64,000 nt of DNA from Alphaproteobacteria bacterium (GTDB lineage: Bacteria > Pseudomonadota > Alphaproteobacteria > JANQMY01): NCBI GenBank assembly GCA_028289425.1, contig JANQPL010000010.1, forward strand, positions 1 to 64,000, written 5' to 3'. Both the position numbers and the translations under genes were made by a program. Numbering within the stretch: the first letter of the stretch is position 1; the number at the start of each line of letters is the position of its first letter. This document shows positions 1 to 64,000 of this stretch, piece after piece. The notes below the pieces were generated by a model that was not told where the DNA came from, did not search any database, and saw only the letters and a program-made list of their open reading frames with translations.

Positions 1-1159
1 TATCCCAAAAGGCATTTAACCGATCTTGCCGCGACGAGGTGTTGATGTATTCGCCACCAAAGATCAGCGTATGGCCGATGCCGCCGGTGTCAAATTCGCT
101 GACCAAGTTCCCTGACACAATAAGATTTTGGCGGTCTGTTGCATCAACATATCCATCCAACGTGACCTCATCGGGCGTAGCCGCCTGATTGTAACCTGAA
201 GCGTAGAAGTTGCTATACAGCTTGTCATAATCGCCATAGAAGACGCCCACATTTGCCTTCAAGTAATCCGTGAACTCATGCTGCAAAGCCGCGCGGAAGA
301 GATGCGCTTCAAGCTCATGAAAGTTCAGTTCTTCATCACCAAAGACGATATCTTGGAAGGCTTCCACCGGACGGCCATCCGCACCCGTTGGAATACCGCG
401 ATCAATAAAGCGATCATGGTTTATGTATTCGTAGGATACATCCAGCGTTGTGGATGAACCGATCTTGAGCCGGCCGGTCGGGTTCACGCCGAACCGATCC
501 CCATCATAGAAGTCTCTATGATTGTTCAAGTTCTCATACATCGCATTGATGCGGATCGCAGCATTGTCGCTTACGGCGTAGTTGCCATCCAGCTCAAAGC
601 CAAATTCGCCAAATGTGTCGACACCCGCTTTGTAACCCAGGAACGCCTCGCCAATGACACCTTTCTTCGTCACGCGGTTCAGAATGCCGCCTGTGCCGCC
701 ACGTCCGAATAAGAGCGCATTCGGGCCGCGAAGAATTTCTATCTGCTCCAGATTGTAGAGTGGACGGTAATACTGGACGTCGTCCCGAAACCCATCAATG
801 TAGAAGTCAGCCGTTGAGCGGACCCCCCGAAACACAACGGCGTCCCGGTGCCCCTCACCCTGTGACGTATTCACACCCGGTGTGTAGTCGATAATTTGGC
901 CGATGCTTGTAAAACCCCGTCGTTCGATTTGGTCAGCGGTGACAATTGAAAGACTTTGCGGAACGTCGATGATCGGCGTCGGTGTTTTCAGCGCATTGAC
1001 CTGATCCTGCTGCAGTACCCGGCCCGTGACGATGATTTCATCTTTCGCCTTTACCTCAGCCGAGCCAGCATCGCCGGCGGTCTGAGCCATCGCCAAAGGC
1101 GCAGCGAACGTGAGAGAAAGCGCAGTAGCGCCCATTAGTCGCGAAAATAAGCGTGTCAT
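1..1159 (-). CDS. TonB-dependent siderophore receptor (5' part; runs off the window)
   Basis: Outer-membrane gated channel that imports ferric siderophores using TonB/ExbBD energy. It is absent from the ORF track because it has no stop inside the window. I read it on the minus strand from ATG at 1159. Residues 1-25 form a signal peptide ending AMA-Q. A TonB box DEIIVTG lies at about 40-46. The plug domain follows, with IDVPQSLSIVT, DYTPGVN and the strongly conserved LRGPNALLFGRGGTGG, then the first barrel strands. DGFRDDVQYYRPLYNLEQ resembles catecholate receptors of the Fiu type. About 386 of an expected 650-750 residues are visible. A Fur-box-like palindrome lies about 80 bases upstream. 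The family is certain; the ligand is inferred. Confidence 0.9.
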   Translation of the reverse strand, partial: MTRLFSRLMGATALSLTFAAPLAMAQTAGDAGSAEVKAKDEIIVTGRVLQQDQVNALKTPTPIIDVPQSLSIVTADQIERRGFTSIGQIIDYTPGVNTSQGEGHRDAVVFRGVRSTADFYIDGFRDDVQYYRPLYNLEQIEILRGPNALLFGRGGTGGILNRVTKKGVIGEAFLGYKAGVDTFGEFGFELDGNYAVSDNAAIRINAMYENLNNHRDFYDGDRFGVNPTGRLKIGSSTTLDVSYEYINHDRFIDRGIPTGADGRPVEAFQDIVFGDEELNFHELEAHLFRAALQHEFTDYLKANVGVFYGDYDKLYSNFYASGYNQAATPDEVTLDGYVDATDRQNLIVSGNLVSEFDTGGIGHTLIFGGEYINTSSRQDRLNAFWD

Positions 1160-1234
1160 TGTTTGAAATAACCCCCAATAATTCTTTTACCCGTAACATC
1201 TGAAAAGGCGCCCGCTTGCGCTCACCCAGATGTG

Positions 1235-1253
1235 AATGCGAATGCTTCGCAAT
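1235..1253. promoter_or_regulatory. Fur-box-like inverted repeat
   Basis: The core TGCGAA-TGC-TTCGCA (1237-1251) is a perfect 6-3-6 palindrome. Extended to 19 bases around G1244, seven of nine outer pairs match. It lies about 80 bases upstream of the siderophore-receptor start, where an iron repressor site is expected. Alphaproteobacterial Fur/Irr sites vary, so the assignment rests on symmetry and context. Confidence 0.5.
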
Positions 1254-1585
1254 TGCTGGTATAGTATGTGAGAGTGCGAGTCAATTGCACAGATGTCACA
1301 CGGCCTTAACAAGCAGCCGAGCTGCAAGTCGGAGTCGGGAAACAAACCACAACGGCAATGGGGTCACGGGTGATCGTCCTATGACTGTTCCCGGCGCCCA
1401 GAGCGTCTTGCGGCCAGAGGACGAATGCCTGCTTTTCGGCCAAAAACTAACCAACCCATGAGTAGGCTGTGTCGCTGACCGTTCAGGGCAAAGCTTCTTT
1501 GAAGCGGTTGGGAACAGTTGGGTGCGGCTTCGGTACGGTGACCAAACCATCACCATGTCTGTATTGTGACCGACGCCCTTGATCT

Positions 1586-1667
1586 AAACATACGGCTGGG
1601 GGAAGCCTTGGCGGTGAGTTTTCCGAACCGCCGGGCGGCGGCCAAATCCACGGACGCCGGTATGTTT
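1586..1667. repeat. Long-range inverted repeat with internal hairpin
   Basis: AAACATACGGC (1586-1596) faces GCCGGTATGTTT (1656-1667), which is its reverse complement apart from one extra base. Between them GGCGGT and AACCGCC can form a second stem. The whole could fold as a roughly 80-nt branched structure. No function is recognised. Confidence 0.4.
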
Positions 1668-1727
1668 GGGATGAGGCACCTGATTTATCGGGGCCTAAAT
1701 AGGTCCTCTGTATACAAATTTTAAGTA

Positions 1728-3695
1728 CTAGGACGGGCTGTCGCTCACCACGCAATAGCCTTCCCAATCGCCGGCCCCGGTGACCTGATCACGCGCCCAC
1801 CCGGCCGTGCCCGTGAAACTGTCACCGTCATCGGCAAGCGTCAGCACAATGCCGCCGGAGCCAAATTCGGTCGTCCAATGTCCCCGCAGCGTGTTCTGAC
1901 GAATGCGACCGACGATAATCCCAGGCTTTACCCCTCTGCTGCGCTGATAGGTGCCCGTGACTTTGTTTCCCCTGACAGAAAGCCACACATTGCCCGACTT
2001 CTTGGATTGCCAATGTCCATTGAAACCGTCGCATCCCGCCAATTCTGCACCTTCAACGATAAGCGGCATCTTGCCGATTTCCACGCCGCCCAGAACCGGT
2101 CCGGAAAACAACCGCACCGTATAAGTGCCCGGCATTGTGGGGGCTTCCAACATAACCTCCGACCGCTTGGGCGCTTCTGTCTCGTGTTCCACGATGGCCT
2201 CCAGGTGACGCCGTTGTACGGGCCCAGTCGGTTCACGATTGGCCGCCACTCGCGGCAAACCATCCCGGTAAATACCGATCCAGCTTCCTCCGGCGGCAAA
2301 GCACATATTGTTGGAACCCCGCGTGCGGATCGTGACCGCCTCGCCGGGCCGGTAGCTGGCATATTCCCCGGACAGCTCAACGGGGGGGCTGTCTTCCAGG
2401 TCCACCGCAAGAATACGGTCGCGAAGCGTCGTCACTTGTTGGCGCAAGTCCTGATCGGCGAGGCCATCAAACCGGTTCGCCGCAGCCGGATCTTGCGTGG
2501 TGTTGCGTTCTTTACTGGCGGAGCACCCGCCACGCATGCCACAGAAATCAAGCTTGGCGATGGCGTGACGAATTTTCTTGGCGGCATCCTTTGACTGACG
2601 GCGTTCCAAAGCGGCGCACGGGTCTTGCGTCATTGGATCGGCAAGGGCCAGTTGCCAATCGGGTTTTTTTTCAAGACGATCGAGCACCGCCGTAATCCGC
2701 GCCATGTACAGCATGGCCTCTCCCACCGCATCGCCTAGCCCCTGCCAGGCACGATAAATTTCAACTTGGCCCGTGCGCGAGATTTCTTTGGCCGAACCGA
2801 TGGGCCCCACATGCTCGCGCTGTTTTTCTCGGATGAGACCGGTGGCGTCCGTCACATTGCCGAGCACAATGGCCAGCGTCCTGACCCGCCAAAGTCCCTC
2901 CGAAAGACTGTCGTAAGGGAGCGAGGTTTCCGCCGCCGCAAAGTCGATGTCGTCCGCCAAGCGATGAATGTGCCGCTGACGCCACTTCAGCCACTCTTCC
3001 AGATCCGCGAGGCCGCGCATTTCATTCGGCGGATCATTGATGAGCGTCGACAGTTTCCGAAACTCAGCGGCGATGGTCGAAATTTGATCGCGGGCCGATC
3101 GGCGAAATGCCCGCTTCATACGTTCCATGGCCGCATGGTCCTGGTCGTCGATGATGGGCGGCTCTTCAGCAAGCTGGCCCCTTTGTTCGAGCATGAGAGC
3201 CAATTGCTCAAGCTCCGCATACGCTTCGGATTTTTCCGCGCAATCGACGATTGGACACGACATGGCGCTGCAATGCTCGCCACGCTGTAGCACCATGCGT
3301 GCCAGACCATGAATTTCACCGTATACGGACATATGATCCACATCGCCCGACTCGTTGGCGCACGCGCCCGCTTCATTGGATGCAAGCGCCATCATCTGCG
3401 GCACGCGGCAAAGCTCCTCCCGCGAGCACGCCATACGCCACGCAGCCAGGCGGCGCGTAAATCCGTGGGCAAGCGCACCTTCCGACCGGGCAAACCTTTT
3501 GGTGAGAGAGTCGAGCGCAAAGCAGGCATCGCAGCCGACCGACGTCGACAAGATTCTCTGTAGCTGCGCCCGGTCGATTGCGGTCGTTTGTGGCCTAAGC
3601 GATCCGGACCCGCCGGCTGCAAAAAAAGACAGGGACAGAGCAGCGGCCAAAATTACCGCGGCACCCACACTTGCCAACGCAAACCCCGCCTTCAT
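1728..3695 (-). CDS. Large exported or membrane-anchored hypothetical protein
   Basis: 655 residues, not recognised. Residues 1-28 are a hydrophobic signal or anchor (LASVGAAVILAAALSLSFF), so most of the chain is periplasmic. The first 400 residues are mainly helical and contain several paired cysteines (CDACF, CSREELC, CSAMSCPIVDC), compatible with disulfides outside the cytoplasm. The last 200 residues look beta-rich: a segment with LSGEYASYRPGEAVTIRTRG and PGTYTVRLFSGP reads like an immunoglobulin-like fold, and the last 100 residues (GHWQSKKSGNVWLSV...GTYQRS) like a lipocalin-like or GyrI-free beta barrel. The gene stands alone. A composite palindromic repeat lies upstream. The function is unknown. 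Confidence 0.8.
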   Translation of the reverse strand: MKAGFALASVGAAVILAAALSLSFFAAGGSGSLRPQTTAIDRAQLQRILSTSVGCDACFALDSLTKRFARSEGALAHGFTRRLAAWRMACSREELCRVPQMMALASNEAGACANESGDVDHMSVYGEIHGLARMVLQRGEHCSAMSCPIVDCAEKSEAYAELEQLALMLEQRGQLAEEPPIIDDQDHAAMERMKRAFRRSARDQISTIAAEFRKLSTLINDPPNEMRGLADLEEWLKWRQRHIHRLADDIDFAAAETSLPYDSLSEGLWRVRTLAIVLGNVTDATGLIREKQREHVGPIGSAKEISRTGQVEIYRAWQGLGDAVGEAMLYMARITAVLDRLEKKPDWQLALADPMTQDPCAALERRQSKDAAKKIRHAIAKLDFCGMRGGCSASKERNTTQDPAAANRFDGLADQDLRQQVTTLRDRILAVDLEDSPPVELSGEYASYRPGEAVTIRTRGSNNMCFAAGGSWIGIYRDGLPRVAANREPTGPVQRRHLEAIVEHETEAPKRSEVMLEAPTMPGTYTVRLFSGPVLGGVEIGKMPLIVEGAELAGCDGFNGHWQSKKSGNVWLSVRGNKVTGTYQRSRGVKPGIIVGRIRQNTLRGHWTTEFGSGGIVLTLADDGDSFTGTAGWARDQVTGAGDWEGYCVVSDSPS

Positions 3696-3769
3696 GTGTC
3701 ATCTCCGGCCGAAACGGCCCTCCCGCAACGCAGCCCCAACATGGAACACCGAAATGAGGCCGTGGTCAT

Positions 3770-3873
3770 AGAGCGCGATCAGGTTAAGTGGAATCCGGTT
3801 AACCGTCCGATCGCGCGACCAACGGTGAATCATAGGCATGATCATTTTTCATGGAAATATGATCATGCCTTAG
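3770..3873. repeat. Composite palindromic intergenic repeat, family A, copy 1
   Basis: Two modules are joined. Module 1 begins AGAGCGCGATCAGGTTAAG and ends TTAACCGTCCGATCGCGCGA, forming an imperfect palindrome. Module 2 is GGCATGATCAT (3835-3845) facing ATGATCATGCC (3859-3869), a perfect 11-bp stem. The second copy at 10211-10326 has the same modules in the same order. The type resembles the AGAGCATGATC palindromes frequent in Rhizobiales-like genomes. Confidence 0.85.
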
Positions 3874-3922
3874 TATAGGCGGAAATAAAGATCCGTGAAC
3901 CGATCAGATGACCGTGCCGCGA

Positions 3923-4447
3923 TTACGCGCGGGCCCCGGCCAACTTTTTTTGCTTCGACAAGGCATCGACTTTGGCCGCGGCCAGGTAGAGATCGTATCC
4001 CAAGATCATATTGACGTTGTCACCGTCCGCAGACAGAGGGAGCCGAAGCCAAAAGACGAAAAGATTGCCCTTTTCTCGCCAGGTGACAGGCGCCACTCCC
4101 TGGGCGGGCCGTTTTTCCGACACCACGCGGGCATGGGCCGACATCCAATAGTCCCGGTATTGGCCAAAATCGATCTCCGAGAGCGATTTTCCGGTGATTT
4201 CTTCATCTAGGACGTCCCGGATCCCGGTGCCGGCCAGGCGCACCGAGAGGTCGCCGTCGCCGGCCACATTGAACAACAATATGGTCGGCAAATGGCGTTT
4301 CAGGTGCTGAGGTTCCACATCCGCCCGGCTGGGCATGGGGCGGCCACGGCGCAACTCCTGCCAGTAATCGAAAACGTCTTTTTGCTCCGTGAGAATGAGC
4401 TGACGGCGAAACGTCAGTTGCCAGCGATCGATCGTATCATCCCGCAT
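3923..4447 (-). CDS. PAS_5-type (PF07310-like) domain protein
   Basis: A stand-alone PAS-like protein of a family nearly confined to Alphaproteobacteria. It has no output domain, so it is probably a cytoplasmic sensor or adaptor. Characteristic segments are FDYWQELRRGRPMPSRADVEP near the start, LSVRLAGTGIRDVLDEEITGKSL in the middle, and FVFWLRLPLS near the end. The ORF track starts at a GTG (4495). I prefer the ATG at 4447, which begins MRDDTIDRWQL and has AAGGGG seven bases upstream. That leaves 174 residues, normal for the family. MucR is encoded just upstream on the same strand, but the gap of about 150 bases argues for separate transcripts. Confidence 0.8.
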   Translation of the reverse strand: MRDDTIDRWQLTFRRQLILTEQKDVFDYWQELRRGRPMPSRADVEPQHLKRHLPTILLFNVAGDGDLSVRLAGTGIRDVLDEEITGKSLSEIDFGQYRDYWMSAHARVVSEKRPAQGVAPVTWREKGNLFVFWLRLPLSADGDNVNMILGYDLYLAAAKVDALSKQKKLAGARA

Positions 4448-4597
4448 TTCCAGCCCCTTGGAAAAACACGTACGGTTTGAAGCAAAAAAATCCACAACAA
4501 GACGCGCCTCAAAGAACTCAGCAGAATTTCGGCTAAGATCTCGACGAAAGCGACGGCTTTTTATTTGGATGTTGCCAAATAATCGGCAGCACCTGGA

Positions 4598-5032
4598 CTA
4601 GCCAGTTGCTTCGGCCATCTTCTTTTTCTTTGGCCGCCCTTTTTGTCCAAGGCCCATTTCTTTTGCCAAAGCAGATCGCGCTTCCGCATAACGCGGGGCG
4701 ACCATTGGATAATCTTTCGGCAGCCCCCATTTTGCCCTGTATTCGTCTGGGGACAGATTGTAGTGAGTGCGCAAGTGCCGTTTTAGCGACTTGAACTTCT
4801 TACCGTCCTCCAAACAAATCAAGTAATCAGGCATGATTGACTTCTTGATGTTGATGGCCGGGCGCCGCGGTTCCGGTGCCACACCGGCTTCTACATTGCG
4901 CGTTGCTTGATTAAGGGCCGAATAGACCTGCTGAATAAGGCTCGGTAATTCCTGGGCGCCGATCGTGTTGTTGCCAACATACGCGGAAACAATTTCCGCT
5001 GTCATATCGACCAAGTCCGCCTTGTCTTCCAT
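4598..5032 (-). CDS. MucR/Ros family zinc-finger transcriptional regulator
   Basis: DNA-binding regulator that recognises AT-rich targets and acts in a nucleoid-protein-like way in Alphaproteobacteria. It controls exopolysaccharide, motility and cell-cycle genes in relatives. The 144-residue length is typical. The N-terminal oligomerisation part (TAEIVSAYVGNNTIGAQELPSLI) is followed by the prokaryotic zinc finger CLEDGKKFKSLKRHLRTH. In this finger the second cysteine of the C-x2-C pair is replaced by aspartate, as in many MucR proteins. The tail DEYRAKWGLPKDYPMVAPRYAE is diagnostic, and the C-terminus is basic (GRPKKKKM). The upstream 250 bases are AT-rich, fitting autoregulation, which is common in this family. 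Confidence 0.95.
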   Translation of the reverse strand: MEDKADLVDMTAEIVSAYVGNNTIGAQELPSLIQQVYSALNQATRNVEAGVAPEPRRPAINIKKSIMPDYLICLEDGKKFKSLKRHLRTHYNLSPDEYRAKWGLPKDYPMVAPRYAEARSALAKEMGLGQKGRPKKKKMAEATG

Positions 5033-5281
5033 AAGAATATCCCCAATTGGCGACCATTGTTTTTATATAATTTATGGTTACTATTTCAAATAATCAAGAC
5101 GCCAAAGCTTTTATACACATGATTTGCCCAAGTGTTCAAGAAATTACTTTGGCTCTTTGTTAACCTCTATTAACGAAAACGCCCGAAAGTGGCCCACGAA
5201 TATATCGCGATCATTTAGAGGTCAGCGTAGAATGGGGTTTTGTTGCTTTGCAGCACTCACCAACGCAAGTATAGAGCAGCT

Positions 5282-6256
5282 CTAAAGAGCGGTTCTTGGC
5301 GCTTGATAGGGTTTTGTCGCATTACGGCGCTCCCAAATCCACATCCCAATAAAGTGCAAGAAAAGAGCGACCGCGAGCACGCCCAAATCAAGCAAATCGA
5401 TCGTGGTGGAAGGATCGTACAGTATAGACGGTACGTTAAAGTCGCCGGCCGCGTAGCCCACTATAGAAAAGCTGAAGATGTTGTTGGCCAAGTGAAACCC
5501 GACAGCCTGTTCGAGACCGCTGCTGCGCAATACTAAGAATGTCAAATAAAGGCCCACCAGAATATAGATGGCGAGCGCTGTATTCCCGCCCGCGCCTATT
5601 TCCGGATTGGCCAGGTGCAACAAGCCAAACAGCGTCCCGGGGATAATCAGCCGGACCAAATAAACGCGGGTGACCAGACCGACTGCTTGCAATAAGTAAC
5701 CCCGGACGATGACCTCTTCCGTCAGCACCTGAAACGTGGTCAGGACCAGCACGATCGGCAGGAAGAACAGAAAAGCGCCTGGTTGAAGCGATACTTCCAA
5801 CGACCCCGGAAAAGCGAAGAACTGGATCAGCGTGGCCCCAGTCAAAATGACGGCGAGGACCCAAAAGCTGCGCCAAAAGTCTCCGTACCGAAACCGGCCA
5901 AAGGCTGTCAGATAAGTGCGCCACGGACGCCGGTGGATCAGCGGAAAAAGGATCCGCGCAGAAATCAGAAATACAATCAGCGACGCCATCAACACGACGA
6001 ATTCCAACAGCGCATCGCGGATCGCTTCAGGTGTCGAAAAATCGCTTCCCGGTGCTAAGACCAGCCCGCCGAGATTGGTCGGCGTGAATTGCTGCAAAAC
6101 GAGAAACACCCCAAGCAGCAGAACGAACCCAACAGCAATGAAGGACGCGAACGACAACAAATATCGCCACCAGTCGTTCTTGCCGGCCCGCGCCAAATCC
6201 GCAAAGTCGCAATGGGCGCCGTCAACGATGTCTGTATGCTGCAAATCCCCCTCCAC
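5282..6256 (-). CDS. CPBP (CAAX protease-like) intramembrane metalloprotease
   Basis: Polytopic inner-membrane protein of the Abi/CPBP (Rce1-like) group. The three signature motifs are present: EEVIVRG (E180, E181, R185), FGLLH (210-214) and HLANN (about 262-266). These form the glutamate-histidine-asparagine active site. Eight or so hydrophobic segments start near residue 32, after a soluble N-terminal stretch. The 324-residue length is normal. The substrate cannot be told from sequence; bacterial members process peptides or confer self-immunity. No bacteriocin-like neighbour is visible, and the gene seems monocistronic. The 287 bases upstream hold no convincing ORF. Confidence 0.88.
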   Translation of the reverse strand: MEGDLQHTDIVDGAHCDFADLARAGKNDWWRYLLSFASFIAVGFVLLLGVFLVLQQFTPTNLGGLVLAPGSDFSTPEAIRDALLEFVVLMASLIVFLISARILFPLIHRRPWRTYLTAFGRFRYGDFWRSFWVLAVILTGATLIQFFAFPGSLEVSLQPGAFLFFLPIVLVLTTFQVLTEEVIVRGYLLQAVGLVTRVYLVRLIIPGTLFGLLHLANPEIGAGGNTALAIYILVGLYLTFLVLRSSGLEQAVGFHLANNIFSFSIVGYAAGDFNVPSILYDPSTTIDLLDLGVLAVALFLHFIGMWIWERRNATKPYQAPRTAL

Positions 6257-6543
6257 TGCGTGGCCCCTATTGTGGTGTGCGACCGGGTTCGGTCCATCAC
6301 ACTACTATTGACGAAATCGGTAAACACGAAATCAATGGTCGGTTACACGGTGATGACATGGCGGATCATCAGCGGGCGGCACCGCCCCGGCCCGAAAGTG
6401 TGTGGCCTTGTGTGCAGGTTGGCCAGAATTGGGTCATCTTTGTCGCGAGCCGCAGGGACGGGGGAATCCGCAGCGGATGTGGACAAAGCACGGGGCGGTG
6501 CCTAGCTCTTGCGTATGCGCCAATCAATCATCCGCGCACCTCA

Positions 6544-7314
6544 TCACGGTTTCCGTGGTTTGCTGACGATCGACACGGTGCGGCGGAGCCATGCGGCGTC
6601 GTGGGTAAATTCCTCGCCCAGAGACACGAGGTATTCGTCCAAAGCCGCTTCCAAGATCGCTTGGCTGGTTTTGCCAAGACTGGCGCCCGCATATTTCAAC
6701 CTCAGATACCGCGCTTCATCGAGCCTGAGCGTGATCGCGGTACGACGCGCCGAGGGCGCCCGAGCGCGCGAGACGATAAGCGTGCGCCCTTCTTCGTCAT
6801 TTTGCCCTTTTTCTTCGTCTTGGTCGTTTTCTTCAGGTTTTTGCTGCTGATTTTTTTTTGGCTGCAAACTTACAATGACGCTGCTGGGTTCCGATTTGTT
6901 GTCGTCCTTTCGCCGGCCGAATTTCGGCAGCACTGTGGGTGTCACGCGCGAAAACAGCGTACTGTCTGACGCGCGTGCCAATGCTTGCGCGCTCTTGGAC
7001 AGCAATCCGCCGGCTTGATGAGCGCGCGCGAGACTTTCCTCGGTACGCTGATCATCCATGCCATACTCTGTCTCAAGATCTAAAGAGGAGGGCGCAGGCT
7101 CGGGATTCTCGGGGGGGTGTGTCCAATTGGATGGCGCATTTGGGCTTTCAACAATGGAGTCGATGCGTTCTTGCATTTCCGGCGACACATCGTCGAACTG
7201 GGCCGGGCTTTCTGGAGCCGCCGGCGCTTTGTTGAACAGAGCAACCGGCGGTGCCGCTTCGCCTTTGCGCGCAAGAAGCCCCGCTGTCAAACTTGCAAAT
7301 CTTGGTTTCGTCAT
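6544..7314 (-). CDS. ParA-partner protein with C-terminal ribbon-helix-helix-like domain
   Basis: 256 residues, encoded 24 bases behind the ParA gene on the same strand, so almost certainly co-expressed. A short basic N-terminus (KPRFASLTAGLLARKGEA) is followed by a long, low-complexity, Pro/Glu/Asp-rich linker (about 24-185). The last 65 residues read like a ribbon-helix-helix: RRTAITLRLDEARYLRLKYA, then the helices SQAILEAALDEYLVSLG. Partners of ParA ATPases often carry an N-terminal basic peptide that stimulates ATP hydrolysis plus a DNA- or cargo-binding domain. This layout fits that plan. The assignment as a ParB-like or cargo adaptor is inference; there is no ParB CTPase domain. Confidence 0.7.
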   Translation of the reverse strand: MTKPRFASLTAGLLARKGEAAPPVALFNKAPAAPESPAQFDDVSPEMQERIDSIVESPNAPSNWTHPPENPEPAPSSLDLETEYGMDDQRTEESLARAHQAGGLLSKSAQALARASDSTLFSRVTPTVLPKFGRRKDDNKSEPSSVIVSLQPKKNQQQKPEENDQDEEKGQNDEEGRTLIVSRARAPSARRTAITLRLDEARYLRLKYAGASLGKTSQAILEAALDEYLVSLGEEFTHDAAWLRRTVSIVSKPRKP

Positions 7315-7338
7315 AGGAAGAACCCGATCTGTATATCT

Positions 7339-8094
7339 TTAGGCCCGGTTGGAGGTCATGGCCCGGCGTCCGAACGCCGGCGCATGGCGCGCCATTCCGC
7401 TGGCGGCCGCGCCATTGGCAGCCCCGAAGGTCCCGTCGGAGGACGTCAAGATCGCCCTATCGAGTTTGGCAAGCCGAAGGTCCAGATATTCCCACAACGC
7501 CGAAATCTCCTTTGCCGACCGGCCGTTCGGGCTTGCTTCCATGACCGTGCGGCCATCGATCATACTGGCGGCGAAATCCACCCGGTGGTGAATGTTGACG
7601 GGCGCGACCGTGCCGTGCTGCGACAGGGCCACGGCGGCTTCCGACGTGATGCGTGCCCGAGCGGTTGCTGCGTTGACCACGAAGATCATGGGTTTGTTCT
7701 TGGCTTCGACAATGTCGACAGTGGCGCCCACCGCCCGCAAATCGTGCGGACTGGGCCGTGTCGGCAACACCACCAGATCCGCAAAGTCGACGACTTCGGC
7801 GATGGCCCGAGTGACCGCCGGCGGCGTGTCGATCACCGCAAGGGAGAAGTTCTTTTCGCGAACCTGCTCCAGATTTTGAGCAAGGTTCGCAAATTCGGAA
7901 TGAATGAACACCGGCGTTTCAGCCGCCCGCACATTCCACCATTTGGCAAGGCTGCCTTGGGGGTCCATGTCGAACACCGCAACGGGACCGGCGCCGCACG
8001 CTTCGGCCTGAACCGCCAAATGGCCGGCCAACGTGGTCTTTCCCGACCCACCTTTCTGAGACGCAAAAACGATGACACGCATCGATGGAAGCAT
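7339..8094 (-). CDS. ParA family ATPase (orphan partition or positioning type)
   Basis: Cytoplasmic deviant-Walker ATPase that dimerises on ATP and binds nucleoid DNA non-specifically to position cargo. The deviant Walker A is KGGSGKTT (14-21), the switch I region FDMDPQGSLAKWW follows, and Walker B is LAVIDTPPAVT. The 251-residue length and absence of an HTH make it a short ParA, not a plasmid type Ia protein. It lacks the MipZ-specific features I know. GAGGAGG lies 10 bases before ATG 8094; the ATG at 8082 (MRVIVFAS) is an alternative. The gene precedes the RHH partner. It is not next to parB or gid genes, so it is probably a second, cargo-positioning system rather than the chromosomal one. 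Confidence 0.9.
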   Translation of the reverse strand: MLPSMRVIVFASQKGGSGKTTLAGHLAVQAEACGAGPVAVFDMDPQGSLAKWWNVRAAETPVFIHSEFANLAQNLEQVREKNFSLAVIDTPPAVTRAIAEVVDFADLVVLPTRPSPHDLRAVGATVDIVEAKNKPMIFVVNAATARARITSEAAVALSQHGTVAPVNIHHRVDFAASMIDGRTVMEASPNGRSAKEISALWEYLDLRLAKLDRAILTSSDGTFGAANGAAASGMARHAPAFGRRAMTSNRA

Positions 8095-8494
8095 GGCCCA
8101 AATTCCTCCTCAACACGGCGCACGGCAGCGCGCCTAAACAGTTCGGCCAACAGTCAAGTGTTTGTATACGGCTGAAAACGCCGGGCATCCCCGAGCGGTC
8201 ATCCACATCCGTCGCGGATCGATCCAAAAATGTGCGGTATCATGTCTGCTCCTGTCCAATTGGCGGGCGCACCGGTGTCACACCGATAAGCGTCGCGCGC
8301 CTGCGTGCTGCATCTTCCTGAAGGATGAGCACTTGCCTCACCTGTAAGCTGAATGACCTCCCAGCCACGGTCGTCATCAGCATGTTGACACTAAATGAAC
8401 AGAAATTAATGCGGTGTAAAACTGAGCATTTAAGGAAAATAATTCTGTAGACAAATTATCTAAACACTGACGATTTTAAAACACAGGTCAAGTT
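8095..8494. other. AT-rich intergenic region upstream of the parA-like operon
   Basis: 400 bases without a credible ORF. The part near 8380-8490 is clearly AT-richer than its surroundings (for example aattaatgcggtgtaaaa). It probably holds the promoter of the ParA pair and the terminator region of the DUF2336 gene, but I see no clear hairpin with a T-run. Confidence 0.5.
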
Positions 8495-9652
8495 CTAATG
8501 ATCGGTGATTTTATCCGGTGCATAGTTCCAGTACCGCAAAATCAAATCCGCCCGGTCGACCGACAGTGAGTCATAGATCATAACAAGCCGCTCTTCCTGG
8601 GCACGTTGGTCGGCATCAACACCCCAGGCCTTTTGAAACAAACTCAAAACGGTCAGGAAGCGGCCGCGGCCGAAGCGCAGCGCCTTGCACAAAATGGCCA
8701 AAGGCTCGCCCGACGGATCGGCGACGATCTTTCGGACCAATCCATGAGACAGGCCGGCGCCGTCGGCAACGGTTTCGAAAAACGCCTCTGCATGTCCATG
8801 CTGAATGGCATCGAGCGCTTCGTCGGCATCGAATTCGCTTTTGCGCTGCGGTCCTACAATGATCTCAAGCGCCGCAATGGTCTCGGGATTCAGGCTATCA
8901 ATGGCGTCTTTCATATCAGGTACCGATCCAAACTCTAGGCTACGACGATCGACAGAGTATTTTTTTGCTATGGCCACCCGTTCTTTCGGCTCCGCATGCC
9001 AAAAAAGCCGCAGCGCGACGGATGGCCCTAACTCCTGCCGCTTCATCAGAACGGAAACAAGGTCCTGCTCTGACTCGGTGCGATCCACAAGGCGCGACAG
9101 AACCTTGTCCGGGATCGTGATGCTCTCATTGCCCAACAGTTCCTTCAGCACTGCCGGCGTTATGTGGGCCTCGGCGAACGCTGCCACGATAGGGGCGGAC
9201 AAGGATCGGCGCCGGGCAACCGCAATGTGCTGCGCCTCCGACCCATGGCGCATAATCTCCGCCAAATCCAAATCACAAAGCGCAGGCGATTGCGCCAGCA
9301 AGTCCAGCGCCAAATCGCTGTCGCCCTTCGCCAAGTCGCAAACGGTTCGCTTCGGCACATCCGTTCCGGTTTGAAACCGCTCGCACAGCATCGCCCGATG
9401 TCCATAATCGAGTTTGGGCAACAATGCCGCCAATACATCGTCGATGAGCTGCCTCTCGCTTTGCGAAATTTGCGAGGACGGCATCAGAGCGCGATCCGCC
9501 AACCGCCGAACGATGTCATCAATCGGGAATAAAGCGTGGTGTCCGGTGAGGGACACCACGCTGCCCTCCGATGGTTCGGGAGGGAATGCCCTAGGGTCCG
9601 GCGTCTCGACGGCATTGGCTGCAGCATCCACTGCCACAGGCTTTCCTGCCAT
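8495..9652 (-). CDS. DUF2336 domain-containing protein
   Basis: Cytoplasmic, helical-repeat protein of a family (PF10098) essentially limited to Alphaproteobacteria and without an assigned biochemical role. The 385-residue length fits. Family-like features include a disordered N-terminus, then HEAT-like helical pairs such as DLDLAEIMRHGSEAQHIAVARRRSL and KVLSRLVDRTESEQDLVSVLMKR. A C-terminal all-helical part contains AILCKALRFGRGRFLTVLSLF. No catalytic motif is visible. It is transcribed toward the parA-like genes but separated from them by 400 bases, so it is not part of that operon. Confidence 0.8.
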   Translation of the reverse strand: MAGKPVAVDAAANAVETPDPRAFPPEPSEGSVVSLTGHHALFPIDDIVRRLADRALMPSSQISQSERQLIDDVLAALLPKLDYGHRAMLCERFQTGTDVPKRTVCDLAKGDSDLALDLLAQSPALCDLDLAEIMRHGSEAQHIAVARRRSLSAPIVAAFAEAHITPAVLKELLGNESITIPDKVLSRLVDRTESEQDLVSVLMKRQELGPSVALRLFWHAEPKERVAIAKKYSVDRRSLEFGSVPDMKDAIDSLNPETIAALEIIVGPQRKSEFDADEALDAIQHGHAEAFFETVADGAGLSHGLVRKIVADPSGEPLAILCKALRFGRGRFLTVLSLFQKAWGVDADQRAQEERLVMIYDSLSVDRADLILRYWNYAPDKITDH

Positions 9653-9858
9653 CGTACTTCTGCTCCCAGCCCAGTTCCGGCGCGCATTTTTTGCGCCGGT
9701 AATGCCTCACAGTCGTAAGTGTTCCAGAAACCCTTTAACGATCGGATAGAGCGACCGGCTTGTTTTGACTTAAAGATGTTTCAAAATGCGCTGAATAGGG
9801 CTAAATGCTCCGGCACAAGGGTGGTGCAATCTCTGCCATCGATAGGGGAAAGATCCGC

Positions 9859-10122
9859 ATGAAAAGATTTGCAACCATTGCCGTCATGTGTCTGCCGCTG
9901 TTGGCGGCTTGCGGTACCGACCCCGAACTGTTGCAGGACCCGCTTTACAAGCACGGTTACAATGACGGGTGTTCTACGGCCAACTCACGGGTGCGTGGCG
10001 GCCATAACAAGATCTACCGAAACGACACGCTGTTCAAAGAAGAAAAGGTCTATCAGCGGGGCTGGCGCGACGGCTATGTGGCCTGCGGCGATCGGCAGAA
10101 TCCCGACGGATTTGGGATCTGA
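9859..10122 (+). CDS. Small lipoprotein
   Basis: 87 residues, not recognised. I start at ATG 9859, because MKRFATIAVMCLPLLAAC is a complete lipoprotein signal with lipobox LLAAC, and GGGGAAAG lies in front. The ORF-track start at 9805 would bury the signal. After the lipid-anchored cysteine, the mature part is about 70 residues with two more cysteines and the repeated-looking YKHGYNDGC and YQRGWRDGYVAC. These resemble the short GYxDGC segments seen in small envelope lipoproteins and may pair in a disulfide. Palindrome family A lies 90 bases downstream. Confidence 0.75.
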   Translation: MKRFATIAVMCLPLLAACGTDPELLQDPLYKHGYNDGCSTANSRVRGGHNKIYRNDTLFKEEKVYQRGWRDGYVACGDRQNPDGFGI

Positions 10123-10210
10123 AATCGGGCTCTTCCAGGAATTATCGCCAAGACTGTGACGACCGTACGTTTTTGACGTTCTTGATTGGGACACTATGTT
10201 TAGAGTCGTT

Positions 10211-10326
10211 AGAGCGCGATCAGGTTAAGTGGAGTGAGGCTTGCCGAACGGTTAACCGTCCGATCGCGCGACCAACAAAGAATCCAGGGCATGATCATGA
10301 TTTCAATGGAAATGATCATGCCCTAG
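10211..10326. repeat. Composite palindromic intergenic repeat, family A, copy 2
   Basis: Shares AGAGCGCGATCAGGTTAAG at the left and TTAACCGTCCGATCGCGCGA in the middle with the copy at 3770. Module 2 here is a perfect 13-bp inverted repeat, AGGGCATGATCAT (10286-10298) facing ATGATCATGCCCT (10312-10324). Both copies lie between a gene's end and the next start. Confidence 0.85.
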
Positions 10327-10347
10327 TGATCGTCGTGTGAGGGAGAC

Positions 10348-10605
10348 ATGATCGGCCGCATCGCCCTGTTCGTGCTCATTCTGCTGTCGATGACTGTTGG
10401 CACAGCCTTGGCGTTCTATGGAGAGGTGGATCCCTGCCGCATGCTGGCCAAAGATTACGCCATGCAATCCAACAAAGAAGGCACTTGGCCGCACACGCTG
10501 GGCATCGATACGGAACCTTGGTATCGCCTGGAAACCAGCCAGTACTCGACGGGTGAATGTGTGGAAGAACTGGTCGGTGTTTGGTCGGAGCGCATCCTAC
10601 CGTAA
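10348..10605 (+). CDS. Small exported protein of unknown function
   Basis: 85 residues with GAGGGAG directly before the ATG. Residues 1-22 (MIGRIALFVLILLSMTVGTALA) make a clean signal peptide with an AxA-like cleavage site or a membrane anchor. The remaining 63 residues contain two cysteines (DPCRML and GECVEEL) likely to form a periplasmic disulfide. It resembles small YEATS-free, DUF-type envelope proteins but I cannot name a family. Its 3' end overlaps the convergent antiporter gene by nine bases. Confidence 0.7.
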   Translation: MIGRIALFVLILLSMTVGTALAFYGEVDPCRMLAKDYAMQSNKEGTWPHTLGIDTEPWYRLETSQYSTGECVEELVGVWSERILP

Positions 10606-13098
10606 ATGACTTGCCCCCGTGTCGGTGGCCGCAGCCATGTTGGACGCCGACCGCGCTTGCGCCGTGGCCTCTATTTCTTCCGCCATTTTGCGGTTGGCTT
10701 TCAGCACACGTTCGAAATCGGCCCGCTGCAATACCAACAAGTTGCTATAGCCTGTAGACATAACGGTGGCGTTGCGCGGCTGATCGTTGAGTAATGCCAT
10801 TTCGCCGAAATAGTCGCCTTTCTTCAGCGGCACCGTGCCCGCTTCCAGCATGACGACCGCATCGCCGGAGGCGATAAAATACATGGCATCGCCCGTTTCC
10901 CCCTGGGACACGATGGCCTGCCCCGGCAACGCCAGATAAGGGCGCAGCACCCGCGCGATCTTGCCAATTTCAGATTCCGAAAATTTATGGAACAACGGCA
11001 CGCGTTTGAGCATTTGCGTGAGCTGCAAGCCAAGATCCAAAGACGGCCGTCGCTTGAGCGCCCGGCTGCGCTGTTCGCGGTTGTCTTCTAAGGTTCGGTA
11101 GACCTCACCATCGATTAAAGACTGTTCGAAGCGTTGTTTATATTCCGACTCTTCAAAGCCCAGTGCCAGCTTCTCGAAATACTGTGTGCGCAGGGCCTTT
11201 GCATAATCCGCATATTGAATGTCGAGCGCCCGCAGGCTGCCCCGCACGGCGCTTAGCCGGCGTTCCAGCACATCGTCAAGACTGCTGGCCACCTTTGGCC
11301 CCACAAGGGCTTGTATGTTTGCGATACTGACGCGCCGCAATTCCCGAAGCGCGATCTCCGCGATCAACAGAGCCTCGAATTGATCCGCAAGCTGATCGGT
11401 GAGAAAGCGCGTGAAACCGAAACGCCGCTGCAGCCAAAGAGCTGTATTGAGATACCGGCTCGGCTGCAAGAACTTGTCGCTGACCTCATTGTAACCATCA
11501 AGACCGTTGGACTTGACCGCGTCGATCAGGCGTCCGGCATGGGCCCGCATAATGTCGGTCATGCGGCGATCCAAGATGCCCCGGCTGTAAAGTTCCAGGT
11601 AAAGTTCGTTCTCCCGGGTTGCAAGCGATATGAGCCCCACATTGACGATTTCCTGAGACGACAGGATCTTGGGGTCTATGGGCTCCGCCGGGGTTTCGTC
11701 TTGCTGAAACAGGGCCATATCGTCCATGGATCCGGTCATGCCGGTTTCTTCGGCAATGTCTTTCAGCCGCTGACGAATATTGTCCCGCGAGACCTGCAGA
11801 ATCCGCGTTTGGATCAGCTTCTGCTGCGGCGACAGCAAATTCAGATCGACAATCTTCATGAGGGGCCGCAATGTGGGCGCCTTGAAGAACAACGTAAACA
11901 GCACATAGCCGATGGATGACACCAACACCATGCGCTGCACTTCCGGCGTGAGGTAAGGTGTTTCGCTGGCCGCAAGCGCGAGAGCCACCGTGACGGCCCC
12001 GCGCAACCCGCCCCACCAGAGAACGGCGTTGTAAGCGCCGGATACCGGTTCGGCCAATTTGCAATAACTCAAAACCGGCATGAAACCGAATATGATGAAG
12101 GCGCGCGCCGCCAGGGTTGCTGCGATCAGTACCAGGAGCAACCAGAAATCCGACATAACCGCGTCGCGCAGCACCAGGGGGGAATACATGGCCGCGAGCA
12201 CGAAGATGAGCGACGTTGCCCAGAAATCCAATTGACGCCAGGTGGTCTTGAGCGCCTCCCACGAATTGGGCGATACCCGCGTGCGCCCGTCCGTGCCCAT
12301 CACCATGGCCGCGACCACACAGGCGATGACACCGGACACGTTGAGATATTCGTTGGCGATGAGGTAACTCAGATAAGCAAGCGACACGGTGAGCGTGATT
12401 TCCGTCACCGCCGCGTCCTGCAATACGCCGATCAGCCAGCACACCAGCCGGCCGAACAAATAGCCCACAATGATGCCGCCGATCAGTCCTTGGAAGAACA
12501 GGCCGATCCCCAAAGCCACTGGGTTTTGCGAGGTGCCCGTCAACAGGCTGATCAGGATCGCGAAGATGGCGATCGCTGCCGCGTCGTTGAACAGGCTTTC
12601 CCCTTCCACCAGGATCGACAAACGCTGCGGTGCGCCTATATCGCGGAACACCGCCACCACCGCCGCCGTGTCCGTGGTGGACACGATGGCACCGATGAGC
12701 AACGCCGCCAGCAACCCCATTTCCGCGGTGAAGTAAATCGACACGCCCACAATGGCGGTACAGAAAATGACCCCGACCACCGCCAACAACACGATGGGCG
12801 CGAAGTCGTCCATCATCCGGCGCACATTGATGGTCAAGCCGGCAGCGAATAAAAGCGGCGGCAGGAATAGATTGAGCAGCGTGTCGCCCGACATGCCCAC
12901 GCTGCGCAGGGCGGCCACGAAGTCGCCGGCCGAGGCTTCCGACATCATGGTGTCGCTCAGCATGACGCCAAGAGCCACGCCCAAAAGCGCCAGCAAGAAG
13001 GTATAGGGCATCTGGATGCGGCGGGCGATCGGCAGCAACACGCTGACGATGCCCAAAAGCCCCGTCACGCCGAATACTATGAGCGCTGATCCATCCAT
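10597..13098 (-). CDS. CPA1-type Na+/H+ antiporter with C-terminal cyclic-nucleotide-binding domain
   Basis: Inner-membrane cation/proton exchanger for pH and sodium homeostasis. I start at ATG 13098 (MDGSALIVFGVTGLLGIVSV), which begins directly with the first membrane helix; the longer ORF prefix is not membrane-like. About 12 hydrophobic segments cover residues 1-430, including EGESLFNDAAAIAIFAIL, the conserved ND ion-binding site of NhaP/NHE exchangers. A helical linker follows. The last 130 residues are a cNMP-binding domain: LFHKFSESEIGKIARVL, QGETGDAMYFIASGDAVV and the phosphate-binding cassette FGEMALLNDQPRNATV with its arginine. This suggests gating by cAMP or cGMP. About 833 residues, normal for this fusion class. 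Confidence 0.92.
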   Translation of the reverse strand: MDGSALIVFGVTGLLGIVSVLLPIARRIQMPYTFLLALLGVALGVMLSDTMMSEASAGDFVAALRSVGMSGDTLLNLFLPPLLFAAGLTINVRRMMDDFAPIVLLAVVGVIFCTAIVGVSIYFTAEMGLLAALLIGAIVSTTDTAAVVAVFRDIGAPQRLSILVEGESLFNDAAAIAIFAILISLLTGTSQNPVALGIGLFFQGLIGGIIVGYLFGRLVCWLIGVLQDAAVTEITLTVSLAYLSYLIANEYLNVSGVIACVVAAMVMGTDGRTRVSPNSWEALKTTWRQLDFWATSLIFVLAAMYSPLVLRDAVMSDFWLLLVLIAATLAARAFIIFGFMPVLSYCKLAEPVSGAYNAVLWWGGLRGAVTVALALAASETPYLTPEVQRMVLVSSIGYVLFTLFFKAPTLRPLMKIVDLNLLSPQQKLIQTRILQVSRDNIRQRLKDIAEETGMTGSMDDMALFQQDETPAEPIDPKILSSQEIVNVGLISLATRENELYLELYSRGILDRRMTDIMRAHAGRLIDAVKSNGLDGYNEVSDKFLQPSRYLNTALWLQRRFGFTRFLTDQLADQFEALLIAEIALRELRRVSIANIQALVGPKVASSLDDVLERRLSAVRGSLRALDIQYADYAKALRTQYFEKLALGFEESEYKQRFEQSLIDGEVYRTLEDNREQRSRALKRRPSLDLGLQLTQMLKRVPLFHKFSESEIGKIARVLRPYLALPGQAIVSQGETGDAMYFIASGDAVVMLEAGTVPLKKGDYFGEMALLNDQPRNATVMSTGYSNLLVLQRADFERVLKANRKMAEEIEATAQARSASNMAAATDTGASHLR

Positions 13099-13285
13099 TC
13101 TGCGGTTTTTTTCGCCCTGCTGGACATCCTTGGCAAGTCTGCGAGACGAACCTGCAAGGTCAGCGCCTTGTATACAGCCGCCAAATCCACACGTATAAGC
13201 ACCTTTGGCCCGCCCGGATGGGGCACGACCACCAACAATCAATCGCCTGGCGAGAAGCCGAAAAGCCAGCCACAACCTGCCGATT

Positions 13286-14647
13286 ATGGAAAAACCCGCC
13301 AACCAGATCGATACCGTTGCGACTCTATCCGATTCCACGGATTTTCGGTGGTATCTCACGACCCACGGCACCTGGTTTGTGGGCATGGGTCTCCAAATGG
13401 TGATTTTCCCCTATTTGGTGACCGAAGTGCTGCTGGGCTCCCCCAAAATGATCGGCATTGCCCAAATGGCACTGCTGGCACCCACTTGGGTTCTCATGCT
13501 GTTTGCGGGCGCCATTGCCGACCGGCAAGACGGGCGGCGCATGCTAATCGTTATGAATGCAGCCGCCATCCTGCCACCTTTGGTACTTTCCCTTGTGGTG
13601 GGGGGCGGCACGCTCACCTATTGGCTGATCATCGCTTATGCCTTGTCCATGGGCGTCCTGAGCGCCTTCTCCATGCCGACGCGGGACTCTCTGCTGAACG
13701 ATGTGGTGGCGCAGATCCGCGAGACGAACGCGGACGAAGCGTCGAAAGTTCAGCGCGCCGTCGCCTTGTCGAACATGACCCAATTCGGCGGACAGACCGC
13801 CGGTATGATCATCGCGGGTGCCGCCGCCATATTGGGCACGGCGCCATTGATCTTCTTTCACGCCATTGTCGCTGCTATTGGCATGATCGCTTCTCAGCGC
13901 CTCCATCCGGCGGTCCATGCAAGGGCCAAAGACGATATTGCCGTTCATCCGCTCAAAGCGATCCGGGAAGGGTTGTCCGAAGTGTACCGCTCGCCCATCC
14001 TTTTGCCGCTGGTGTTGACGGCTCTGTCTGTCGGATTGTTTTTCGCAGGCTCCTTCATGGTGACGCTGCCGGTCCTCATTCGAGAGGATTATGGCGGCGG
14101 CATTTCCAAATTCTCGCTGGCGACCGTCAGTTTCTGGGTGGGCACGATCATCTCCTCCCTCACATTGATCCGTATGGGACACATCGCCCATCGGGGCCGG
14201 GCGCTGCTTTTGGCTTTGGCCAGCGGCGTGGTCCTGCTCGCCTCCATGTCGATCCCCCTGCCCTTTGCCCTATTGTGCCTGACGTTTTTGGGATGGGGCC
14301 TTGGCGCGGGCGTTGCCCTCACCCTGTCCCGCGGCATCGTCCAAGAGGTGGCGCCCGCAAGCCACCGCGCACGGATTTTGGCGATCTATCAGCTCGGGTT
14401 CAGCGGTGGGATGCCGCTTGGGTCTTTGATGATGGGTTTTCTGATAGAGGCTTACGGTGCACGGACGGCCGTTTTGATCCCCGCCGCCGCCATGACCGTT
14501 GCCCTCACGGTGATGACGTTGCGCTCACATCTGTGGTCGCTGGATCAAATGACCGCGCGGCTGGCGAGAGAAGCGGCCATTGGCGATGCAGAACCGTCAG
14601 CTCAAAAGCGAGACCCGGTTCCCGAAGTCCCCACGTCGACGCTGTGA
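13286..14647 (+). CDS. MFS transporter, MFS_3-like exporter
   Basis: About 453 residues with 11-12 hydrophobic segments. It is an inner-membrane secondary transporter. The loop DRQDGRRMLIVMNA after helix 2 matches the MFS signature between helices 2 and 3. The overall style (TTHGTWFVGMGLQMVIFPYLV at the start, VLIREDYGGG mid-protein, SRGIVQEVAPASHRARI late) resembles the MFS_3 exporter group that includes EntS. I prefer ATG 13286 (MEKPANQ) to the TTG at 13205 because it leaves a normal N-terminus, but no strong ribosome-binding site supports either. It is divergent from the antiporter. The substrate is unknown. Confidence 0.82.
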   Translation: MEKPANQIDTVATLSDSTDFRWYLTTHGTWFVGMGLQMVIFPYLVTEVLLGSPKMIGIAQMALLAPTWVLMLFAGAIADRQDGRRMLIVMNAAAILPPLVLSLVVGGGTLTYWLIIAYALSMGVLSAFSMPTRDSLLNDVVAQIRETNADEASKVQRAVALSNMTQFGGQTAGMIIAGAAAILGTAPLIFFHAIVAAIGMIASQRLHPAVHARAKDDIAVHPLKAIREGLSEVYRSPILLPLVLTALSVGLFFAGSFMVTLPVLIREDYGGGISKFSLATVSFWVGTIISSLTLIRMGHIAHRGRALLLALASGVVLLASMSIPLPFALLCLTFLGWGLGAGVALTLSRGIVQEVAPASHRARILAIYQLGFSGGMPLGSLMMGFLIEAYGARTAVLIPAAAMTVALTVMTLRSHLWSLDQMTARLAREAAIGDAEPSAQKRDPVPEVPTSTL

Positions 14648-14671
14648 AGCAGCGCACCGGTATACCGATCC

Positions 14672-15229
14672 TTAGGCGACCGCTTTTTCGTCAAGCTCGC
14701 GTTTCACAAAGCCTTCGACGATATCGTCAAGCTCATCCCACTTTGTGAACTCATAATCCTGGTGCGTGTCCGTGGGGCCGCCGGCGGCGCGCATGATTTG
14801 CTGCAAGATGAAGCGCTTGAAGAAATTATACTCCGTGTACCGCAGCGCGCCGGGGATCTGATGCACTTCAATAGACGCCCAATGAACGGATTTCGCAAAG
14901 TCCTGGCAGAGCTTACGAAGATCCGCCTTGTCGCCCTCGTCATCGCTCATGGCACCAAGGCTGACGGATAAAAACATGCCGGGCAGTTCCTTCAGGCGGT
15001 CCGAATGGGCTTTTAGGTAACGTTTGACCGCGGCTGGGAAATGATGCTCGTGAATGGGCGCACCGATGATCACGGCATCCGGATTTGGCCATTCGGCGTC
15101 ATCATGTTTCTCGGACAGATCGTACAACACGGCTTGATGCCCCATGGCCTCCACCTTCTGGGCAACCCGCCGGGAAATCTTGCGCGTCTGTCCTTCGATC
15201 GATCCATAACCAACCAGTACGGTGCTCAT
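14672..15229 (-). CDS. HemG-like flavodoxin-domain protein (protoporphyrinogen oxidase type)
   Basis: FMN-binding flavodoxin-like protein of about 185 residues. HemG enzymes oxidise protoporphyrinogen IX to protoporphyrin IX at the membrane with quinone as acceptor. The FMN phosphate loop YGSIEGQTRKI lies at the N-terminus. PDAVIIGAPIHEHHFPAAVKRYL and FLSVSLGA follow the flavodoxin_5 pattern, and there is a helical insertion near the end (YNFFKRFILQQIMRAAGG), as in HemG. I start at ATG 15229 with GGAGG upstream rather than 15265. Without other haem genes nearby the exact role is inferred; a general flavodoxin-type reductase is possible. Confidence 0.8.
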   Translation of the reverse strand: MSTVLVGYGSIEGQTRKISRRVAQKVEAMGHQAVLYDLSEKHDDAEWPNPDAVIIGAPIHEHHFPAAVKRYLKAHSDRLKELPGMFLSVSLGAMSDDEGDKADLRKLCQDFAKSVHWASIEVHQIPGALRYTEYNFFKRFILQQIMRAAGGPTDTHQDYEFTKWDELDDIVEGFVKRELDEKAVA

Positions 15230-15374
15230 CTCGCATCCTCCAGCGTTTCGGTGTGGAGGTAACAAACACCAGGCCGGCGGAAAGCACCTTGATCGACGTC
15301 AATTGCGGACGAACTTTACCCGGCAAAGGAATGGGGCCACCTGCCTTCCATGGACCGTAAATACCTCTTGCTGT

Positions 15375-15380
15375 TATAAT
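15375..15380 (+). promoter_or_regulatory. Consensus -10 box TATAAT of the toxin-antitoxin operon
   Basis: A perfect TATAAT ends seven bases before the antitoxin ATG at 15387, so transcription would begin at or next to the start codon. No Shine-Dalgarno sequence fits in between. The -35 region is weak (TGGACC near 15351). Confidence 0.5.
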
Positions 15381-15386
15381 GAGCAC

Positions 15387-15599
15387 ATGAACAAGACTGA
15401 GACGATCATCGTTGACGTATATCCCTGGGCGGAGCCGACCGAGGAACAGAAGAAATTCTTCGACGCTCTTCCGCCGGAAGAGAAACGCCGCATGATCGAA
15501 CAGTCGATAAAGGAAGGTGTAGACAGCGGGCCGCCTGAACAAACTGATGCCGAGAGCATCGTTGACGAGGCTAAAAAACGTCGAGAGCATGGCGTTTAA
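15387..15599 (+). CDS. ParD-like antitoxin of a type II toxin-antitoxin pair
   Basis: 70 residues, starting MNKTETIIVDVYPW. The chain is strongly acidic and helical (EPTEEQKKFFDALPPEEKRRMIEQSIKEG), with a disordered-looking C-terminal tail that would wrap the toxin. It is the first gene of a two-gene unit and its stop overlaps the toxin start by 11 bases, the usual arrangement for ParD/ParE. The N-terminal beta strand followed by helices suggests a ribbon-helix-helix-type DNA binder, but the motif is weak. The ORF-track start at 15222 reads through the promoter and is rejected. It is identified mainly by position. Confidence 0.7.
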   Translation: MNKTETIIVDVYPWAEPTEEQKKFFDALPPEEKRRMIEQSIKEGVDSGPPEQTDAESIVDEAKKRREHGV

Positions 15600-15855
15600 G
15601 CTTCGCCCGCTGGTCAAACAGCAGCTATTTGAGATCTTCGACTACACCGCTGACACTTTTGGCGAAGCCCAAGCTGAAAAATATTTGAAGGAACTCAGCG
15701 GTGTTTTCGAGATGATCAGTTCAAACCCTCACATTGGCCACGCCTATCACGCCACTACGCGCCAGTTCATTCATGGCCGCCACATCATTGTTTATGAAGT
15801 TGTCAACAGCGACGTGATTATTACGAGATTGTTTCATGCCGCACAAAGAAGATAG
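15589..15855 (+). CDS. ParE-like toxin (RelE/ParE superfamily)
   Basis: 88 residues starting MAFKLRPLVKQQLFEIFDYTADTFGEAQAEKYL, a textbook ParE N-terminus: two helices around the conserved IxxYTxxxFGxxxAxxY pattern. SSNPHIGHAYHATTRQFIHGRHIIVYEV forms the beta sheet, and the last strand ends IITRLFHAAQR, where the conserved arginine of ParE lies. ParE toxins poison DNA gyrase. Translation is probably coupled to the antitoxin through the 11-base overlap. The toxin stop lies two bases before a duplicated VOC-gene tail, so the pair sits at a recombination boundary. Confidence 0.9.
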   Translation: MAFKLRPLVKQQLFEIFDYTADTFGEAQAEKYLKELSGVFEMISSNPHIGHAYHATTRQFIHGRHIIVYEVVNSDVIITRLFHAAQRR

Positions 15856-15857
15856 CG

Positions 15858-16127
15858 TCAAACAACCGGTCCCGTTAGCGAGGCGCGTTGCGAGAGTTCG
15901 ATCCAATTGCCGTCCGGGTCGCGGACAAAGGAGAAGCGCGCCACCGCGCCCAGTGTGATGGGCGGGCGGCCTTCGGCACCACCGCGTTTCAGCACATCCC
16001 CGTGAACTTGATCCGCGTTCCAAACCTGCAAAGTGAGATAGCGGAAGCCAGGCCCTTCCATCGAGGCGTCTGCGGGTGCAATGCCATCTTGTTCCAAAAA
16101 ACAGCACACCTCCCCCACGGAAACTAA
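15858..16127 (-). pseudogene. Detached 3' end of a VOC-family gene
   Basis: Only the last 90 or so codons remain. From APADASMEGPGFRY to ASLTGPV, 72 residues are identical to the C-terminus of the complete gene at 17875-18564, then the match fades at about FLEQD and stops near 16127. The frame stays open to 16190 by chance, through unrelated sequence without a start signal. It is an inactive remnant that marks the left end of an inserted or rearranged segment. Confidence 0.85.
15868..16125. repeat. Direct repeat, left copy (VOC gene tail)
   Basis: Aligns without gaps to 17885-18107 at a constant offset of 2017. I count seven mismatches over the first 207 bases, all silent in the VOC frame, then rapidly more. 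Weaker similarity runs to about 16125. The match starts abruptly three codons before the VOC stop. Confidence 0.9.
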
Positions 16128-16248
16128 AGAGTGTTTTCCGATTCGACACCATTCGAAAGTTGTGTTTCCCTGGTAGATGTCACTTTTCAACTAGCTGTCC
16201 AACGCGGACATTGGCGACGATTTTGTTGAGCCTATTTCGGAGGAATTC

Positions 16249-16878
16249 ATGCCGAATGTGAAATGGGAGTTACGGGCCACCAGCGATAGTCTCTCTGAGA
16301 TTCAGAAACTCTTAGACGATCAGCATGGAGAGTATGTTAAGCAACTCCACGATCAGGCCGACGTGGACTGGAAAGATCCTTCATTGTCCAAACGGTTGGC
16401 ATGCAAAGGAAACCAACATACTTGTAAACCTACCATAAACGTTCCCGCATTGAACAAATCATACGAACTCACGCTTACCGGAACCGGGGACTCCGAAATT
16501 GTCGGCCATCATCTGGGACCTCGCGCACTTTCTTGGAACGAAACTGAGCTCAAGGGACACGAACCAGACTTAGGCGACATAACCGTGACGCTACTCGCTA
16601 GCGAAACACACGCAGGAACGTTGGTACCATTGCAGCGGAACAAGTCGCTACCAGCAATCAATCGGAATACATACTTCTTCGTAATTGATATTGAGAAAGT
16701 AGGAAAACTCGTAAGCGGTACTCCAGCAATTGTTGAATCGATTATCAACGAGATTCCTCCCCGAAGCCGTTACTATTTCAAGAATCCACCAATCAACTTC
16801 TATCTGGAAACAGACCAGCAGAGGTCGACGCCTCTGGCGATACTGACTAGTGCGTATACAGATGTAGAACCGAAATAG
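16249..16878 (+). CDS. Orphan protein of the AT-rich islet (ORF A)
   Basis: 209 residues, not recognised. GGAGGAATTC directly precedes the ATG, an excellent ribosome-binding site, so it is likely expressed. No signal peptide or membrane helix. The sequence looks like a compact alpha/beta or beta-rich globular protein: helices near the start (SLSEIQKLLDDQHGEYVKQLHD), then strands (KSYELTLTGTGDSEIVG, DITVTLLASETHAG, TYFFVIDIEKVGKLV). Two cysteines lie in ACKGNQHTCK. Base use is unlike the neighbours: in line 16681-16740 I count 23 G+C of 60, against 43 of 60 in line 18961-19020. This points to acquisition from elsewhere. Function unknown. Confidence 0.7.
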   Translation: MPNVKWELRATSDSLSEIQKLLDDQHGEYVKQLHDQADVDWKDPSLSKRLACKGNQHTCKPTINVPALNKSYELTLTGTGDSEIVGHHLGPRALSWNETELKGHEPDLGDITVTLLASETHAGTLVPLQRNKSLPAINRNTYFFVIDIEKVGKLVSGTPAIVESIINEIPPRSRYYFKNPPINFYLETDQQRSTPLAILTSAYTDVEPK

Positions 16879-17048
16879 ACGAACACCTTGGACCAAAGGC
16901 CTTCCGCGCTGCTATTTTTTGTCATTCAACCACGGGATTACCCCATCATCGGCGCGCTTTATGAATGCAGCAGCGAACTGAGCGGCCAATGGTTGTTCAC
17001 TTCTTTAAGCGACCCCAATAGAACAGTCTAAGACACCAAAAAGGCAAG

Positions 17049-17873
17049 ATGGAAAACTTCGGTTCAACTAAAATGGAGTGCTTCGCCATTCAGTCAGTTT
17101 TGGCGACTTTGCTTGTGGGGCTGTCTGTAACTTGGACGGGACAAATATCTGCTTATGCTGCCGACCCACCCCAACGGCAACAATCCTATGATCATCTGAT
17201 ACCGGAAGACTCGATGTTTGGAAACCCTGGACTAGCAGACACTTGGTGGGGCGGCGAATACGCCGACTTAGTAACGCGGGTACTTAATGATGCGTATTCT
17301 CCTGAAGTATTGGCACGAGTGATTGTCATACCATCATTCGAAAATGAACACGCAATTGGAATACGCCGAAAAAACGGCAGGTATTATCTCTTCTACATAC
17401 GACCAAACATAGACATTTGGCTACCTGTCATGATGCTTCACAGGGCTGACGAAGCCGAGAACATTGATGAGGACGCAGCGGAAACCGCTGACACAAACGA
17501 AGAAGATAAGGAGTGCACATACAAATATTTGTCTATATTGGAAACCGCCAAAGTTGAGACATCTGAGATTCCGGTTGAAGAAGACTTGGCGACAAATTTA
17601 GTCCACGTCTTTTCAGAGATGTTGTTTGAGACAAAATTTCCGCGAGTGGACCGAGTTGGCATTGACGGTACCACCTATCATTTTTCGGTCGGTCGTGACT
17701 TAGCCGGAAAAACATGGAGTCCTGACGAAAACACAAAGGTGGGGCAGCTCGTCGAAATCACACGATTAATGCGATTGGCCGTAGCCGACAAGGAAGGAAG
17801 TCATTTGGCGAGTTTGAAAACAGCCGCGCTCGCTCTAATGCAAGAATTGCCTTCTCCCAATGGCCCTGGGTGA
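17049..17873 (+). CDS. Orphan exported protein of the AT-rich islet (ORF B)
   Basis: 274 residues, not recognised. The first 38 residues contain a hydrophobic signal (IQSVLATLLVGLSVTW...SAYAAD) with an AYA-type cleavage site, so the product is probably periplasmic. The mature part has a tryptophan-rich stretch (LADTWWGGEYADL), a beta segment (HAIGIRRKNGRYYLFYI), a very acidic loop (about residues 137-157) and a helical C-terminus. AAGGCAAG precedes the ATG; a second in-frame ATG nine codons on (MECFAIQ) is possible. It shares the low G+C of ORF A, 170 bases upstream. Its stop codon is one base from the convergent stop of the VOC gene. Confidence 0.7.
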   Translation: MENFGSTKMECFAIQSVLATLLVGLSVTWTGQISAYAADPPQRQQSYDHLIPEDSMFGNPGLADTWWGGEYADLVTRVLNDAYSPEVLARVIVIPSFENEHAIGIRRKNGRYYLFYIRPNIDIWLPVMMLHRADEAENIDEDAAETADTNEEDKECTYKYLSILETAKVETSEIPVEEDLATNLVHVFSEMLFETKFPRVDRVGIDGTTYHFSVGRDLAGKTWSPDENTKVGQLVEITRLMRLAVADKEGSHLASLKTAALALMQELPSPNGPG

Positions 17874-17874
17874 T

Positions 17875-18564
17875 CTAAGCGACGGGTCCCGTTAGCGAGG
17901 CGCGTTGCGAGAGTTCGATCCAATTGCCGTCCGGGTCGCGGACAAAGGAGAAGCGCGCCACAGCGCCCAGTGTGATGGGCGGGCGGCCTTCGGCACCGCC
18001 GCGTTTCAGCACATCCCCGTGAACTTGATCCGCATTCCAAACCTGCAGAGTGAGATAGCGGAAGCCCGGTCCTTCCATCGAGGCGTCTGCAGGTGCGCGA
18101 TCGTCTTGTTCGAGAAACAACACACTGTCACCGATGCGAAAGGCATTCGCGCCCGACTGTGGGGCCGGCGGCAGACCGATGACCTCTCCCCAAAAATTAC
18201 GGTGGGCTGCCAAATCCCGTACGCGCGTGACCACACCCATTTGAGTGATGCCGCGATAGCCTGGCGGGACACACTGAATGCTGACCCCTTCCGGATCCGT
18301 TGCCGCCACAGGCGCTTCCACGTCGGACACGGCGATCAGGACCTCTGAGTACCCGGTCGCAGGATTGCTGGGTAAGTCATTGCGGGAATGGTTGACCTTG
18401 ATGATGGACCCACGCAATTGGTGGCGGTGCTGCTGCACACCGCCACCCACCGACAAGGGCCCCTCATATTCCACGCCCGGCTGCGCTTGCCAAAAGGACA
18501 GCATCTCATCTCGCCGGTTGGTCAGCAGCCCGATGTCCAACTGATGTTTGGCAAGCTCAAGCAT
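17875..18564 (-). CDS. VOC (glyoxalase/dioxygenase superfamily) protein
   Basis: 230 residues with two beta-alpha-beta-beta-beta units typical of vicinal-oxygen-chelate proteins: HQLDIGLLTNRRDEMLSFW at the start and ITQMGVVTRVRDLAAHRNFWGEVIGLP in the middle. The end FSFVRDPDGNWIELSQRA carries the conserved DPDGNxxEL motif with its metal-ligand glutamate. Such enzymes isomerise, epimerise or cleave small substrates using a divalent metal. It is encoded 15 bases behind the enoyl-CoA hydratase on the same strand, so the two form an operon and it may act on a CoA ester or related metabolite. Its last third is duplicated at 15858-16127. Confidence 0.88.
   Translation of the reverse strand: MLELAKHQLDIGLLTNRRDEMLSFWQAQPGVEYEGPLSVGGGVQQHRHQLRGSIIKVNHSRNDLPSNPATGYSEVLIAVSDVEAPVAATDPEGVSIQCVPPGYRGITQMGVVTRVRDLAAHRNFWGEVIGLPPAPQSGANAFRIGDSVLFLEQDDRAPADASMEGPGFRYLTLQVWNADQVHGDVLKRGGAEGRPPITLGAVARFSFVRDPDGNWIELSQRASLTGPVA
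17885..18143. repeat. Direct repeat, right copy (VOC gene tail)
   Basis: This is the copy that is still joined to the gene's 5' part. It matches 15868-16125. With its partner it brackets the AT-rich islet, as an attachment-site duplication would. Confidence 0.9.
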
Positions 18565-18579
18565 GGTTTTTTTGTCCGT

Positions 18580-19446
18580 CTACGAATATTTCGGGTCATC
18601 CCACCAAGGGAAATAGCCGGGCATGTCCTTTGACGGATTCATGTTGAATTCAGCCGGCCGTTTCTCCAGGAAGGATTGCACACCTTCTTTGGAATCCGGC
18701 GACTTGCCCATGTAGTAGACACCCCGGCTGTCCAGCTTGTGGGCCTCCATGGGATGGTCCGCGCCCAAACAACGCCACAACATATGCCGGGTGAGCGCCA
18801 CGGACACGGCAGAAGTGTTTTCGGCAATTTCCGCAGCGATGGCTCGGGCGGCCGGAAGGAGATCGTCCGGCTTATGGAGCGAACGCACCAGCCCCGCCTG
18901 ATGCGCCTCCTGTGCCGGGAACACGCGCCCCGAATAGGTCCACTCGAGTGCTTGCTGAATGCCCACCGCACGCGGCAGGAACCAGCTTGAACACGCTTCC
19001 GGCACAATGCCGCGGCGGGCGAAGACGAACCCAAAGCGCGCCTCTTCCGATGCCAAACGAATGTCCATGGCCAATTGCATGGTGGCGCCCACGCCCACAG
19101 CCGGTCCATTGACGGCCGCGATCACCGGTTTCAAGCATTCGTAGATGCGCAAGGTGAGCAGCCCACCCCCGTCGCGGATCGCCTCGTCGCTCCATTCGAA
19201 TTCGCCGCCCCGGTCGAAGGTCCCGCCACGGCTGGGGCTGAGATCCGCGCCGGCACAAAACCCTCGCCCGGCGCCGGTCACAATGATGGCGCGCACATTA
19301 TCGTCCGCATCGGCTTTGTCGAAAGCGTCGATCAAATCTTCCATCATCTGCCGGTTAAAGGCGTTGAGCTTGTCGGGCCGGTTAAGGGTGATGGTGAGGA
19401 TGCGGTCCTCTACGTCGTATTTGATGGTTTCGTAAGCAGTTGTCAT
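18580..19446 (-). CDS. Enoyl-CoA hydratase/isomerase (crotonase) family protein
   Basis: 288 residues, cytoplasmic. Crotonase fold: IKYDVEDRILTITLNRPDKLNAF at the N-terminus, the first oxyanion-hole motif GRGFCAGADL, the second AVNGPAVGVGATM, and FARRGIVPEACSSWFLPRAVG with one acidic residue in the position of a catalytic glutamate. The second usual glutamate is not obvious, so isomerase or hydrolase chemistry is also possible. The C-terminal half (SFLEKRPAEFNMNPSKDMP) is a pattern I associate with crotonases of fatty-acid or terpenoid degradation. It is first in an operon with the VOC gene and divergent from the acyl-CoA synthetase across 181 bases. Confidence 0.93.
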   Translation of the reverse strand: MTTAYETIKYDVEDRILTITLNRPDKLNAFNRQMMEDLIDAFDKADADDNVRAIIVTGAGRGFCAGADLSPSRGGTFDRGGEFEWSDEAIRDGGGLLTLRIYECLKPVIAAVNGPAVGVGATMQLAMDIRLASEEARFGFVFARRGIVPEACSSWFLPRAVGIQQALEWTYSGRVFPAQEAHQAGLVRSLHKPDDLLPAARAIAAEIAENTSAVSVALTRHMLWRCLGADHPMEAHKLDSRGVYYMGKSPDSKEGVQSFLEKRPAEFNMNPSKDMPGYFPWWDDPKYS

Positions 19447-19627
19447 AGGATCGCCTCCGATATTTTTGGATAAGGAATAGCTTTGTTGGCGCGCAGTCTA
19501 TTCGGGATTTCTTCAAGGGCATAGACCGCAATAGCCGCGCCCGTTCGGAACATTGTCAGTGGGGGGCAATCCTGATAGATCCTGGGCCACAAGAAATCAG
19601 AAAGATCGATAGCTTAGAGGCGCGCCC

Positions 19628-21169
19628 ATGCATCCATTCCTCCACGCGGAAAAAACGCCGGACAGACCCGCCATTATCATGGCGTCCACCGGAAAGACAT
19701 TGACGTACCGGCAGCTTGAAGATCTTTCCAATCAGGGAGCACAGCTCTTTAGAAAGCTGGGCCTGAAGACGGGCGACGGCATCGCCATTTTCATGGACAA
19801 TAACGAACTCTTCCTGCCCATTTGCTGGGCCGCCCAGCGCGCGGGACTATACTATACCTGCATCAGTTCACGGCTGACCGCGCCGGAGGTGGAATACATT
19901 GTCGGTGATTGCGGGGCAAAGGTGTTCATCGCCTCGAACGCCCTTGCGTCTGTGGCACGGGAGCTTGCGACCGGCCTTCCCAAATTGGAGAAAAGATATG
20001 CGGTCGGCGGCGACATTGCCGGTTTCGAGTCATGGGAAAGCGCCACGGCCAGCATGCCCACGGAGCGCATTACCGACGAAACATCCGGGGCGGATATGCT
20101 CTATTCGTCCGGCACGACGGGTCGCCCGAAAGGGGTCCGTCCCGCGTTGAGCGGCGAGGCGATCGATGCCAACAGCCCCATGCTGGCCCTTCTGGCCATG
20201 CTTTATGGTTTCAACGAAGAGTCCATCTACCTATCGCCGGCGCCGCTCTATCACGCGGCCCCATTGCGCTACAACATGGTCATCCATCGCATGGGCGGCA
20301 CCACGGTGATCATGGAACATTTCGATGCAGAAGAAGCGCTCAAGTTCATCGAAAGGTACAAGGCCAATTGCAGCCAGTGGGTGCCTACCATGTTCGTCCG
20401 TATGCTGAAATTACCGGAGGAGGTGCGGCAAAAATACGACGTGTCATCCATGAAATGCGCGATCCATGCGGCCGCCCCCTGCCCGGTGGATGTCAAACAC
20501 CAAATGATCGATTGGTGGGGCCCCATCATCAATGAGTATTATGGCGGCACCGAAGGCAACGGCATTTGCGTGATCAACACGGAAGAATGGCTGGCCCATC
20601 CCGGATCGGTCGGCAAAACGCTGATGGGCGAAATTCACATTGTCGGCGAAGACGGAAACGAAGTGCCGATCGGCGAAGAAGGTACAGTCTATTTCGCGGG
20701 CGGCAACGACTTCGAGTATCACAACGACCCGGAAAAGACGAAAGAGAGCTACAACGACAAGGGCTGGAGCACGCTGGGCGATGTGGGCCGCCTGGACGAG
20801 GACGGGTTCCTGTATCTCACCGACCGCAAGGCGTTCATGATCATCTCGGGCGGCGTCAACATCTATCCGCAGGAAGCAGAGAATGTGTTGATTGGGCACC
20901 CCAAGGTGATGGATGTGGCTGTTATCGGCGTGCCCAATGAAGATTTCGGGGAAGAGGTAAAAGCGGTGGTTCAGCCCATGGAGTGGCGCGACGCGGGCCC
21001 CGATCTAGCGGAAGAGCTGATGGCCTATGCCAAGGACAATCTGTCGGCCATCAAATGCCCGCGCTCCATCGACTTTGACGAAGAGCTGCCCCGCCACCCG
21101 ACGGGCAAGCTTTACAAGCGGCTCATCCGCGACCGCTATTGGGGCAAGAAAGAATCGAAAATTGTGTAA
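19628..21169 (+). CDS. Acyl-CoA synthetase, AMP-binding family
   Basis: 513 residues, cytoplasmic. It activates a carboxylic acid to the acyl-AMP and then the CoA thioester. The P-loop motif is MLYSSGTTGRPKGV, the aromatic/TEG motif YYGGTEGNG, the hinge region GDVGRLDEDGFLYLTDRK, and the C-terminal catalytic lysine lies in PRHPTGKLYKR. The style (HPFLHAEKTPDRPAIIM, then ISGGVNIYPQEAENVL) matches fatty-acid or aromatic-acid synthetases of Proteobacteria and Actinobacteria. It is followed 35 bases later by a MaoC hydratase, and it lies divergent from a crotonase, so it probably feeds a beta-oxidation-like route. Confidence 0.94.
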   Translation: MHPFLHAEKTPDRPAIIMASTGKTLTYRQLEDLSNQGAQLFRKLGLKTGDGIAIFMDNNELFLPICWAAQRAGLYYTCISSRLTAPEVEYIVGDCGAKVFIASNALASVARELATGLPKLEKRYAVGGDIAGFESWESATASMPTERITDETSGADMLYSSGTTGRPKGVRPALSGEAIDANSPMLALLAMLYGFNEESIYLSPAPLYHAAPLRYNMVIHRMGGTTVIMEHFDAEEALKFIERYKANCSQWVPTMFVRMLKLPEEVRQKYDVSSMKCAIHAAAPCPVDVKHQMIDWWGPIINEYYGGTEGNGICVINTEEWLAHPGSVGKTLMGEIHIVGEDGNEVPIGEEGTVYFAGGNDFEYHNDPEKTKESYNDKGWSTLGDVGRLDEDGFLYLTDRKAFMIISGGVNIYPQEAENVLIGHPKVMDVAVIGVPNEDFGEEVKAVVQPMEWRDAGPDLAEELMAYAKDNLSAIKCPRSIDFDEELPRHPTGKLYKRLIRDRYWGKKESKIV

Positions 21170-21204
21170 CCGAAAACCATATTACGCATCTAAAGGAGAA
21201 CATC

Positions 21205-21660
21205 ATGCGCGTATTCGAAACCATTGAGGATATGAAGGCTTGCGTTGGGGAGGAAATCGGCGTGTCCGATTGGGTCGAAATCGACCAGGAACGGGTCAAC
21301 ATGTTCGCGGACGCCACGGGCGATCACCAGTGGATCCATGTGGATGTGGAACGGGCGAAAAAAGAACTTCCGACGGGCGGCCCGATCGCGCACGGCTATT
21401 TGACCCTGTCGCTTGTGCCGTGGCTCAGCGGCCAAATCAGCACCATCAAAGGTGTCTCCCGCGGCATCAATTATGGGTCGAACAAAATCCGCTTCACCAA
21501 TATGGTGCCGGTGGGATCGAAAGTACGTGCCAAGTCCAAGCTTCTAAGTGCAGAACCGAAAGCCGGCGGCACGCAGCTCATCAATGAAGTGACCATCGAG
21601 ATTGAAGGCCAGGACCGTCCGGCCTGTATCGCCGAAACCATCAGTATCGTTTATCCCTAG
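21205..21660 (+). CDS. MaoC-like (R)-specific enoyl-CoA hydratase
   Basis: 151 residues with a hot-dog fold. The hydratase signature [18 protein letters not shown] supplies the catalytic Asp-His pair, and [17 protein letters not shown] is the conserved central helix. [25 protein letters not shown] is the typical second half. It resembles the NodN/MaoC group of short single-domain hydratases. ATG 21205 is preceded by AAAGGAG, while the ORF-track start at 21139 overlaps the synthetase and has none. Probably in an operon with the upstream acyl-CoA synthetase. Confidence 0.92.
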
Positions 21661-21662
21661 GC

Positions 21663-21716
21663 AAGCGTTTCCAGGGAAAGTGTAAAGTGGTTTCCCATTT
21701 GGAAACGCGGCAAAAA
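21663..21716. repeat. Palindromic intergenic repeat, family B, copy 1
   Basis: Begins AAGCGTTTCCAGGGAAAGTG and ends TTGGAAACGCGGCAAAAAG. The outer GCGTTTCC and GGAAACGC pair. It matches the layout of the copy at 41622-41679. It sits between the MaoC stop and the MsrB start. Confidence 0.75.
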
Positions 21717-21734
21717 GTAGAGCAAGAGGGCTAC

Positions 21735-22154
21735 ATGACCGACCAGACGACAAAATCACCGAAAGTCGTCAAATCCGACGAAGAGTGGCGCAAGCAACTG
21801 ACGCCCGAGCAATATTACGTCACCCGCGAACATGGCACGGAACGCGCCTTTACCGGCCCCTACCATGACTCGAAGGAAGAAGGCGTTTACCGCTGCGTCT
21901 GCTGCGGCGCACCACTGTTCAAGTCGGACACGAAATATGATTCCGGCACCGGTTGGCCCAGCTTCTACCAACCCATCGAAAAGGATGCGGTCACCGAGAA
22001 GGACGACCGCAGCCTGTTCATGCGGCGCACGGAGGTGCTGTGCGCCACGTGCGATGCGCATTTGGGGCATGTCTTTCCCGACGGCCCACATCCAACGGGA
22101 TTGCGTTATTGCATGAACGGCACGGCGCTCAAGCTCGACAAAGAAGAAAAGTAG
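21735..22154 (+). CDS. msrB: Peptide-methionine (R)-S-oxide reductase
   Basis: 139 residues, cytoplasmic. It reduces methionine-R-sulfoxide in oxidised proteins, using thioredoxin for recycling. The two zinc-binding CxxC pairs are VCCGAPLF and [12 protein letters not shown]. The [10 protein letters not shown] segment lines the active site. The catalytic cysteine lies in RYCMNG, with glycine in place of the more usual serine, a known variant. I start at MTDQTTK (21735), after an AGAGGG-like site, instead of the ORF-track start 21687, which runs through the repeat. Confidence 0.96.
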
Positions 22155-22272
22155 TCTGGACGGGCGGTGACCAGTCGCATTGTATCACGCCGGCCGCACC
22201 GCACCATTAGAGATGCTGCGGTGTGTACGGGATGACACGTTTTCTGTTCCGAATAGTTTGATCGAGATCCCC

Positions 22273-24366
22273 ATGCCCACTCCGCCCATCGCCGAACAGC
22301 GCCCGCACATTCTCGAACAACACGGAAAGAGGCGCGACGACCCCTATTACTGGCTGCGCGACGAAAACTGGCAACAGGTCATGCGCGATCCGGATGTTCT
22401 GCAGGCGGATATTCGCGCCTATCTGGAAGCGGAAAACGCCTATACGGCGGATATCATGGCGCCGACCGAAGCGCTGCAGAACACGCTGTTCGAGGAGATG
22501 AAGGGCCGGATCAAGGAAGACGATTCCACCGTGCCGTCACGGCACGGACCTTACGAATATTTTGTACGCTATGAAACCGGCGGGCAACATCCGATCTTTT
22601 GCCGCAGGGAGCACGGCGCGCCCGAAGACCGAATTGAAACGATTTTGCACGGCGACAAGGAAGCGGCCAACCATTCCTACTTTCAAATCGGCGGCCTGGA
22701 GCACAGCCCGGACCATTCCAAAATTGCCTTCTCACTCGACACGAACGGTTCCGAATTCTACACCATCTTCGTGCGCGACATTGCCACCGGCGATCAGCTC
22801 AAGGATGAATTACCCAACGGCCACGGAGATTTCGTCTGGACCGCCGACGGCAAGGGGCTCTTCTACACCATCCTCGACGACAATCATCGCCCCATCAAAG
22901 TGCTGCACCATGTGCTGGGGACGGACGTTGCGTCCGACCGCGTGGTCTATGAAGAAAAGGACCCGTCGTTCTTCGTTTCCGTTGATGAAACGGAAAGCCG
23001 GCGTTTCATCCTGATTACCGCCCACGACCACACCACGTCGGAAGTGCACCTGATCCCGCAAGAGGCGCCCGACACCCCGCCGCGGGTTGTCGCGCCGCGC
23101 GAGCAAGGCCACGAGTACGATGTAAGCGATTGGAACGACCTGCTTCTGATCCACACCAATTGCGACGGCGCGGAGGATTTCAAGATCATGACCGCGCCGC
23201 TGGACAATGCGGCGCGCGATACGTGGCGGGATTGGGTGCCCCACAAATCCGGCACGCTGATCCTCAGCATGCTGGCGTTCAAGGACTTTGTAGTGGCCAT
23301 GGAGCGGGTGGACGCCTTGCCGCGCCTGGTGATCCGCCAGGTCACCGACGGGCTTTCGGTCACGGACTCCCACATCATCGATTTTCCCGAGGAAGCCTAT
23401 GATTTGGGGGCGTCCGCCGGCTATGAGTTCGATACCACCTCCTTACGCTTCTCCTACAGCTCCCCCACAACGCCTGCGCAGATCTTCGACTATGACATGG
23501 CGACGCGGGACCGCACATTGCGCAAGACCCAGGAAGTGCCCAGCGGACACGATCCGGAAGATTACGTGACCCGCCGCATTCAGGCCCACGCGCGTGACGG
23601 GGAAACCGTGCCCATCACTTTGCTCTACCGCAAGACCACACCGATCGACGGCACCGCACCACTCTTGCTTTACGGTTACGGCAGCTATGGCATCTCCATG
23701 CCGGCGTCCTTTGCGACCGCGCGCCTCAGCCTGGTGGACCGAGGTTTTATCTATGCCATTGCACATATCCGCGGCGGCAAAGATAAGGGTTACCGTTGGT
23801 ATACGGATGGTAAGCTCGACAAGAAGACCAACACCTTCACCGACTTTATCGATTGCGCCGAACACTTGGTTGCCGAGAACTACACGCAAACGCGCGAGAT
23901 CGTGGCCCATGGCGGCAGCGCCGGCGGTATGCTTATGGGCGCCGTCAGCAACATGGCCCCCCATTTGTTCGGCGGCATCATCGCCGAAGTGCCCTTTGTG
24001 GACGTATTGACCACCATTTGCGACGACACCCTGCCGCTGACGCCCCCTGAATGGGGCGAATGGGGCAACCCCATCACCAGCGAAGCGGCTTTCGAAACGA
24101 TCAAATCCTACAGTCCCTACGACAATGTAGCGGCCCAAGATTACCCGGCCATACTAGCCCTGGCCGGCCTCACCGATCCGCGCGTCACCTATTGGGAGCC
24201 GGCCAAGTGGGTCGCGAAGCTGCGAACGCTGAACACCAGTCAGGCCACCATTCTGTTGAAGACCAATATGGATGCGGGCCATGGGGGCGCGTCGGGCCGT
24301 TTCGACCGCCTGAAAGAAGTGGCGCTTTCTTATGCCTTCGCCCTGCACCTTATGGGAAAAAGTTGA
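22273..24366 (+). CDS. ptrB: Oligopeptidase B (S9A prolyl oligopeptidase family)
   Basis: 697 residues, cytoplasmic serine peptidase that cleaves short peptides after basic residues. The N-terminal part (RDDPYYWLRDENWQQVM) and a seven-bladed propeller (about 80-420) precede the alpha/beta-hydrolase domain. The catalytic triad is Ser549 in GGSAGG, Asp635 in DPRVTYWEP and His670 in GHGGASGRF. HIRGGKDKGYRWYTDGK is a family hallmark. I use ATG 22273 (MPTPPIAEQRPHI), since the longer ORF prefix looks non-coding. It stands alone behind msrB; there is no sign of a signal peptide. Confidence 0.95.
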   Translation: MPTPPIAEQRPHILEQHGKRRDDPYYWLRDENWQQVMRDPDVLQADIRAYLEAENAYTADIMAPTEALQNTLFEEMKGRIKEDDSTVPSRHGPYEYFVRYETGGQHPIFCRREHGAPEDRIETILHGDKEAANHSYFQIGGLEHSPDHSKIAFSLDTNGSEFYTIFVRDIATGDQLKDELPNGHGDFVWTADGKGLFYTILDDNHRPIKVLHHVLGTDVASDRVVYEEKDPSFFVSVDETESRRFILITAHDHTTSEVHLIPQEAPDTPPRVVAPREQGHEYDVSDWNDLLLIHTNCDGAEDFKIMTAPLDNAARDTWRDWVPHKSGTLILSMLAFKDFVVAMERVDALPRLVIRQVTDGLSVTDSHIIDFPEEAYDLGASAGYEFDTTSLRFSYSSPTTPAQIFDYDMATRDRTLRKTQEVPSGHDPEDYVTRRIQAHARDGETVPITLLYRKTTPIDGTAPLLLYGYGSYGISMPASFATARLSLVDRGFIYAIAHIRGGKDKGYRWYTDGKLDKKTNTFTDFIDCAEHLVAENYTQTREIVAHGGSAGGMLMGAVSNMAPHLFGGIIAEVPFVDVLTTICDDTLPLTPPEWGEWGNPITSEAAFETIKSYSPYDNVAAQDYPAILALAGLTDPRVTYWEPAKWVAKLRTLNTSQATILLKTNMDAGHGGASGRFDRLKEVALSYAFALHLMGKS

Positions 24367-24387
24367 TCCCAATGGATTGAGGCGCGT

Positions 24388-25122
24388 TTAACGCGGCGTG
24401 TTGCGCAAATCGGCTGACAACTTGCCGACGGTGACCAGATTGCGCACCAGGGCTTCGAATAATCCTTTATTGGTGGCCTCGGTCGGCGTGCCGATGAAAT
24501 TCTGTTTCGCATCCAAATCGTACGCAAAGCACTCGCCGGTCGCGATGCGGTGTTGCCAGAGCTGTTTCTTGAAATTGGGCGCACGCGCATCGAGCAACTT
24601 GATGAGTGCATCGGCAGTTTCATAAGTAAGCAAACCTTCCGCATACATCTTATCGAGCCGCCGGCGCACACCCGCATCGGTCATAATGTCGCTGTTGATC
24701 TTGGCTTGGCCCGTTTTTGTTTCCGTAATCAGAACTTCCGAAAACGCGCCCGGCTTTTCTCTTTTGACGAATACCCCGTCGAGCCCATTGTTACGGCCAT
24801 ATTGGGATGGCAGTTGAACATACCCTTGCGCCGTTACCATCACGGCGGTCAGCATCTCCCCAAAATCGCCCTGTTGCCGGGTACTCTTAAAATGAATGGG
24901 GCCCAGATAGCTTTCCAGCGTGTGCGGTCCGCCTTTGCGTTGAGGCCGGTTGGCGGGACCCGGCTTTTGTCTCAAGAAGGTAACGCTGGGCGGCGCCTTG
25001 CGTGCGTCCAAATAGTGGAACTGACGGCGGCGCCTCTTCGCAAATCGATCAAGCACCGGTTGGAGCGCCAACAAGGCGGTCAGAGCACCCAACAGAAACA
25101 GTATGACAACACCATCGGCCAT
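24388..25122 (-). CDS. Membrane-anchored PD-(D/E)XK nuclease-like protein
   Basis: 244 residues from ATG 25122. Residues 4-22 form one transmembrane helix, followed by a basic stop-transfer stretch (KRRRRQ). The cytoplasmic domain carries what looks like a PD-(D/E)XK core: Glu89 in GDFGEML, Asp115 in NNGLDGVFVK and the E-x-K of LITETKTG (134-136), with a C-terminal helical part. That spacing fits restriction-endonuclease-fold enzymes such as VRR-NUC or NERD proteins. ATG 25122 follows the small upstream gene by 20 bases, so both are one operon. It could also be an inactive nuclease-fold protein. The motif reading is mine, not a search result. Confidence 0.65.
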   Translation of the reverse strand: MADGVVILFLLGALTALLALQPVLDRFAKRRRRQFHYLDARKAPPSVTFLRQKPGPANRPQRKGGPHTLESYLGPIHFKSTRQQGDFGEMLTAVMVTAQGYVQLPSQYGRNNGLDGVFVKREKPGAFSEVLITETKTGQAKINSDIMTDAGVRRRLDKMYAEGLLTYETADALIKLLDARAPNFKKQLWQHRIATGECFAYDLDAKQNFIGTPTEATNKGLFEALVRNLVTVGKLSADLRNTPR

Positions 25123-25141
25123 AATGAAAAGCGCCTGCCTC

Positions 25142-25369
25142 CTAGGGAGGTGAGTCCAGATACCAATTGTCGCCCGCATTGGTACGGCGCGGCTGAGGTG
25201 CCGGTTCCGGTGCCGTCACGGGCGCCGGTGCGGCTTGCTGCTGAACCGGCCCCGCCTGTCCGTCTTGGTTCACAATCGATCGGATCGACCAGGCGGAAAC
25301 GCCAATAAAAAACAGGATCAAAATTGTCGTGAAACCCGTCTGAATGGCGGAAAGCCATGATGCGCGCAA
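25142..25369 (-). CDS. Small single-pass membrane protein
   Basis: 75 residues from a TTG codon preceded by AGGGGGG. One hydrophobic helix (TGFTTILILFFIGVSAWSI) is followed by a proline/alanine/glutamine-rich tail that ends RRTNAGDNWYLDSPP. Such tails reach into the periplasm or cytoplasm as flexible linkers. It ends 20 bases before the nuclease-like gene, so the products may form a membrane complex. Not recognised otherwise. Confidence 0.6.
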   Translation of the reverse strand: MRASWLSAIQTGFTTILILFFIGVSAWSIRSIVNQDGQAGPVQQQAAPAPVTAPEPAPQPRRTNAGDNWYLDSPP

Positions 25370-25565
25370 GGTTCCGGCCCCCCCTATTCCCCGCCAGAGA
25401 CGGTCGCTCTGATCGGGACCGACCGATCTCCATCATGGGCGTTCATGGCGGATTCGCAAGAAAAATGTGGCGCTGGCCCCATCCTTGGAAGCCGCAGCCC
25501 ACCCTTTTACTTGGCCTTACGCCCCTTCATTGGGCAAAATCGAAAACACTTGTAAAGAACAAAAA

Positions 25566-25602
25566 TTAGGGTTATTACCCTAAATTAGGGCACAGACCCT
25601 AA
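25566..25602. promoter_or_regulatory. Tandem inverted-repeat operator upstream of the P450
   Basis: Two 18-bp palindromes with identical arms stand side by side: TTAGGG-TTATTA-CCCTAA (25566-25583) and TTAGGG-CACAGA-CCCTAA (25585-25602). They are one base apart and end 13 bases before the P450 ATG, just ahead of the GGGAGG site. Identical arms with unrelated spacers mark a protein-binding site. The obvious candidate is the TetR-family regulator at the end of the same operon. Confidence 0.8.
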
Positions 25603-25615
25603 AAGGGAGGAAATC

Positions 25616-26875
25616 ATGGCTGAAGCAATTCAAGTTCCAACCGCGTCGGATCTGCCGGACCCTTGGACCGTGCCGCTGGACAAAATGAACGTGGCCAATG
25701 CCGAATTGTTCAAACATGACAAGCATGGCGAATATTTCCGGCGCCTGCGCAAGGAAGATCCGGTTCACTACTGCCCGGACAGCGAATTCGGCGCCTATTG
25801 GTCGATCACCAAGTTCAACGACATCGTTGCCGTGGATTCGAACCACAAAGTCTTCTCGTCTCAGGACAACATTGTCATCGGCGACGCGGAGCCTGAATTC
25901 CTCACGCCCATGTTCATCGCGGAAGATCCGCCGAAACACGACTACCAACGCAAGGCCGTGACGCCAGCGGTCACACCGGGTCAGCTTGCGGATCTTGAAG
26001 GGCTGATCCGTCAGCGTGTCTGCGCGCTGCTTGACGACCTGCCCGTCGGCGAACGCATCAATTGGGTCGAGCACATTTCCAAAGAACTCACCACACAAAT
26101 GCTCGCGACACTGTTCGACTTTCCCTTTGAAGACCGGCACTTATTGCCCTACTGGTCGGACGCATCGACTACCTCTCCCGCCGTTGGAGCGCCCGATGTT
26201 ACGTATGAACAGCGCCACGAGATCCTTCAGGAATGCTTGAACTATTTCGGCCGCCTGTGGCAGGAGCGCGCCGAGCAGCCGCCCAAGTTCGATTTCATTT
26301 CCTTGCTCGCCCACAATCCGAAAACCAAAGATATGATCAAGGACCCGATGGAGTTCTTGGGGAATTTGATCCTTCTCATTGTGGGTGGCAATGACACCAC
26401 GCGAAACTCCATTTCGGGCGGCGTTATCTTCCTCAATAAGTTTCCTAAGGAATATGACAAGTTGCGGGCGGACGTATCGCTCATCCCGAACATGGTCTCG
26501 GAAATCATCCGGTTTCAAACGCCGCTCGCCCATATGCGGCGCACCGCCTTGGAAGACATCGAATTCCAAGGCAAGCAAATCAAAAAGGGCGATCGTGTTG
26601 TCATGTGGTACGTCTCGGGCAATCGCGACGAAGAAGTGATCGACCGGCCGGACGAATTCATCATCGACCGCGACAAGGCCCGCCACCATGTGTCCTTCGG
26701 CTTCGGCATCCACCGCTGCATGGGCAATCGGGTTGCCGAAATGCAGCTCCGCATTCTTTGGGAAGAAATCATGAAGCGCTTCCACAAGATCGAGCTGGTG
26801 GGTGAGCCCGAGCGGGTCACGTCCAACTTCGTTCTAGGGTACACGGATGTACCCGTCATCGTTCACGCCAAATAG
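25616..26875 (+). CDS. Cytochrome P450, CYP153-like
   Basis: 419 residues, soluble haem-thiolate monooxygenase. The proximal Cys368 lies in FGFGIHRCMGNR. The I-helix oxygen-activation motif is GGNDTTRN (257-264), and SEIIRFQTPLAHMRR contains the ExxR. The beginning (FRRLRKEDPVHYCPDSEFGAYWSITKFND) and the C-terminal FVLGYTDVPVIVHA closely follow the CYP153 alkane/fatty-acid terminal hydroxylases. Substrate could be an n-alkane, fatty acid or cyclic hydrocarbon. The ferredoxin ten bases downstream is its likely electron donor. Expression is probably controlled through the double operator just upstream. Confidence 0.9.
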   Translation: MAEAIQVPTASDLPDPWTVPLDKMNVANAELFKHDKHGEYFRRLRKEDPVHYCPDSEFGAYWSITKFNDIVAVDSNHKVFSSQDNIVIGDAEPEFLTPMFIAEDPPKHDYQRKAVTPAVTPGQLADLEGLIRQRVCALLDDLPVGERINWVEHISKELTTQMLATLFDFPFEDRHLLPYWSDASTTSPAVGAPDVTYEQRHEILQECLNYFGRLWQERAEQPPKFDFISLLAHNPKTKDMIKDPMEFLGNLILLIVGGNDTTRNSISGGVIFLNKFPKEYDKLRADVSLIPNMVSEIIRFQTPLAHMRRTALEDIEFQGKQIKKGDRVVMWYVSGNRDEEVIDRPDEFIIDRDKARHHVSFGFGIHRCMGNRVAEMQLRILWEEIMKRFHKIELVGEPERVTSNFVLGYTDVPVIVHAK

Positions 26876-26884
26876 GATTGCCCC

Positions 26885-27205
26885 ATGCCCAAAGTGACCT
26901 TTATTGAACACAATGGCACGCGCCACGAATTGGACGCCGATTCCGGCTTGTCTCTCATGGAAGTGGCGGTGGCCAACAGCGTGCCCGGCATCGATGCCGA
27001 TTGCGGCGGCGCCTGTGCATGCGCCACCTGCCACGTCTATGTGGACGAGAGTTGGCTCGGCAAGGTCGGCGACAAGACAGACATGGAAACCTCCATGCTC
27101 GATTTTGCCGAAGGCGTACAGGACAGCTCCCGTCTTGCGTGCCAAATCACTCTGTCTGCGGAGCTTGACGGCCTGATTGCGCAGCTTCCGGAATCTCAAC
27201 ATTAG
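26885..27205 (+). CDS. [2Fe-2S] ferredoxin, adrenodoxin/putidaredoxin type
   Basis: 106 residues. Cluster ligands are Cys40, Cys46, Cys49 and Cys86 (C-x5-C-x2-C...C); Cys44 is extra. [21 protein letters not shown] and [15 protein letters not shown] are the conserved putidaredoxin-type segments. It shuttles single electrons from a ferredoxin reductase to the P450. No reductase gene lies in the operon, so one must be supplied from elsewhere. It starts nine bases after the P450 stop. Confidence 0.94.
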
Positions 27206-27211
27206 AGTCAC

Positions 27212-27856
27212 ATGAAAACCAAAGACCGCATACTGAACGAAGCGCGCCGCCTGTTTAACGAACAGGGGTTCGGGAATGTCACCACGGCAGCGTTGGCGCA
27301 GGCGGTGGGGATTGCCGAGGGCAATCTTTGGTACCACTTCAACAACAAGCGCGCGCTGGTGGAAGCGATTACGCTTGATTTCATCAAGAGCGCCAATGGC
27401 CGGCTGGAGCTGCGCCCGGTCGATGATGACAAGGTAATCGACGAATATGCCGCGTTTCTGGAGGCCTTTGCCCGCGAGATCACCGAATACAGTTTTCTAT
27501 ACCGGGACCAAGCCGATTACGGCGAGCACAGCGCCGCATTGTTAGAGGAACTGCCCAAGCTTTACGGGGAAAGCCAGCGCCAATTCCGCGAATTCTTCAG
27601 CGTGATGGTGCGCACCGGGCTGCTCGACTGGCCGGAAAAGCAATTGGGTGACCTGGCCGTCAATGCATCAATCATCTTGCGCTATGGGCTGGAATATTTT
27701 CGCGAGATCGGCGAAGAGCACCCATCAACAGCGGAAACAATCCGCCAGATCTTCGCGCAGCACCTCACCTTGTTTGAGCACAGGCTGGTGCCAACCGCCG
27801 CCCGCCGCCTGCGCCGCGCATTCTCGGACATCGCTGCAGCGGTGGAGGGGGCCTAA
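27212..27856 (+). CDS. TetR family transcriptional regulator of the P450 operon
   Basis: 214 residues. The N-terminal HTH (KDRILNEARRLFNEQGFGNVTTAALAQAVGIAEGNLWYHFNNKRAL) is a clear TetR domain. The C-terminal ligand-binding part, with ITEYSFLYRDQADYGEHSAALL, belongs to the TetR_C group with an AlkX-like or fatty-acid-type regulator shape, though the ligand is unknown. It starts six bases after the ferredoxin stop, the third gene of the operon. It probably binds the two TTAGGG-N6-CCCTAA palindromes at 25566-25602 and is released by an aliphatic effector. Confidence 0.92.
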   Translation: MKTKDRILNEARRLFNEQGFGNVTTAALAQAVGIAEGNLWYHFNNKRALVEAITLDFIKSANGRLELRPVDDDKVIDEYAAFLEAFAREITEYSFLYRDQADYGEHSAALLEELPKLYGESQRQFREFFSVMVRTGLLDWPEKQLGDLAVNASIILRYGLEYFREIGEEHPSTAETIRQIFAQHLTLFEHRLVPTAARRLRRAFSDIAAAVEGA

Positions 27857-28096
27857 AGCGCCCCATTCAGCCGTTCCCCACCCCGCCAATTGGCGGAAAT
27901 CCTTCGGCACTTGTCATTCTGGCTCGCGCAATGACGATTTTCTTGTGCAACCTTAGATATTGGCCGCTCTAAAGTGCGAAAGGCAAATCACTCCAATCAA
28001 ACTTGGGACGATGGAAGTTTGCGTTTGCCAGGGCGGCTTTGCCAAGCCGTCAAAATTGCGTGTGACAAGCCGGAAGACAAAACCAAGGGGGACGTC

Positions 28097-30091
28097 GTGC
28101 TGAGGGGACCGAATAGATTTAATCGGATGGTCGGCTTTGTGCTGCCAATGTTTCTGGGGATCAATCTGTCTTACGCGATCGATTTTGAACCGCCGACGGC
28201 GGGCGAAGTCATCGGCGGGCAAATAGCAGATGCCTACCGGTCGATCATCGACGCCCAAGTGTCTAATGCAGAATTCACGAAAAACATCCGCACGGCGCGA
28301 CGCGCCTATTTTGAATGCCGCCCCGATTGCGATCAGAAGGACCAAGTAACGGAACAATTCGCGGCCTGGCTGTTTCGCAAAGATTGGTACTATCTGACCC
28401 TGGGACTTGCACAGAACCAGTTTGGCGGTTCGGACCCCGTCGCCGCCATTGAACGCTTAGCGGGGGATGTCGACGGCGGCGTCACAAAAGATTGCCTATT
28501 TCATTTTGCAGGATGGGTGTCGACCGTAAAAAGCAATATGGGCGACGGACCCGTCGTCTTCAACATCGACAATTTGGATGGCGCGCTTACCGCAAGCCAG
28601 CCAAGCTACGACTTGTATAGGACGTGCCGGGACAAATCGGAGTGGAGCCGACGCCCGCTCCTGACCATCGACTTTACCGATTCCGAAACCTATTTGCACA
28701 ATGCAATTCGTTTGAGCGACCCTCGTGGTGATCGATCGAATTGGCGCAAAACGCTGGACGATATGACATTTTACTTAGGCGAAGACTTGGTCGCGAATGC
28801 TGCCGAACAAGTTTTCCAGGCGCCCAAAAAAGGCATGAGACATCCTTTCGTTTTAAGCGATCCCGGCGTCCTCTCTTGCAGCAACGAAAAAGCGTATGAC
28901 TGCATTAGGGAGATTGCGAGACGTAATTTTGACGTACCGCAAAGTCCGCAAATCAAGAAGAGCGAGCAATTGCCCAACGGAACGGTGGTGCATAATTTCG
29001 GGTACACGACGCCCGATTTCGTTCCAGACTTTCCGTCTACGGAACTCGATAACGCCGACGCGGTGTATACATGGCGATCGTTCAGCTACGCCCCCGCCAA
29101 TCCGGAGCAATTGCGAAGCTTTGGGGTTGAGAGCTATGACAAACTCAAACGCCGTTTCACCCAAGATCCGGAAAAGTATAAAGAGCCCCACAAGACACGA
29201 CTCATTGAAGACGACGCTTCTCTCATTGGTGCGCAGGCGCGCCTGCTGATGTGCGACTACCATTCAATCGGCCAAACATACTTCTGGTACAAAACCACAC
29301 CCGACGCCGGCAGGGCTGAGTATTTGCGCACACGGCTGCCGGTGCATCCGCTGGTCGAGTTTGTCGCTCCGGCACGCGATGAATGCCCCGCGACCGGCAG
29401 TGAAGCTGCGCAAATCTTCGCCGGCATTCCCGTGCTCGACATTACCGGCACATACAAACTGTCCTGGGGTGTGGGGGTCAACCAACGGGAAGGCCGCGTT
29501 ACCATCGAAGCTCATGACGCCTTCGGAAATTTCCAAATTACGTGGGTCAAGGACGGCAAAACACTGTCAGGTTTCGGCTATGTGGACGGCCGGATCAAGA
29601 AAGATGCGCGGCTTATAACGAGCCGTGAAGAAGGGGGCCTCACCATTTCGGAAAGTTACGTGCTTTACGAAGACGGCAGCCTCCATTCAGGAAAGGAAAG
29701 ACTGCATCCGCTTTCCGAAAAAACGGGCGGCCCGGTACCGTCCAACGCCCCGGCACAACCGTCACAGACCAATGCTGCGCCCGATACCGTTCGTTTCGCT
29801 TCTCTTTCGCAAGACAATCAGCCGGAGATTCTGGTGCAAGCAGCGCCCAAAATTTCCATGCGGGCATCGGCGCGCGGAGGGCAAGGGCCGACCAAAGGGA
29901 GCGTTACGGTCGAATTCACAATCGATCCAACCGGGGCCGTTAAAGACGCGGTTGTGGTTGAGGCAACACCGCCCAACCTCTTCGACCGGTCTGCCCTGCG
30001 CGCTATGACGCAGAGCCGCTACAAACCCGTGATCGTCAACGGTAAGGCCGTCACGGTGACCAACGTGCGCCGCACCTTCAACTTCGAGTAA
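28097..30091 (+). CDS. Exported protein with C-terminal TonB-like domain
   Basis: 664 residues from a GTG preceded by AAGGGGG; this start creates a signal peptide (RMVGFVLPMFLGINLSYA), which the track's ATG at 27974 would bury. The body of about 550 residues is unknown and includes several cysteines (FECRPDCDQKD, CPATGSEA), and a beta-rich part (LDITGTYKLSWGVGVNQREGRV). The last 75 residues form a TonB C-terminal fold: KGSVTVEFTIDPTGAVKDAVVVEA and ALRAMTQSRYKPVIVNGKAV. It lacks a Pro-rich linker and ExbBD neighbours, so it is not an ordinary energy transducer. The fold may serve as a periplasmic binding module. Confidence 0.8.
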   Translation: MLRGPNRFNRMVGFVLPMFLGINLSYAIDFEPPTAGEVIGGQIADAYRSIIDAQVSNAEFTKNIRTARRAYFECRPDCDQKDQVTEQFAAWLFRKDWYYLTLGLAQNQFGGSDPVAAIERLAGDVDGGVTKDCLFHFAGWVSTVKSNMGDGPVVFNIDNLDGALTASQPSYDLYRTCRDKSEWSRRPLLTIDFTDSETYLHNAIRLSDPRGDRSNWRKTLDDMTFYLGEDLVANAAEQVFQAPKKGMRHPFVLSDPGVLSCSNEKAYDCIREIARRNFDVPQSPQIKKSEQLPNGTVVHNFGYTTPDFVPDFPSTELDNADAVYTWRSFSYAPANPEQLRSFGVESYDKLKRRFTQDPEKYKEPHKTRLIEDDASLIGAQARLLMCDYHSIGQTYFWYKTTPDAGRAEYLRTRLPVHPLVEFVAPARDECPATGSEAAQIFAGIPVLDITGTYKLSWGVGVNQREGRVTIEAHDAFGNFQITWVKDGKTLSGFGYVDGRIKKDARLITSREEGGLTISESYVLYEDGSLHSGKERLHPLSEKTGGPVPSNAPAQPSQTNAAPDTVRFASLSQDNQPEILVQAAPKISMRASARGGQGPTKGSVTVEFTIDPTGAVKDAVVVEATPPNLFDRSALRAMTQSRYKPVIVNGKAVTVTNVRRTFNFE

Positions 30092-30333
30092 AGCGAAACG
30101 CACCAGCGTAAAGACTGACGCGGCGTATCGGTCCAAATGTGTCACCCATTTTTTGTGAACCATGCGACATGAATGGACCGCACTTTCTTCCGGAGAGGCG
30201 CATACGACCGTAGCATCCCAGAGCGACAAGGACCGGCCCAAATTCTTCGAAACTAAAATGAACTTACTGGCGGCCGGCACCGTGCGCTTTGTGCATCTGT
30301 ATGGGGAGAAGGTACAGAAGGCCCGAATGCCGA

Positions 30334-31335
30334 TCACCCCGGCTTGCGCGCGGTTACTACATGCGTGATTTCCTCGATCAGTTCGCGGCTCTCCGCTTGC
30401 GCAAATCCGCGCGCGTCCAGCCATTCCTTTACCCAGCCGGGCCGCAGCATCATCGCCTCCGGATTGCCGATGAAAGACACAAGACCCCAGAGCGCGGATA
30501 GGGTCGGCCCCCGTCCGTCGTCGTCAAGCATGAAATCATGAACGACCAGCAGGCCACCGGGGGAGAGCGCCGCCCAGGCCTTGTCCAGCACGGTTTCGAT
30601 GTCATCCTTGCCGATGGCACTGAGCAAGTAGGAAATGAGGATGACGTCTGCCGTCGGCCATTCGCTGGTAATCGCGTTGCCCGGTCTGAAGGTAATACGA
30701 CCCGCAAGCCCGGCATCCTTCACAAACCCCACGCCCACATCGCACACATTGGGAAAGTCCAAAATGGTTGCGGAAAGGCCGTCATGGGCCCGGCACAACG
30801 TTATGCTGAAGGCACCGCTGCCCCCGGCCACATCGAGCAAGGAATTCGCATCACCCAGATCCACGGACCGGGATAACAGGAAAGCGGGCCCCATGGAGCC
30901 CGAATGCTGCCCGTTGGAAAAATCCTCCGCCTCCTGAGCACTTTCGAATGCGTTCGTGTACATGCCGTCGACCCGATCGCCGCGAAGACCGGCATCGAGC
31001 CGCCCCATAATGCCGTAGATCTGCCGGTCGATCTGATAGCGGTAGTAATCTCCAAAATAGGCGGGCTTACCGGGTATGAGATAGCGCGACGCCCCGTCGG
31101 AATTGGCGTAGGCAGCACCGTCGGCAACCAGCAGTCCGGTGCCGGTAAGCGCGGTCAGCAACGTGGACAAGCGGTTTTCTGCGACACCCGTTTCCTCTGA
31201 AAGCACCGCAAGCGATTTCGCCTGCCCTTCGAGCTTGGTGAAAAGGTCCAGATTAAGCGCCGCAAACAGTGCCTTCGACGCCATGAAACCATACGCAATG
31301 CGGGAAATGTCGCGAACATCTTCGATACCGGCCAT
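30334..31335 (-). CDS. SAM-dependent O-methyltransferase
   Basis: 333 residues, cytoplasmic. An N-terminal winged-helix dimerisation domain (FMASKALFAALNLDLFTKL, then EETGVAENRLSTLLTALTGTGLL) precedes the Rossmann methyltransferase domain. SAM-binding motif I is SLLDVAGGSGAFSI. The later segments DVILISYLLSAIGKDD and LSPGGLLVVHDFMLDD match acetylserotonin/caffeate-type OMTs. Bacterial relatives methylate polyketide, bacteriochlorophyll or ubiquinone-like substrates. The substrate here is unknown. It appears monocistronic. Confidence 0.9.
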   Translation of the reverse strand: MAGIEDVRDISRIAYGFMASKALFAALNLDLFTKLEGQAKSLAVLSEETGVAENRLSTLLTALTGTGLLVADGAAYANSDGASRYLIPGKPAYFGDYYRYQIDRQIYGIMGRLDAGLRGDRVDGMYTNAFESAQEAEDFSNGQHSGSMGPAFLLSRSVDLGDANSLLDVAGGSGAFSITLCRAHDGLSATILDFPNVCDVGVGFVKDAGLAGRITFRPGNAITSEWPTADVILISYLLSAIGKDDIETVLDKAWAALSPGGLLVVHDFMLDDDGRGPTLSALWGLVSFIGNPEAMMLRPGWVKEWLDARGFAQAESRELIEEITHVVTARKPG

Positions 31336-31382
31336 GGTGTGCCTCCGGGACGGTCTAGTTCGAGGCCCGCCTCAGGTTAACG

Positions 31383-31545
31383 GAGATGTGCCCGCAGGCC
31401 AACGGCATCGCGCACTTGCGCGAAGATGTGGACGCCGGCGCGCGCATGATTTTAGTCAATTCGGCCTGTCCGTCGGACTACATGGTCGAGAACAAACGCC
31501 CGTTCGCAGAGGCCGTGCTGCCCGCGTTTCACAAGGCCGCAATCG
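31383..31545 (+). pseudogene. C-terminal remnant of a flavin-dependent (LLM-type) oxidoreductase
   Basis: The stretch NGIAHLREDVDAGARMILVN followed by ACPSDYMVENKRPFAEAVLPAF resembles the C-terminus of luciferase-like monooxygenases (usual pattern VDAGxxxxxLNxACP...EVLPxF). Nothing upstream continues the frame, and it fades into tRNA-adjacent sequence. It is likely a decayed fragment. The family call is tentative. Confidence 0.35.
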
Positions 31546-31718
31546 GCGTTTGGGCATCACCCCGGAGAGAGTGTTACCTATGTCTCCGGTATAACCTGCC
31601 AAGCCGAAGCCTTGGCGTAGGCTGGTCTGTAAACCATGTGTCCGGAAGGGACCCGGCTTGGCCCCTCGCAGGAGCTCGGGGCATTCTCCACCTTCGAAAG
31701 GCCCACCGGACCTTTTGA

Positions 31719-31742
31719 TTTGGTCCCAACAAAAGGACCAAA
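31719..31742. other. Perfect hairpin downstream of tRNA-Pro
   Basis: TTTGGTCC (31719-31726) and GGACCAAA (31735-31742) form an eight-pair stem with an eight-base loop. It lies 12 bases beyond the tRNA 3' end on the transcribed (minus) strand and may help tRNA 3' processing or termination; no U-run follows. Confidence 0.4.
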
Positions 31743-31753
31743 CCGGTGTTGAA

Positions 31754-31830
31754 TGGTCGGGGCGAGTGGATTCGAACCACCGACCCCATCGTCCCGAACG
31801 ATGTGCGCTACCAGGCTGCGCCACGCCCCG
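31754..31830 (-). tRNA. tRNA-Pro(CGG)
   Basis: Reads CGGGGCGTGGCGCAGCCTGG on the minus strand, with anticodon loop TTCGGGA (anticodon CGG, proline CCG codons), T-loop TTCGAATCC and acceptor stem CGGGGCG pairing CGCCCCG. The discriminator is A, and the CCA end is encoded. Total 77 bases. Confidence 0.95.
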
Positions 31831-32020
31831 ACCTTGTCTTCACCTGCGCGATCCGGACGGCGAACCGCAAACCATTTCGCCTGATCGCGCGTTTTGAAGG
31901 ACGGCGTTATACCCCCGAGCGCGGGCCTCCGCAATGGCGCTGTTCAGTCGACCCCGCGCGCCCATCCATGCTAATATTTCGGTAACCAAGGGCCGGTTGG
32001 GGATTTCGGGAGGGACACCC

Positions 32021-33091
32021 ATGCTGACACGCGCACTCATTGGGATCTTGGGGCTGATCGTGCTGCTGGCGGCCTATTTGCTGCTGTGGCCGCTCTCCAT
32101 CGATCCGGTGGCGTGGACCCCTAAGGACAACCCCGGCAAAACGGGCCCATTCTCGGCCAATGAGGCGCTGGGACAAGCCACATTGCACAATTTGGAAGGC
32201 GGCCACGGCCCCGAAGATGTCACCGTCGGCCCCGACGGCCTGATCTATACGGGCCTGGAAGACGGTCATGTGGTGCGCCTGCTGGAAGACGGCACGGTGG
32301 ACCGGGTGGTTGATACGGGGGGCCGTCCCCTGGGGATGCAGTTCGATGCGGACGGTCAGCTCATCGTGGCGGATGCCAAAAAGGGCCTCCTGTCGATCGA
32401 TCCGTACACCGCGGAGATCACCGTGCTGGCCGCCCAGTTCGACGGCGCGCCCATGCTGTTCGTCGACGATCTGGACATTGCGCAAGACGGCACAATCTGG
32501 TTCTCCGATGCGTCGACCCGGTTTCCCATCGAGCAGAACTTGATGGATTTCTGGGAAGGGCAGCCGACCGGCCGGCTCTTTTCGTATAATCCCTATACGG
32601 AGGTTGTCTCCCTCCATCTGGACGGCTTGCGCTTTGCCAACGGCGTCGCCCTTGGCCCCGACGATGCCTACGTTCTGGTGAACGAGACCATGGGCCACCG
32701 GGTGCGCCGCCTTTGGCTGAAAGGCGACAAGGCGGGCCAGGACGATATATTCATCGACGGGCTGCCGGCCTATCCGGACAATCTGTCCTACAATGGCGAT
32801 GATACGTTCTGGGTCGCACTGGTCACGCCGCGCACCCAGCGGACCGACGATTTGTGGCAGAACGTGTTTATGCGAAAAGTGCTCGTGCGCGCCCAATACC
32901 TGATCGGCGCGCAGGACCTAATCGAACCTTTCGGCTGGACCATTGGGCTCGATACGGCCGGCCGCGTCACCAAAAACCTCCAGGACGGTTCCGGCCGGAT
33001 CTATGCGGTCACCAGTGTCAACGAGATCGACGGCCGGCTTTATGTGGGCAGCTTAGTGATGCCGGCGCTGGCCACCCTGCCCGCGCCCTAG
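32021..33091 (+). CDS. SMP-30/strictosidine-synthase-like beta-propeller protein
   Basis: 356 residues from ATG 32021, preceded by GGGAGGG. The first 28 residues are a signal anchor (TRALIGILGLIVLLAAYLLLW), so the domain faces the periplasm. The propeller shows repeated strands such as GPEDVTVGPDGLIYTGLEDG, GMQFDADGQLIVADAKKGL and the strictosidine-synthase motif GLRFANGVALGPDDAYVLVNET. It resembles the lactonase-like APMAP group, in which a calcium-dependent hydrolase or lactonase activity is typical. Its true substrate is unknown. The ORF-track start at 31934 overlaps the tRNA-side region and is rejected. Confidence 0.85.
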   Translation: MLTRALIGILGLIVLLAAYLLLWPLSIDPVAWTPKDNPGKTGPFSANEALGQATLHNLEGGHGPEDVTVGPDGLIYTGLEDGHVVRLLEDGTVDRVVDTGGRPLGMQFDADGQLIVADAKKGLLSIDPYTAEITVLAAQFDGAPMLFVDDLDIAQDGTIWFSDASTRFPIEQNLMDFWEGQPTGRLFSYNPYTEVVSLHLDGLRFANGVALGPDDAYVLVNETMGHRVRRLWLKGDKAGQDDIFIDGLPAYPDNLSYNGDDTFWVALVTPRTQRTDDLWQNVFMRKVLVRAQYLIGAQDLIEPFGWTIGLDTAGRVTKNLQDGSGRIYAVTSVNEIDGRLYVGSLVMPALATLPAP

Positions 33092-33327
33092 CCACGTCCC
33101 GACGGCGCCCAATCAGCGGCGCGGACGTCATGCCCCCTTGAAATCCCTCACTTTTTTGTGGTTTTGCGTACCCCATATGGGGGGCGACAAATTGTCCTAT
33201 CTGGTCTAAACTTTGAAGGACAACTGGGCCCGTGTCTCAACGTGAACGAGAGGTCCCTCGAAGCACGCGCCATTGCCTCTCTGGTCCCGCGAGCACGCGT
33301 CCATGACGACCGTCAGGAGGTTACCCC

Positions 33328-34122
33328 ATGGCAGAACAACAACTCTTCGGAGCAGTTGACGACCACGTCGAAGATCATCCGATCAACAAAATCACGTCCA
33401 ACGACCTGTTCGACGCACTGAGCAGTGGTTGGACCGATTTCACCGAGCATCCGACCCACTACATGATGCTGGTGATCATCTATCCTATTGTCGGCTTAGT
33501 CATTGCTCGGATGGTCGCGGGACAAGATTTGCTGCCCTTGCTGTTTCCGCTGGTCTCGGGGTTCGCCCTGGTGGGTCCGATTGTTGCGGTCGGCCTTTAC
33601 GAATTGAGCCGCCGCAAGGAGCAAGGCGAAAGCCATTCGGTGCGTGACGCGATAAATGTGGTGCGCTCGCCCTCTTTTCCATCCATCGTTTATCTCAGCC
33701 TGGTACTTGGGGGCGTTTACGTTACATGGATCGTGGCGGCGCAGTTTATTTATCTTGCGCTGTTCGGCTCGTGGACGCCCGAGTCCATCGGCACACTGAT
33801 GAATCAAGTTCTGACGACGGCCGAAGGTCAGATGCTGATCCTCGTTGGATGCGGCGTCGGGTTCTTGTTTGCACTCTTTGTTTTGGCGGTTGCCGCCGTA
33901 TCCTTCCCGATGCTGGTGGACAAACCCGTGGGCGCGGTGGTTGCCATTCGCACATCCGTACGCACCCTGATGACCAACCCGTTCACCATGCTGCTGTGGG
34001 GCTTTATGGTGGCGGCCCTGTTGGTCGTCGGCATGGTGCCCGCGTTTTTGGGGTTGGCCGTCGTGATGCCCGTGCTGGGGCACGCCTCGTGGCACCTCTA
34101 CCGCAAGGCGGTCGTGAAATAA
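33328..34122 (+). CDS. DUF2189 family inner-membrane protein
   Basis: 264 residues with six hydrophobic segments. The cytoplasmic N-terminus (NKITSNDLFDALSSGWTDFTEHP) and the helices beginning YMMLVIIYPIVGLV and FPLVSGFALVGPIVAVGLYELSRR are characteristic of DUF2189. The C-terminus ends GHASWHLYRKAVVK. GGAGG precedes the ATG. No biochemical role is established. It is followed by two hairpins, one with a T-rich tail, which end the transcript. Confidence 0.88.
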   Translation: MAEQQLFGAVDDHVEDHPINKITSNDLFDALSSGWTDFTEHPTHYMMLVIIYPIVGLVIARMVAGQDLLPLLFPLVSGFALVGPIVAVGLYELSRRKEQGESHSVRDAINVVRSPSFPSIVYLSLVLGGVYVTWIVAAQFIYLALFGSWTPESIGTLMNQVLTTAEGQMLILVGCGVGFLFALFVLAVAAVSFPMLVDKPVGAVVAIRTSVRTLMTNPFTMLLWGFMVAALLVVGMVPAFLGLAVVMPVLGHASWHLYRKAVVK

Positions 34123-34140
34123 GGAAAACCAAGCCGAGTG

Positions 34141-34178
34141 CGTCGTACGGCAGAATGGTTCCATTTTACCGTACGACG
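34141..34178. other. Palindromic hairpin after the DUF2189 gene
   Basis: CGTCGTACGG (34141-34150) and CCGTACGACG (34169-34178) are perfect reverse complements and the bases between (AGAATGG, CCATTTT) pair further. It probably acts with the next hairpin in ending or protecting the mRNA. Confidence 0.5.
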
Positions 34179-34200
34179 CTCCAAAATCTTGGGAGGAAGA

Positions 34201-34257
34201 AGGCCGTCGGGCCGGAGTGCTCTTTTAGGAAGCTCCGTCCCGGCGGTCTTTTCTTTT
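34201..34257 (+). terminator. Rho-independent terminator of the DUF2189 gene
   Basis: The G+C-rich arms AGGCCGTCGGGCCGGAGTGC and GCTCCGTCCCGGCGGTC pair around a TCTTTTAGGAA loop and are followed by TTTTCTTTT. This is a classical intrinsic terminator in the plus direction. RNase T2, convergent, ends at 34260. Confidence 0.75.
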
Positions 34258-34259
34258 GC

Positions 34260-35027
34260 TCATTGCAGTCCGACGCCGTCGATCAGCCCGGCCTGACAGT
34301 CATTACGCCGCCGCTCGGCGTTACCGATTAAATCGCCGAGCGCGCTTTCCGGCGTGATTTTGCCTGACAAATTAATCCGCAGCTCGACGATCAACTGGCG
34401 CATACCGTCTTGCCGGCACACCAGTTCCACCCGGTCGCCGGCCCCGGCGCCAAAGGCCTCCTCGAAGGCCGAGACGATTTGATCCCGGGTCACCACTTTA
34501 CCCGTGCGCACCACAAACAGAGAGCGCGCCGGCGATGCGTTCAACTGCTCCAGCAGGGTGAGGGATTCGGCGAAATATTCCTGCGGATCGCCCGGCGAAT
34601 AGCAGGTGCCGTGTTTGATCCATTCATGCCGGTCCAGATAAGACCGCGCGCCCGGCATGACTTTGTCGAGCGTCTCGCGCGTTTCGTCCGCCAAACCGAT
34701 GCGGGGAAGGTCACGCCAGCGGCCGGCCTTGTCGACCGCCACGATCCCTTTATTCACGTCGCAATAAATATTGTCCCGAGGTTGAGGCCACAGACCATGA
34801 AGCGCGAAATGCGTAGCATCATACCGATTGGCGGTTTGCGACCGGCATTCGGGCTTGTTGGGACGGGTTTCGCAGAACGCTGCCTGCCAGCTTGCAGCGA
34901 GAACAAAGTCGCCGTCGACGCTAATCCCCACCGTTGAGGGTGTTGTTACTCGGACGGCCTGTTCTTCGGAGCATGCCCCCCCGACAAAGACCAACAAAAC
35001 CGCGACGACGCGGACAAGATTGCCCAT
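34260..35027 (-). CDS. Ribonuclease T2 family lipoprotein
   Basis: 255 residues from ATG 35027, preceded by GGAGG at six bases. The start MGNLVRVVAVLLVFVGGACS is a lipoprotein signal with lipobox GGAC. Both catalytic segments of RNase T2 are present: CAS1 FALHGLWPQ and CAS2 HEWIKHGTC, giving the two active-site histidines, with Glu and Lys. Multiple cysteines suggest disulfides (CETRPNKPEC, CRQDG, CQAGL). It degrades RNA outside the cytoplasm to nucleoside 3'-phosphates. It lies 32 bases behind a Na/Pi cotransporter gene, so phosphate salvage is a plausible joint role. Confidence 0.93.
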   Translation of the reverse strand: MGNLVRVVAVLLVFVGGACSEEQAVRVTTPSTVGISVDGDFVLAASWQAAFCETRPNKPECRSQTANRYDATHFALHGLWPQPRDNIYCDVNKGIVAVDKAGRWRDLPRIGLADETRETLDKVMPGARSYLDRHEWIKHGTCYSPGDPQEYFAESLTLLEQLNASPARSLFVVRTGKVVTRDQIVSAFEEAFGAGAGDRVELVCRQDGMRQLIVELRINLSGKITPESALGDLIGNAERRRNDCQAGLIDGVGLQ

Positions 35028-35059
35028 GGGTGACCTCCAATCCCCTTCCCTGGGCACCC

Positions 35060-36694
35060 CTAATCGAGATCCCGTTCCGATTCAAGCTCGATGCGCCCTG
35101 TCTTTTCCGGTTGCTCCGTCTCCGCCCGTTGCAGGTGATGGGCGATGCGCCAGGCGTGATAGGCCACACGGTGCAGCCAGCGGACGCTGTCGAGCCGCAA
35201 GACCGCCCGTTCGGTTTCGATCTCGCCCAGCGACGTGGCGCCAATCGTCTTTGTACGGTAAGTCTCGCGCGCCTCCCGATAAGCCTTTCGAATGCCGTTC
35301 AGATCGTCCACAAATCCGGCATCGAAAGACTGCAGCGCATTTTCCGCTGCCAAGCGTCCGGTCAATTGGCGCGACAAGGCCTGTAAGTCCTCGTTGAGGC
35401 GAATAAGATCGATCCGATCGGTTTGGGTGCAGCGATCATAAAGCCGCCGCAAATGATCAAGCGCGTGCAAGGCGGCGACATGTCGGCGGTGGGCGCTTTC
35501 CTGATCGAGAGTCGTCTTAATTTGATCCGTGAAATCGCCCGTCTCCTCCAGCGCCCGGCGCACTGCATCCAGGCTCTCTTTGACGGAATCGCGCGTATCC
35601 GGCGTTAACAGCCGCACCACCACGTTGGACATTTCCCGGGCGATTTCCCGCGAGGTCGCCGCCACCGCATCGACGGCCGCCGCCGGATCTTTCAGAAAAC
35701 GCCGATCAAGGCGTTCGGTCATTTTGGGGCCGGAATCCGGCACCAAGGCGCGGATAAAATCGGCAAACCTGTGCGTAAAGCCGACAATGAGAACCACGCC
35801 CAAAACATTGAACCCGCTGTGGAACCCCACCAAGGCCACTTGCGCATCGGCGGGCGTTGCCAGGTCGAACCAATTGCCCATCACTTGGGTGTAGGGCGTC
35901 AACAGCAACAGCGCCATCACGGCGGTCAAGCAATTATAGACCACATGGGAATAGCCGGTGCGCTTGGTGGCGGTCGATCCGCCAATGGTGGCAAGCGCGG
36001 TGGTGGCGGTGGTACCCACATCCATACCGATTACCATGGCGGCCGCTTGCGGAAACGAAATCGCGCCCGCGTCCAACGCCACCAAGGCGGTCACCACGCC
36101 CGCGCTGGACGATTGAGTGATCAAAGTGATCCCTACACCGATCATCACCAGTTGCAATCGGCCAATCAATGTGTCTTGCGGAAAACTGTCCGGCGTCACC
36201 GCGCCTTGAAACGGCGCCATGCCGCTTTGCATGGCTTCGATGCCGATAAAGAGCAGGCTGAACCCCGCCAGCGCGGTGCCGAAATGGCGCAGCCGGCCTT
36301 CCCCGAACATACGGATCAGCGCGCCTAAAAGAATGAGCGGCATGACCGCTTGCGCCAGATCCAGCTTGAACCCCACGATCGCGACGATCCAACCGGTCAT
36401 GGTTGTGCCGATATTGGCACCGAAGATGATGCCCAATGCTTGCGGGAACGTCATGAGGCCCGCGCCCACAAACCCAACGGCGGCGACCGTGGTCGCACTG
36501 GACGATTGCAACACCGCCGTCACCCCTGCCCCGGTCAAGGCGCCACTCAACGGGCTGGTGGTGAACCGCCGCAACACCCGGCGCAGCACATTGCCGGCAA
36601 GCCCGTGTAGCCCGTCGGTAAGGGTCATCATACCCAGCAAGAAAAGGCCGAGTCCGCCAATAGCCAAGAGGACTTGAGGGAGTGCCTCCCACAT
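35060..36694 (-). CDS. Na+/phosphate cotransporter family protein with PhoU-like tail
   Basis: 544 residues. The inner-membrane part (1-310) contains the paired QSSSA repeats of NptA/SLC34-type transporters: TAVLQSSSATTVAAVGFVGAG and TLITQSSSAGVVTALVALDAG, plus GANIGTTMTGW and GMDVGTTATTAL. The remaining 220 residues are helical and PhoU-like (RLDRRFLKDPAAAVDAVA, SLDAVRRALEETGDFTDQIK). Such proteins import phosphate or export it, driven by sodium. The RNase T2 gene follows after 32 bases, probably co-transcribed. Confidence 0.93.
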   Translation of the reverse strand: MWEALPQVLLAIGGLGLFLLGMMTLTDGLHGLAGNVLRRVLRRFTTSPLSGALTGAGVTAVLQSSSATTVAAVGFVGAGLMTFPQALGIIFGANIGTTMTGWIVAIVGFKLDLAQAVMPLILLGALIRMFGEGRLRHFGTALAGFSLLFIGIEAMQSGMAPFQGAVTPDSFPQDTLIGRLQLVMIGVGITLITQSSSAGVVTALVALDAGAISFPQAAAMVIGMDVGTTATTALATIGGSTATKRTGYSHVVYNCLTAVMALLLLTPYTQVMGNWFDLATPADAQVALVGFHSGFNVLGVVLIVGFTHRFADFIRALVPDSGPKMTERLDRRFLKDPAAAVDAVAATSREIAREMSNVVVRLLTPDTRDSVKESLDAVRRALEETGDFTDQIKTTLDQESAHRRHVAALHALDHLRRLYDRCTQTDRIDLIRLNEDLQALSRQLTGRLAAENALQSFDAGFVDDLNGIRKAYREARETYRTKTIGATSLGEIETERAVLRLDSVRWLHRVAYHAWRIAHHLQRAETEQPEKTGRIELESERDLD

Positions 36695-36918
36695 GGGTAC
36701 AGACCTGCCCTTCCATCACCGGGTCAGCGCTCAGATGCCCGGGAAAGAATAGATATTGTGACAAAAGGGGCGTTTTTGAAGCGGGCAGTTTGCCGCGCAG
36801 CACAGCCGGGGAAGCCGTCACGGGACCAAAGTGACAAAATGTCATTGTGTTAACGGCCTAAACGCGGCATCATTGCGCCGAATTTCGCCATTCCCATAAG
36901 ACGTAAGGAAACAGACCC

Positions 36919-38649
36919 ATGCACGATCTCATCATCAAGAACGGCACCGTGGTGGACGGATCCGGCAACCCCGCCAAAAAAGCGGATGTGGCGATCAAGG
37001 ACGGCCGCATTGCCGCCGTGGGCGACAATCTTGGCGAGGCCAAAAAAGAGATCGACGCAAAGGGCTTGATGGTCGCCCCCGGCTGGGTCGACATTCACAC
37101 CCATTATGATGGTCAGGTGACATGGGATCCCTATCTCACTCCCTCCTCTTGGCACGGAGCAACCACGGTGGTCATGGGCAATTGCGGTGTGGGGTTTGCA
37201 CCTGCTGCGCCCGACCGGCACGACTGGCTGATCGGTCTGATGGAAGGCGTGGAAGATATACCGGGCACGGCGCTGGCCGAAGGCATCCAATGGGAATGGG
37301 AATCCTTTAGCGAATATATGGACGCGCTTGACCGCAAACCCTTGGCCATTGATGTGGCAGCCCAAGTGCCTCATGGCGCCGTGCGCGCCTATGTGATGGG
37401 CGACCGGGGCGCGAAGAACGAAAAGGCGACGCCGGAAGACATTGAAAAGATGGCCGATGTGGTGCGCGACGGCATGGCCGCCGGCGCCCTTGGCTTCTCG
37501 ACCTCGCGCACGGTGTTGCACCGCGCCGTGGACGGCGAAGTGGTGCCGGGAACCACTGCCGACAACGACGAAATGCTGGGCATTGCCCGCGTGCTGGGCG
37601 AGTTCCCCCACGGGGTTTTCGAGATGGCGTCGGACCTCAACCCGGAAGAAAAAGAATTCGACATCATGGCGCAGATGAGCCGCGAAAGCGGCATGCCTGT
37701 GAGCTTTGCCTGTCTGCAAAGCCCTCTGGACCCGGACAATTGGCGCCGCTATCTGGACACGATGGACAAAGCCAATGCGGACGGCGCACAAGTCACGGCG
37801 CAGATAGCGGTGCGCGGCAACGGGCTTTTGCTGAGCTTGGACGGCTCCATCCACCCCTTCAGCCGGCACCCGACCTACCAAACTTTTGCGCACCTACCGT
37901 TCGAGCAACGGCTTGAAAAAATGCGCGACCCGGAGATCCGCGCCAAACTGTTGAGCGAACAACCGCAATCTGACAGCACCATTGCACTGCAAGTCCTCGA
38001 CAGCTTCGGCCACATGTTCCCGCTGGGCGACGAGCCGAATTACGAGCCAAGCTCAGATGACAGCTTGGAAGCGATTGCCAAGCGCAAGGGTGTCACACCG
38101 CAAGAACTTGCCTATGACATTTTGCTGGAAGATGACGGCCGCGGCTTTATTTACCTGCCGCTGCTCAATTACGCGCAATTCAATCTGGATCATGTGTACG
38201 AGATGATGAAACATCCGTACACCCGCCTCTCTCTGTCCGATGGCGGTGCCCATTGCGGTGTGATCTGCGATGCCAGCTACACAACCTTCATGCTCACCCA
38301 CTGGGCACGGGACCGGAAACGCGGCCCCACCATCAGTGTCGAGCGGGCGGTGCAAATGCAAACCCGCGAAACGGCGGAAGCTTATGGCTTGCATGACCGC
38401 GGCTTGATCGCGCCCGGCATGAAGGCGGACATCAACGTCATCGACTTTGACAATCTCAAAATCAAACGCCCACGGATGGTCTATGATTTGCCGGCAAACG
38501 GCCGCCGCCTGGTGCAGGAGGCCGAAGGCTATGTGGCCACCATCGTCAATGGCGAGGTGATCTACGAGAACGGCACGGCCACCGGCGCCCTACCCGGCAA
38601 GCTCATCCGCGGCGCCCAGTCCGCGCCTCAAGCGCTGGCGGCGGAGTAG
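36919..38649 (+). CDS. N-acyl-D-amino-acid deacylase-type amidohydrolase
   Basis: 576 residues, cytoplasmic, amidohydrolase_3 group. The metal-binding HTH lies in GWVDIHTHYDGQVTWDP, after the small beta-sandwich IIKNGTVVDGSGNPAKKADVAIKDGRIAAVG. GFSTSRTVLHRAVDGEVVPGTTAD and LSDGGAHCGVICDASY give the C-terminal catalytic aspartate region. D-aminoacylases hydrolyse N-acyl-D-amino acids with zinc, but many relatives act on other amides or hydantoin-like rings. TAAGGAAAC precedes the ATG by a few bases. It is followed by a REP pair and a 2OG oxygenase gene, and the two may or may not be one transcript. Confidence 0.92.
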   Translation: MHDLIIKNGTVVDGSGNPAKKADVAIKDGRIAAVGDNLGEAKKEIDAKGLMVAPGWVDIHTHYDGQVTWDPYLTPSSWHGATTVVMGNCGVGFAPAAPDRHDWLIGLMEGVEDIPGTALAEGIQWEWESFSEYMDALDRKPLAIDVAAQVPHGAVRAYVMGDRGAKNEKATPEDIEKMADVVRDGMAAGALGFSTSRTVLHRAVDGEVVPGTTADNDEMLGIARVLGEFPHGVFEMASDLNPEEKEFDIMAQMSRESGMPVSFACLQSPLDPDNWRRYLDTMDKANADGAQVTAQIAVRGNGLLLSLDGSIHPFSRHPTYQTFAHLPFEQRLEKMRDPEIRAKLLSEQPQSDSTIALQVLDSFGHMFPLGDEPNYEPSSDDSLEAIAKRKGVTPQELAYDILLEDDGRGFIYLPLLNYAQFNLDHVYEMMKHPYTRLSLSDGGAHCGVICDASYTTFMLTHWARDRKRGPTISVERAVQMQTRETAEAYGLHDRGLIAPGMKADINVIDFDNLKIKRPRMVYDLPANGRRLVQEAEGYVATIVNGEVIYENGTATGALPGKLIRGAQSAPQALAAE

Positions 38650-38660
38650 AGAATTGTTCA

Positions 38661-38764
38661 TCACCCTCCCCTAACCCCTCCCATCAAGGGAGGGGAACTG
38701 CGCTGCGGTTTGGTGCAACCGGATTCCTCCCCCCTTGATGGGGGGAGGTTAGGTGGGGGGTGAG
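38661..38764. repeat. Pair of inverted REP-like units
   Basis: Unit 1: CCCCTCCC-ATCAA-GGGAGGGG (38675-38695). Unit 2: CCTCCCCCC-TTGAT-GGGGGGAGG (38726-38748). The units are inverted relative to each other, down to the loops, and the outer CACCCTCCCCTAACC pairs with GGTTAGGTGGGGGGTG. This resembles alphaproteobacterial REP/BIME elements. The next gene's ribosome-binding site begins right after the right end. Confidence 0.85.
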
Positions 38765-38782
38765 GGAAAAAAGGAAGCGCCC

Positions 38783-39727
38783 ATGCCAAATGTCCCAACA
38801 ATCGATCTTGCAAACGTCGACCAAGCGGCGCTGGATCAAATCGACCAAGCGTGCCGGGACCATGGCTTCTTTTTGGTGGTCAATCATGGCCTGGAAGGTC
38901 ATCTGACGAATTTGCAGCGCGCGGCGGAGAAATTCTTCGCCCAGCCCATGGCGGCCAAGCGCAAGGTGATGCGATCCGCGGACAATCCCATGGGCTATTA
39001 CGACCGGGAGCTCACCAAGCAGAAGCGCGACCTTAAGGAGGTGTTCGACTTCTACGCCCCGCGCACGGAAGGAAGTTTCGGCCGCATGCCCTGGCCGGAA
39101 GATGCGCCCGAATTCCGCGATACGCTCTGCGCCTATTTCTACGCCAGCGCCGATTTGTCGAAACGCTTGCTGCGCCTTTTGTGCAAAACGCTGGGCCTGC
39201 CGGAAGATGCGTTGGACGCCGCCTTTGCCAGCGCGCCGACCAGCACGGCACGGCTCAACCATTATCCGTCCTCAGATCATTTGGAGCCGGAAGAACGCAC
39301 CAAGGTAGAACCGCTGGGCGATTTGGCCCTGGGTCATCATACGGACCCGGGCGCTATCACCCTGCTTTATCAAGACGATGTGGGCGGCCTTGAAACCCTG
39401 TCCGACGAAAAGGGCTGGATCCCCGTGCCGCCCAAACCTGGAGCCATCGTGGTCAATATCGGCGACATCGTTCAGGTTTGGTCGAACGGACAATACAAAG
39501 CAGCGGTCCATCGGGTGGTGCCGGTACCGGCGGGCAAATCGCGCTACAGCATGCCCTTTTTCTACCAGCCGGGCTCAAAAGCCGTCATCGAGCCGTTGGC
39601 GGCCATGGGCGCCCCCAACTACCGGGCGTTTACCTGGAAAGAGTTCATACAAGGACGCATCGACGACAACTACGCCAATATCGGCGAGGACGACATTCAA
39701 GTCGATCGCTATCGCATCGCAAGTTGA
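38783..39727 (+). CDS. 2-oxoglutarate/Fe(II) oxygenase, isopenicillin N synthase family
   Basis: 314 residues. The N-terminal DIOX_N segment is VPTIDLANVDQAALDQIDQA and DHGFFLVVNHG. The iron ligands lie in LGHHTDPGAITLLYQ (His, Asp) and YKAAVHRV (His), and the 2OG-binding arginine in SRYSMPFFYQP, giving the complete H-x-D...H and R-x-S set. The family oxidises small molecules, often hydroxylating, desaturating or closing rings. ATG 38783 follows AAGGAAG. The gene stands near the D-aminoacylase-type gene; a shared amide substrate would be a guess. Confidence 0.93.
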   Translation: MPNVPTIDLANVDQAALDQIDQACRDHGFFLVVNHGLEGHLTNLQRAAEKFFAQPMAAKRKVMRSADNPMGYYDRELTKQKRDLKEVFDFYAPRTEGSFGRMPWPEDAPEFRDTLCAYFYASADLSKRLLRLLCKTLGLPEDALDAAFASAPTSTARLNHYPSSDHLEPEERTKVEPLGDLALGHHTDPGAITLLYQDDVGGLETLSDEKGWIPVPPKPGAIVVNIGDIVQVWSNGQYKAAVHRVVPVPAGKSRYSMPFFYQPGSKAVIEPLAAMGAPNYRAFTWKEFIQGRIDDNYANIGEDDIQVDRYRIAS

Positions 39728-39732
39728 CGGCG

Positions 39733-40260
39733 TTACGGGTGCGGGACAACGCTGCCCGTGGGCGGGTCGGTCTCGGCAATGTCACCGGCCGTTTCCACGT
39801 CGGACGGGGCGGATGTAGCCGCCGGCAGTTTCACCACGTCTTCCTGTTGAAGCCGCAAGGCCTCTTCCCGGGCAAGCGCTTCCGCCGATTGGGGCACTGC
39901 CCGATCCGGTACGATGATGTCCGTCGCCAGAAACGCGATTAGAAGCGCGCTGGCCCCAGCGAAGACATAGTCCGTAGACGACTCATTAAGATCCGGCTCG
40001 CCTAATGCGGCGTTCGTACCCGCAGGCCGAATGCCGTCCGGGGTCATTTCCAATGTCCACGCCATCACCAAGGCAACCGGCAGGCCGGCGAATAAAACGG
40101 CGGTCACGATCGAGTCGAAGGATTCGGCCAGCAGAAAATTCGTTTCAATGACGGTTGCCAGTTGCACCACAAGCCAGCCAAGGACGCCATAGATGGCGGC
40201 AACGCGAAACACATGCCGCTGGCGAAGTTCTTTGATCACCTCTTCGATCGCATCAAGCAC
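39733..40260 (-). CDS. Inner-membrane protein resembling the N-terminus of cyclase/TPR proteins
   Basis: 175 residues from GTG 40260, preceded by GGAGGG at five bases. VIKELRQRHVFRVAAIYGVLGWLVVQLATVI is the pattern seen at the membrane start of many alpha- and gammaproteobacterial adenylate-cyclase or TPR proteins (usual form LKRRNVFRVAxAYxVxxWLxxQVA), as is MAWTLEMTPDGIRPAG. Here no cyclase or TPR domain follows. Three hydrophobic helices precede a Pro/Glu/Ala-rich tail (PATSAPSDVETAGDIAETDPPTG). It may be a shortened remnant or a genuine stand-alone anchor. The ORF-track N-terminus is far longer but unlike the family. Confidence 0.7.
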   Translation of the reverse strand: MLDAIEEVIKELRQRHVFRVAAIYGVLGWLVVQLATVIETNFLLAESFDSIVTAVLFAGLPVALVMAWTLEMTPDGIRPAGTNAALGEPDLNESSTDYVFAGASALLIAFLATDIIVPDRAVPQSAEALAREEALRLQQEDVVKLPAATSAPSDVETAGDIAETDPPTGSVVPHP

Positions 40261-40679
40261 CGAAACCCTCCACAGTCGCATCGGTCGGTCATACGGGCTG
40301 GCTGCTCTACTGCTTACTCTTGTTACTCTTGCAGCCTTCCGACTCTCTTGGTTAACGGCGCCGCGTCGTTTCGTTTTGGCACGTCGCACACCGCTGTTCC
40401 CTGTCGAAGCAACACCCATGCCACGCAGGTGATCAGCCTACAGACTTAAGTGCCGCGGATTAGAAAGCCGATTAAATGAGAGTCAAAAGGCACAAATATG
40501 GCGAGCGCGAGGGTCGTGGGCGCAGCGACGCATTTCGCAAGATTTCGGCCACTCCCAAATTGGGACAAGATCCTGACGCGCCCGATTGAGATCTTAGGCA
40601 TTCCGACTTGGGCCCAAATTGCCGCTTCAACTCCCCGTCAAGCGCAGTAAACTGGCTCAAAACAAACGGAGGGCCGTCA

Positions 40680-41222
40680 ATGAGCCATCGATTTGGGGCG
40701 ATCACCCAAAACGGTTATGTGGTGCCGGATTTGGAGGCGGCCATAAAACACTGGACGGACGTGTTGGGTGTCGGGCCCTGGTTCGACATGGGCGTTCCGC
40801 CTTTCGAAGACATGCGCTATCGCGGCGCGCCGACCGACCCCAAAGTGCGCATCGCGCTTGCCAATAGCGGCGATTTGCAAATCGAATTGATCGAGCCCCT
40901 GGATCAGGAGCCGTCCTGCTATCGGGAGTTCCTGGACGCAACCGGCGGCAAAGGCGGTCTTCAGCACGTATCGTCCTGGCCCACCGCCGATGACTACGAC
41001 CGGCACCTTGAAGAGTTCACCGGCAAGGGCGGCCGGATCTTGTTTGAAGGGCGCGGCGGCCGCACGCGCTTCGTCTATTTCGACACGGCCCTTGATTACG
41101 GCACGGTGTTCGAGATGGCGGATCTGTCGCCCGGCACCAAGCAGATCTTCGATAGCATTCGCGAGGCGGCTAAGACGTGGGATGGCAAGACGGTCTACAT
41201 GCGGGACTTGCCCGGCACTTAA
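40680..41222 (+). CDS. VOC family protein (glyoxalase-like)
   Basis: 180 residues from ATG 40680, preceded by GGAGGG. The first half starts FGAITQNGYVVPDLEAAIKHWTDVLGVGPWF, a standard VOC beginning with the first metal-ligand region, and GDLQIELIEPLDQEPSCYREFLD. The second half has GLQHVSSWPTADDYDRHLEEF, with a histidine likely to bind metal. The C-terminal helix KQIFDSIREAAKTWDGKT is extra. The style is close to methylmalonyl-CoA epimerase-like Glyoxalase_4 proteins. The substrate is unknown. Not related at sequence level to the duplicated VOC gene. Confidence 0.85.
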   Translation: MSHRFGAITQNGYVVPDLEAAIKHWTDVLGVGPWFDMGVPPFEDMRYRGAPTDPKVRIALANSGDLQIELIEPLDQEPSCYREFLDATGGKGGLQHVSSWPTADDYDRHLEEFTGKGGRILFEGRGGRTRFVYFDTALDYGTVFEMADLSPGTKQIFDSIREAAKTWDGKTVYMRDLPGT

Positions 41223-41378
41223 AATAAGTTTAGCTTATATTGATCCGGGGCCGCTCTTTGAGATGTGAATAGGACGGACCGCACGCACCTGCCTGGCGAG
41301 GCGACGCGCGAATGCCCCAATCCACCCCTCCGCAGAAATCGAGGAGGATAAAGACGGTGCCACCCACCACATTCGTCA

Positions 41379-41398
41379 TCCCAGCGAAAGCTGGGATC
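41379..41398. repeat. REP-like hairpin with GAAA loop
   Basis: ATCCCAGC-GAAA-GCTGGGAT is a perfect eight-pair stem closed by a GNRA tetraloop. It belongs to the CGTCATCCCGGCGAAAGCCGGG kind of repeat widespread in bacteria. Confidence 0.8.
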
Positions 41399-41440
41399 CA
41401 TACCCACTGCCCTCCGAACTGAAAATCCTGGGGTTATGGG

Positions 41441-41458
41441 CCCCTGCTTGCGCAGGGG
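41441..41458. repeat. REP-like hairpin CCCCTGC-TTGC-GCAGGGG
   Basis: A perfect seven-pair stem and four-base loop, 42 bases after the previous hairpin. It is a second repeat type frequently paired with the first. Confidence 0.75.
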
Positions 41459-41538
41459 CGACAAAATGGGTTGATCGGCATCCGGTGGATTACCCCAGAT
41501 CTGGATGGACCCCATGCGCCCATCTTCTGAAGGCATCG

Positions 41539-41740
41539 CCAGCCCACTCCCCCGGCCCAACCACCCAATGTTGATAGGCACGTCCACCCACTCCCCCTCC
41601 CAAACCACCCACAGGGTACCCGCAAGCGTTTCCAGGCGAAGTGGACTTCCGGTTCGCCGTCCGGAAACGCGACAAAAAAACGGTGCGCGTGCCTGAAAAG
41701 GCCCGCGCACCGGGTGGCTGGGAAGGGGGAGTGGGCTGGC
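41539..41740. repeat. GC-rich inverted repeat, family C, copy 1
   Basis: CCAGCCCACTCCCCC and CCCAACCACCC (41539-41566) and a second half-unit at 41585-41621 face GGGTGGCTGGGAAGGGGGAG and TGGGCTGGC (41712-41740) in inverted orientation. A family B element sits inside. CAGGGTACC (41612-41620) also occurs in the copy at 42959-43031. Confidence 0.8.
41622..41679. repeat. Palindromic intergenic repeat, family B, copy 2
   Basis: GCAAGCGTTTCCAGGCGAAG pairs with CCGTCCGGAAACGCGACAAA. This matches the layout of the copy at 21663-21716 (GCGTTTCCAGG...GGAAACGCG[A/G]CAAAA) and is nested inside family C. Confidence 0.8.
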
Positions 41741-41903
41741 CAGGTCCTTAAACACCGTATGAACCCCATGCACCCATCTCAATACAGGGCTCGTGCCCGA
41801 AACCGGCCATAGAGTTCGTTAAGAACTCACCTATATGGAAAGGCTTGAGATCGCCAAACGAAGTGGTTATTTTCCGCTCTCTCTCAAGCGAGTCTCGATC
41901 TGT

Positions 41904-41979
41904 TGGGGTGTGGCCAAGTGGTTAAGGCACCGGTTTTTGGTACCGGCATTCGAAGGTTCGAATCCTTCCACCCCAGCCA
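41904..41979 (+). tRNA. tRNA-Gln(TTG)
   Basis: TGGGGTGTGGCCAAGTGGTT begins the gene. The anticodon loop is TTTTGGT between CCGGT and ACCGG, so the anticodon is TTG (glutamine, CAA). T-loop TTCGAATCC; acceptor TGGGGTG pairs with CACCCCA, discriminator G, encoded CCA. 76 bases. Confidence 0.95.
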
Positions 41980-41988
41980 ATTTCCCGA

Positions 41989-42927
41989 TTATTCAGCGAC
42001 CACCACGTAACCGCGCATTTCCAGCAGGGCCAGTACCCCCTGACGGCCGCCCAAATGGCCCGCGCCCACCGCCACAAAGAAGCTGCGGCTGTCGCGCAGC
42101 ATGGCTTCGATCTTCGGGATCCAGCGGATGTTGCGCTCCACCACCAGGGTTTCGAACAGCTCCGGCGATTGTTCTTTCATGTTCTTGTTGAACAGCCGGT
42201 CCATTGCCTCGATATCGCCCGAGGCCCAGGCCCCAAACATCTCGTCCACCAGGTCGCGCCCTTCTTCCATTTGGGTGAGGGTCGACAGGAACATGTCCAC
42301 CTGCACATCGGCAGGCTGTTTGGCAAAGAAGCCAAGCTGCTCTTCAGGCGTTTCGAAATAGTCCCACCCCTTGCGCGTCAATGCCGGGTCGGTGCGCAAA
42401 GAATGTTCGACGCCGGATTCGGGGTTGAACCCCAGCGACGCATAAAGGCTTTGCGCCAGCATGACACCGCCCAGCCACGGCGGCAGATTCTGGATGCGCC
42501 CCCAGGGCAATCCGAATTGGGAGGAGATTTCTTCCGCACGCGGCTGATGAAAATCGGGGATCAGGGCGCGGATTGATTGGTTGGGATGCACCCGGGCATG
42601 TTTCTGGATCGCCGCCACGGTCCGCTGGGAATGTTCGCCGCCCACAGGCGCTTCCAGGACGATCACATCGGTGCGCGCCAGGGCCGCATCCACTTGCGCC
42701 GTGCGCCAAGAATAGTTCGCCGGCAACAAATGGATCGTCCCGAAGATCCACACGGGCCCGCCGGCCCCTTTAACTCGCCACAGCCCCGGCTGCCCCGTCG
42801 CTTTGGTGTCAAGGCGCGATCCTGCAAATGCAGTCTGGCTTTCTGCATGTGCCGGTACGTATGATGGTAGGAGAAAAAGAACGAATATGGCGGCAACGGC
42901 CGCTGGGAGACGCAAAGAACGCAACAT
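41989..42927 (-). CDS. TraB/GumN family exported protein
   Basis: 312 residues from ATG 42927, which starts a signal peptide (RSLRLPAAVAAIFVLFLLPSYVPAHA-ES); the ORF-track extension translates the neighbouring repeat. The TraB family is related to Tiki metalloproteases: GGPVWIFGTIHLLPANYSW carries the conserved GTIH motif, TDVIVLEAPVGGEHSQ the acidic residue, and AVGAGHLGGRQGVLALLEMRGY the conserved AGHLxG near the end. Putative metalloprotease or scaffold in the periplasm. It ends ten bases from tRNA-Gln, convergent. Confidence 0.9.
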   Translation of the reverse strand: MLRSLRLPAAVAAIFVLFLLPSYVPAHAESQTAFAGSRLDTKATGQPGLWRVKGAGGPVWIFGTIHLLPANYSWRTAQVDAALARTDVIVLEAPVGGEHSQRTVAAIQKHARVHPNQSIRALIPDFHQPRAEEISSQFGLPWGRIQNLPPWLGGVMLAQSLYASLGFNPESGVEHSLRTDPALTRKGWDYFETPEEQLGFFAKQPADVQVDMFLSTLTQMEEGRDLVDEMFGAWASGDIEAMDRLFNKNMKEQSPELFETLVVERNIRWIPKIEAMLRDSRSFFVAVGAGHLGGRQGVLALLEMRGYVVVAE

Positions 42928-42958
42928 AATCGGTGACGCCGCTTTATTAGGAAGACCC

Positions 42959-43031
42959 GGCCGCCCACTCCCCCTTACCAACCGCCCGCCAGGGTACCGT
43001 TGGGGTGGTTGGGAAGGGGGAGTGGGCCGGC
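42959..43031. repeat. GC-rich inverted repeat, family C, copy 2
   Basis: GCCCACTCCCCCTTACCAAC (42963-42982) faces GGTTGGGAAGGGGGAGTGGG (43007-43026) around CAGGGTACC. The loop word CAGGGTACC is shared with copy 1. It lies in the divergent promoter gap between the TraB-like gene and the MDR gene. Confidence 0.85.
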
Positions 43032-43162
43032 AAGGCACACAAATCGGGGCCATCCCGATTTGTAATGACCATAGAAAAAGAGGCTTAACGCGCGATAAAG
43101 GCGGCCATGGAGCCGGCGAAGTTCAAGGAATTACGTCAATACATCACCAACAGGAGACAGAC

Positions 43163-44185
43163 ATGTCGAACAGAAAATCAAAACAAATACTCTTCGCTGA
43201 GGCGCCCGAGGGCATGCCCGATGAAAGCACTTTCGCGCTGGAGGAAGTCGATATTCCGGCCCCCAAATCGGGCGAATTCATTGTACGGAATATCTATATG
43301 TCCGTGGACCCCTATATGCGGGGGCGCATGACCACGCGCAAAAGCTATGTGCCCGGTTTCCAGCTCGGCAAGCCCTTGGAAGGCGGCGCGGTAGGACAGG
43401 TTGTCGAGTCGGAAAACGACAAGTTTCCCGAAGGCTCTTACGTGCAAAGCATGTTGGGCTGGCGCGAAATGTATCTCACCAATGGCGAGATGGTTACGCC
43501 TATCGATGCGAGTGTGGCACCTCTATCGGCGTTTCTCGGCGTGTTGGGCATGCCGGGGCTGACGGCCTATGCGGGTCTTAATCTGATTTGTCAGCCTAAA
43601 GAGGGTGAGACCCTGTTCGTGTCGGCCGCTAGCGGCGCCGTGGGCTCGGTTGTTTGCCAGCTCGCCAAGGCCAAAGGCGTCAAGGTGATCGGCTCGGCAG
43701 GGTCAGATGACAAGATCGCCTGGCTGAAAGAGGAAGCGGGCGTGGACGAAGCCTTCAACTACAAAAAGACGGACAACATCACTGAAACCTTGGGCAAGCT
43801 CGCGCCCAATGGGGTCGACATGTATTTCGACAATGTGGGATCCGACCATTTGGATGCAGCCCTTTTCCACATGAATGATTTCGGGCGTATGGCGCTGTGC
43901 GGCATGATCGATCAATACAACACGACAAAACCGCCGGGCATTCACAACATCATTATGGCGGTGCCGCGGCGCCTGCACATAAAGGGCTTTATCGTGTCCG
44001 ATCATTTCGATCAACTGGGACCTTTCATCAGTGAGGTGGGGCCCATGGTGAAAAGCGGCCAGCTCAAATATGAGGAAACCGTGCTGGACGGCGTCGAGAA
44101 CGCACCGCAAGCGTTTTTAGGGCTGTTCAGCGGCGCCAATAAGGGCAAGATGCTGGTGAAGCTTGGGCCGGACACGGCGGCGTAA
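43163..44185 (+). CDS. NADP-dependent oxidoreductase, MDR family (leukotriene B4 dehydrogenase-like)
   Basis: 340 residues, cytoplasmic, zinc-independent. The Rossmann motif is SAASGAVGSVVCQLAKAKGVKVIGSAGS, and YMSVDPYMRGRMTTRKSYVPGFQLG is the signature N-terminal loop of the prostaglandin reductase/YncB/CurA group. CurA-like enzymes reduce alpha,beta-double bonds of enones and curcumin. The ATG at 43163 follows AGGAGACAG. The gene is monocistronic and divergent from the TraB-like gene. Confidence 0.94.
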   Translation: MSNRKSKQILFAEAPEGMPDESTFALEEVDIPAPKSGEFIVRNIYMSVDPYMRGRMTTRKSYVPGFQLGKPLEGGAVGQVVESENDKFPEGSYVQSMLGWREMYLTNGEMVTPIDASVAPLSAFLGVLGMPGLTAYAGLNLICQPKEGETLFVSAASGAVGSVVCQLAKAKGVKVIGSAGSDDKIAWLKEEAGVDEAFNYKKTDNITETLGKLAPNGVDMYFDNVGSDHLDAALFHMNDFGRMALCGMIDQYNTTKPPGIHNIIMAVPRRLHIKGFIVSDHFDQLGPFISEVGPMVKSGQLKYEETVLDGVENAPQAFLGLFSGANKGKMLVKLGPDTAA

Positions 44186-44306
44186 GGGCCTCTCGCGCAC
44201 GAAGGTGTCACAACGGGCCGATAGGCTCTAAAGGAGAAGTGATTTGTAGGCCCCCTGGCCGCCCGCCTAGACTCCTGTGACAGGATTGGTGGACCAGGGG
44301 GTGGTA

Positions 44307-46574
44307 ATGGCGTCACGGGAGAAAACGAAGATCTCCGATTTACACGACAATCGGGGCCGTTTGCGTCCCCCCACCCTGTTCCGGCTCACGCCGGTGGTGG
44401 CTGTTCTGAACATGTTTTGGGCACCGGTGCGCGAATTCTTCCGTGTGCTGCCTTTCGCCCGATTCAGTGTCGTGGTCGTTTTGGGGGCGCTGTTCGTTGT
44501 CTATGGCACGGGCCAAGGCCGCGAGCTTGAAGGAACGGCGTTTCGCCAAGGCATCATCTTCGTTGCAGCCACCTGGCTGCTCGCCTTCCAAACTTGGTTT
44601 TGGGCGCGGCTCATATTGGCCGACCGGTTTCCACGCGATGTCCACAACCAACTGCTCGACACGGTGCCGTCCTCGGCACCCGCCGCCGATCATCGCCAAC
44701 ATGGCCGGTTGCAGTTCGCGGTCAATTGGGTTCCCCGCCTGCTGGGCCTTGCGGTGTTTGGTGTGGCCATCGTCTCCACGGTCATTGTGGATCAGACCGT
44801 TGCGGAGCGCATGGAGCGAGATGCGATCTTGCTGATCGGCGTGCTGTCCCTTTCGGCGGCGTCGTTTGCCTATTGCGTCATTCGGCGGCGCCACTTTGGA
44901 CGCGGGCCTGAAGCAGACGGCAACTATGTTTCCGAAGTGCGCTCGGCGGGTTTGATCATGATCCCCCTGTCGATCGTCACCCTGGCGCTCTTCACCTACC
45001 TGGCCATTACCGATCCGGTGGGTTTCGGGTTCTATGTGGGGTCGGGTGCTGCCATCTTTCTGGCATTTTCGGTGGTGGTGCCGGTGGGGAGCTATTTGGT
45101 GTTCCTCACTTCGGAGAGCGGCTTCCCGGTGATTTGGGCACTGCTCATATTCGGCGCTGTGGGCACCTTGTTTGTCGAGCTTCACGATATTCGCGTGACG
45201 AACACGCCCCCCGAACAACGTCCAACAGTCGAACAGGCCCTTGCGGACTGGTACCAACAGGCCCCGAGCGTTCAATATGAAGGGCGGGAGGTCAAACCGC
45301 TTGTGGTGGTTGCAACGGCGGGCGGTGGCCTGCCGGCCGCGCACTGGACGGCAACAATCCTCGGCGCACTGGAAGACACGGGATTTGGCGATGATAGTTG
45401 CTTCCATCAACATCTATTCGCAGTGAGCGGGGTTTCCGGCGGTAGTTTGGGCGCATCAATCTTTAGTGCCGCTCTCGCCGAGTCAGGTGTGGGCAATACG
45501 AAGTTCCTGGAGGCGCCCTCCCGCGAAGCCCTATCGCAGGACTTTTTGGCCCCGACGATTGTTGGGCTCATGTTCTCCGATGTTCTGCGTCACTTGGTTT
45601 TTCCCATCGAATACTTTTTCGACATTGAAGATCGAGCGACCGCTCTGGAGACGGCCTGGGAATACCAATGGCGCGCGGCATTCGATAACAAAGCCAAAAC
45701 GAATGGTCTCGCTGCACCCTTCACTTCGCTCCGTACACAAATCGGGCGCGAGTGTGGCACTTGGGGAAGCGAAAGTATCTGGATGCCAGCACTCTTGCTC
45801 AATGGCGTCGTGCAGGAAACGGGGCAGCGGTTGATCATTTCCCATTTGGATTTTTCCGGCAACGACGTTCCGGACGCTATTGACTTTTTCGATCACAGCC
45901 CAACCGATCTACCGCTTAGCACGGCGGCCCATAACAGCGCGCGCTTTCCCTACTTGAGTCCGGCGGGAACACTGAAGCGAGCCAATTTGAAGGGGCACGT
46001 GATCGACGGGGGCTATTTCGAGAATTTCGGTGCGGCAACCGCTTTCGATTTGTTGCGCGCGATCGCGCGCTATGCCGATCGGGTGGCCCACAATGATGTG
46101 CCAATCCTGCCCGTGATTGTTCAAATTTCCAGCGATGCATCGCTGCAATACAAATCGCTGGAAGACCTCGACCCGATACTGCCGGATCGAACGAGCCGCT
46201 TCGAGAACGAAATTCGGGCACCTCTTATCGGAATGTTGGCAGTGCGCAACGCACGCGGGACCCTTGCCGCAAAGCGGCTTGCCCAATGGAGCGCTGCGTG
46301 TGACCGCAATGCACGGCGGGGGCTGGCCTGCGGCGCGTCCACCAGCCTGGCAGGCGCTAAGTTCTATCAGTTTCAGTTGACTCGAGACGCCTCTGGCAGA
46401 AGTCCGGGGCTTGGCTGGCAGTTATCTCGCCGTTCGATCGCCGACATTTGTCAACAGATGCGAACGGTGCCGATCGACAGCGGTCGTTTTCAAGACAATC
46501 TTGCCAACTTCCGCGCCATAACCCAGCTGCTGACCGGCACACCGCAGACCCCGCTGGCCGATTGCCCGCCCTAA
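44307..46574 (+). CDS. Membrane-fused patatin-like phospholipase
   Basis: 755 residues, from ATG 44307 with AGGGGG at a normal distance. Residues 25-300 hold about eight hydrophobic segments. The cytoplasmic C-terminal 430 residues carry a patatin-like hydrolase: the oxyanion loop ATAGGGLPAAHWTATIL, the nucleophile elbow GVSGGSLGAS (GxSxG) and the dyad aspartate in VIDGGYFENFGAATAFDLL. Patatins deacylate phospholipids or lysolipids. Together this would be an integral membrane lipid hydrolase whose substrate is the bilayer itself. Related fusions occur in several Proteobacteria but the role is not established. Confidence 0.87.
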   Translation: MASREKTKISDLHDNRGRLRPPTLFRLTPVVAVLNMFWAPVREFFRVLPFARFSVVVVLGALFVVYGTGQGRELEGTAFRQGIIFVAATWLLAFQTWFWARLILADRFPRDVHNQLLDTVPSSAPAADHRQHGRLQFAVNWVPRLLGLAVFGVAIVSTVIVDQTVAERMERDAILLIGVLSLSAASFAYCVIRRRHFGRGPEADGNYVSEVRSAGLIMIPLSIVTLALFTYLAITDPVGFGFYVGSGAAIFLAFSVVVPVGSYLVFLTSESGFPVIWALLIFGAVGTLFVELHDIRVTNTPPEQRPTVEQALADWYQQAPSVQYEGREVKPLVVVATAGGGLPAAHWTATILGALEDTGFGDDSCFHQHLFAVSGVSGGSLGASIFSAALAESGVGNTKFLEAPSREALSQDFLAPTIVGLMFSDVLRHLVFPIEYFFDIEDRATALETAWEYQWRAAFDNKAKTNGLAAPFTSLRTQIGRECGTWGSESIWMPALLLNGVVQETGQRLIISHLDFSGNDVPDAIDFFDHSPTDLPLSTAAHNSARFPYLSPAGTLKRANLKGHVIDGGYFENFGAATAFDLLRAIARYADRVAHNDVPILPVIVQISSDASLQYKSLEDLDPILPDRTSRFENEIRAPLIGMLAVRNARGTLAAKRLAQWSAACDRNARRGLACGASTSLAGAKFYQFQLTRDASGRSPGLGWQLSRRSIADICQQMRTVPIDSGRFQDNLANFRAITQLLTGTPQTPLADCPP

Positions 46575-46656
46575 TGAAACAAAAAAGGTTCACATTCTAG
46601 GGCACGCGCCCGTGATACCTTGCCCTGCCAATTGCAGTGTTGAGGGTCAGACCTAA

Positions 46657-47277
46657 ATGAGTATGGATGTTTCGGCGGGCGAAACATCTTTGGATCACCG
46701 GGGGGTATCGCGGGGCGTTTTTGTGCAGGCATTGTTATGGTCTGCCTTCGTCCTGTTTGCTGTCACGCTGGCACTGGAATGGACGGTCATCTTCTTTCCG
46801 GTGTTCGATCTCCCTTCTCCGTATGCGGATGTTTTCGTCGCATTCCGTAGCTTTCGGCTGGCCGTACTGGATGCCCTCACCTTCGTGCTGCCGGAAAAGG
46901 CCATCGAATATGTGGGCGTGGTGTTTTCGCTTGGCGGCTTGTGCGTTGCTTTGATGATGATCGCAACCCGGCAATCAATGACTGCGAACGGTGAGATGGC
47001 GTCTGACACTGATTCAGGTTTCGGTGTCCTCACCCTGGTGCAAGTCTTGATCGGCATCGTGGTGGTGGTGGTGCTGTGGATGGTGTCAACCGAACTCACC
47101 AATGACGGTTTGGAAAGCGGCACCTGGACGCCGGCCGCCATTATTGCAGCCCTAACGGCCGGTCTCATGCTGGCGGCATGGTTTGCCGGTTTCGTGCGGA
47201 TCGGCCCCGTACGCGTCAACCCGCTGCGCTGGATCGTTGCTGCCCTGGCGGTTTCCCATGGTATGACCTGGCTTTGA
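46657..47277 (+). CDS. Four-helix inner-membrane protein of unknown function
   Basis: 206 residues. Hydrophobic helices lie at about 27-47 (LLWSAFVLFAVTLALEW), 86-108 (YVGVVFSLGGLCVALMMIA), 127-146 (LVQVLIGIVVVVVLWMVS) and 158-182, with a fifth weak one at the end. An odd charged first 20 residues precede them. No family is recognised. The spacing to the next gene (37 bases) suggests co-transcription with the DMT exporter. Confidence 0.65.
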   Translation: MSMDVSAGETSLDHRGVSRGVFVQALLWSAFVLFAVTLALEWTVIFFPVFDLPSPYADVFVAFRSFRLAVLDALTFVLPEKAIEYVGVVFSLGGLCVALMMIATRQSMTANGEMASDTDSGFGVLTLVQVLIGIVVVVVLWMVSTELTNDGLESGTWTPAAIIAALTAGLMLAAWFAGFVRIGPVRVNPLRWIVAALAVSHGMTWL

Positions 47278-47314
47278 GCGCGCCTTCGTTGGGCGCCGCA
47301 AAGGCTCTGGTTCA

Positions 47315-48157
47315 TTGGAAACGCTTGTTTTGCTCATGGTCCTGGGGACCGCGATCACCCATGCCTCGTGGAACGCTTTCGTTAAAGCCCGCGACGACCG
47401 GCTTGTGGCTATGGCGCTGGTGGTTGGCGGCGGCGGCGTTCTATCGGCACTCGTCCTGCCCTTCTGGCCGGTGCCGTCCGATCCCACCTTCTGGACCCTC
47501 ATGGCGGCAGCCGTCGCGGTCCATACGGTCTACAACTACTTTTTGGGCGTTGCTTACACCCATGGAGATTTGGGCCAAGTCTATCCCATTGCGCGGGGCG
47601 GCGGCCCGCTGCTGGTGACCATTGTGTCGGTCGCTTTTTTGGGCGTGACTTTCGAGGCGCCAATCTATGTGGGCTTGGCGCTGCTGATCGGATCGATCAT
47701 GGCGCTGGCGTTTTGGAGCGGCGCCGAGCACGGGGCGCGCCTCAAGCCGTTCATTTATGCGGTGATCACCGCCAGCTTGATTGCCGCCTATACGCTGGTC
47801 GATGCGGCGGGTGCCCGGCTCGACACCGGACCTCATGTGTTCGTGTTGTGGCTATGCTTTTTGGACGGTGTGGCGTTCATGCTCGTCTGCGGGCTTTTGC
47901 GTGGGCGAGCGGGACTGGAGGCAGTGGTGGCGGATTGGCGCTTGGGGCTCGCGGCCGGCGGCATCGCGGTTGGCGGCTATTGGATCGTCATATGGGCCTA
48001 TACCCAAGCGCCGGTTCCGTTGGTGGCGGCATTGCGCGAAACCAGCGTGATCTTCGCCGCGCTGATCGCCACACTGTTCCTCGGTGAACGGATGACCCGT
48101 GTCAAAGCCTATGCGGCGATAGGCGTCGCCGCCGGGATCATTCTGCTTAGGGTTTAA
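47315..48157 (+). CDS. EamA/DMT superfamily transporter
   Basis: 280 residues from a TTG codon, ten hydrophobic helices arranged as two EamA repeats. Inner-membrane exporter of metabolites or drugs. The first repeat begins LVLLMVLGTAITHASWNAFVK. The second ends with LRETSVIFAALIATLFLGERMTRVKAYAAIGVAAGIILLR, the classic DMT C-terminus. GDLGQVYPIARGGGPLLV matches the PhnE/YedA-like family members that keep GxxYPIARG. An in-frame ATG eight codons in is an alternative start. Its 3' end overlaps the convergent dioxygenase gene by 11 bases. Confidence 0.9.
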   Translation: METLVLLMVLGTAITHASWNAFVKARDDRLVAMALVVGGGGVLSALVLPFWPVPSDPTFWTLMAAAVAVHTVYNYFLGVAYTHGDLGQVYPIARGGGPLLVTIVSVAFLGVTFEAPIYVGLALLIGSIMALAFWSGAEHGARLKPFIYAVITASLIAAYTLVDAAGARLDTGPHVFVLWLCFLDGVAFMLVCGLLRGRAGLEAVVADWRLGLAAGGIAVGGYWIVIWAYTQAPVPLVAALRETSVIFAALIATLFLGERMTRVKAYAAIGVAAGIILLRV

Positions 48158-49019
48158 AGAATGGGCGGTCGCCGCAAATGGTCACCCGCTCCATGGCGCG
48201 CCGTTGGGGAAAATAATCCGACGCCGCATAATGCTGACATGCGCGATTGTCCCAGAAGGCGATGGAGTTCTTCTCCCAACGGAAGCGGCATTGGTATTCC
48301 GGAATGCGCGCTTGGGCATAGAGATGGTCCAGCAGATCCCGGCTTTCAATCTCAGACAGTCCGACGATGCGCTCGACGAATGCCACGTTCACGTAAAGCC
48401 CACGCCTTCCCGTTTCCGGATGGGTGCGGACGACTGGGTGAATCTGCACCGGATTTTCTGCTGCCAGACGTTTTGCTTTTTCAGGATCGTTAGCCGCGAG
48501 CCGCTTGCCGAAGACCCGGATGAAGGAATGTTCCGCATCTAGGCCGCAGATAAAGTCTTTCATCTTGTCCGACAGGCCTTCATAGGCCGCGTACATGTCG
48601 CAGAACAGCGTATCGCCCCCCACCGCCGGCACCTCAACGGCGCGCAAGATAGAGCCGAGCGATGGTTCCGGCCGCCAGGTCACATCCGAGTGCCAGGTAT
48701 TCTCCCGGCCGCGGCTCATTTCGTCGTGAACGATATGAAGCACTTCCGGGTCGGGCTGATCGGCCGGTGTTGCAGGATGGATTTCCAAGTCACCGAAGCG
48801 GCGGGCAAACGCGATATGCTGATCGCGTGTGATGTCCTGGTCCCGGAAGAAGATGACCTTCCAGTCAAGCAACGCGGAGCGCAGGGCGTCGATCTCCCCA
48901 TCGCCGAGTTCTTGGCGAAGGTCGATGCCTTCAATAATCGCCCCGATTGTGGGCGTTAACGGATTGACGGAAAATGCGAGGTCGTATTGGGGATCGTGAC
49001 GTGAGGGCTGGACGGCCAT
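48147..49019 (-). CDS. TauD/TfdA family 2-oxoglutarate dioxygenase
   Basis: 290 residues from ATG 49019, preceded by GGAAGGAAAG. The iron ligands are His and Asp in TWHSDVTWRPEP and the distal His in YAASDYFP-neighbour NRACQHYAASD, and the 2OG arginine lies in PQRRAMERVTI. TIGAIIEGIDLRQEL is the typical N-terminus. TauD-like enzymes oxidise taurine, alkyl sulfates or chloro-phenoxy acids; the substrate is open here, and no taurine transporter is visible. The track's start at 49055 lacks a site. Confidence 0.93.
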   Translation of the reverse strand: MAVQPSRHDPQYDLAFSVNPLTPTIGAIIEGIDLRQELGDGEIDALRSALLDWKVIFFRDQDITRDQHIAFARRFGDLEIHPATPADQPDPEVLHIVHDEMSRGRENTWHSDVTWRPEPSLGSILRAVEVPAVGGDTLFCDMYAAYEGLSDKMKDFICGLDAEHSFIRVFGKRLAANDPEKAKRLAAENPVQIHPVVRTHPETGRRGLYVNVAFVERIVGLSEIESRDLLDHLYAQARIPEYQCRFRWEKNSIAFWDNRACQHYAASDYFPQRRAMERVTICGDRPFFKP

Positions 49020-49166
49020 ACTCTTTCCTTCCGAATTTTTTGGCAATGATATCATGGGTTATGTTCAGCTTGCAGCCCTATCGGTGGAGGGGCTTGCGGC
49101 CCCCCCAAACGCCTGTAGGATGGCCCGCTAGGGAAGCGAAACAAAAATAGAATAAGGGGTGCCCGC

Positions 49167-50570
49167 GTGAGCGTTCCGGAGGCAGTCAAAGCGGGCCAAC
49201 CCGCCGAGCAGGAATTTTCAGAAAGTTACAAGTGGTTTGCCCTAGGGCTTCTGCTTGTCGTCTACATCTTCAACTTTATCGACCGGCAGATCCTGTCGGT
49301 CCTCCAAGAATCCATCAAGCATGATCTAGACCTAACGGACGGTCAGCTTGGCTTGATCAGCGGCGTCGCCTTTGCCCTGTTCTATGCAACGTTGGGTATT
49401 CCCATTGCCCGCTACGCGGATAAGGCGCGGCGCACATGGATTATTGCCGCGGCATTGGCCACGTGGAGCATGATGACCGCGCTGTGCGGCGCGGCGGTCA
49501 ACTTTGCCACATTGGCGCTGGCGCGGATTGGCGTGGGCATCGGCGAGGCGGGCTGCAGCCCGCCAGCCCATTCGTTGATTTCGGATTATTTCGGACCTGA
49601 ACAGCGGGCGACCGCTCTGTCGATTTACGCGCTGGGCATTCCGATCGGTGTCATGTTCGGCTATCTGGCCGGCGGCTGGATCAATGAGTTCTTTGGGTGG
49701 CGCATGGCCTTTGTCGCTGTGGGTGCGCCCGGTGTATTCTTGGCAATCCTGGTCTTCCTGTTTCTAAGGGAACCGCCGCGGGGAATGGCGGAAGCGCAAC
49801 GGATCGCCGCCGCCGCCGAAGCACCGCCCGTGCGGGACGTATTTGACACGCTGTGGCGCAGCAAGTCGTTTCGGCACCTGTCGATTGCCGCTGCTTTGCA
49901 CGCCTTCCTGGGCTACGGGCTTGGCCAATGGTTACCCTCTTTCTTCATTCGCTCCCATGGCATGTCGACCGGCGAATTGGGGACCTATCTTGGATTGATC
50001 GCAGGGTTTGCAGGAGGCCTTGGAACGTTTCTCGGGGGATACCTGTCGGACCGCTTCGGGCAAGAGGACAAGCGCTGGTACATGTGGATTCCGGCGATCG
50101 GCATGATCGTGCCCATGCCGCTAATGATCGCATCGTTCTTGGTCGACAGTCCGTACACGGCGCTGATGTTTTACATCATACCTTCGCTGATGGGCGCGTT
50201 TTATCTGGGTCCCACATTTGCTATGACTCAAGGTCTTGTCGGCATACGCATGCGTGCGGTGGCAGCCTCCATATTATTGTTCATTCTAAACTTGATCGGT
50301 CTTGGCCTGGGTCCTTATTTGATTGGAGAGTTGAGCGATCTCCTTAAGCCAGCCTACGAAAACGAGTCATTAAGATACGCACTCCTGTTTTCGACCGTTG
50401 CATATCTGTGGTCGTCGCTTCACTATTTGATTGCGGCACGGACAATCAACCAAGATCTGGCCCGCGTCGCCAAGGAGGCGGAAGCGGCAGCGCCCAAAGT
50501 TACGGAAAGCACGCCCCGACCCCCCGACCATTTGAAAGGTACGACCGATGAGAAAGACCCTACCAAATAG
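49167..50570 (+). CDS. MFS transporter, Spinster-like
   Basis: 467 residues from GTG 49167, 12 hydrophobic segments. FNFIDRQILSVLQESIKHDLDLTDGQLGLISGVAFALFYAT is the Spinster-type helix 1-2 region, and PIARYADKARRTWIIAAALATWSMMTALCG contains the DxxxRR signature. ARIGVGIGEAGCSPPAHSLISDYF is the typical helix 4-5 region. In animals, Spinster proteins export sphingosine-1-phosphate or lysolipids; in bacteria their substrates are mostly unknown. The next gene, an S1P-lyase-like enzyme, starts inside this one (23-base overlap), so the transporter and the enzyme are translated together. Confidence 0.92.
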   Translation: MSVPEAVKAGQPAEQEFSESYKWFALGLLLVVYIFNFIDRQILSVLQESIKHDLDLTDGQLGLISGVAFALFYATLGIPIARYADKARRTWIIAAALATWSMMTALCGAAVNFATLALARIGVGIGEAGCSPPAHSLISDYFGPEQRATALSIYALGIPIGVMFGYLAGGWINEFFGWRMAFVAVGAPGVFLAILVFLFLREPPRGMAEAQRIAAAAEAPPVRDVFDTLWRSKSFRHLSIAAALHAFLGYGLGQWLPSFFIRSHGMSTGELGTYLGLIAGFAGGLGTFLGGYLSDRFGQEDKRWYMWIPAIGMIVPMPLMIASFLVDSPYTALMFYIIPSLMGAFYLGPTFAMTQGLVGIRMRAVAASILLFILNLIGLGLGPYLIGELSDLLKPAYENESLRYALLFSTVAYLWSSLHYLIAARTINQDLARVAKEAEAAAPKVTESTPRPPDHLKGTTDEKDPTK

Positions 50571-51795
50571 CGGTGCCGACTGGGATCAGCTTAAAGCCCA
50601 AATGGAGGAGATTGGGTCGGGCGACATGGACTGGCGCAACGGGCGCACCGGCATGTATGTGTTCTATGCCGGTGATGACGTGCTCAAAGTCGCCAAAGAA
50701 GCCTATACCATGTTCATGTCGGAAAATGCGCTGGGGCCGATGGCATTCCCAAGCCTCAAACGCATGGAAGACGATGTGGTCAATATGGGCCTGTCGCTGC
50801 TTAATGCGCCGGAAGGTGCGACGGGCAATATGACGAGTGGCGGTTCCGAGAGCATCTTCCTGGCTGTCAAGTCGGCGCGGGATAGGGCCCGCAGCCGCGG
50901 CATCGACACGAACGACGCCGAGGTGATTGTCCCCCGCTCCGCCCACCTTGCTTTCGACCGGGCTTGCCATTACCTCAACCTCAAAATCGTTCGTATACCA
51001 ATCACAGATGAACAAGTGGCGGACGTGCGGGCGATGGAAAAAGCAATCAATGACCGCAGCATTATGATGGTCGGCTCCGCCCCGTGTTATCCCTTTGGTT
51101 TGATCGACCCCATCGCGGAATTGGCGGCAACGGCGAAAAAGCATGACCTGTGGTTCCACGTTGACGCCTGTGTGGGCGGCTACTTTGCGCCTTTCGCACG
51201 CATGAACGGCGTGGATCTGCCTCCCTTCGATCTGGGCGTCGACGGTGTGTGTTCGCTTTCCGCCGACCTCCACAAATATGGTTACGCGGCCAAGGGCGCG
51301 TCCACCGTGCTCTACCCTTCCGAAGAATTACACGCTCACCAGATCTTCGATTGTTCCGATTGGTCGGCGGGGCGGATGGTGACGCCCACGGCGGCGGGCA
51401 CACGCCCGGGCGGCGCCATCGCGGCGGCCTGGGCCGTGATGAACTATTTAGGTGTCGAGGGCTACCGCAAGAACGCACAGACGGTCGTGGAAACGCGGCA
51501 AAAGCTCCAAGACGCCGTTTCAGAGATCGACGGGCTTCATGTGCATGGCAGCCCACAGCTTGGCCTGATTGCCTTCGGCTCCGACGAACTGGATATTTTC
51601 TCCGTCTACGGAAAAATATTCGAAAAGCAGTGGTTCACCAGCATCACCACGGAGCCGCCCGGCATTCATCTGATGCTAACACCTGCCCACGCACCGGTGA
51701 TTGACGACTACATCGCCGTGCTCAAGCAAGCGGTAGAAGATGTGCGCGCAGGCGACAGCGATGCCAAACCAAAACAGGTTCGCTACGGCGGATAA
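50548..51795 (+). CDS. PLP-dependent decarboxylase/lyase, sphingosine-1-phosphate lyase-like
   Basis: 415 residues, group II decarboxylase superfamily. GNMTSGGSESIFLAVKSARDRAR is the cofactor-contacting start. FHVDACVGGYFAPFA contains the aspartate that pairs with the PLP ring nitrogen, and SADLHKYGYAAKGASTVLY contains the lysine that binds PLP as an aldimine. The D-x-H-K-Y-G-x-x-x-K-G-x-S pattern is that of sphingosine-1-phosphate lyases, which cut phosphosphingoid bases into a fatty aldehyde and phosphoethanolamine. Soluble, without a membrane helix. It overlaps the Spinster-like gene. Another amino-acid decarboxylase activity is possible. Confidence 0.88.
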   Translation: MRKTLPNSGADWDQLKAQMEEIGSGDMDWRNGRTGMYVFYAGDDVLKVAKEAYTMFMSENALGPMAFPSLKRMEDDVVNMGLSLLNAPEGATGNMTSGGSESIFLAVKSARDRARSRGIDTNDAEVIVPRSAHLAFDRACHYLNLKIVRIPITDEQVADVRAMEKAINDRSIMMVGSAPCYPFGLIDPIAELAATAKKHDLWFHVDACVGGYFAPFARMNGVDLPPFDLGVDGVCSLSADLHKYGYAAKGASTVLYPSEELHAHQIFDCSDWSAGRMVTPTAAGTRPGGAIAAAWAVMNYLGVEGYRKNAQTVVETRQKLQDAVSEIDGLHVHGSPQLGLIAFGSDELDIFSVYGKIFEKQWFTSITTEPPGIHLMLTPAHAPVIDDYIAVLKQAVEDVRAGDSDAKPKQVRYGG

Positions 51796-51834
51796 AGGGG
51801 GACGCAGCCCCCTATTTGTCACATCAGTATGAAG

Positions 51835-52449
51835 TTACGCCGCCGCGCTGGGCCGTACCTTCACCCGCTCAAACCACGCCAGGATGTTCTTGTTTTCCTC
51901 GGCAAGCGGTTGCCCCATGCCGCTAAAGAACTCGACACAGCAAAACAAATGCACGTCCGCCAGCGTGAACTTGTCGCCCGCAATAAACTGTTTGCCTTCC
52001 ATGAGCCCGTCCAGCCATGTGAGTTTTTCCGCTGCAATCTGTTTCAAATCGTCCGCAGCTTGCGGGATGCAATGCACGCGGTCTTGAAAAAGCTGTAATC
52101 CCTCGGCAAAGCGAAAACCGTTTGCCATGGGCTCTGCAATATTGAGGTCGACGCGGCGCGTCCACATGCGTGTTTCGGCGCGTTCTTCAGGCGTATCGCC
52201 GATCAGAGAAGGCCCCTCGCCCACTTCGTCCAAATATTCGCAGATGGCCGTCACCTCAGCGATGATCGTGCCATTGTCCAATTCCAAGGCGGGAATCTGC
52301 CCCGATTTATTCACCTGTTCGGTATAGGGCGGCTTACGGTTTTCGCCCCCCATCAAATCCACTTCCTGCATGGGGATGTCGAGCCCCTTTTCCGCCGCAA
52401 ACATACGTACAACTTTGGGGTTCGGCCCCATTGAATTGTAGATTTTCAA
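51835..52449 (-). CDS. Glutathione S-transferase
   Basis: 204 residues from TTG 52449 with GGAGG upstream; the ORF-track start has none. The thioredoxin-like N-terminal domain LKIYNSMGPNPKVVRMFAAEKG, SGQIPALELDNGTIIAEVTAICEYLDE (with the cis-proline and the ES/EV glutathione-contact region) is followed by the all-helical C-terminal domain. NKSGQIPALEL is a strong GST signature. It conjugates glutathione to electrophiles. The catalytic residue may be a serine or asparagine near YNSMGPN; its class is undefined. It is convergent with the S1P-lyase-like gene. Confidence 0.93.
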   Translation of the reverse strand: MKIYNSMGPNPKVVRMFAAEKGLDIPMQEVDLMGGENRKPPYTEQVNKSGQIPALELDNGTIIAEVTAICEYLDEVGEGPSLIGDTPEERAETRMWTRRVDLNIAEPMANGFRFAEGLQLFQDRVHCIPQAADDLKQIAAEKLTWLDGLMEGKQFIAGDKFTLADVHLFCCVEFFSGMGQPLAEENKNILAWFERVKVRPSAAA

Positions 52450-52603
52450 GATTCTTGCTCCTCCGAAAGACCTTGACCGGGTCAGGCATAAACACTGGGC
52501 GGTGCTTAGCACCTTCAAGGATTGGTTAGAAGTACAAGATAAATTGAACTCGCGTCCCGTCCGGATTATATCCTTTCGGGAGAGGCGTTAACGCGGAGCT
52601 GTG

Positions 52604-52924
52604 ATGCGTCGAACCTTGCTGGTTGCGTTGGGATGGATATTGGTGGTGCTGGGGGCGATCTTCACCCCGTTGCCGCCCCCCTTTGCCTTTGGCGGTGTGA
52701 TGCTGATTGTGGGGTTGTCGATCCTGACGGCCAATTCAAAGACCGTACGCCGCTGGGTCCAGTCGGCCCGATATCGCTACAAGACCTTCTCGGATCTTGT
52801 CGACCGAATTGACGGCTTTCTGCCCTCCATCGTGAGCGGTATCGGCAAACGCACTGCCCCGGAACCGGTCAGCCGGCTGCGGCGCCTAAAGCGGCAGCGC
52901 GGTTCAACGGAAAATGGTGCTTAG
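52604..52924 (+). CDS. PGPGW-like small membrane protein
   Basis: 106 residues. Two hydrophobic helices (TLLVALGWILVVLGAIFTPLP and FAFGGVMLIVGLSILTA) are separated by PLPPP, the position of the PGPGW motif of the family PF09656. A basic, arginine-rich cytoplasmic tail follows. The function is unknown. Starting at ATG 52604, since GTG 52601 gives just one extra residue. Confidence 0.7.
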   Translation: MRRTLLVALGWILVVLGAIFTPLPPPFAFGGVMLIVGLSILTANSKTVRRWVQSARYRYKTFSDLVDRIDGFLPSIVSGIGKRTAPEPVSRLRRLKRQRGSTENGA

Positions 52925-53000
52925 CGGGTGCAGCCTCCCTCTCGACGGCCCTGACAAGACCTGCTACCGACAAGACATCTAAACCGCAACGGAGTAATCG

Positions 53001-53906
53001 ATGGCCGTGAGCATTCCCTTCAATAAGGAAATCGATTTCGAGTATGGGCATTTGGAAGACGTCAGCCCGCTTATTCGGCGCATCGTCTGTAACAATCCCG
53101 GCCCCTTCACCTTCAATGGCAGCGGTACGTATGTGATCGGTCATGGAAACGTGGCCGTCATCGACCCTGGGCCCTTGGATGACAACCACGTCTCGGCGCT
53201 TCTGAAAAGTTTAGAAGGCGAAATCATCACGCACATTCTGATCACGCACACCCACAATGATCATTCGCCGGCGGCCAAGCCCCTCAAAGCAACCACGGGC
53301 GCCAAGACCTATGGCTATGGTCCCCACGGTGCGGGCAAGCGGCTCGAAGGCGTTGCCATTGAAGAAGGCGGCGACATGGATTTTGTGCCCGATGTGGAGG
53401 TCCGCCATGGCGACATCATCGAAGGCGATGGATGGACCATGGAATGCGTCTACACGCCCGGTCACACCTCAAACCACATATGTTTCGCCTTAAAGGAAGA
53501 GAACGCCCTGTTCTCCGGCGACCATGTGATGGGTTGGTCCACGTCGGTGATCGGACCGCCCGACGGCGATATGACCGCCTATATGAAAAGCCTCGAACTG
53601 CTGTTGACCCGTGACGACGAGATCTATTGGCCCACCCATGGATCCCCGATCAAAGATCCCAAGCCTTTCGTCCAGGCCTTCATCGACCACCGGTTGGATC
53701 GTGAAAACCAAATTGTCGAGGCCATCAAGGACGGACGCGTTCAGATCACGGACATGGTGGAAAAAATGTATGTGGGGGTAGACCGGCGGCTCTATCCGGC
53801 CGCGTCCATGTCGGTGCTCGCCCACATCATCCGCATGGTGGGGGATGGGCGCGTTCGATGTTCCGACCACACACCTGGACTGCGCAGTACCTACAGCCTG
53901 CCCTGA
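53001..53906 (+). CDS. MBL-fold metallo-hydrolase (LACTB2/glyoxalase II-like)
   Basis: 301 residues, cytoplasmic. The metal-binding motif is THTHNDHS, followed by the distal ligands in TPGHTSNHICFAL (His), FSGDHVMGWSTSVI (Asp) and WPTHGSPI (His). PFTFNGSGTYVIGHGNVAVIDPG is the usual N-terminus. The C-terminal winged-helix-like part (MVEKMYVGVDRRLYPAASMSVLAH) is typical for LACTB2-type endonuclease or hydrolase proteins. GGAGTAATCG precedes the ATG. Substrate: thioester, RNA or phosphate ester, open. Confidence 0.93.
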   Translation: MAVSIPFNKEIDFEYGHLEDVSPLIRRIVCNNPGPFTFNGSGTYVIGHGNVAVIDPGPLDDNHVSALLKSLEGEIITHILITHTHNDHSPAAKPLKATTGAKTYGYGPHGAGKRLEGVAIEEGGDMDFVPDVEVRHGDIIEGDGWTMECVYTPGHTSNHICFALKEENALFSGDHVMGWSTSVIGPPDGDMTAYMKSLELLLTRDDEIYWPTHGSPIKDPKPFVQAFIDHRLDRENQIVEAIKDGRVQITDMVEKMYVGVDRRLYPAASMSVLAHIIRMVGDGRVRCSDHTPGLRSTYSLP

Positions 53907-53910
53907 GGAC

Positions 53911-55515
53911 CTATTCGATGGAGCCGTTTTCCGCGATCGCGCTTAGCACGTCCAAGCGGAATAGGTTTAGCAACGCCTGATAGATAAAGCCGCCGATAAG
54001 GGTTGCTCCGATTCCAAGGCCAATGGCCAGAGTGTTGATGCTCACATTGGTGGGGGATTCTTCAGCCGTCAGTTGAAGAAACGCATCAAACGCAAAGAAC
54101 GCAAAGACAAAAAGCGACAACGCAAATATGAGGAAGCCGAACACAGGCAAAGCGGCTTTCATCATGATGCGCCAAGCGGAAATGTCGCTATAGGCCTGGG
54201 ACTGGCCCACATAGAGGCTCGAGACGAAATAGTCGAACTCACCGCATTTGTACCAGACCATTGCGCCGAAACTGGCGATGATCAAGGCCATCTTGGCCAG
54301 CAAAATCAGCAGCATTCCAAGGGCGGAGCTTGATTGCACATCGAAAAATGGCTCTGCCACCACGAGGGTCGTGATCAATAATGTGCCGTAGACGATCCCC
54401 CAGGGCAGCAGCAGGGGCTGGGCATTGGCGTCGACCACCACCGAGGCCGGTCCAAAACTCACGTCTTTGAACAAATCACGCGCGCAAATGACCCGCGCCA
54501 ACGGATAGGCCAAGCCCGCCGTCAGCAGTACAAGTGACCAAACACCGAGCAATGGAAGCAGTCGCCGGGGGGACTGTCGCGACCGCTCGAACCGAATGCC
54601 GTGCCAAGCGGTGTGCACCAGATTGTAGCGCCGGCGCCATTGGCACCAGACCTGATAGGTGAGGAAAAGGCTCGCGAGGAAAAAGAGCTCCAATGCCCAG
54701 TTGATGGGCCGGAAGGGCACGAACAGTTGCGGCAATAGAACGAACAGAGTGGCCAAGACCAGGACGGTCAGCAGAACAGCACAAAATGCCAAGAGAGAAT
54801 CAATGGCGCGGCCCTGATAGTCCGGGTGCTCCTCTTGAAAACTGACGGTGCGCCACAGGAATTGTCGAACGGCGCGCTGCGCCCAGAACCGGTACAGACC
54901 GAAGGTGAGAATGGTGAGCAGTGTGTTGCGGAATACGAGCAAAAGGAGCGCCGGCCGATCCGCGTCGAATTCTAGATTTGGTTCCCCATCAGAAGATTGA
55001 ATCACCTGGTCGTCATATTCGTAGACGGCATCAGCGCTGGCATACCGATCCATGTCTTGGGTGTATTCTTCTTCATCATCGTCGGTATCGTCGTAGACAT
55101 CCGCGTCATCGTCGAACAGTTGAGGCTCGGTGGAACTGGGGCGCATGCCGAATGAGATGTTTGGTAGCCGGGTCCGGCGCCGCTCGGGCAATGGGCGCTC
55201 GCCGTTCGTATGGTCCACCTCGCGATCCGGCAAAGGCGCCCCTTGCTGCGCCCCGGCGTCAGCGTCGGCCGCGGACCCGTCCAGCACGGTTTCCAAATCC
55301 TTAACTCGAAGGGATAGGGCATCAGCCAGCGCGCGCTTGTCTATACGAGCGCCCGACGCTTCCAGCTCCTTAAAGGCCGCCGCAATACGCGCGACGTATC
55401 CACTTTTGTCTGCCCCACCGTCCACGACGCAACCTCTGTTCGAACGGCATTTACGCCAGCGAGGCCCTGATTTTAGCGCTTTTTCGACTGCCTCGCACGA
55501 AAGATAGTGTGACAC
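53911..55515 (-). CDS. DUF898 (YjgN-like) membrane protein with extra N-terminal region
   Basis: Up to 534 residues. The membrane part (about 190-520) has two hydrophobic repeats. LLVFRNTLLTILTFGLYRFWAQRAVRQFLWRTVSF and YQVWCQWRRRYNLVHTAWHGIRF are the N-terminal patterns of YjgN/DUF898 repeats. The extra N-terminus looks like a small helical domain (KSGYVARIAAAFKELEASGARIDKRALADALSLRVKDLETVL) and then a very acidic stretch (DDDADVYDDTDDDEEEYTQD). GTG 55515 is the track's start; GTG 55425 (VDGGADKSG), with AGAGG upstream, is a credible shorter alternative. Function unknown. Confidence 0.75.
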   Translation of the reverse strand: MSHYLSCEAVEKALKSGPRWRKCRSNRGCVVDGGADKSGYVARIAAAFKELEASGARIDKRALADALSLRVKDLETVLDGSAADADAGAQQGAPLPDREVDHTNGERPLPERRRTRLPNISFGMRPSSTEPQLFDDDADVYDDTDDDEEEYTQDMDRYASADAVYEYDDQVIQSSDGEPNLEFDADRPALLLLVFRNTLLTILTFGLYRFWAQRAVRQFLWRTVSFQEEHPDYQGRAIDSLLAFCAVLLTVLVLATLFVLLPQLFVPFRPINWALELFFLASLFLTYQVWCQWRRRYNLVHTAWHGIRFERSRQSPRRLLPLLGVWSLVLLTAGLAYPLARVICARDLFKDVSFGPASVVVDANAQPLLLPWGIVYGTLLITTLVVAEPFFDVQSSSALGMLLILLAKMALIIASFGAMVWYKCGEFDYFVSSLYVGQSQAYSDISAWRIMMKAALPVFGFLIFALSLFVFAFFAFDAFLQLTAEESPTNVSINTLAIGLGIGATLIGGFIYQALLNLFRLDVLSAIAENGSIE

Positions 55516-56161
55516 ATCCTGACATATTTTGGGGCAAAAAAGACCGAATCCGACACATTTCTGGAGAAAACGGCCGGCAGGGCAAAATTGACCGTACGAC
55601 GGATTTGTGACGCCGGCCCCGCCTGAGGCGGGCGAATTGTGACGGTTTCAATGCTGGCCTGGCGGAAGCCGCAGCAGCCCTAGGTTTTTTGGCCCGCCCT
55701 CTGTCACATGGACGTCAAAAACGACGATTTACCCTGTCACCAAACTGTGATGGACAAAGAACATCTGTATCAAGATTGTCATGTGAAATATGACAGCCGG
55801 ACGGCGATAGGAAGTACACGAAATGTTTATGATTTCTTAATGAACATAAACGGGGCGTGAACTCAAGTTGGTTAACCGGTACAAACCGCCGCAGGCTTTT
55901 AGGCGAACGCGGCCAATTTATCTTAACAAAGATTAACCATAGAACCTGTTAATGGCTAAGCCATTGATCGGCATGGGTATATTCCGCACACGCTGGAAGC
56001 TCGGGCAGCAAGCGCGTTCGGGCGCTTGACCGCCCCGCCGGCTACCACCTATCGTAGGGCGGTTGGACAGGGTTGGCAGCTAGGCAGCTTCCCGAAACAC
56101 CTTTTATTATCAGTACACTGTTGCCTCTTGGCGCCCAATTGGTCCTGCAGGGATTGGAAAA
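55516..56161. other. Long intergenic region with short inverted repeats
   Basis: 646 bases without a gene I accept. It contains TGTCAT-GTGAAAT-ATGACA (55777-55795), an inverted repeat with seven-base spacer, and CTGTCAC at 55701 and 55734. The stretch from 55820 to 55960 is AT-rich (for example cttaacaaagattaacca), as in promoter regions for two divergent genes. Confidence 0.55.
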
Positions 56162-56770
56162 ATGAGCAGCGTACTGTCGCAGGAACAGATCGAAGAGATC
56201 AGGGTGCATTATGATGCGCCCGGCCGCGCCTATCATAATGGGCGCCATCTCGACAGTTTACTGGAACATTTCCAAGCCATCCGCCCGCTCCTTCTGTGTA
56301 CAGAAGCCGTGGAGGTTGCGATCTATTACCACGACATCGTGTACGATCCGCAGTCCCCGGACAATGAGTGGGAAAGCATGGCTCAGATGGTGGCCGACCT
56401 CGCCGGGACCATGGAAGCGGAAATCATCCGCGACGCCGCCGTTATGATCGAGGCAACGGTAAGTCATGAATTGCCGGAGGAGGCGGACCCCGCGGTGATC
56501 AGCGATTGCGCCTATTTTCTGGACATGGACCTGTCCATCTTGGGGGCGGCCAATGACGATTTCGATGCTTATGAAGCGGGCATCCGGCAGGAGTATGAAT
56601 TCGTGCCGGACCTGCAATATTGCTCCGCACGCGGTGAAATCCTGAACCGGTTTCTGAACCGGCAGCGCCTCTATTTCACCGACTATTTTTCCAGCCGTTA
56701 TGAAGCACGCGCGCGGCTGAACGTCATGCGCAGCTTAGCCTTGCTCGACAATTTAGCGCCGGCTCAGTAA
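56162..56770 (+). CDS. HD-superfamily predicted metal-dependent phosphohydrolase
   Basis: 202 residues, cytoplasmic. YHNGRHLDSLLEHF provides the first histidine of the HD set, YYHDIVYDPQS the conserved HD pair, and CAYFLDMDLSILGA the late aspartate. The arrangement is that of the YpgQ-like group of predicted HD phosphohydrolases, some of which act as (deoxy)nucleotide pyrophosphatases or phosphatases. AGGGATTGGAAAA precedes the ATG. Its stop meets the stop of the convergent DUF1499 gene with no gap. Confidence 0.9.
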   Translation: MSSVLSQEQIEEIRVHYDAPGRAYHNGRHLDSLLEHFQAIRPLLLCTEAVEVAIYYHDIVYDPQSPDNEWESMAQMVADLAGTMEAEIIRDAAVMIEATVSHELPEEADPAVISDCAYFLDMDLSILGAANDDFDAYEAGIRQEYEFVPDLQYCSARGEILNRFLNRQRLYFTDYFSSRYEARARLNVMRSLALLDNLAPAQ

Positions 56771-57760
56771 CTATCTTTCGTTCAAAAGGGCCCGCGAAAA
56801 GCGCCGTATGCGATCCGCATTGGTGCCAAGATCGCTCACCCCGATGCGCGACTTGGAGCGAATATCGACCCGGGTGCCGCCGTCAACCGGACGTACGCGG
56901 ACAACCACATCGTCTTTGAAGCCGAACCAAAAGGTGGTGTCGACGGCTTCGATACGTCCTTCCTGGGGCGATACGGCAATCACTTCCCACCCCAACCGCT
57001 CGATCACGCGCAAGCTGCGGCTCAACACTTCCTTGGGATTCATGCGCAGCGTGATCGGCTGAATGTCGGGATAGAACTGTGCTTGCAAATCGGCAATCTC
57101 GTCACCGGCGTAAGTGGCCGGGTTAGCGGACCAGGCAAGCCGCACGGACAGCGCATTCACGAATTCCGGCGGCACCGCCATGTCCGTGGTGATGTCGTGG
57201 ATGGGCGGTAGCGAACGGGCACGCAAGCTCTGATTAAGCGGCACCAGGAAGGTGACCAGCGCGATGGCACCTGCAAGGGTCGCTGCCCAGATGCCGCGGC
57301 GCGAGCGCGAGGCCAAAGACAACATGCCCCAAAACACCACCAGCAGCAGCGCGTAAAGCGCTACAAACACGGCGGACGGCAACACGCCGAACAAAGCTTG
57401 TTCCAAGGTCCACCATTTCCATTGATAGCCGAAGCCTGCAAGCACCGAGGCCGCCCCGGCACCCGCCGCAATGACGAAGGCGATCAGCGCCAGAATGTGC
57501 CGCCACAAAACGCCCGCCCGGCGCATGCGCATCAGGCTCGACAAAAACGCGATTGTACCGATGAACATGGCGAGGTAGAGCGCCGGCAACAGGATCGGAA
57601 ACTCATAGCTGGGTGACTGGAAAGCCCCCGTGCGCAGATTGAGATGTTCGTGAAGACCGAAAACCGGCGCGGCCAGCCCTAAGATCAGAGCCAGTACCGT
57701 TACCGCCGCACGTCCACCTGAAAGTTGATCATAGTCTTCGAATTTTTCCGCTTCTGACAT
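56771..57760 (-). CDS. Membrane protein with C-terminal DUF1499 domain
   Basis: 329 residues from ATG 57760; the ORF-track prefix is non-coding in character. Six hydrophobic helices occupy residues 15-190, and the last 130 residues form a DUF1499 (PF07386) domain. AVDTTFWFGFKDDVVVRVRPVDGGTRVDIRSKSRIGVSDLGTNADRIRRF is the family hallmark. DUF1499 is widespread in plants and Alphaproteobacteria without a known activity. Convergent with the HD gene; the acyl-CoA synthetase lies just upstream on the same strand with a gap of 37 bases, suggesting an operon. Confidence 0.9.
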   Translation of the reverse strand: MSEAEKFEDYDQLSGGRAAVTVLALILGLAAPVFGLHEHLNLRTGAFQSPSYEFPILLPALYLAMFIGTIAFLSSLMRMRRAGVLWRHILALIAFVIAAGAGAASVLAGFGYQWKWWTLEQALFGVLPSAVFVALYALLLVVFWGMLSLASRSRRGIWAATLAGAIALVTFLVPLNQSLRARSLPPIHDITTDMAVPPEFVNALSVRLAWSANPATYAGDEIADLQAQFYPDIQPITLRMNPKEVLSRSLRVIERLGWEVIAVSPQEGRIEAVDTTFWFGFKDDVVVRVRPVDGGTRVDIRSKSRIGVSDLGTNADRIRRFSRALLNER

Positions 57761-57797
57761 GACGCTTGCCAAAAGGCCCCCCTGATTGACGTCGCAC

Positions 57798-59432
57798 CTA
57801 CTCCGCCGCTGTTGGCAGTTTATAGCTCTTGAATTGCTCGCGCAGCGCCATTTTTTGAATTTTCCCCGTGGCGGTGTGCGGAATTTCGTCGATGAATGCC
57901 ACGTCATCGGGCATCCACCATTTCGCTATCTTACCATCCATATACCCCAAAATCTCATCTTTCGTGACACTGGAGCCATCTTTCCGAACGATTATGAGCA
58001 GGGGCCGTTCGTCCCATTTGGGGTGCGGCAGGCCGATCACGGCTGCTTCTGCAACCTCCGGGTGCCCCACGGCTACGTTTTCGAGATCAATGGACGAAAT
58101 CCACTCCCCGCCTGATTTGATCACGTCTTTCGCCCTGTCCGTGATCTGCATGAAGCCGAGCTGATCGATGGTGGAAACATCGCCCGTATCGAACCATCCG
58201 TCCTGATCCAGGATCTGGCCACCCTCGCCCTTGAAGTAGCCGCTGGCCACGGCCGGACCGCGCACTTTCAGATGACCGAAGGCAACACCGTCTTTCGGCA
58301 GATCCTTGTCGTCGTCATCGGTGATTTTCATTTCGACCGAATAGATCGCCCGCCCCTGCTTCAGCTTCTGCTTGATCTTTTCGTCTTGGGACAGGTTCTC
58401 CATACCCGATTTCAATGCACCCAGCGTGCCGATGGGGCTCATTTCCGTCATGCCCCAGGCATGCATAACTTCAACCCCATAATTCTTCTCGAACTTCTCG
58501 ATCATCATTTGGGGACAGGCCGAGCCACCGATCGCCACCCGTTTCAGCGTGGAAAGTTTGAGGTTCTTCTCTTCCATATGGTTGAGAAGCATCAGCCAGA
58601 CCGTGGGTACGGCGGCGGTAAACGTGACCTGCTCTTCCTCCAAAAGCGAATGGATGCTGGCGCCATCCATCTGCATGCCCGGCATGACGATCTTCGAGCC
58701 CATCATGGGCGCAACAAACGCGATCGCCCAAGCATTGGCATGGAACATGGGCACCACCGGCATGATCGCGTCCATGCTGCCAACACTGAACGCATCTTTG
58801 GAGCCCGCGGCCATGCCATGCAGCACATTCGATCTGTGCGAATAGAGAACGCCTTTCGGATTGCCTGTCGTGCCCGAGGTGTAGCAAAGACCCGCCGCCG
58901 TATTCTCGTCGAACACTTTCCAGGCAAAGTCATCGTCTGCGCCGCCGATCAAATCCTCATAGGCGATCGCGCCTTTGAGCGATGTTTCCGGCATGTGGGC
59001 GGCATCGGTCATCACCACAAAGGCCTCAACGGATTTAAGTTGATCTTGAATGCCCTCGAGGATCGGGATGAAGGTGAGATCGACGAAGACGACCCGGTCT
59101 TCCGCATGATTGATGATGTAGACCAATTGTTCCGGAAACAGACGGGGATTGATGGTGTGGTAGATCGCACCAAGCCCCATAATGCCGTACCAGGCTTCCA
59201 GATGACGGTGTGTGTTCCACGCCATTGTGCCCACCCGGTCGCCCAGTTGGATGCCCCGCTTCTCCAGCGCCTTGGCCACACGGCGCGCCCGGCTGTGCAA
59301 ATCTGCATAAGTGTAACGATGAAGGGGACCTTCGATCGTCCGCGTGACGATCTCGCGTTCGGCGTGATTATTGTTTGCATGGTCAAGGATGGTCGACGCC
59401 AAAAGCGGCCAATCCTGCATTAGTCCTTTCAT
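57798..59432 (-). CDS. Medium/long-chain acyl-CoA synthetase (AlkK-like)
   Basis: 544 residues, AMP-binding superfamily. ATP site [20 protein letters not shown]; adenylate motif [14 protein letters not shown]; hinge [34 protein letters not shown]; lysine motif [15 protein letters not shown]. The style ([48 protein letters not shown]) is that of the AlkK/DmdB-type medium-chain synthetases associated with alkane use. This fits the CYP153-like P450 at 25.6 kb, though they are 30 kb apart. A second ATG at codon 5 also has AAAGGA upstream. Confidence 0.95.
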
Positions 59433-59630
59433 TCCGGATCCCCTGTATTTGCCCCGTTTGGGACTGTCTTTGCTTTGCCGTCAGTTTAGAGTTGCCGGTC
59501 CGCGATTACAATTGCCTGGCGCCCGCAATGGCGCGATAAAGGGCGGAATCCGCGCCTTTTGCCTCGCTCGGCACCTTGTTTGAGATCACGGGGCACTAAC
59601 CGCAACAGAATCACGATCCGGAGACACAAG

Positions 59631-61019
59631 ATGACGCAACCGTCGAACGCCGCCAAACGTGACATCGAAACCCTCATCCACCCGTATACGAACCTGGCCA
59701 CGTTTCGCGAAACCGGGCCGGTGGTTTTCAATCAAGGCCGCGGCATTTACGTCTACGACGATCAGGGCAACGAATATATCGAGGGCATGTCGGGCCTGTG
59801 GTGCGCGTCTCTTGGCTTTAACGAGCCCGCCCTGATCGACGCAGCCGTCGAGCAAATGAAGGCGCTGCCCTACTACCACCAGTTTGGCGGCAAAAGCCAA
59901 GAGCCCGGCATCGAGCTTGCGGAGCGGCTGAAGGAATTGGCGCCCGTGCCGATTTCGAAGGTGTTGTTTTCAACCTCCGGATCGGAAGCAAACGACACCC
60001 AGATCAAGCTGATCTGGTACTACAACAATGCGTGCGGCAAACCCAAAAAGAAGAAGATCATCAGCCGCACCAAAGGCTATCACGGCGTGACCATCGCGAC
60101 GGCGAGCCTCACCGGCCTTGGCATGCTGCATGAGGATTTCGATCTGCCCATCGAAGGTATTCTGCACACGGATTGCCCGCACCACTACCGGTTTGCGGAA
60201 CCGGGCGAAACGGAAAGCGAATTCAGCGACCGGCTTGCCAAGAACCTGGAAGAGCTCATCATCCGGGAAGATCCGGAAACGGTGGCCGCCTTTATCGCGG
60301 AGCCGGTGATGGGGGCCGGCGGCGTGATCATTCCGCCGCAAGATTACTTCACAAAGATCCAGCCCATCCTTGAGAAATACGACATCATCCTTATTGCCGA
60401 TGAGGTGATTTGCGGGTTTGGACGCACCGGCAACATGTTCGGCACCCAGACCTTCAACATGAAGCCTCAGACCCTGTCTGTGGCCAAAGCGTTGACGGCC
60501 GCCTATCTGCCCATGTCCGCCGTGCTCATCCCGGAATTCATTTACGACGCCATGTTGGAGGAAAGCAAAAAAGTGGGCACTTTTGGCCATGGCTTTACCT
60601 GGGGCGGTCACCCGGTCTGCGCGGCCGTGGCCAACAAGACGCTGCAGATCTACGAAGAACGGCAAATCGTGAAACACGTGCAATCGGTAAGCCGCACGTT
60701 CGCGAAACGGTTCGCCGCGATTGCAGAGCACCCCTTGGTCGGAGAAGCTAACTGTGTGGGCCTTCTGGGGGGCGTGGAACTTGTGGCCGATAAGCCGACC
60801 AAAAAATCCTTCCCGCCGGATCAAATGGTGGGGGCCAAATGTGCGGGGTTCGCCCATGAAGAAGGATTGATCGTCCGCAATTTGGCGAGCGACCGTGTCG
60901 CCTTCTGTCCGCCCCTCATCATGACGGAGGCGGACATTGACACCATGATGGACCGCTTCGAACGCGCGCTCGACAAAACCGAAGCCTGGGTGGCAAAGGA
61001 AGGATTGAGAGAGGACTAG
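59631..61019 (+). CDS. Class III (omega) aminotransferase
   Basis: 462 residues from ATG 59631, with CGGAGACACAAG before it. PLP-dependent fold type I: the beginning (HPYTNLATFRETGPVVFNQGRGIYVYDDQGNEYIEGMSGLWC) and STSGSEANDTQIKLIWYYNN define the omega-transaminase group. The aspartate lies in LIADEVICGFGRTG, and the PLP-lysine in LSVAKALTAAYLPMSAVL. Such enzymes use amines, beta-alanine, taurine or putrescine with pyruvate as acceptor. The gene is followed by a hairpin and T-run terminator. Substrate not predictable. Confidence 0.95.
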   Translation: MTQPSNAAKRDIETLIHPYTNLATFRETGPVVFNQGRGIYVYDDQGNEYIEGMSGLWCASLGFNEPALIDAAVEQMKALPYYHQFGGKSQEPGIELAERLKELAPVPISKVLFSTSGSEANDTQIKLIWYYNNACGKPKKKKIISRTKGYHGVTIATASLTGLGMLHEDFDLPIEGILHTDCPHHYRFAEPGETESEFSDRLAKNLEELIIREDPETVAAFIAEPVMGAGGVIIPPQDYFTKIQPILEKYDIILIADEVICGFGRTGNMFGTQTFNMKPQTLSVAKALTAAYLPMSAVLIPEFIYDAMLEESKKVGTFGHGFTWGGHPVCAAVANKTLQIYEERQIVKHVQSVSRTFAKRFAAIAEHPLVGEANCVGLLGGVELVADKPTKKSFPPDQMVGAKCAGFAHEEGLIVRNLASDRVAFCPPLIMTEADIDTMMDRFERALDKTEAWVAKEGLRED

Positions 61020-61026
61020 AACCCAG

Positions 61027-61112
61027 ACCGCTCATTCCCGCGCAAGCGGGAATCTTTTTCCTCAAGCATTTAGAGATCCCGGTTCGCGCCGGAGCGCGAC
61101 CGGGATGAGCGG
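61027..61112. repeat. Inverted pair of REP-like units
   Basis: ACCGCTCATTCCCG at the left and CGGGATGAGCGGT at the right are reverse complements except for one base. The right unit has its own hairpin ATCCCGGTTCGCGC-CGGA-GCGCGACCGGGAT. So two units face each other, as in a BIME. Confidence 0.75.
61034..61060 (+). terminator. Hairpin and T-run after the aminotransferase gene
   Basis: ATTCCCGC-GCAA-GCGGGAAT (61034-61053) is a perfect stem with GNRA-type loop, followed by CTTTTTCC. It can end transcription of the aminotransferase gene and is also a REP-like unit. Confidence 0.65.
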
Positions 61113-61127
61113 TAATAAGTTAGCGCT

Positions 61128-61874
61128 TCAAACGTGCTGGCCGCCATTGATGTGGATTTCGGCGCCGGTGACGTAACTTGACTGATCTGTACACAGATAA
61201 TAGATCGTTTTCGCCACTTCCTCAGGCGCGCCCAGCCGGCGCATAGGGATTTCCTGCACGAGCTGATCGGTGCCCGGCGACAATATGGCGGTGTCGATTT
61301 CGCCCGGCGCGATGGCGTTCACGCGAACGCCCAAGGGTCCGAAATCGGACGCCATTTCCCGCGTTAATGCCGCAAGAGCCGCTTTCGACGTGGCGTAAGC
61401 TGCGCCGGCAAACGGATGCACCCGGCTGCCCGCGATGGACGTTACATTGACCACTGAGCCTGCAGCTGCCTGCAGCTCTTCCACCAGGCCCTTGGCCAGC
61501 ATGACGGGCGCAAAGAAATTGACCTGAAACACTTGCTGCCACAAATCCGCATCCGTCGAAATGGCGCCCAACCGTCCGCCCTTGTCGTCTTTCGGCGATA
61601 TGGCGGCGTTGTTGACCAGAGCTTCCAACCGGCCGCCGGCCAAACGTCCACGAATATCTTGGATCGCAGACGTCAGATTTTCCGGACTAGACAGGTCCAC
61701 TTGAACGTGGTCTTCCGGCCCCGCCTCCCACGGGCAATCTTCGGGAAAGGCCTGCCGCGAGCATGTAATAACGCGCCATCCGGCACTTGAGAACCGTTTG
61801 ACGGTGGCGTGTCCGATCCCGCGGCTTGCGCCGGTGAGGATAAGGGTACGCCTTTCCTGATTGTTCGTATTCAT
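61128..61874 (-). CDS. Short-chain dehydrogenase/reductase
   Basis: 248 residues, NAD(P)-dependent. The dinucleotide motif TGASRGIG is near the start, LVNNAA follows, and the catalytic YATSK motif comes with Ser in VTSIAGSR. The C-terminal end is YYLCTDQSSYVTGAEIHINGGQ, typical of FabG-like classical SDRs. It reduces a 3-oxoacyl or other ketone/alcohol substrate. ATG 61874 is used with GGTAGGTG in front; the track's GTG is three bases earlier. Convergent with the aminotransferase. Confidence 0.94.
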   Translation of the reverse strand: MNTNNQERRTLILTGASRGIGHATVKRFSSAGWRVITCSRQAFPEDCPWEAGPEDHVQVDLSSPENLTSAIQDIRGRLAGGRLEALVNNAAISPKDDKGGRLGAISTDADLWQQVFQVNFFAPVMLAKGLVEELQAAAGSVVNVTSIAGSRVHPFAGAAYATSKAALAALTREMASDFGPLGVRVNAIAPGEIDTAILSPGTDQLVQEIPMRRLGAPEEVAKTIYYLCTDQSSYVTGAEIHINGGQHV

Positions 61875-61986
61875 CACCTACCGTGCCTGGTGTCGAAAGC
61901 CGGCATTTACCCTGAGGTCCTTTGCGCCTGCGCTTTCTGGGATTATGTTTAACCTATAATAAGAGTGAGGTCAGCGGTTTAAATCC

Positions 61987-63414
61987 ATGCATGGCGCACC
62001 GGTACATAGCGAATACGATCTAACCGCCATCGCGCTGGTTACCAGCATTGCCCTCATTTTTGGCCTGCTTCTCAATCAGGTCCGCCAGCCCGCCATTGTC
62101 GGATATATTCTGGCAGGCGCCGCCTTGGGCCCAACGGGCTTCGGTTTGGTGAGCAACAGCGAGGCCGTGAGCATTTTAGCCGAACTGGGCGTGCTCATGC
62201 TGCTGTTTCTGATCGGCATGGAGCTCAATCTCAAATCGTTTCGGGGCGTCTACCAAAAAGCGCTGATGACAGCGGTGCTTCAGGTGCTGATTGCGCTGGC
62301 CTTCATGATGCTGGCGTCACTTGTGCTTGGCTTCTCCACCACTACCGCGACCGTGCTCGGTTTTCTGATCGCCCTGTCGAGCACGGCCGTGGCCATTAAG
62401 ATGCTCGAAGACGTCGACGAGCAACAGACGGATGTGGGGCGCCTTACCCTTGGCATATTGATCGTGCAAGACCTGGCGGTCGTGCCGATGCTTCTGATCA
62501 CCAATTCGCTGGGCACGGCCGAGATCCCGCTCTACAGGATTGTGCTGCAAGTGCTTGTGGCATCGGCGTTCCTGGCCGGTTTTACGATTTTCCTGTCCCG
62601 CGGCTCCGGCGTGAAGATACCGTTTGCCCGTGCACTGACGAGAAATGCCGACATGGCCACATTGGCCGTCATGGCTTTTTGTTTTTCGGCAGCCACGATT
62701 TCCGGCTTGATGCTGTCATCACCCGCATTGGGGGCGTTTCTGGCCGGCATGCTGATCGGGAACTCCAGCCTGCGTAAGCTTGCAGTTCAAACGGCGATCC
62801 CCGTGCAGAGCATCTTGCTGGTGATTTTCTTCTTGTCGATCGGCCTGCTCATCGACCTTCAATATCTTTGGGAAAATGTGTGGACGGTTTTGGCGCTCTT
62901 GTTCGTCGTCACCATACTGAAGACTTCGATGAATCTGGGTATTCTTCATTTACTGGGCGAAAGCTGGGAGAACGCTTTCAAGACAAGCCTGTTCCTGGGT
63001 CAGGTCGGAGAGTTTTCGTTTGTGCTGGCGGCGGCGGCCCTATCGGCCGGCGCCTTAGGGGGCGAGGGATACCGGCTGGCGATTGCCGTGATCGCACTTA
63101 GCCTCATGACCAGCCCTCTTTGGTACCTAACGGCCCATCGGTTCCATGACATGACAATCTCCGGCTACCACAACGCCCGCTCCGCTCTCAATTCGATGTA
63201 CAAGGAGGAAATCGACGCGGTAGGGATCGCAGCGCGGTTTGGCAAAGACAGCCTGAAAACGGCAGTCACGACCGCCAAATCGGCATCTCAATACATCCGA
63301 AAGCGGACGAATGGTGCGGATTTGAAAGGCGAAACCCCGCGTGAACCGTCACTCGATCCGCAAGAGGGTTCGCCAACTCAAGACCGCGCCAAATCGGACG
63401 GGGGATCTTCGTGA
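61987..63414 (+). CDS. CPA2-type cation:proton antiporter (KefB/YbaL-like, without TrkA-N)
   Basis: 475 residues with about 12 hydrophobic segments. FGLLLNQVRQPAIVGYILAGAALGP, MLLFLIGMELNLKSF and SSTAVAIKMLEDVDEQQTDVGRLTLGILIVQDLAVVPM (the QD motif of CPA2) are clear. The C-terminus is short and soluble and lacks the NAD-binding TrkA-N domain of Kef. It exchanges K+ or Na+ for protons. Its 3' end overlaps the convergent cation-efflux gene by 37 bases. Confidence 0.94.
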   Translation: MHGAPVHSEYDLTAIALVTSIALIFGLLLNQVRQPAIVGYILAGAALGPTGFGLVSNSEAVSILAELGVLMLLFLIGMELNLKSFRGVYQKALMTAVLQVLIALAFMMLASLVLGFSTTTATVLGFLIALSSTAVAIKMLEDVDEQQTDVGRLTLGILIVQDLAVVPMLLITNSLGTAEIPLYRIVLQVLVASAFLAGFTIFLSRGSGVKIPFARALTRNADMATLAVMAFCFSAATISGLMLSSPALGAFLAGMLIGNSSLRKLAVQTAIPVQSILLVIFFLSIGLLIDLQYLWENVWTVLALLFVVTILKTSMNLGILHLLGESWENAFKTSLFLGQVGEFSFVLAAAALSAGALGGEGYRLAIAVIALSLMTSPLWYLTAHRFHDMTISGYHNARSALNSMYKEEIDAVGIAARFGKDSLKTAVTTAKSASQYIRKRTNGADLKGETPREPSLDPQEGSPTQDRAKSDGGSS

Positions 63415-64000
63415 CCCGCCGGGTCCTGATGGATGAGGATTTCAGCATCGGGAAACGCGTCTTGAATACGGCGCTCCACCTCGTCGGATATTTCGTGTGC
63501 GGCAAGCAATGAGATGTCCGGATCCAATTCCAGATGCATTTGAATGAACATTTGAAGGCCCGACGCCCGCGTGCGCAAATCGTGCATGTCAAGCACACCG
63601 GCATGCTCAAGCGCGATCTTCCGAATCTTCTCTCTGTCCGCATCAGGCAATTCACGATCCATAAGCTGATCGTAAGCGCCTCGAAATATCGCGATGGCCG
63701 ACCATAGAATGTAGAAAGCAATGGCGATGCCAAAGATCGGGTCCACCAATCCCCAACCGAGCTGGCTCGACAGAATGAGAGCAGCAATCACGCTCACATT
63801 CATAAACAAGTCGCCCCGGTAGTGGAGAGAGTCGGCGCTAATGGCCAGCGACCCTGTCTGACGCACCACATAGCGCTGAAATAACACCAGCGCTAAGGTG
63901 ATGATGGTCGACGCGATAATGACGCCAATCGCAAAGGCGCCGGCTTCGACGGCAACGGGACGCCACAATCTGGACACGGACTCAAAGAGCAAAATCGCGG
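63378..64000 (-). CDS. Cation diffusion facilitator family efflux protein (partial)
   Basis: The 3' part is visible; the start lies beyond the window. ISADSLHYRGDLFMNVSVIAAL is the TM5-type HxxxD metal site of FieF/CDF exporters, and GLVDPIFGIAIAFYILWSA TM6. The soluble C-terminal domain VLDMHDLRTRASGLQMFIQMHLELDPDISLLAAHEISDEVERRI carries the metal-binding histidines that dimerise FieF. It exports Zn2+, Fe2+ or similar ions. It ends 37 bases inside the antiporter gene. Confidence 0.92.
   Translation of the reverse strand, partial: AILLFESVSRLWRPVAVEAGAFAIGVIIASTIITLALVLFQRYVVRQTGSLAISADSLHYRGDLFMNVSVIAALILSSQLGWGLVDPIFGIAIAFYILWSAIAIFRGAYDQLMDRELPDADREKIRKIALEHAGVLDMHDLRTRASGLQMFIQMHLELDPDISLLAAHEISDEVERRIQDAFPDAEILIHQDPAGHEDPPSDLARS

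Follow-up and report, generated by a model that had tools for sequence, protein, structure and literature searches.

The VOC locus

The window, by which we mean the whole 64-kb stretch of DNA analysed here, contains a complete gene of the VOC/glyoxalase superfamily and a detached copy of its 3′ end, and between them lie two AT-rich ORFs on the opposite strand (Table 1). This duplication of the VOC tail around the two ORFs, with a constant offset of 2017, had been reported in the initial annotation and is borne out: positions 15860–16109 match 17877–18125 at 93% over 245 bp, which correspond to the last ~80 codons of the gene. Weak homology extends further, to about 16127, with a score reached by none of 5000 shuffles. 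It is the sole local direct repeat of such size in the window, and the genome holds no further match of that kind to the VOC tail beyond the two copies. The next-largest repeat in the window (120 bp, direct, 77.5%) joins 3769–3874 and 10210–10327, 6.4 kb apart.

Table 1. Features of the VOC locus, in window coordinates.
Feature	Position	Strand	Remarks
Flavodoxin gene (Flavodoxin_5), native downstream neighbour of VOC	14672–15229	-	PF12724, E=3e-29
Palindrome TTGAT-N4-ATCAA, flavodoxin promoter	15289–15302		Kept in sister species G001; marks native flank
Antitoxin-like small gene	15387–15599	+	70 aa; overlaps ParE; assigned by position only
ParE-family toxin gene	15589–15855	+	88 aa; PF05016, E=1e-15
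Detached VOC tail, own stop codon TGA	15858–16127	-	Codons 5–74 near-identical to complete gene
Probable switch point, near-identical block to decayed edge	16080–16085		Equivalent to 18097–18102 in complete gene
ORF1	16249–16878	+	209 aa, orphan; GC 0.475; GGAGG ribosome-binding site
ORF2	17049–17873	+	274 aa; GC 0.474
Duplicated tail inside complete VOC gene	17875–18125	-	Direct repeat of 15860–16109, 93%
Complete VOC/glyoxalase-superfamily gene	17875–18564	-	229 aa; Pfam PF00903 Glyoxalase, E=1e-8

The GC content of the islet is 0.476, whereas the genome mean is 0.568 (sd 0.027); this puts the islet among the lowest 0.22% of 3170 genome windows, and by dinucleotide bias it belongs to the most extreme 1.7%. 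ORF1 has no match in Pfam, NCBIfam, PHROG or PADLOC and no relatives in 385 genomes of the class, viral contigs and plasmids. ORF2, which probably carries a signal peptide, has weak homologues only (~25%), on contig C11 of genome G005 and in a Hymenobacter plasmid protein, and relatives of neither ORF were found in a VOC context among the class genomes, viral contigs and plasmids. The AlphaFold models of ORF1 and ORF2 (pLDDT 31 and 39) are too poor for use. ORF2 and VOC are convergent, with stop codons 1 bp apart, and on the far side of the islet the stop of ParE lies 2 bp from that of the detached tail. The antitoxin-like gene next to ParE has no family match in the same four databases, and no Rfam match was found in 14500–19500. 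Profile searches detected no integrase among the islet ORFs, and the five PF00589 tyrosine recombinases of the whole genome are on contigs C3, C7 and C18 only, with none on the VOC contig, so that the earlier remark that no integrase is visible stands.

Divergence between the two VOC tails

The differences between the two tails are distributed very unevenly. Counting from the stop, codons 5–74 contain seven synonymous and no amino-acid differences, while in codons 1–4 five of 12 nucleotides differ, with both copies still reading P-V-A/V-stop. From codon 75 upstream the tails diverge abruptly, with many amino-acid changes, although homology is still present, and the detached tail has acquired a one-base insertion and thus a frameshift near codon 81. 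The near-identical block differs at 7 of 210 positions and the decayed edge at 8 of 21 (Fisher p=5e-6), and both edges are far more divergent than the core (p=1e-4 and 5e-6). When polarised against the sister species G001, derived changes are found in both copies.

To judge from this pattern, the tails look like two functional alleles of different lineages. A neutral leftover produced in place is disfavoured, because amino-acid changes should then predominate and the core differences are synonymous only; the unequal recombination product offered as one option in the initial annotation is disfavoured, as is in-place duplication, by the same synonymous-only divergence. The switch from near-identical block to decayed edge may mark the crossover, and the tail of the complete VOC gene is probably a host/donor hybrid. 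Alternatively, gene conversion between older copies could account for both the similarity drop at codon 75 and the divergence of the final four codons.

An empty site in the sister species

Our comparison genome is one congener, G001 (listed in GTDB as Alphaproteobacteria bacterium PL25b_bin.64). It is a draft that is 10% contaminated, and its VOC orthologue is 77% identical. On its contig C296 the VOC gene ends at 658, and after a spacer of about 80 bp come the genes for flavodoxin, an MFS protein and an antiporter, a gene order that the window shares. The spacer keeps the palindrome found upstream of the window flavodoxin gene, which from its sequence may be an FNR-like site. Since the G001 spacer retains this palindrome, followed by flavodoxin, everything here from the VOC stop to the palindrome is extra: about 2.57 kb comprising ORF2, ORF1, the detached tail and the ParDE-like pair.

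The initial annotation had named an empty site with one VOC tail in a relative as the check for insertion, and this is what the G001 locus has, with flavodoxin next. Together with the composition and the allelic, mosaic tails, the empty site supports the claim that the islet entered at the VOC 3′ end. The inserted region is, however, larger than had been described, as the ParDE-like pair (15387–15855) is also missing in G001, where ParE has no orthologue; its best matches in other genomes are at ~35%. Two modules stand in series, each 1–2 bp from a VOC stop codon, and since the ParDE-like pair is absent from G001 as well, both were accreted at the VOC gene end. There is no third remnant of the VOC tail between ParD and the flavodoxin gene.

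An ancestral tandem duplication of VOC, with most of the second copy lost, ORF1 and ORF2 inserted and gene conversion keeping the tails alike, would leave something like the conversion tract that a near-identical block with weaker homology on both sides resembles. This is nevertheless the least probable of the explanations that we weighed: no tandem VOC exists in G001 or at 80 other VOC loci, the rest of the second gene leaves no trace in the islet, and the eight other loci described below stay unexplained.

Further detached tails in the genome

In a search of 2.82 Mb, or 52% of the genome, for truncated copies of genes close to the parent, with home-made gene calls, we found nine detached tails, all on the same strand as and downstream of their own intact gene. 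They belong to VOC (245 bp, 93%), an acyl-CoA dehydrogenase (93 bp, 87%), a HerA-like helicase (46 bp, 85%), an SdhB-like gene (58 bp, 88%), a glycosyltransferase-like gene (69 bp, 91%), a Rieske/glutamate-synthase-like gene (52 bp, 100%), a comM-like gene (50 bp, 88%), an amidohydrolase of the dihydroorotase type (79 bp, 76%, decayed) and a membrane protein on contig C4 (155 bp, 95%, extending 82 bp beyond the stop); gene names at these loci that have no Pfam match are our own reading of the sequence. Lengths thus range from 46 to 245 bp and are mostly below 100 bp, and in eight of the nine the tail ends no more than 10 bp from the stop codon. The mirror-image arrangements outside genes amount to one tail upstream, at most two heads upstream and no head downstream, and no detached tail lies far from its own gene in the scanned genome, where only dispersed repeats do. 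At 80 other VOC loci no convincing tail duplication was found 3′ of the homologue, and 0.94 Mb of other, mostly alphaproteobacterial loci gave no clean case, only chance-level matches or dispersed repeats, a base-rate sample too small to call the enrichment species-specific.

The bracketed modules are 0.7–4 kb long and mutually unrelated. They include a PIN-domain toxin with its partner, an AAA/AbiEii-like ATPase, a TetR–acyl-CoA dehydrogenase–CMD–GST operon, a luciferase-like monooxygenase with a regulator, ArsR with AHSA1, a molybdopterin oxidoreductase, a pentapeptide-like protein and a protein that, without a Pfam match, looks by sequence like a REP-associated transposase. The operon (C12:406367–411672) has normal GC and lies between the acyl-CoA dehydrogenase gene and the detached tail, which the GST stop codon directly abuts. 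At eight loci the joint between module and detached tail shows no evident homology; at VOC weak homology runs past the joint.

In G001, sites are empty at three loci, VOC, acyl-CoA dehydrogenase and the glutamate-synthase-like gene, the latter two, judged by position only, having their native next gene after 43 bp and about 150 bp, respectively. In principle, these could be precise losses via recombination between the tails; gain is the simpler reading, since three loci are empty and the modules are foreign-looking or accessory. A comM gene in G001 (contig C239, 5346–6869) has its own detached tail, a 167-residue C-terminal copy (residues 343–509 at 9318–9815, 2.4 kb downstream, 66% identity to the query), and since this duplication is a different one, the sister species used the end of comM independently. 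That the VOC arrangement comes back at eight further genes suggests that the genome has gained genes at gene ends more than once, with no integrase visible.

What kind of process could produce such a series? Insertion with long target duplication is a process reportedly described by Nobusato, Uchiyama, Ohashi and Kobayashi in 2000. It would explain why direct repeats, tens to hundreds of bp long, flank the inserts, with a single copy at the empty site, and the absence of mobility genes fits it, as does, particularly well, the C4 membrane-protein locus with its 82 bp duplicated beyond the stop. The toxin-antitoxin and ATPase modules also resemble the restriction-modification inserts reported from Helicobacter pylori (PMC1643837, PMC3031569). 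The tail differences do not agree with it: in the inner codons of eight tail pairs, pooled without the decayed amidohydrolase pair, 33 are synonymous and 7 non-synonymous, against a neutral expectation of about 56% non-synonymous (p=7e-7, a somewhat optimistic value as the decayed pair was dropped after the counts were known), which is not the neutral drift of a copy. Eight of the nine repeats, moreover, terminate with the stop codon and do not extend into the flank. We therefore disfavour this explanation as distinctly improbable.

The main rival is a defective or trans-mobilised element of the e14/icd type, with the VOC 3′ end serving as attB for a site-specific recombinase and the replacement tail carried by the element as attP. 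The replacement-tail geometry fits, the tails are of comparable length (163–165 bp in e14/icd, PMC6379469, PMC11148124; ~250 bp here), and allelic tails with an element-side edge decayed beyond codon 75 are expected of a long-lived attachment arm. The allelic, mosaic tails fit the replacement end recognised in the initial annotation; the lack of an integrase inside or near the islet speaks against a classical integrative element. The integrase is missing from both islet and contig, with only five in the genome; among 20 module and host proteins scanned with profiles no integrase-family match was found, and no common att motif was seen by eye at the nine junctions. Nine target genes without an evident junction motif would need nine specificities, all of them lost. 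We regard this origin as rather unlikely, if less so than a long target duplication. Homology-driven integration explains the data at least as well, because there is no integrase, eight other unrelated genes are involved and no junction motif is evident.

Proposed mechanism

We propose, at what we consider an even chance of being right, that the islet is foreign DNA which entered the VOC 3′ end by recombination with a related lineage's tail next to ORF2 and ORF1. The incoming fragment would have carried the relative's VOC tail adjacent to the two ORFs and recombined with the resident VOC tail, so that the VOC gene is now completed by the tail that came in, while the resident tail would have been pushed 2 kb downstream, still bordering older DNA that includes the earlier ParDE module. 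The crossover would lie near codon 74–75, and the decayed part would be the margin of the DNA that came in. The agent would have been general, RecA-type recombination acting on a transferred fragment, rather than a trans-supplied integrase, in one of two forms: a single crossover with a circle, or homology-facilitated illegitimate recombination. Selection for insertions that leave the gene functional may be why gene tails are hit and not gene middles.

Ends pinned to the stop codon are to be expected if the genes that meet are homologues from two lineages that differ in the DNA downstream of the gene. Homology-anchored displacement, whose odds we put at about even, agrees with tails that are allelic, with remnants that lie downstream and with the stacking of events. 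The short remnants, mostly below 100 bp, are not predicted by random illegitimate joints and count against it, and no donor genome with VOC followed by ORF2 and ORF1 was found among the class genomes, viral contigs and plasmids. There is also a slim chance that the lineage has a dedicated, integrase-independent route adding small cassettes to conserved genes at their 3′ ends, with a cassette-borne allele of the last 50–250 bp swapped in and the resident tail pushed downstream, in which case gene ends would be general sites of accretion.

Relation to known systems

Displacement of a resident 3′ end by homology-anchored DNA, leaving a downstream orphan, with events that stack, would link the VOC locus to the T6SS immunity arrays of Vibrio cholerae and to Rhs loci. 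Rhs orphan tails are a further case of displaced remnants. In those systems the targets are polymorphic toxin loci, whereas here they are unrelated housekeeping genes whose product is conserved. For the V. cholerae arrays, homology-facilitated illegitimate recombination with displaced remnants has been proposed (PMC5361080).

Among the elements that integrate at gene 3′ ends, the e14 prophage in icd of Escherichia coli is a case of site-specific integration with a replacement tail (PMC6379469, PMC11148124). As here, foreign DNA lies between two copies of a conserved gene's 3′ end; as is proposed here, the gene stays complete because its last codons come from the insert, and a remnant of the resident tail is left behind. 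However, e14 is a 15-kb, site-specific prophage, whereas here modules of 0.7–4 kb without an integrase are found at nine genes. Long target duplication concerns small modules that lack a recognisable mobility gene and sit between long direct repeats (PMC1643837, PMC3031569), and these are the very features that it shares with the present loci. The repeats there are copies of the target, in contrast to the stop-codon-pinned tails here, which resemble alleles of two lineages.

Displaced gene tails bear on the question of how small modules such as toxin-antitoxin pairs and orphan genes move without mobility genes of their own. They are a lasting trace that records the target, the direction and the rough age of an event, and with nine of them in half a genome, stop-pinned and with a synonymous-only pattern, the question becomes testable by population comparison within the genus.

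Other repeats

REP elements and their transposases were considered as a general cause of the tail duplications and rejected: they are present at two loci, the C19 glutamate-synthase-like gene and C4, and there is no REP-like repeat match within the VOC islet. On C19 (127099–129646) a REP-associated (Y1)-transposase-like protein lies between the glutamate-synthase-like gene and its 52-bp tail copy, with REP-like GGACGGGGTTACAAACCCCGTCC palindromes, and the content of this locus is absent in G001. Elsewhere in the window, at 42944–43043, a near-perfect hairpin repeat of ~90 bp has a folding energy of -64 kcal/mol for 100 nt and is dispersed over about 39 places in the 2.82 Mb of genome.

Follow-up and report, generated by a model that had tools for sequence, protein, structure and literature searches.

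Two exact palindromes with TTAGGG and CCCTAA arms, lying immediately before a CYP153-type cytochrome P450 gene in an alphaproteobacterial genome, are almost certainly where the repressor encoded by the last gene of the same operon binds. We place the probability of the complete model at roughly 0.9; in this model a double operator is occupied by an autoregulated, locally encoded repressor that would block RNA polymerase until an inducer is present. The operon was located in a stretch of 64,000 nucleotides, referred to here as the window, and the coordinates of its features are collected in Table 1. A preliminary description of this DNA had proposed that the palindromes are the operator of the operon's terminal TetR gene, and hence that the gene is autoregulated. 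That proposal is supported by our analysis, which consisted of sequence comparison only. Specifically, it is favored by the presence of one operator for each PF13972 repressor in the genome, by TTAGGG-type sites before CYP153 in six of six operons, and by operator arms that track the recognition helix of the neighboring regulator.

Table 1. Positions of the operon, its candidate promoter and the putative operator within the window.
Feature	Position	Strand	Basis or remark
Candidate -35 element, TTGTAA	25551..25556	+	weak consensus
Operator palindrome 1, TTAGGG arm, TTATTA spacer, CCCTAA arm: TTAGGGTTATTACCCTAA	25566-25583	+	exact match
Candidate -10 element, TTATTA/TATTAC, within the spacer of palindrome 1	25572..25578	+	spacers of orthologous operons
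Operator palindrome 2, TTAGGG arm, CACAGA spacer, CCCTAA arm: TTAGGGCACAGACCCTAA	25585-25602	+	exact; predicted to span transcription start and early leader
Ribosome-binding site, GGGAGG	25605-25610	+	sequence; 5 bp upstream of ATG
CYP153A-type cytochrome P450, probable terminal alkane hydroxylase	25616..26875	+	PF00067; nearest solved relative 3rwl (CYP153A7), E 6e-159
2Fe-2S ferredoxin, probable P450 redox partner	26885..27205	+	PF00111; 9 bp past P450 stop
TetR-family repressor, putative binder of both palindromes	27212..27856	+	PF00440 and PF13972; 6 bp past ferredoxin stop
Helix-turn-helix, residues 24-43: TTAALAQAVGIAEGNLWYHF	27281..27340	+	alignment to TetR

When the P450 was compared with characterized families, its match to CYP153A7 was by far the strongest, with CYP124 and CYP125 entries scoring far weaker, and the enzyme is a probable terminal alkane hydroxylase. 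The gene adjoining it encodes a ferredoxin of the kind expected to serve a CYP153. Since so short a gap separates the ferredoxin stop from the TetR gene, the latter is probably co-transcribed. Its product combines a TetR_N helix-turn-helix (PF00440, E 6.2e-15, which passes the cut-off) with an all-helical C-terminal PF13972 domain (E 6.6e-17), and its AlphaFold2 model (pLDDT 93) gave 3nnr and 3rh2 as the best PDB matches. These entries, Maqu_3571 and Sama_0099, are the closest solved PF13972 structures by full-length sequence and fold, although 3nnr has an S-P-G-N-L-Y helix, unlike the E/W helix of this repressor. Their PDB titles name only TetR-like regulators, and we found no operator or ligand for either protein. 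Nine CYP153-like genes are present in the genome, and the exact operator was found at this one only, being absent from the other eight. A domain search of the divergently oriented gene at 24388-25179 found no known domain.

In another family, five genomes have an orthologous repressor gene (40-43% identical) directly downstream of CYP153, and each of these operons has TTAGGG-like sites just 5' of the CYP153 start. Four of them carry single sites (TTAGGGTATAAACCCTAA, TTAGGGTATATACCCTAG, CTAGGGTATACACCCTAC and TTAGGGTATAAACCCTAG), while the fifth, in G747, carries a tandem pair with 20-bp spacing; G745 and G747 were inspected only once the motif had been fixed. By this comparison the repressor has a conserved palindromic site, its putative operator, at its own promoter. 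The comparison was also informative about the promoter itself. The spacer hexamers of the single-site orthologues read TATAAA, TATATA, TATACA and TATAAA, several of which are good -10 hexamers, and a TTG lies 16-17 bp upstream of the spacer hexamer in the window, L047, L101 and L102 (it is not clearly retained in L196/L197). Since the orthologous spacers resemble -10 elements and the window itself offers TTATTA/TATTAC in combination with TTGTAA, the operator probably overlaps the -10 region. The elements from which we infer this promoter are weak matches, and a generic promoter scan found none.

In the layout that we propose, the probable -10 element would fall within palindrome 1, with palindrome 2 lying over the start of transcription and the early leader; binding would thereby keep RNA polymerase from the promoter. 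The recognition helix of each subunit would read one TTAGGG arm in the major groove, and two dimers could therefore sit side by side. Because the repressor gene is the third on the transcript, the repressor would limit its own supply. An inducer, for which a hydrocarbon or a derived alcohol or fatty acid is the likeliest candidate, would bind the C-terminal domain and cause the repressor to leave the DNA, whereupon CYP153A, ferredoxin and new repressor would be produced together. It is improbable that the protein binds these sites but mainly activates, or that the second site has another role than plain repression, such as promoter choice. Sequence alone does not give the direction of control, and of the other five CYP153-TetR operons four have no second site. 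However, the sites in the window overlap the probable -10 element and transcription start, where bound proteins normally block initiation.

The genome contains three PF13972 genes and three tandem TTAG-N10-CTAA operators, one adjoining each gene, with arms of the GGG, GGT and GAG types, respectively. The GGG-arm operator precedes the CYP153-ferredoxin-TetR operon described above. A second pair, with TTAGGT arms 19 bp apart (G000:C7:223463-223499), lies upstream of a GMC oxidoreductase gene, which has a TetR gene of its own behind it, and the third, of the TTAGAA/TTAGAG type (G000:C3:44559-44597), lies immediately upstream of its TetR gene. The GMC oxidoreductase and PF13972 TetR genes with their tandem TTAGGT sites (L011:5258-7500, equivalent to G000:C7:221257-223499) make up a second operon of the same design. 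It is very unlikely that the main protein binding the TTAGGG pair is another regulator, for example either of these PF13972 paralogues or some unrelated protein. Cross-binding is conceivable, since the operators of the two paralogues have the same TTAG core and are likewise tandem; however, each paralogue has an adjoining operator of its own with different arms, and orthologues of the repressor in the window accompany TTAGGG in other families.

The association between PF13972 genes and such sites was also examined across the class. PF13972 genes are rare, occurring in 26/372 class genomes and 0/14 named control genomes. A search of 385 class genomes by pattern alone returned seven tandem sites, all seven beside a PF13972 gene, while a backward control returned one site. 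Upstream of 44 class regulators, collected through protein or family searches independently of the motif, we counted 35 TTAG-type palindromes distributed over 23 regulators; another ten sites, from five loci that had been retrieved by the motif itself, were left out. The control rate of two such palindromes in 273,665 bp predicts fewer than one for these upstream regions. A worldwide tandem scan gave 11 stretches, five of which adjoin a TetR gene and six of which do not; the latter (in Phocaeicola, Zoogloea and Mitsuokella) are probably unrelated repeats. Zoogloea has TTAGGC-N6-GCCTAA arrays with 21-bp spacing (L080:7351-7410, L081:5583-5642 and L078:1693-1731), and no related TetR gene was found in the stretch examined. 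A phylum-wide scan gave a single match outside the class, with different arms. As a separate observation, in two gammaproteobacterial MAGs, one of them SAR86, a TTAGGG tandem operator lies upstream of a TetR gene, behind which come genes for a LolA-like protein and an uncharacterized protein (L077:409-5369 and L072:1169-3837); in L077 an MMPL transporter gene follows the latter two.

Residues E36 and W40 of the repressor align with Gln38 and Tyr42 of TetR, which, along with Arg28, contact bases in tetO (PMC7102968). Among related repressors, the residues at these two positions sorted with the operator arms. Specifically, all eight regulators with sites that carry E and W have GGG arms, Q and T/S are accompanied by GGT arms (6/6 with sites), and P and Y, with a GT/ST helix 2, are accompanied by GAG-type arms (10/10 with sites). 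The helix-turn-helix class predicted the arm without exception in the 24 regulators with sites, and 0 of 100,000 label shuffles matched this, a figure that overstates the statistics because close relatives are not independent. Since the classes correspond for the most part to clades, few of the switches are truly independent; on the tree the GGT class represents one switch nested within GGG types. In a separate clade, three P/Y repressors have a different site (TTAGTA/TTAGAA) that lies at a distance, and many P/Y repressors have no site. Among the related repressors with sites, letters 5-6 of the arm correlate with the recognition-helix residues at the positions of TetR Gln38 and Tyr42. The PF13972 repressors of L111:4670, L113:5460 and L160 have the helix TVDIAN..SPGNLYYHF, with TTAGTATGCGCTTTCTAA or TTAGAATGCGTTTTCTAA located 0.7-1.2 kb upstream, and may represent a fourth arm class. 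Two of the five TetR-linked stretches of the worldwide scan, in a Rhodobiaceae MAG (L075:7141-7176) and in Roseibium (L079:5217-5255), have tandem TTAGG[A/T]C palindromes, and their TetR neighbors lack PF13972 and have the helix SRGNFY; as members of another TetR subfamily, they were omitted from the arm-residue comparison.

The covariation also bears on whether the palindromes act as RNA, with palindrome 2 forming a leader hairpin beside the ribosome-binding site that tunes translation or mRNA stability. Palindrome 2 could indeed fold into a hairpin (6-bp stem, 6-base loop) immediately 5' of GGGAGG. We nevertheless regard a role in RNA as highly doubtful, since leader folding was no better than that of shuffled sequence (z -0.36), orthologues retain palindrome 1 over the -10 region mostly without palindrome 2, and the arms vary jointly with the DNA-reading residues of the neighboring repressor.

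Returning to the operator as a DNA site, both palindromes are exact and, as the preliminary description had stated, they differ in their spacers and have centers 19 bp apart. The end of palindrome 2 is separated by 2 bp from GGGAGG and by 13 bp from the ATG. Genome-wide statements made here are based on pattern searches, and the search for the motif elsewhere in the genome that had been recommended at the outset returned no further exact copy of TTAGGG-N6-CCCTAA in 5.4 Mb; a site with one mismatch (G000:C12:455596) lies across what may be a coding frame and was left out of the counts. The case for paired binding on one face of the DNA is weak. At 10.5 bp per turn, 19 bp corresponds to 1.81 helical turns, about 69 degrees short of two; tandem spacing across relatives ranges over 18-21 bp, and most of the other CYP153-TetR operons have only the one site. 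Although the 86 bp around the pair are AT-rich (63%), a chance or functionless low-complexity repeat can practically be dismissed, since first-order Markov simulations of the window (n=150) yielded no pair of perfect palindromes with identical 6-bp arms 18-22 bp apart, compared with the one in the window, and conservation of the same placement in other families strongly contradicts it.

A third family contributed 29 more species with orthologous repressors, and sites matching at 10/12 positions or better were found upstream of the repressor gene in 26/29. The sites are tandem in 21 species, all with a spacing of exactly 19 bp; shuffled sequence gave 13/720. The constant spacing suggests that it is under selection in that lineage. 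The repressor gene of one member, L103, is not trailed by CYP153. In several genomes of this family the targets of extra sites are luciferase-like monooxygenases, FMO-like monooxygenases and a short-chain dehydrogenase, suggesting a hydrocarbon-oxidation regulon controlled in trans there. TTAGGG-type sites before oxygenase or SDR genes, with the repressor elsewhere, were observed at L232:1501, L234:1501, L239:1501, L245:1501, L242:1501, L236:1501 and L244:1501. In G092 a tandem site likewise accompanies a fatty-acid-hydroxylase-like gene that has an E/W TetR gene behind it. No clear site was found upstream of the E/W repressors of G241, G748, G749 and G766. A homologue on a Cupriavidus plasmid has neither the E/W signature nor the site and is neutral. 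In the sister species, the orthologous repressor (L045:814-1371, G001:C180; 55% identical) has in-frame stops, and TAGGG-N6-CCCTA was absent from the genome, a pattern resembling joint loss of regulator and operator; the assembly is fragmented, with 10% contamination. If PF13972 repressors follow a readable code, one genome could run three mutually insulated tandem-operator switches. We slightly favor the joint proposal of such a code (TTAG fixed, with E/W giving GG, Q/T giving GT and P/Y giving AG at letters 5-6), three insulated tandem switches in one genome, and an E/W repressor of a related family that runs a set of oxygenase genes, for luciferase-like and FMO-like monooxygenases, from a separate locus as a broader hydrocarbon regulon.

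Several characterized systems resemble parts of this arrangement. AlkX is a TetR repressor of alkB/alkW1 in Dietzia and Mycobacterium that represses that operon and itself, and its DNA binding is lowered by palmitic acid, which arises from alkane oxidation (PMC9430723, PMC8784404). As with AlkX, a TetR-family gene lies directly downstream in an alkane hydroxylase operon; unlike the actinobacterial system, in which the regulator is linked to the membrane diiron enzyme AlkB and rubredoxins, the genes here encode CYP153 and ferredoxin and belong to an alphaproteobacterium. CypR, an AraC/XylS-type protein whose gene is divergent in Dietzia, activates CYP153 in Alcanivorax and Dietzia, and in a review of the field the experimentally supported CYP153 regulators are AraC-type CypR proteins, while the TetR-type alkane repressor is AlkX, acting on alkB-type genes (PMC8784404). 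Control of a CYP153 alkane hydroxylase cluster is likewise predicted here, but no AraC/XylS regulator adjoins the P450 gene, and the linked regulator is of the TetR type and lies within the same transcript. With TetR(B/D) and tetO the system shares the helix-turn-helix, a palindromic operator and the placement of E36/W40 at base-contacting positions. It differs in its palindromes, which are 18 bp long, have TTAGGG arms and are spaced by 19 bp, where tetO is a 15-bp operator, and in having Ala at residue 26 where TetR has Arg28.

Autoregulation by TetR proteins is ordinary, and systems of this general kind are familiar. Our literature search, which most subscription papers fell outside, returned no TTAGGG TetR operator, no PF13972 operator and no TetR-type CYP153 repressor in Proteobacteria; what looks new to the literature is the operator, its target CYP153 and the match between residues and arms. 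Alkane hydroxylases of the CYP153 type are widespread in the environment. The analysis provides a specific, testable layout of repressor, operator and promoter for CYP153 in Alphaproteobacteria, which could be used as a hydrocarbon-responsive sensor part. Moreover, it supplies putative operator sequences for PF13972, a TetR subfamily with solved structures but blank function, and the residue-to-base correspondence would let regulons be predicted from sequence.
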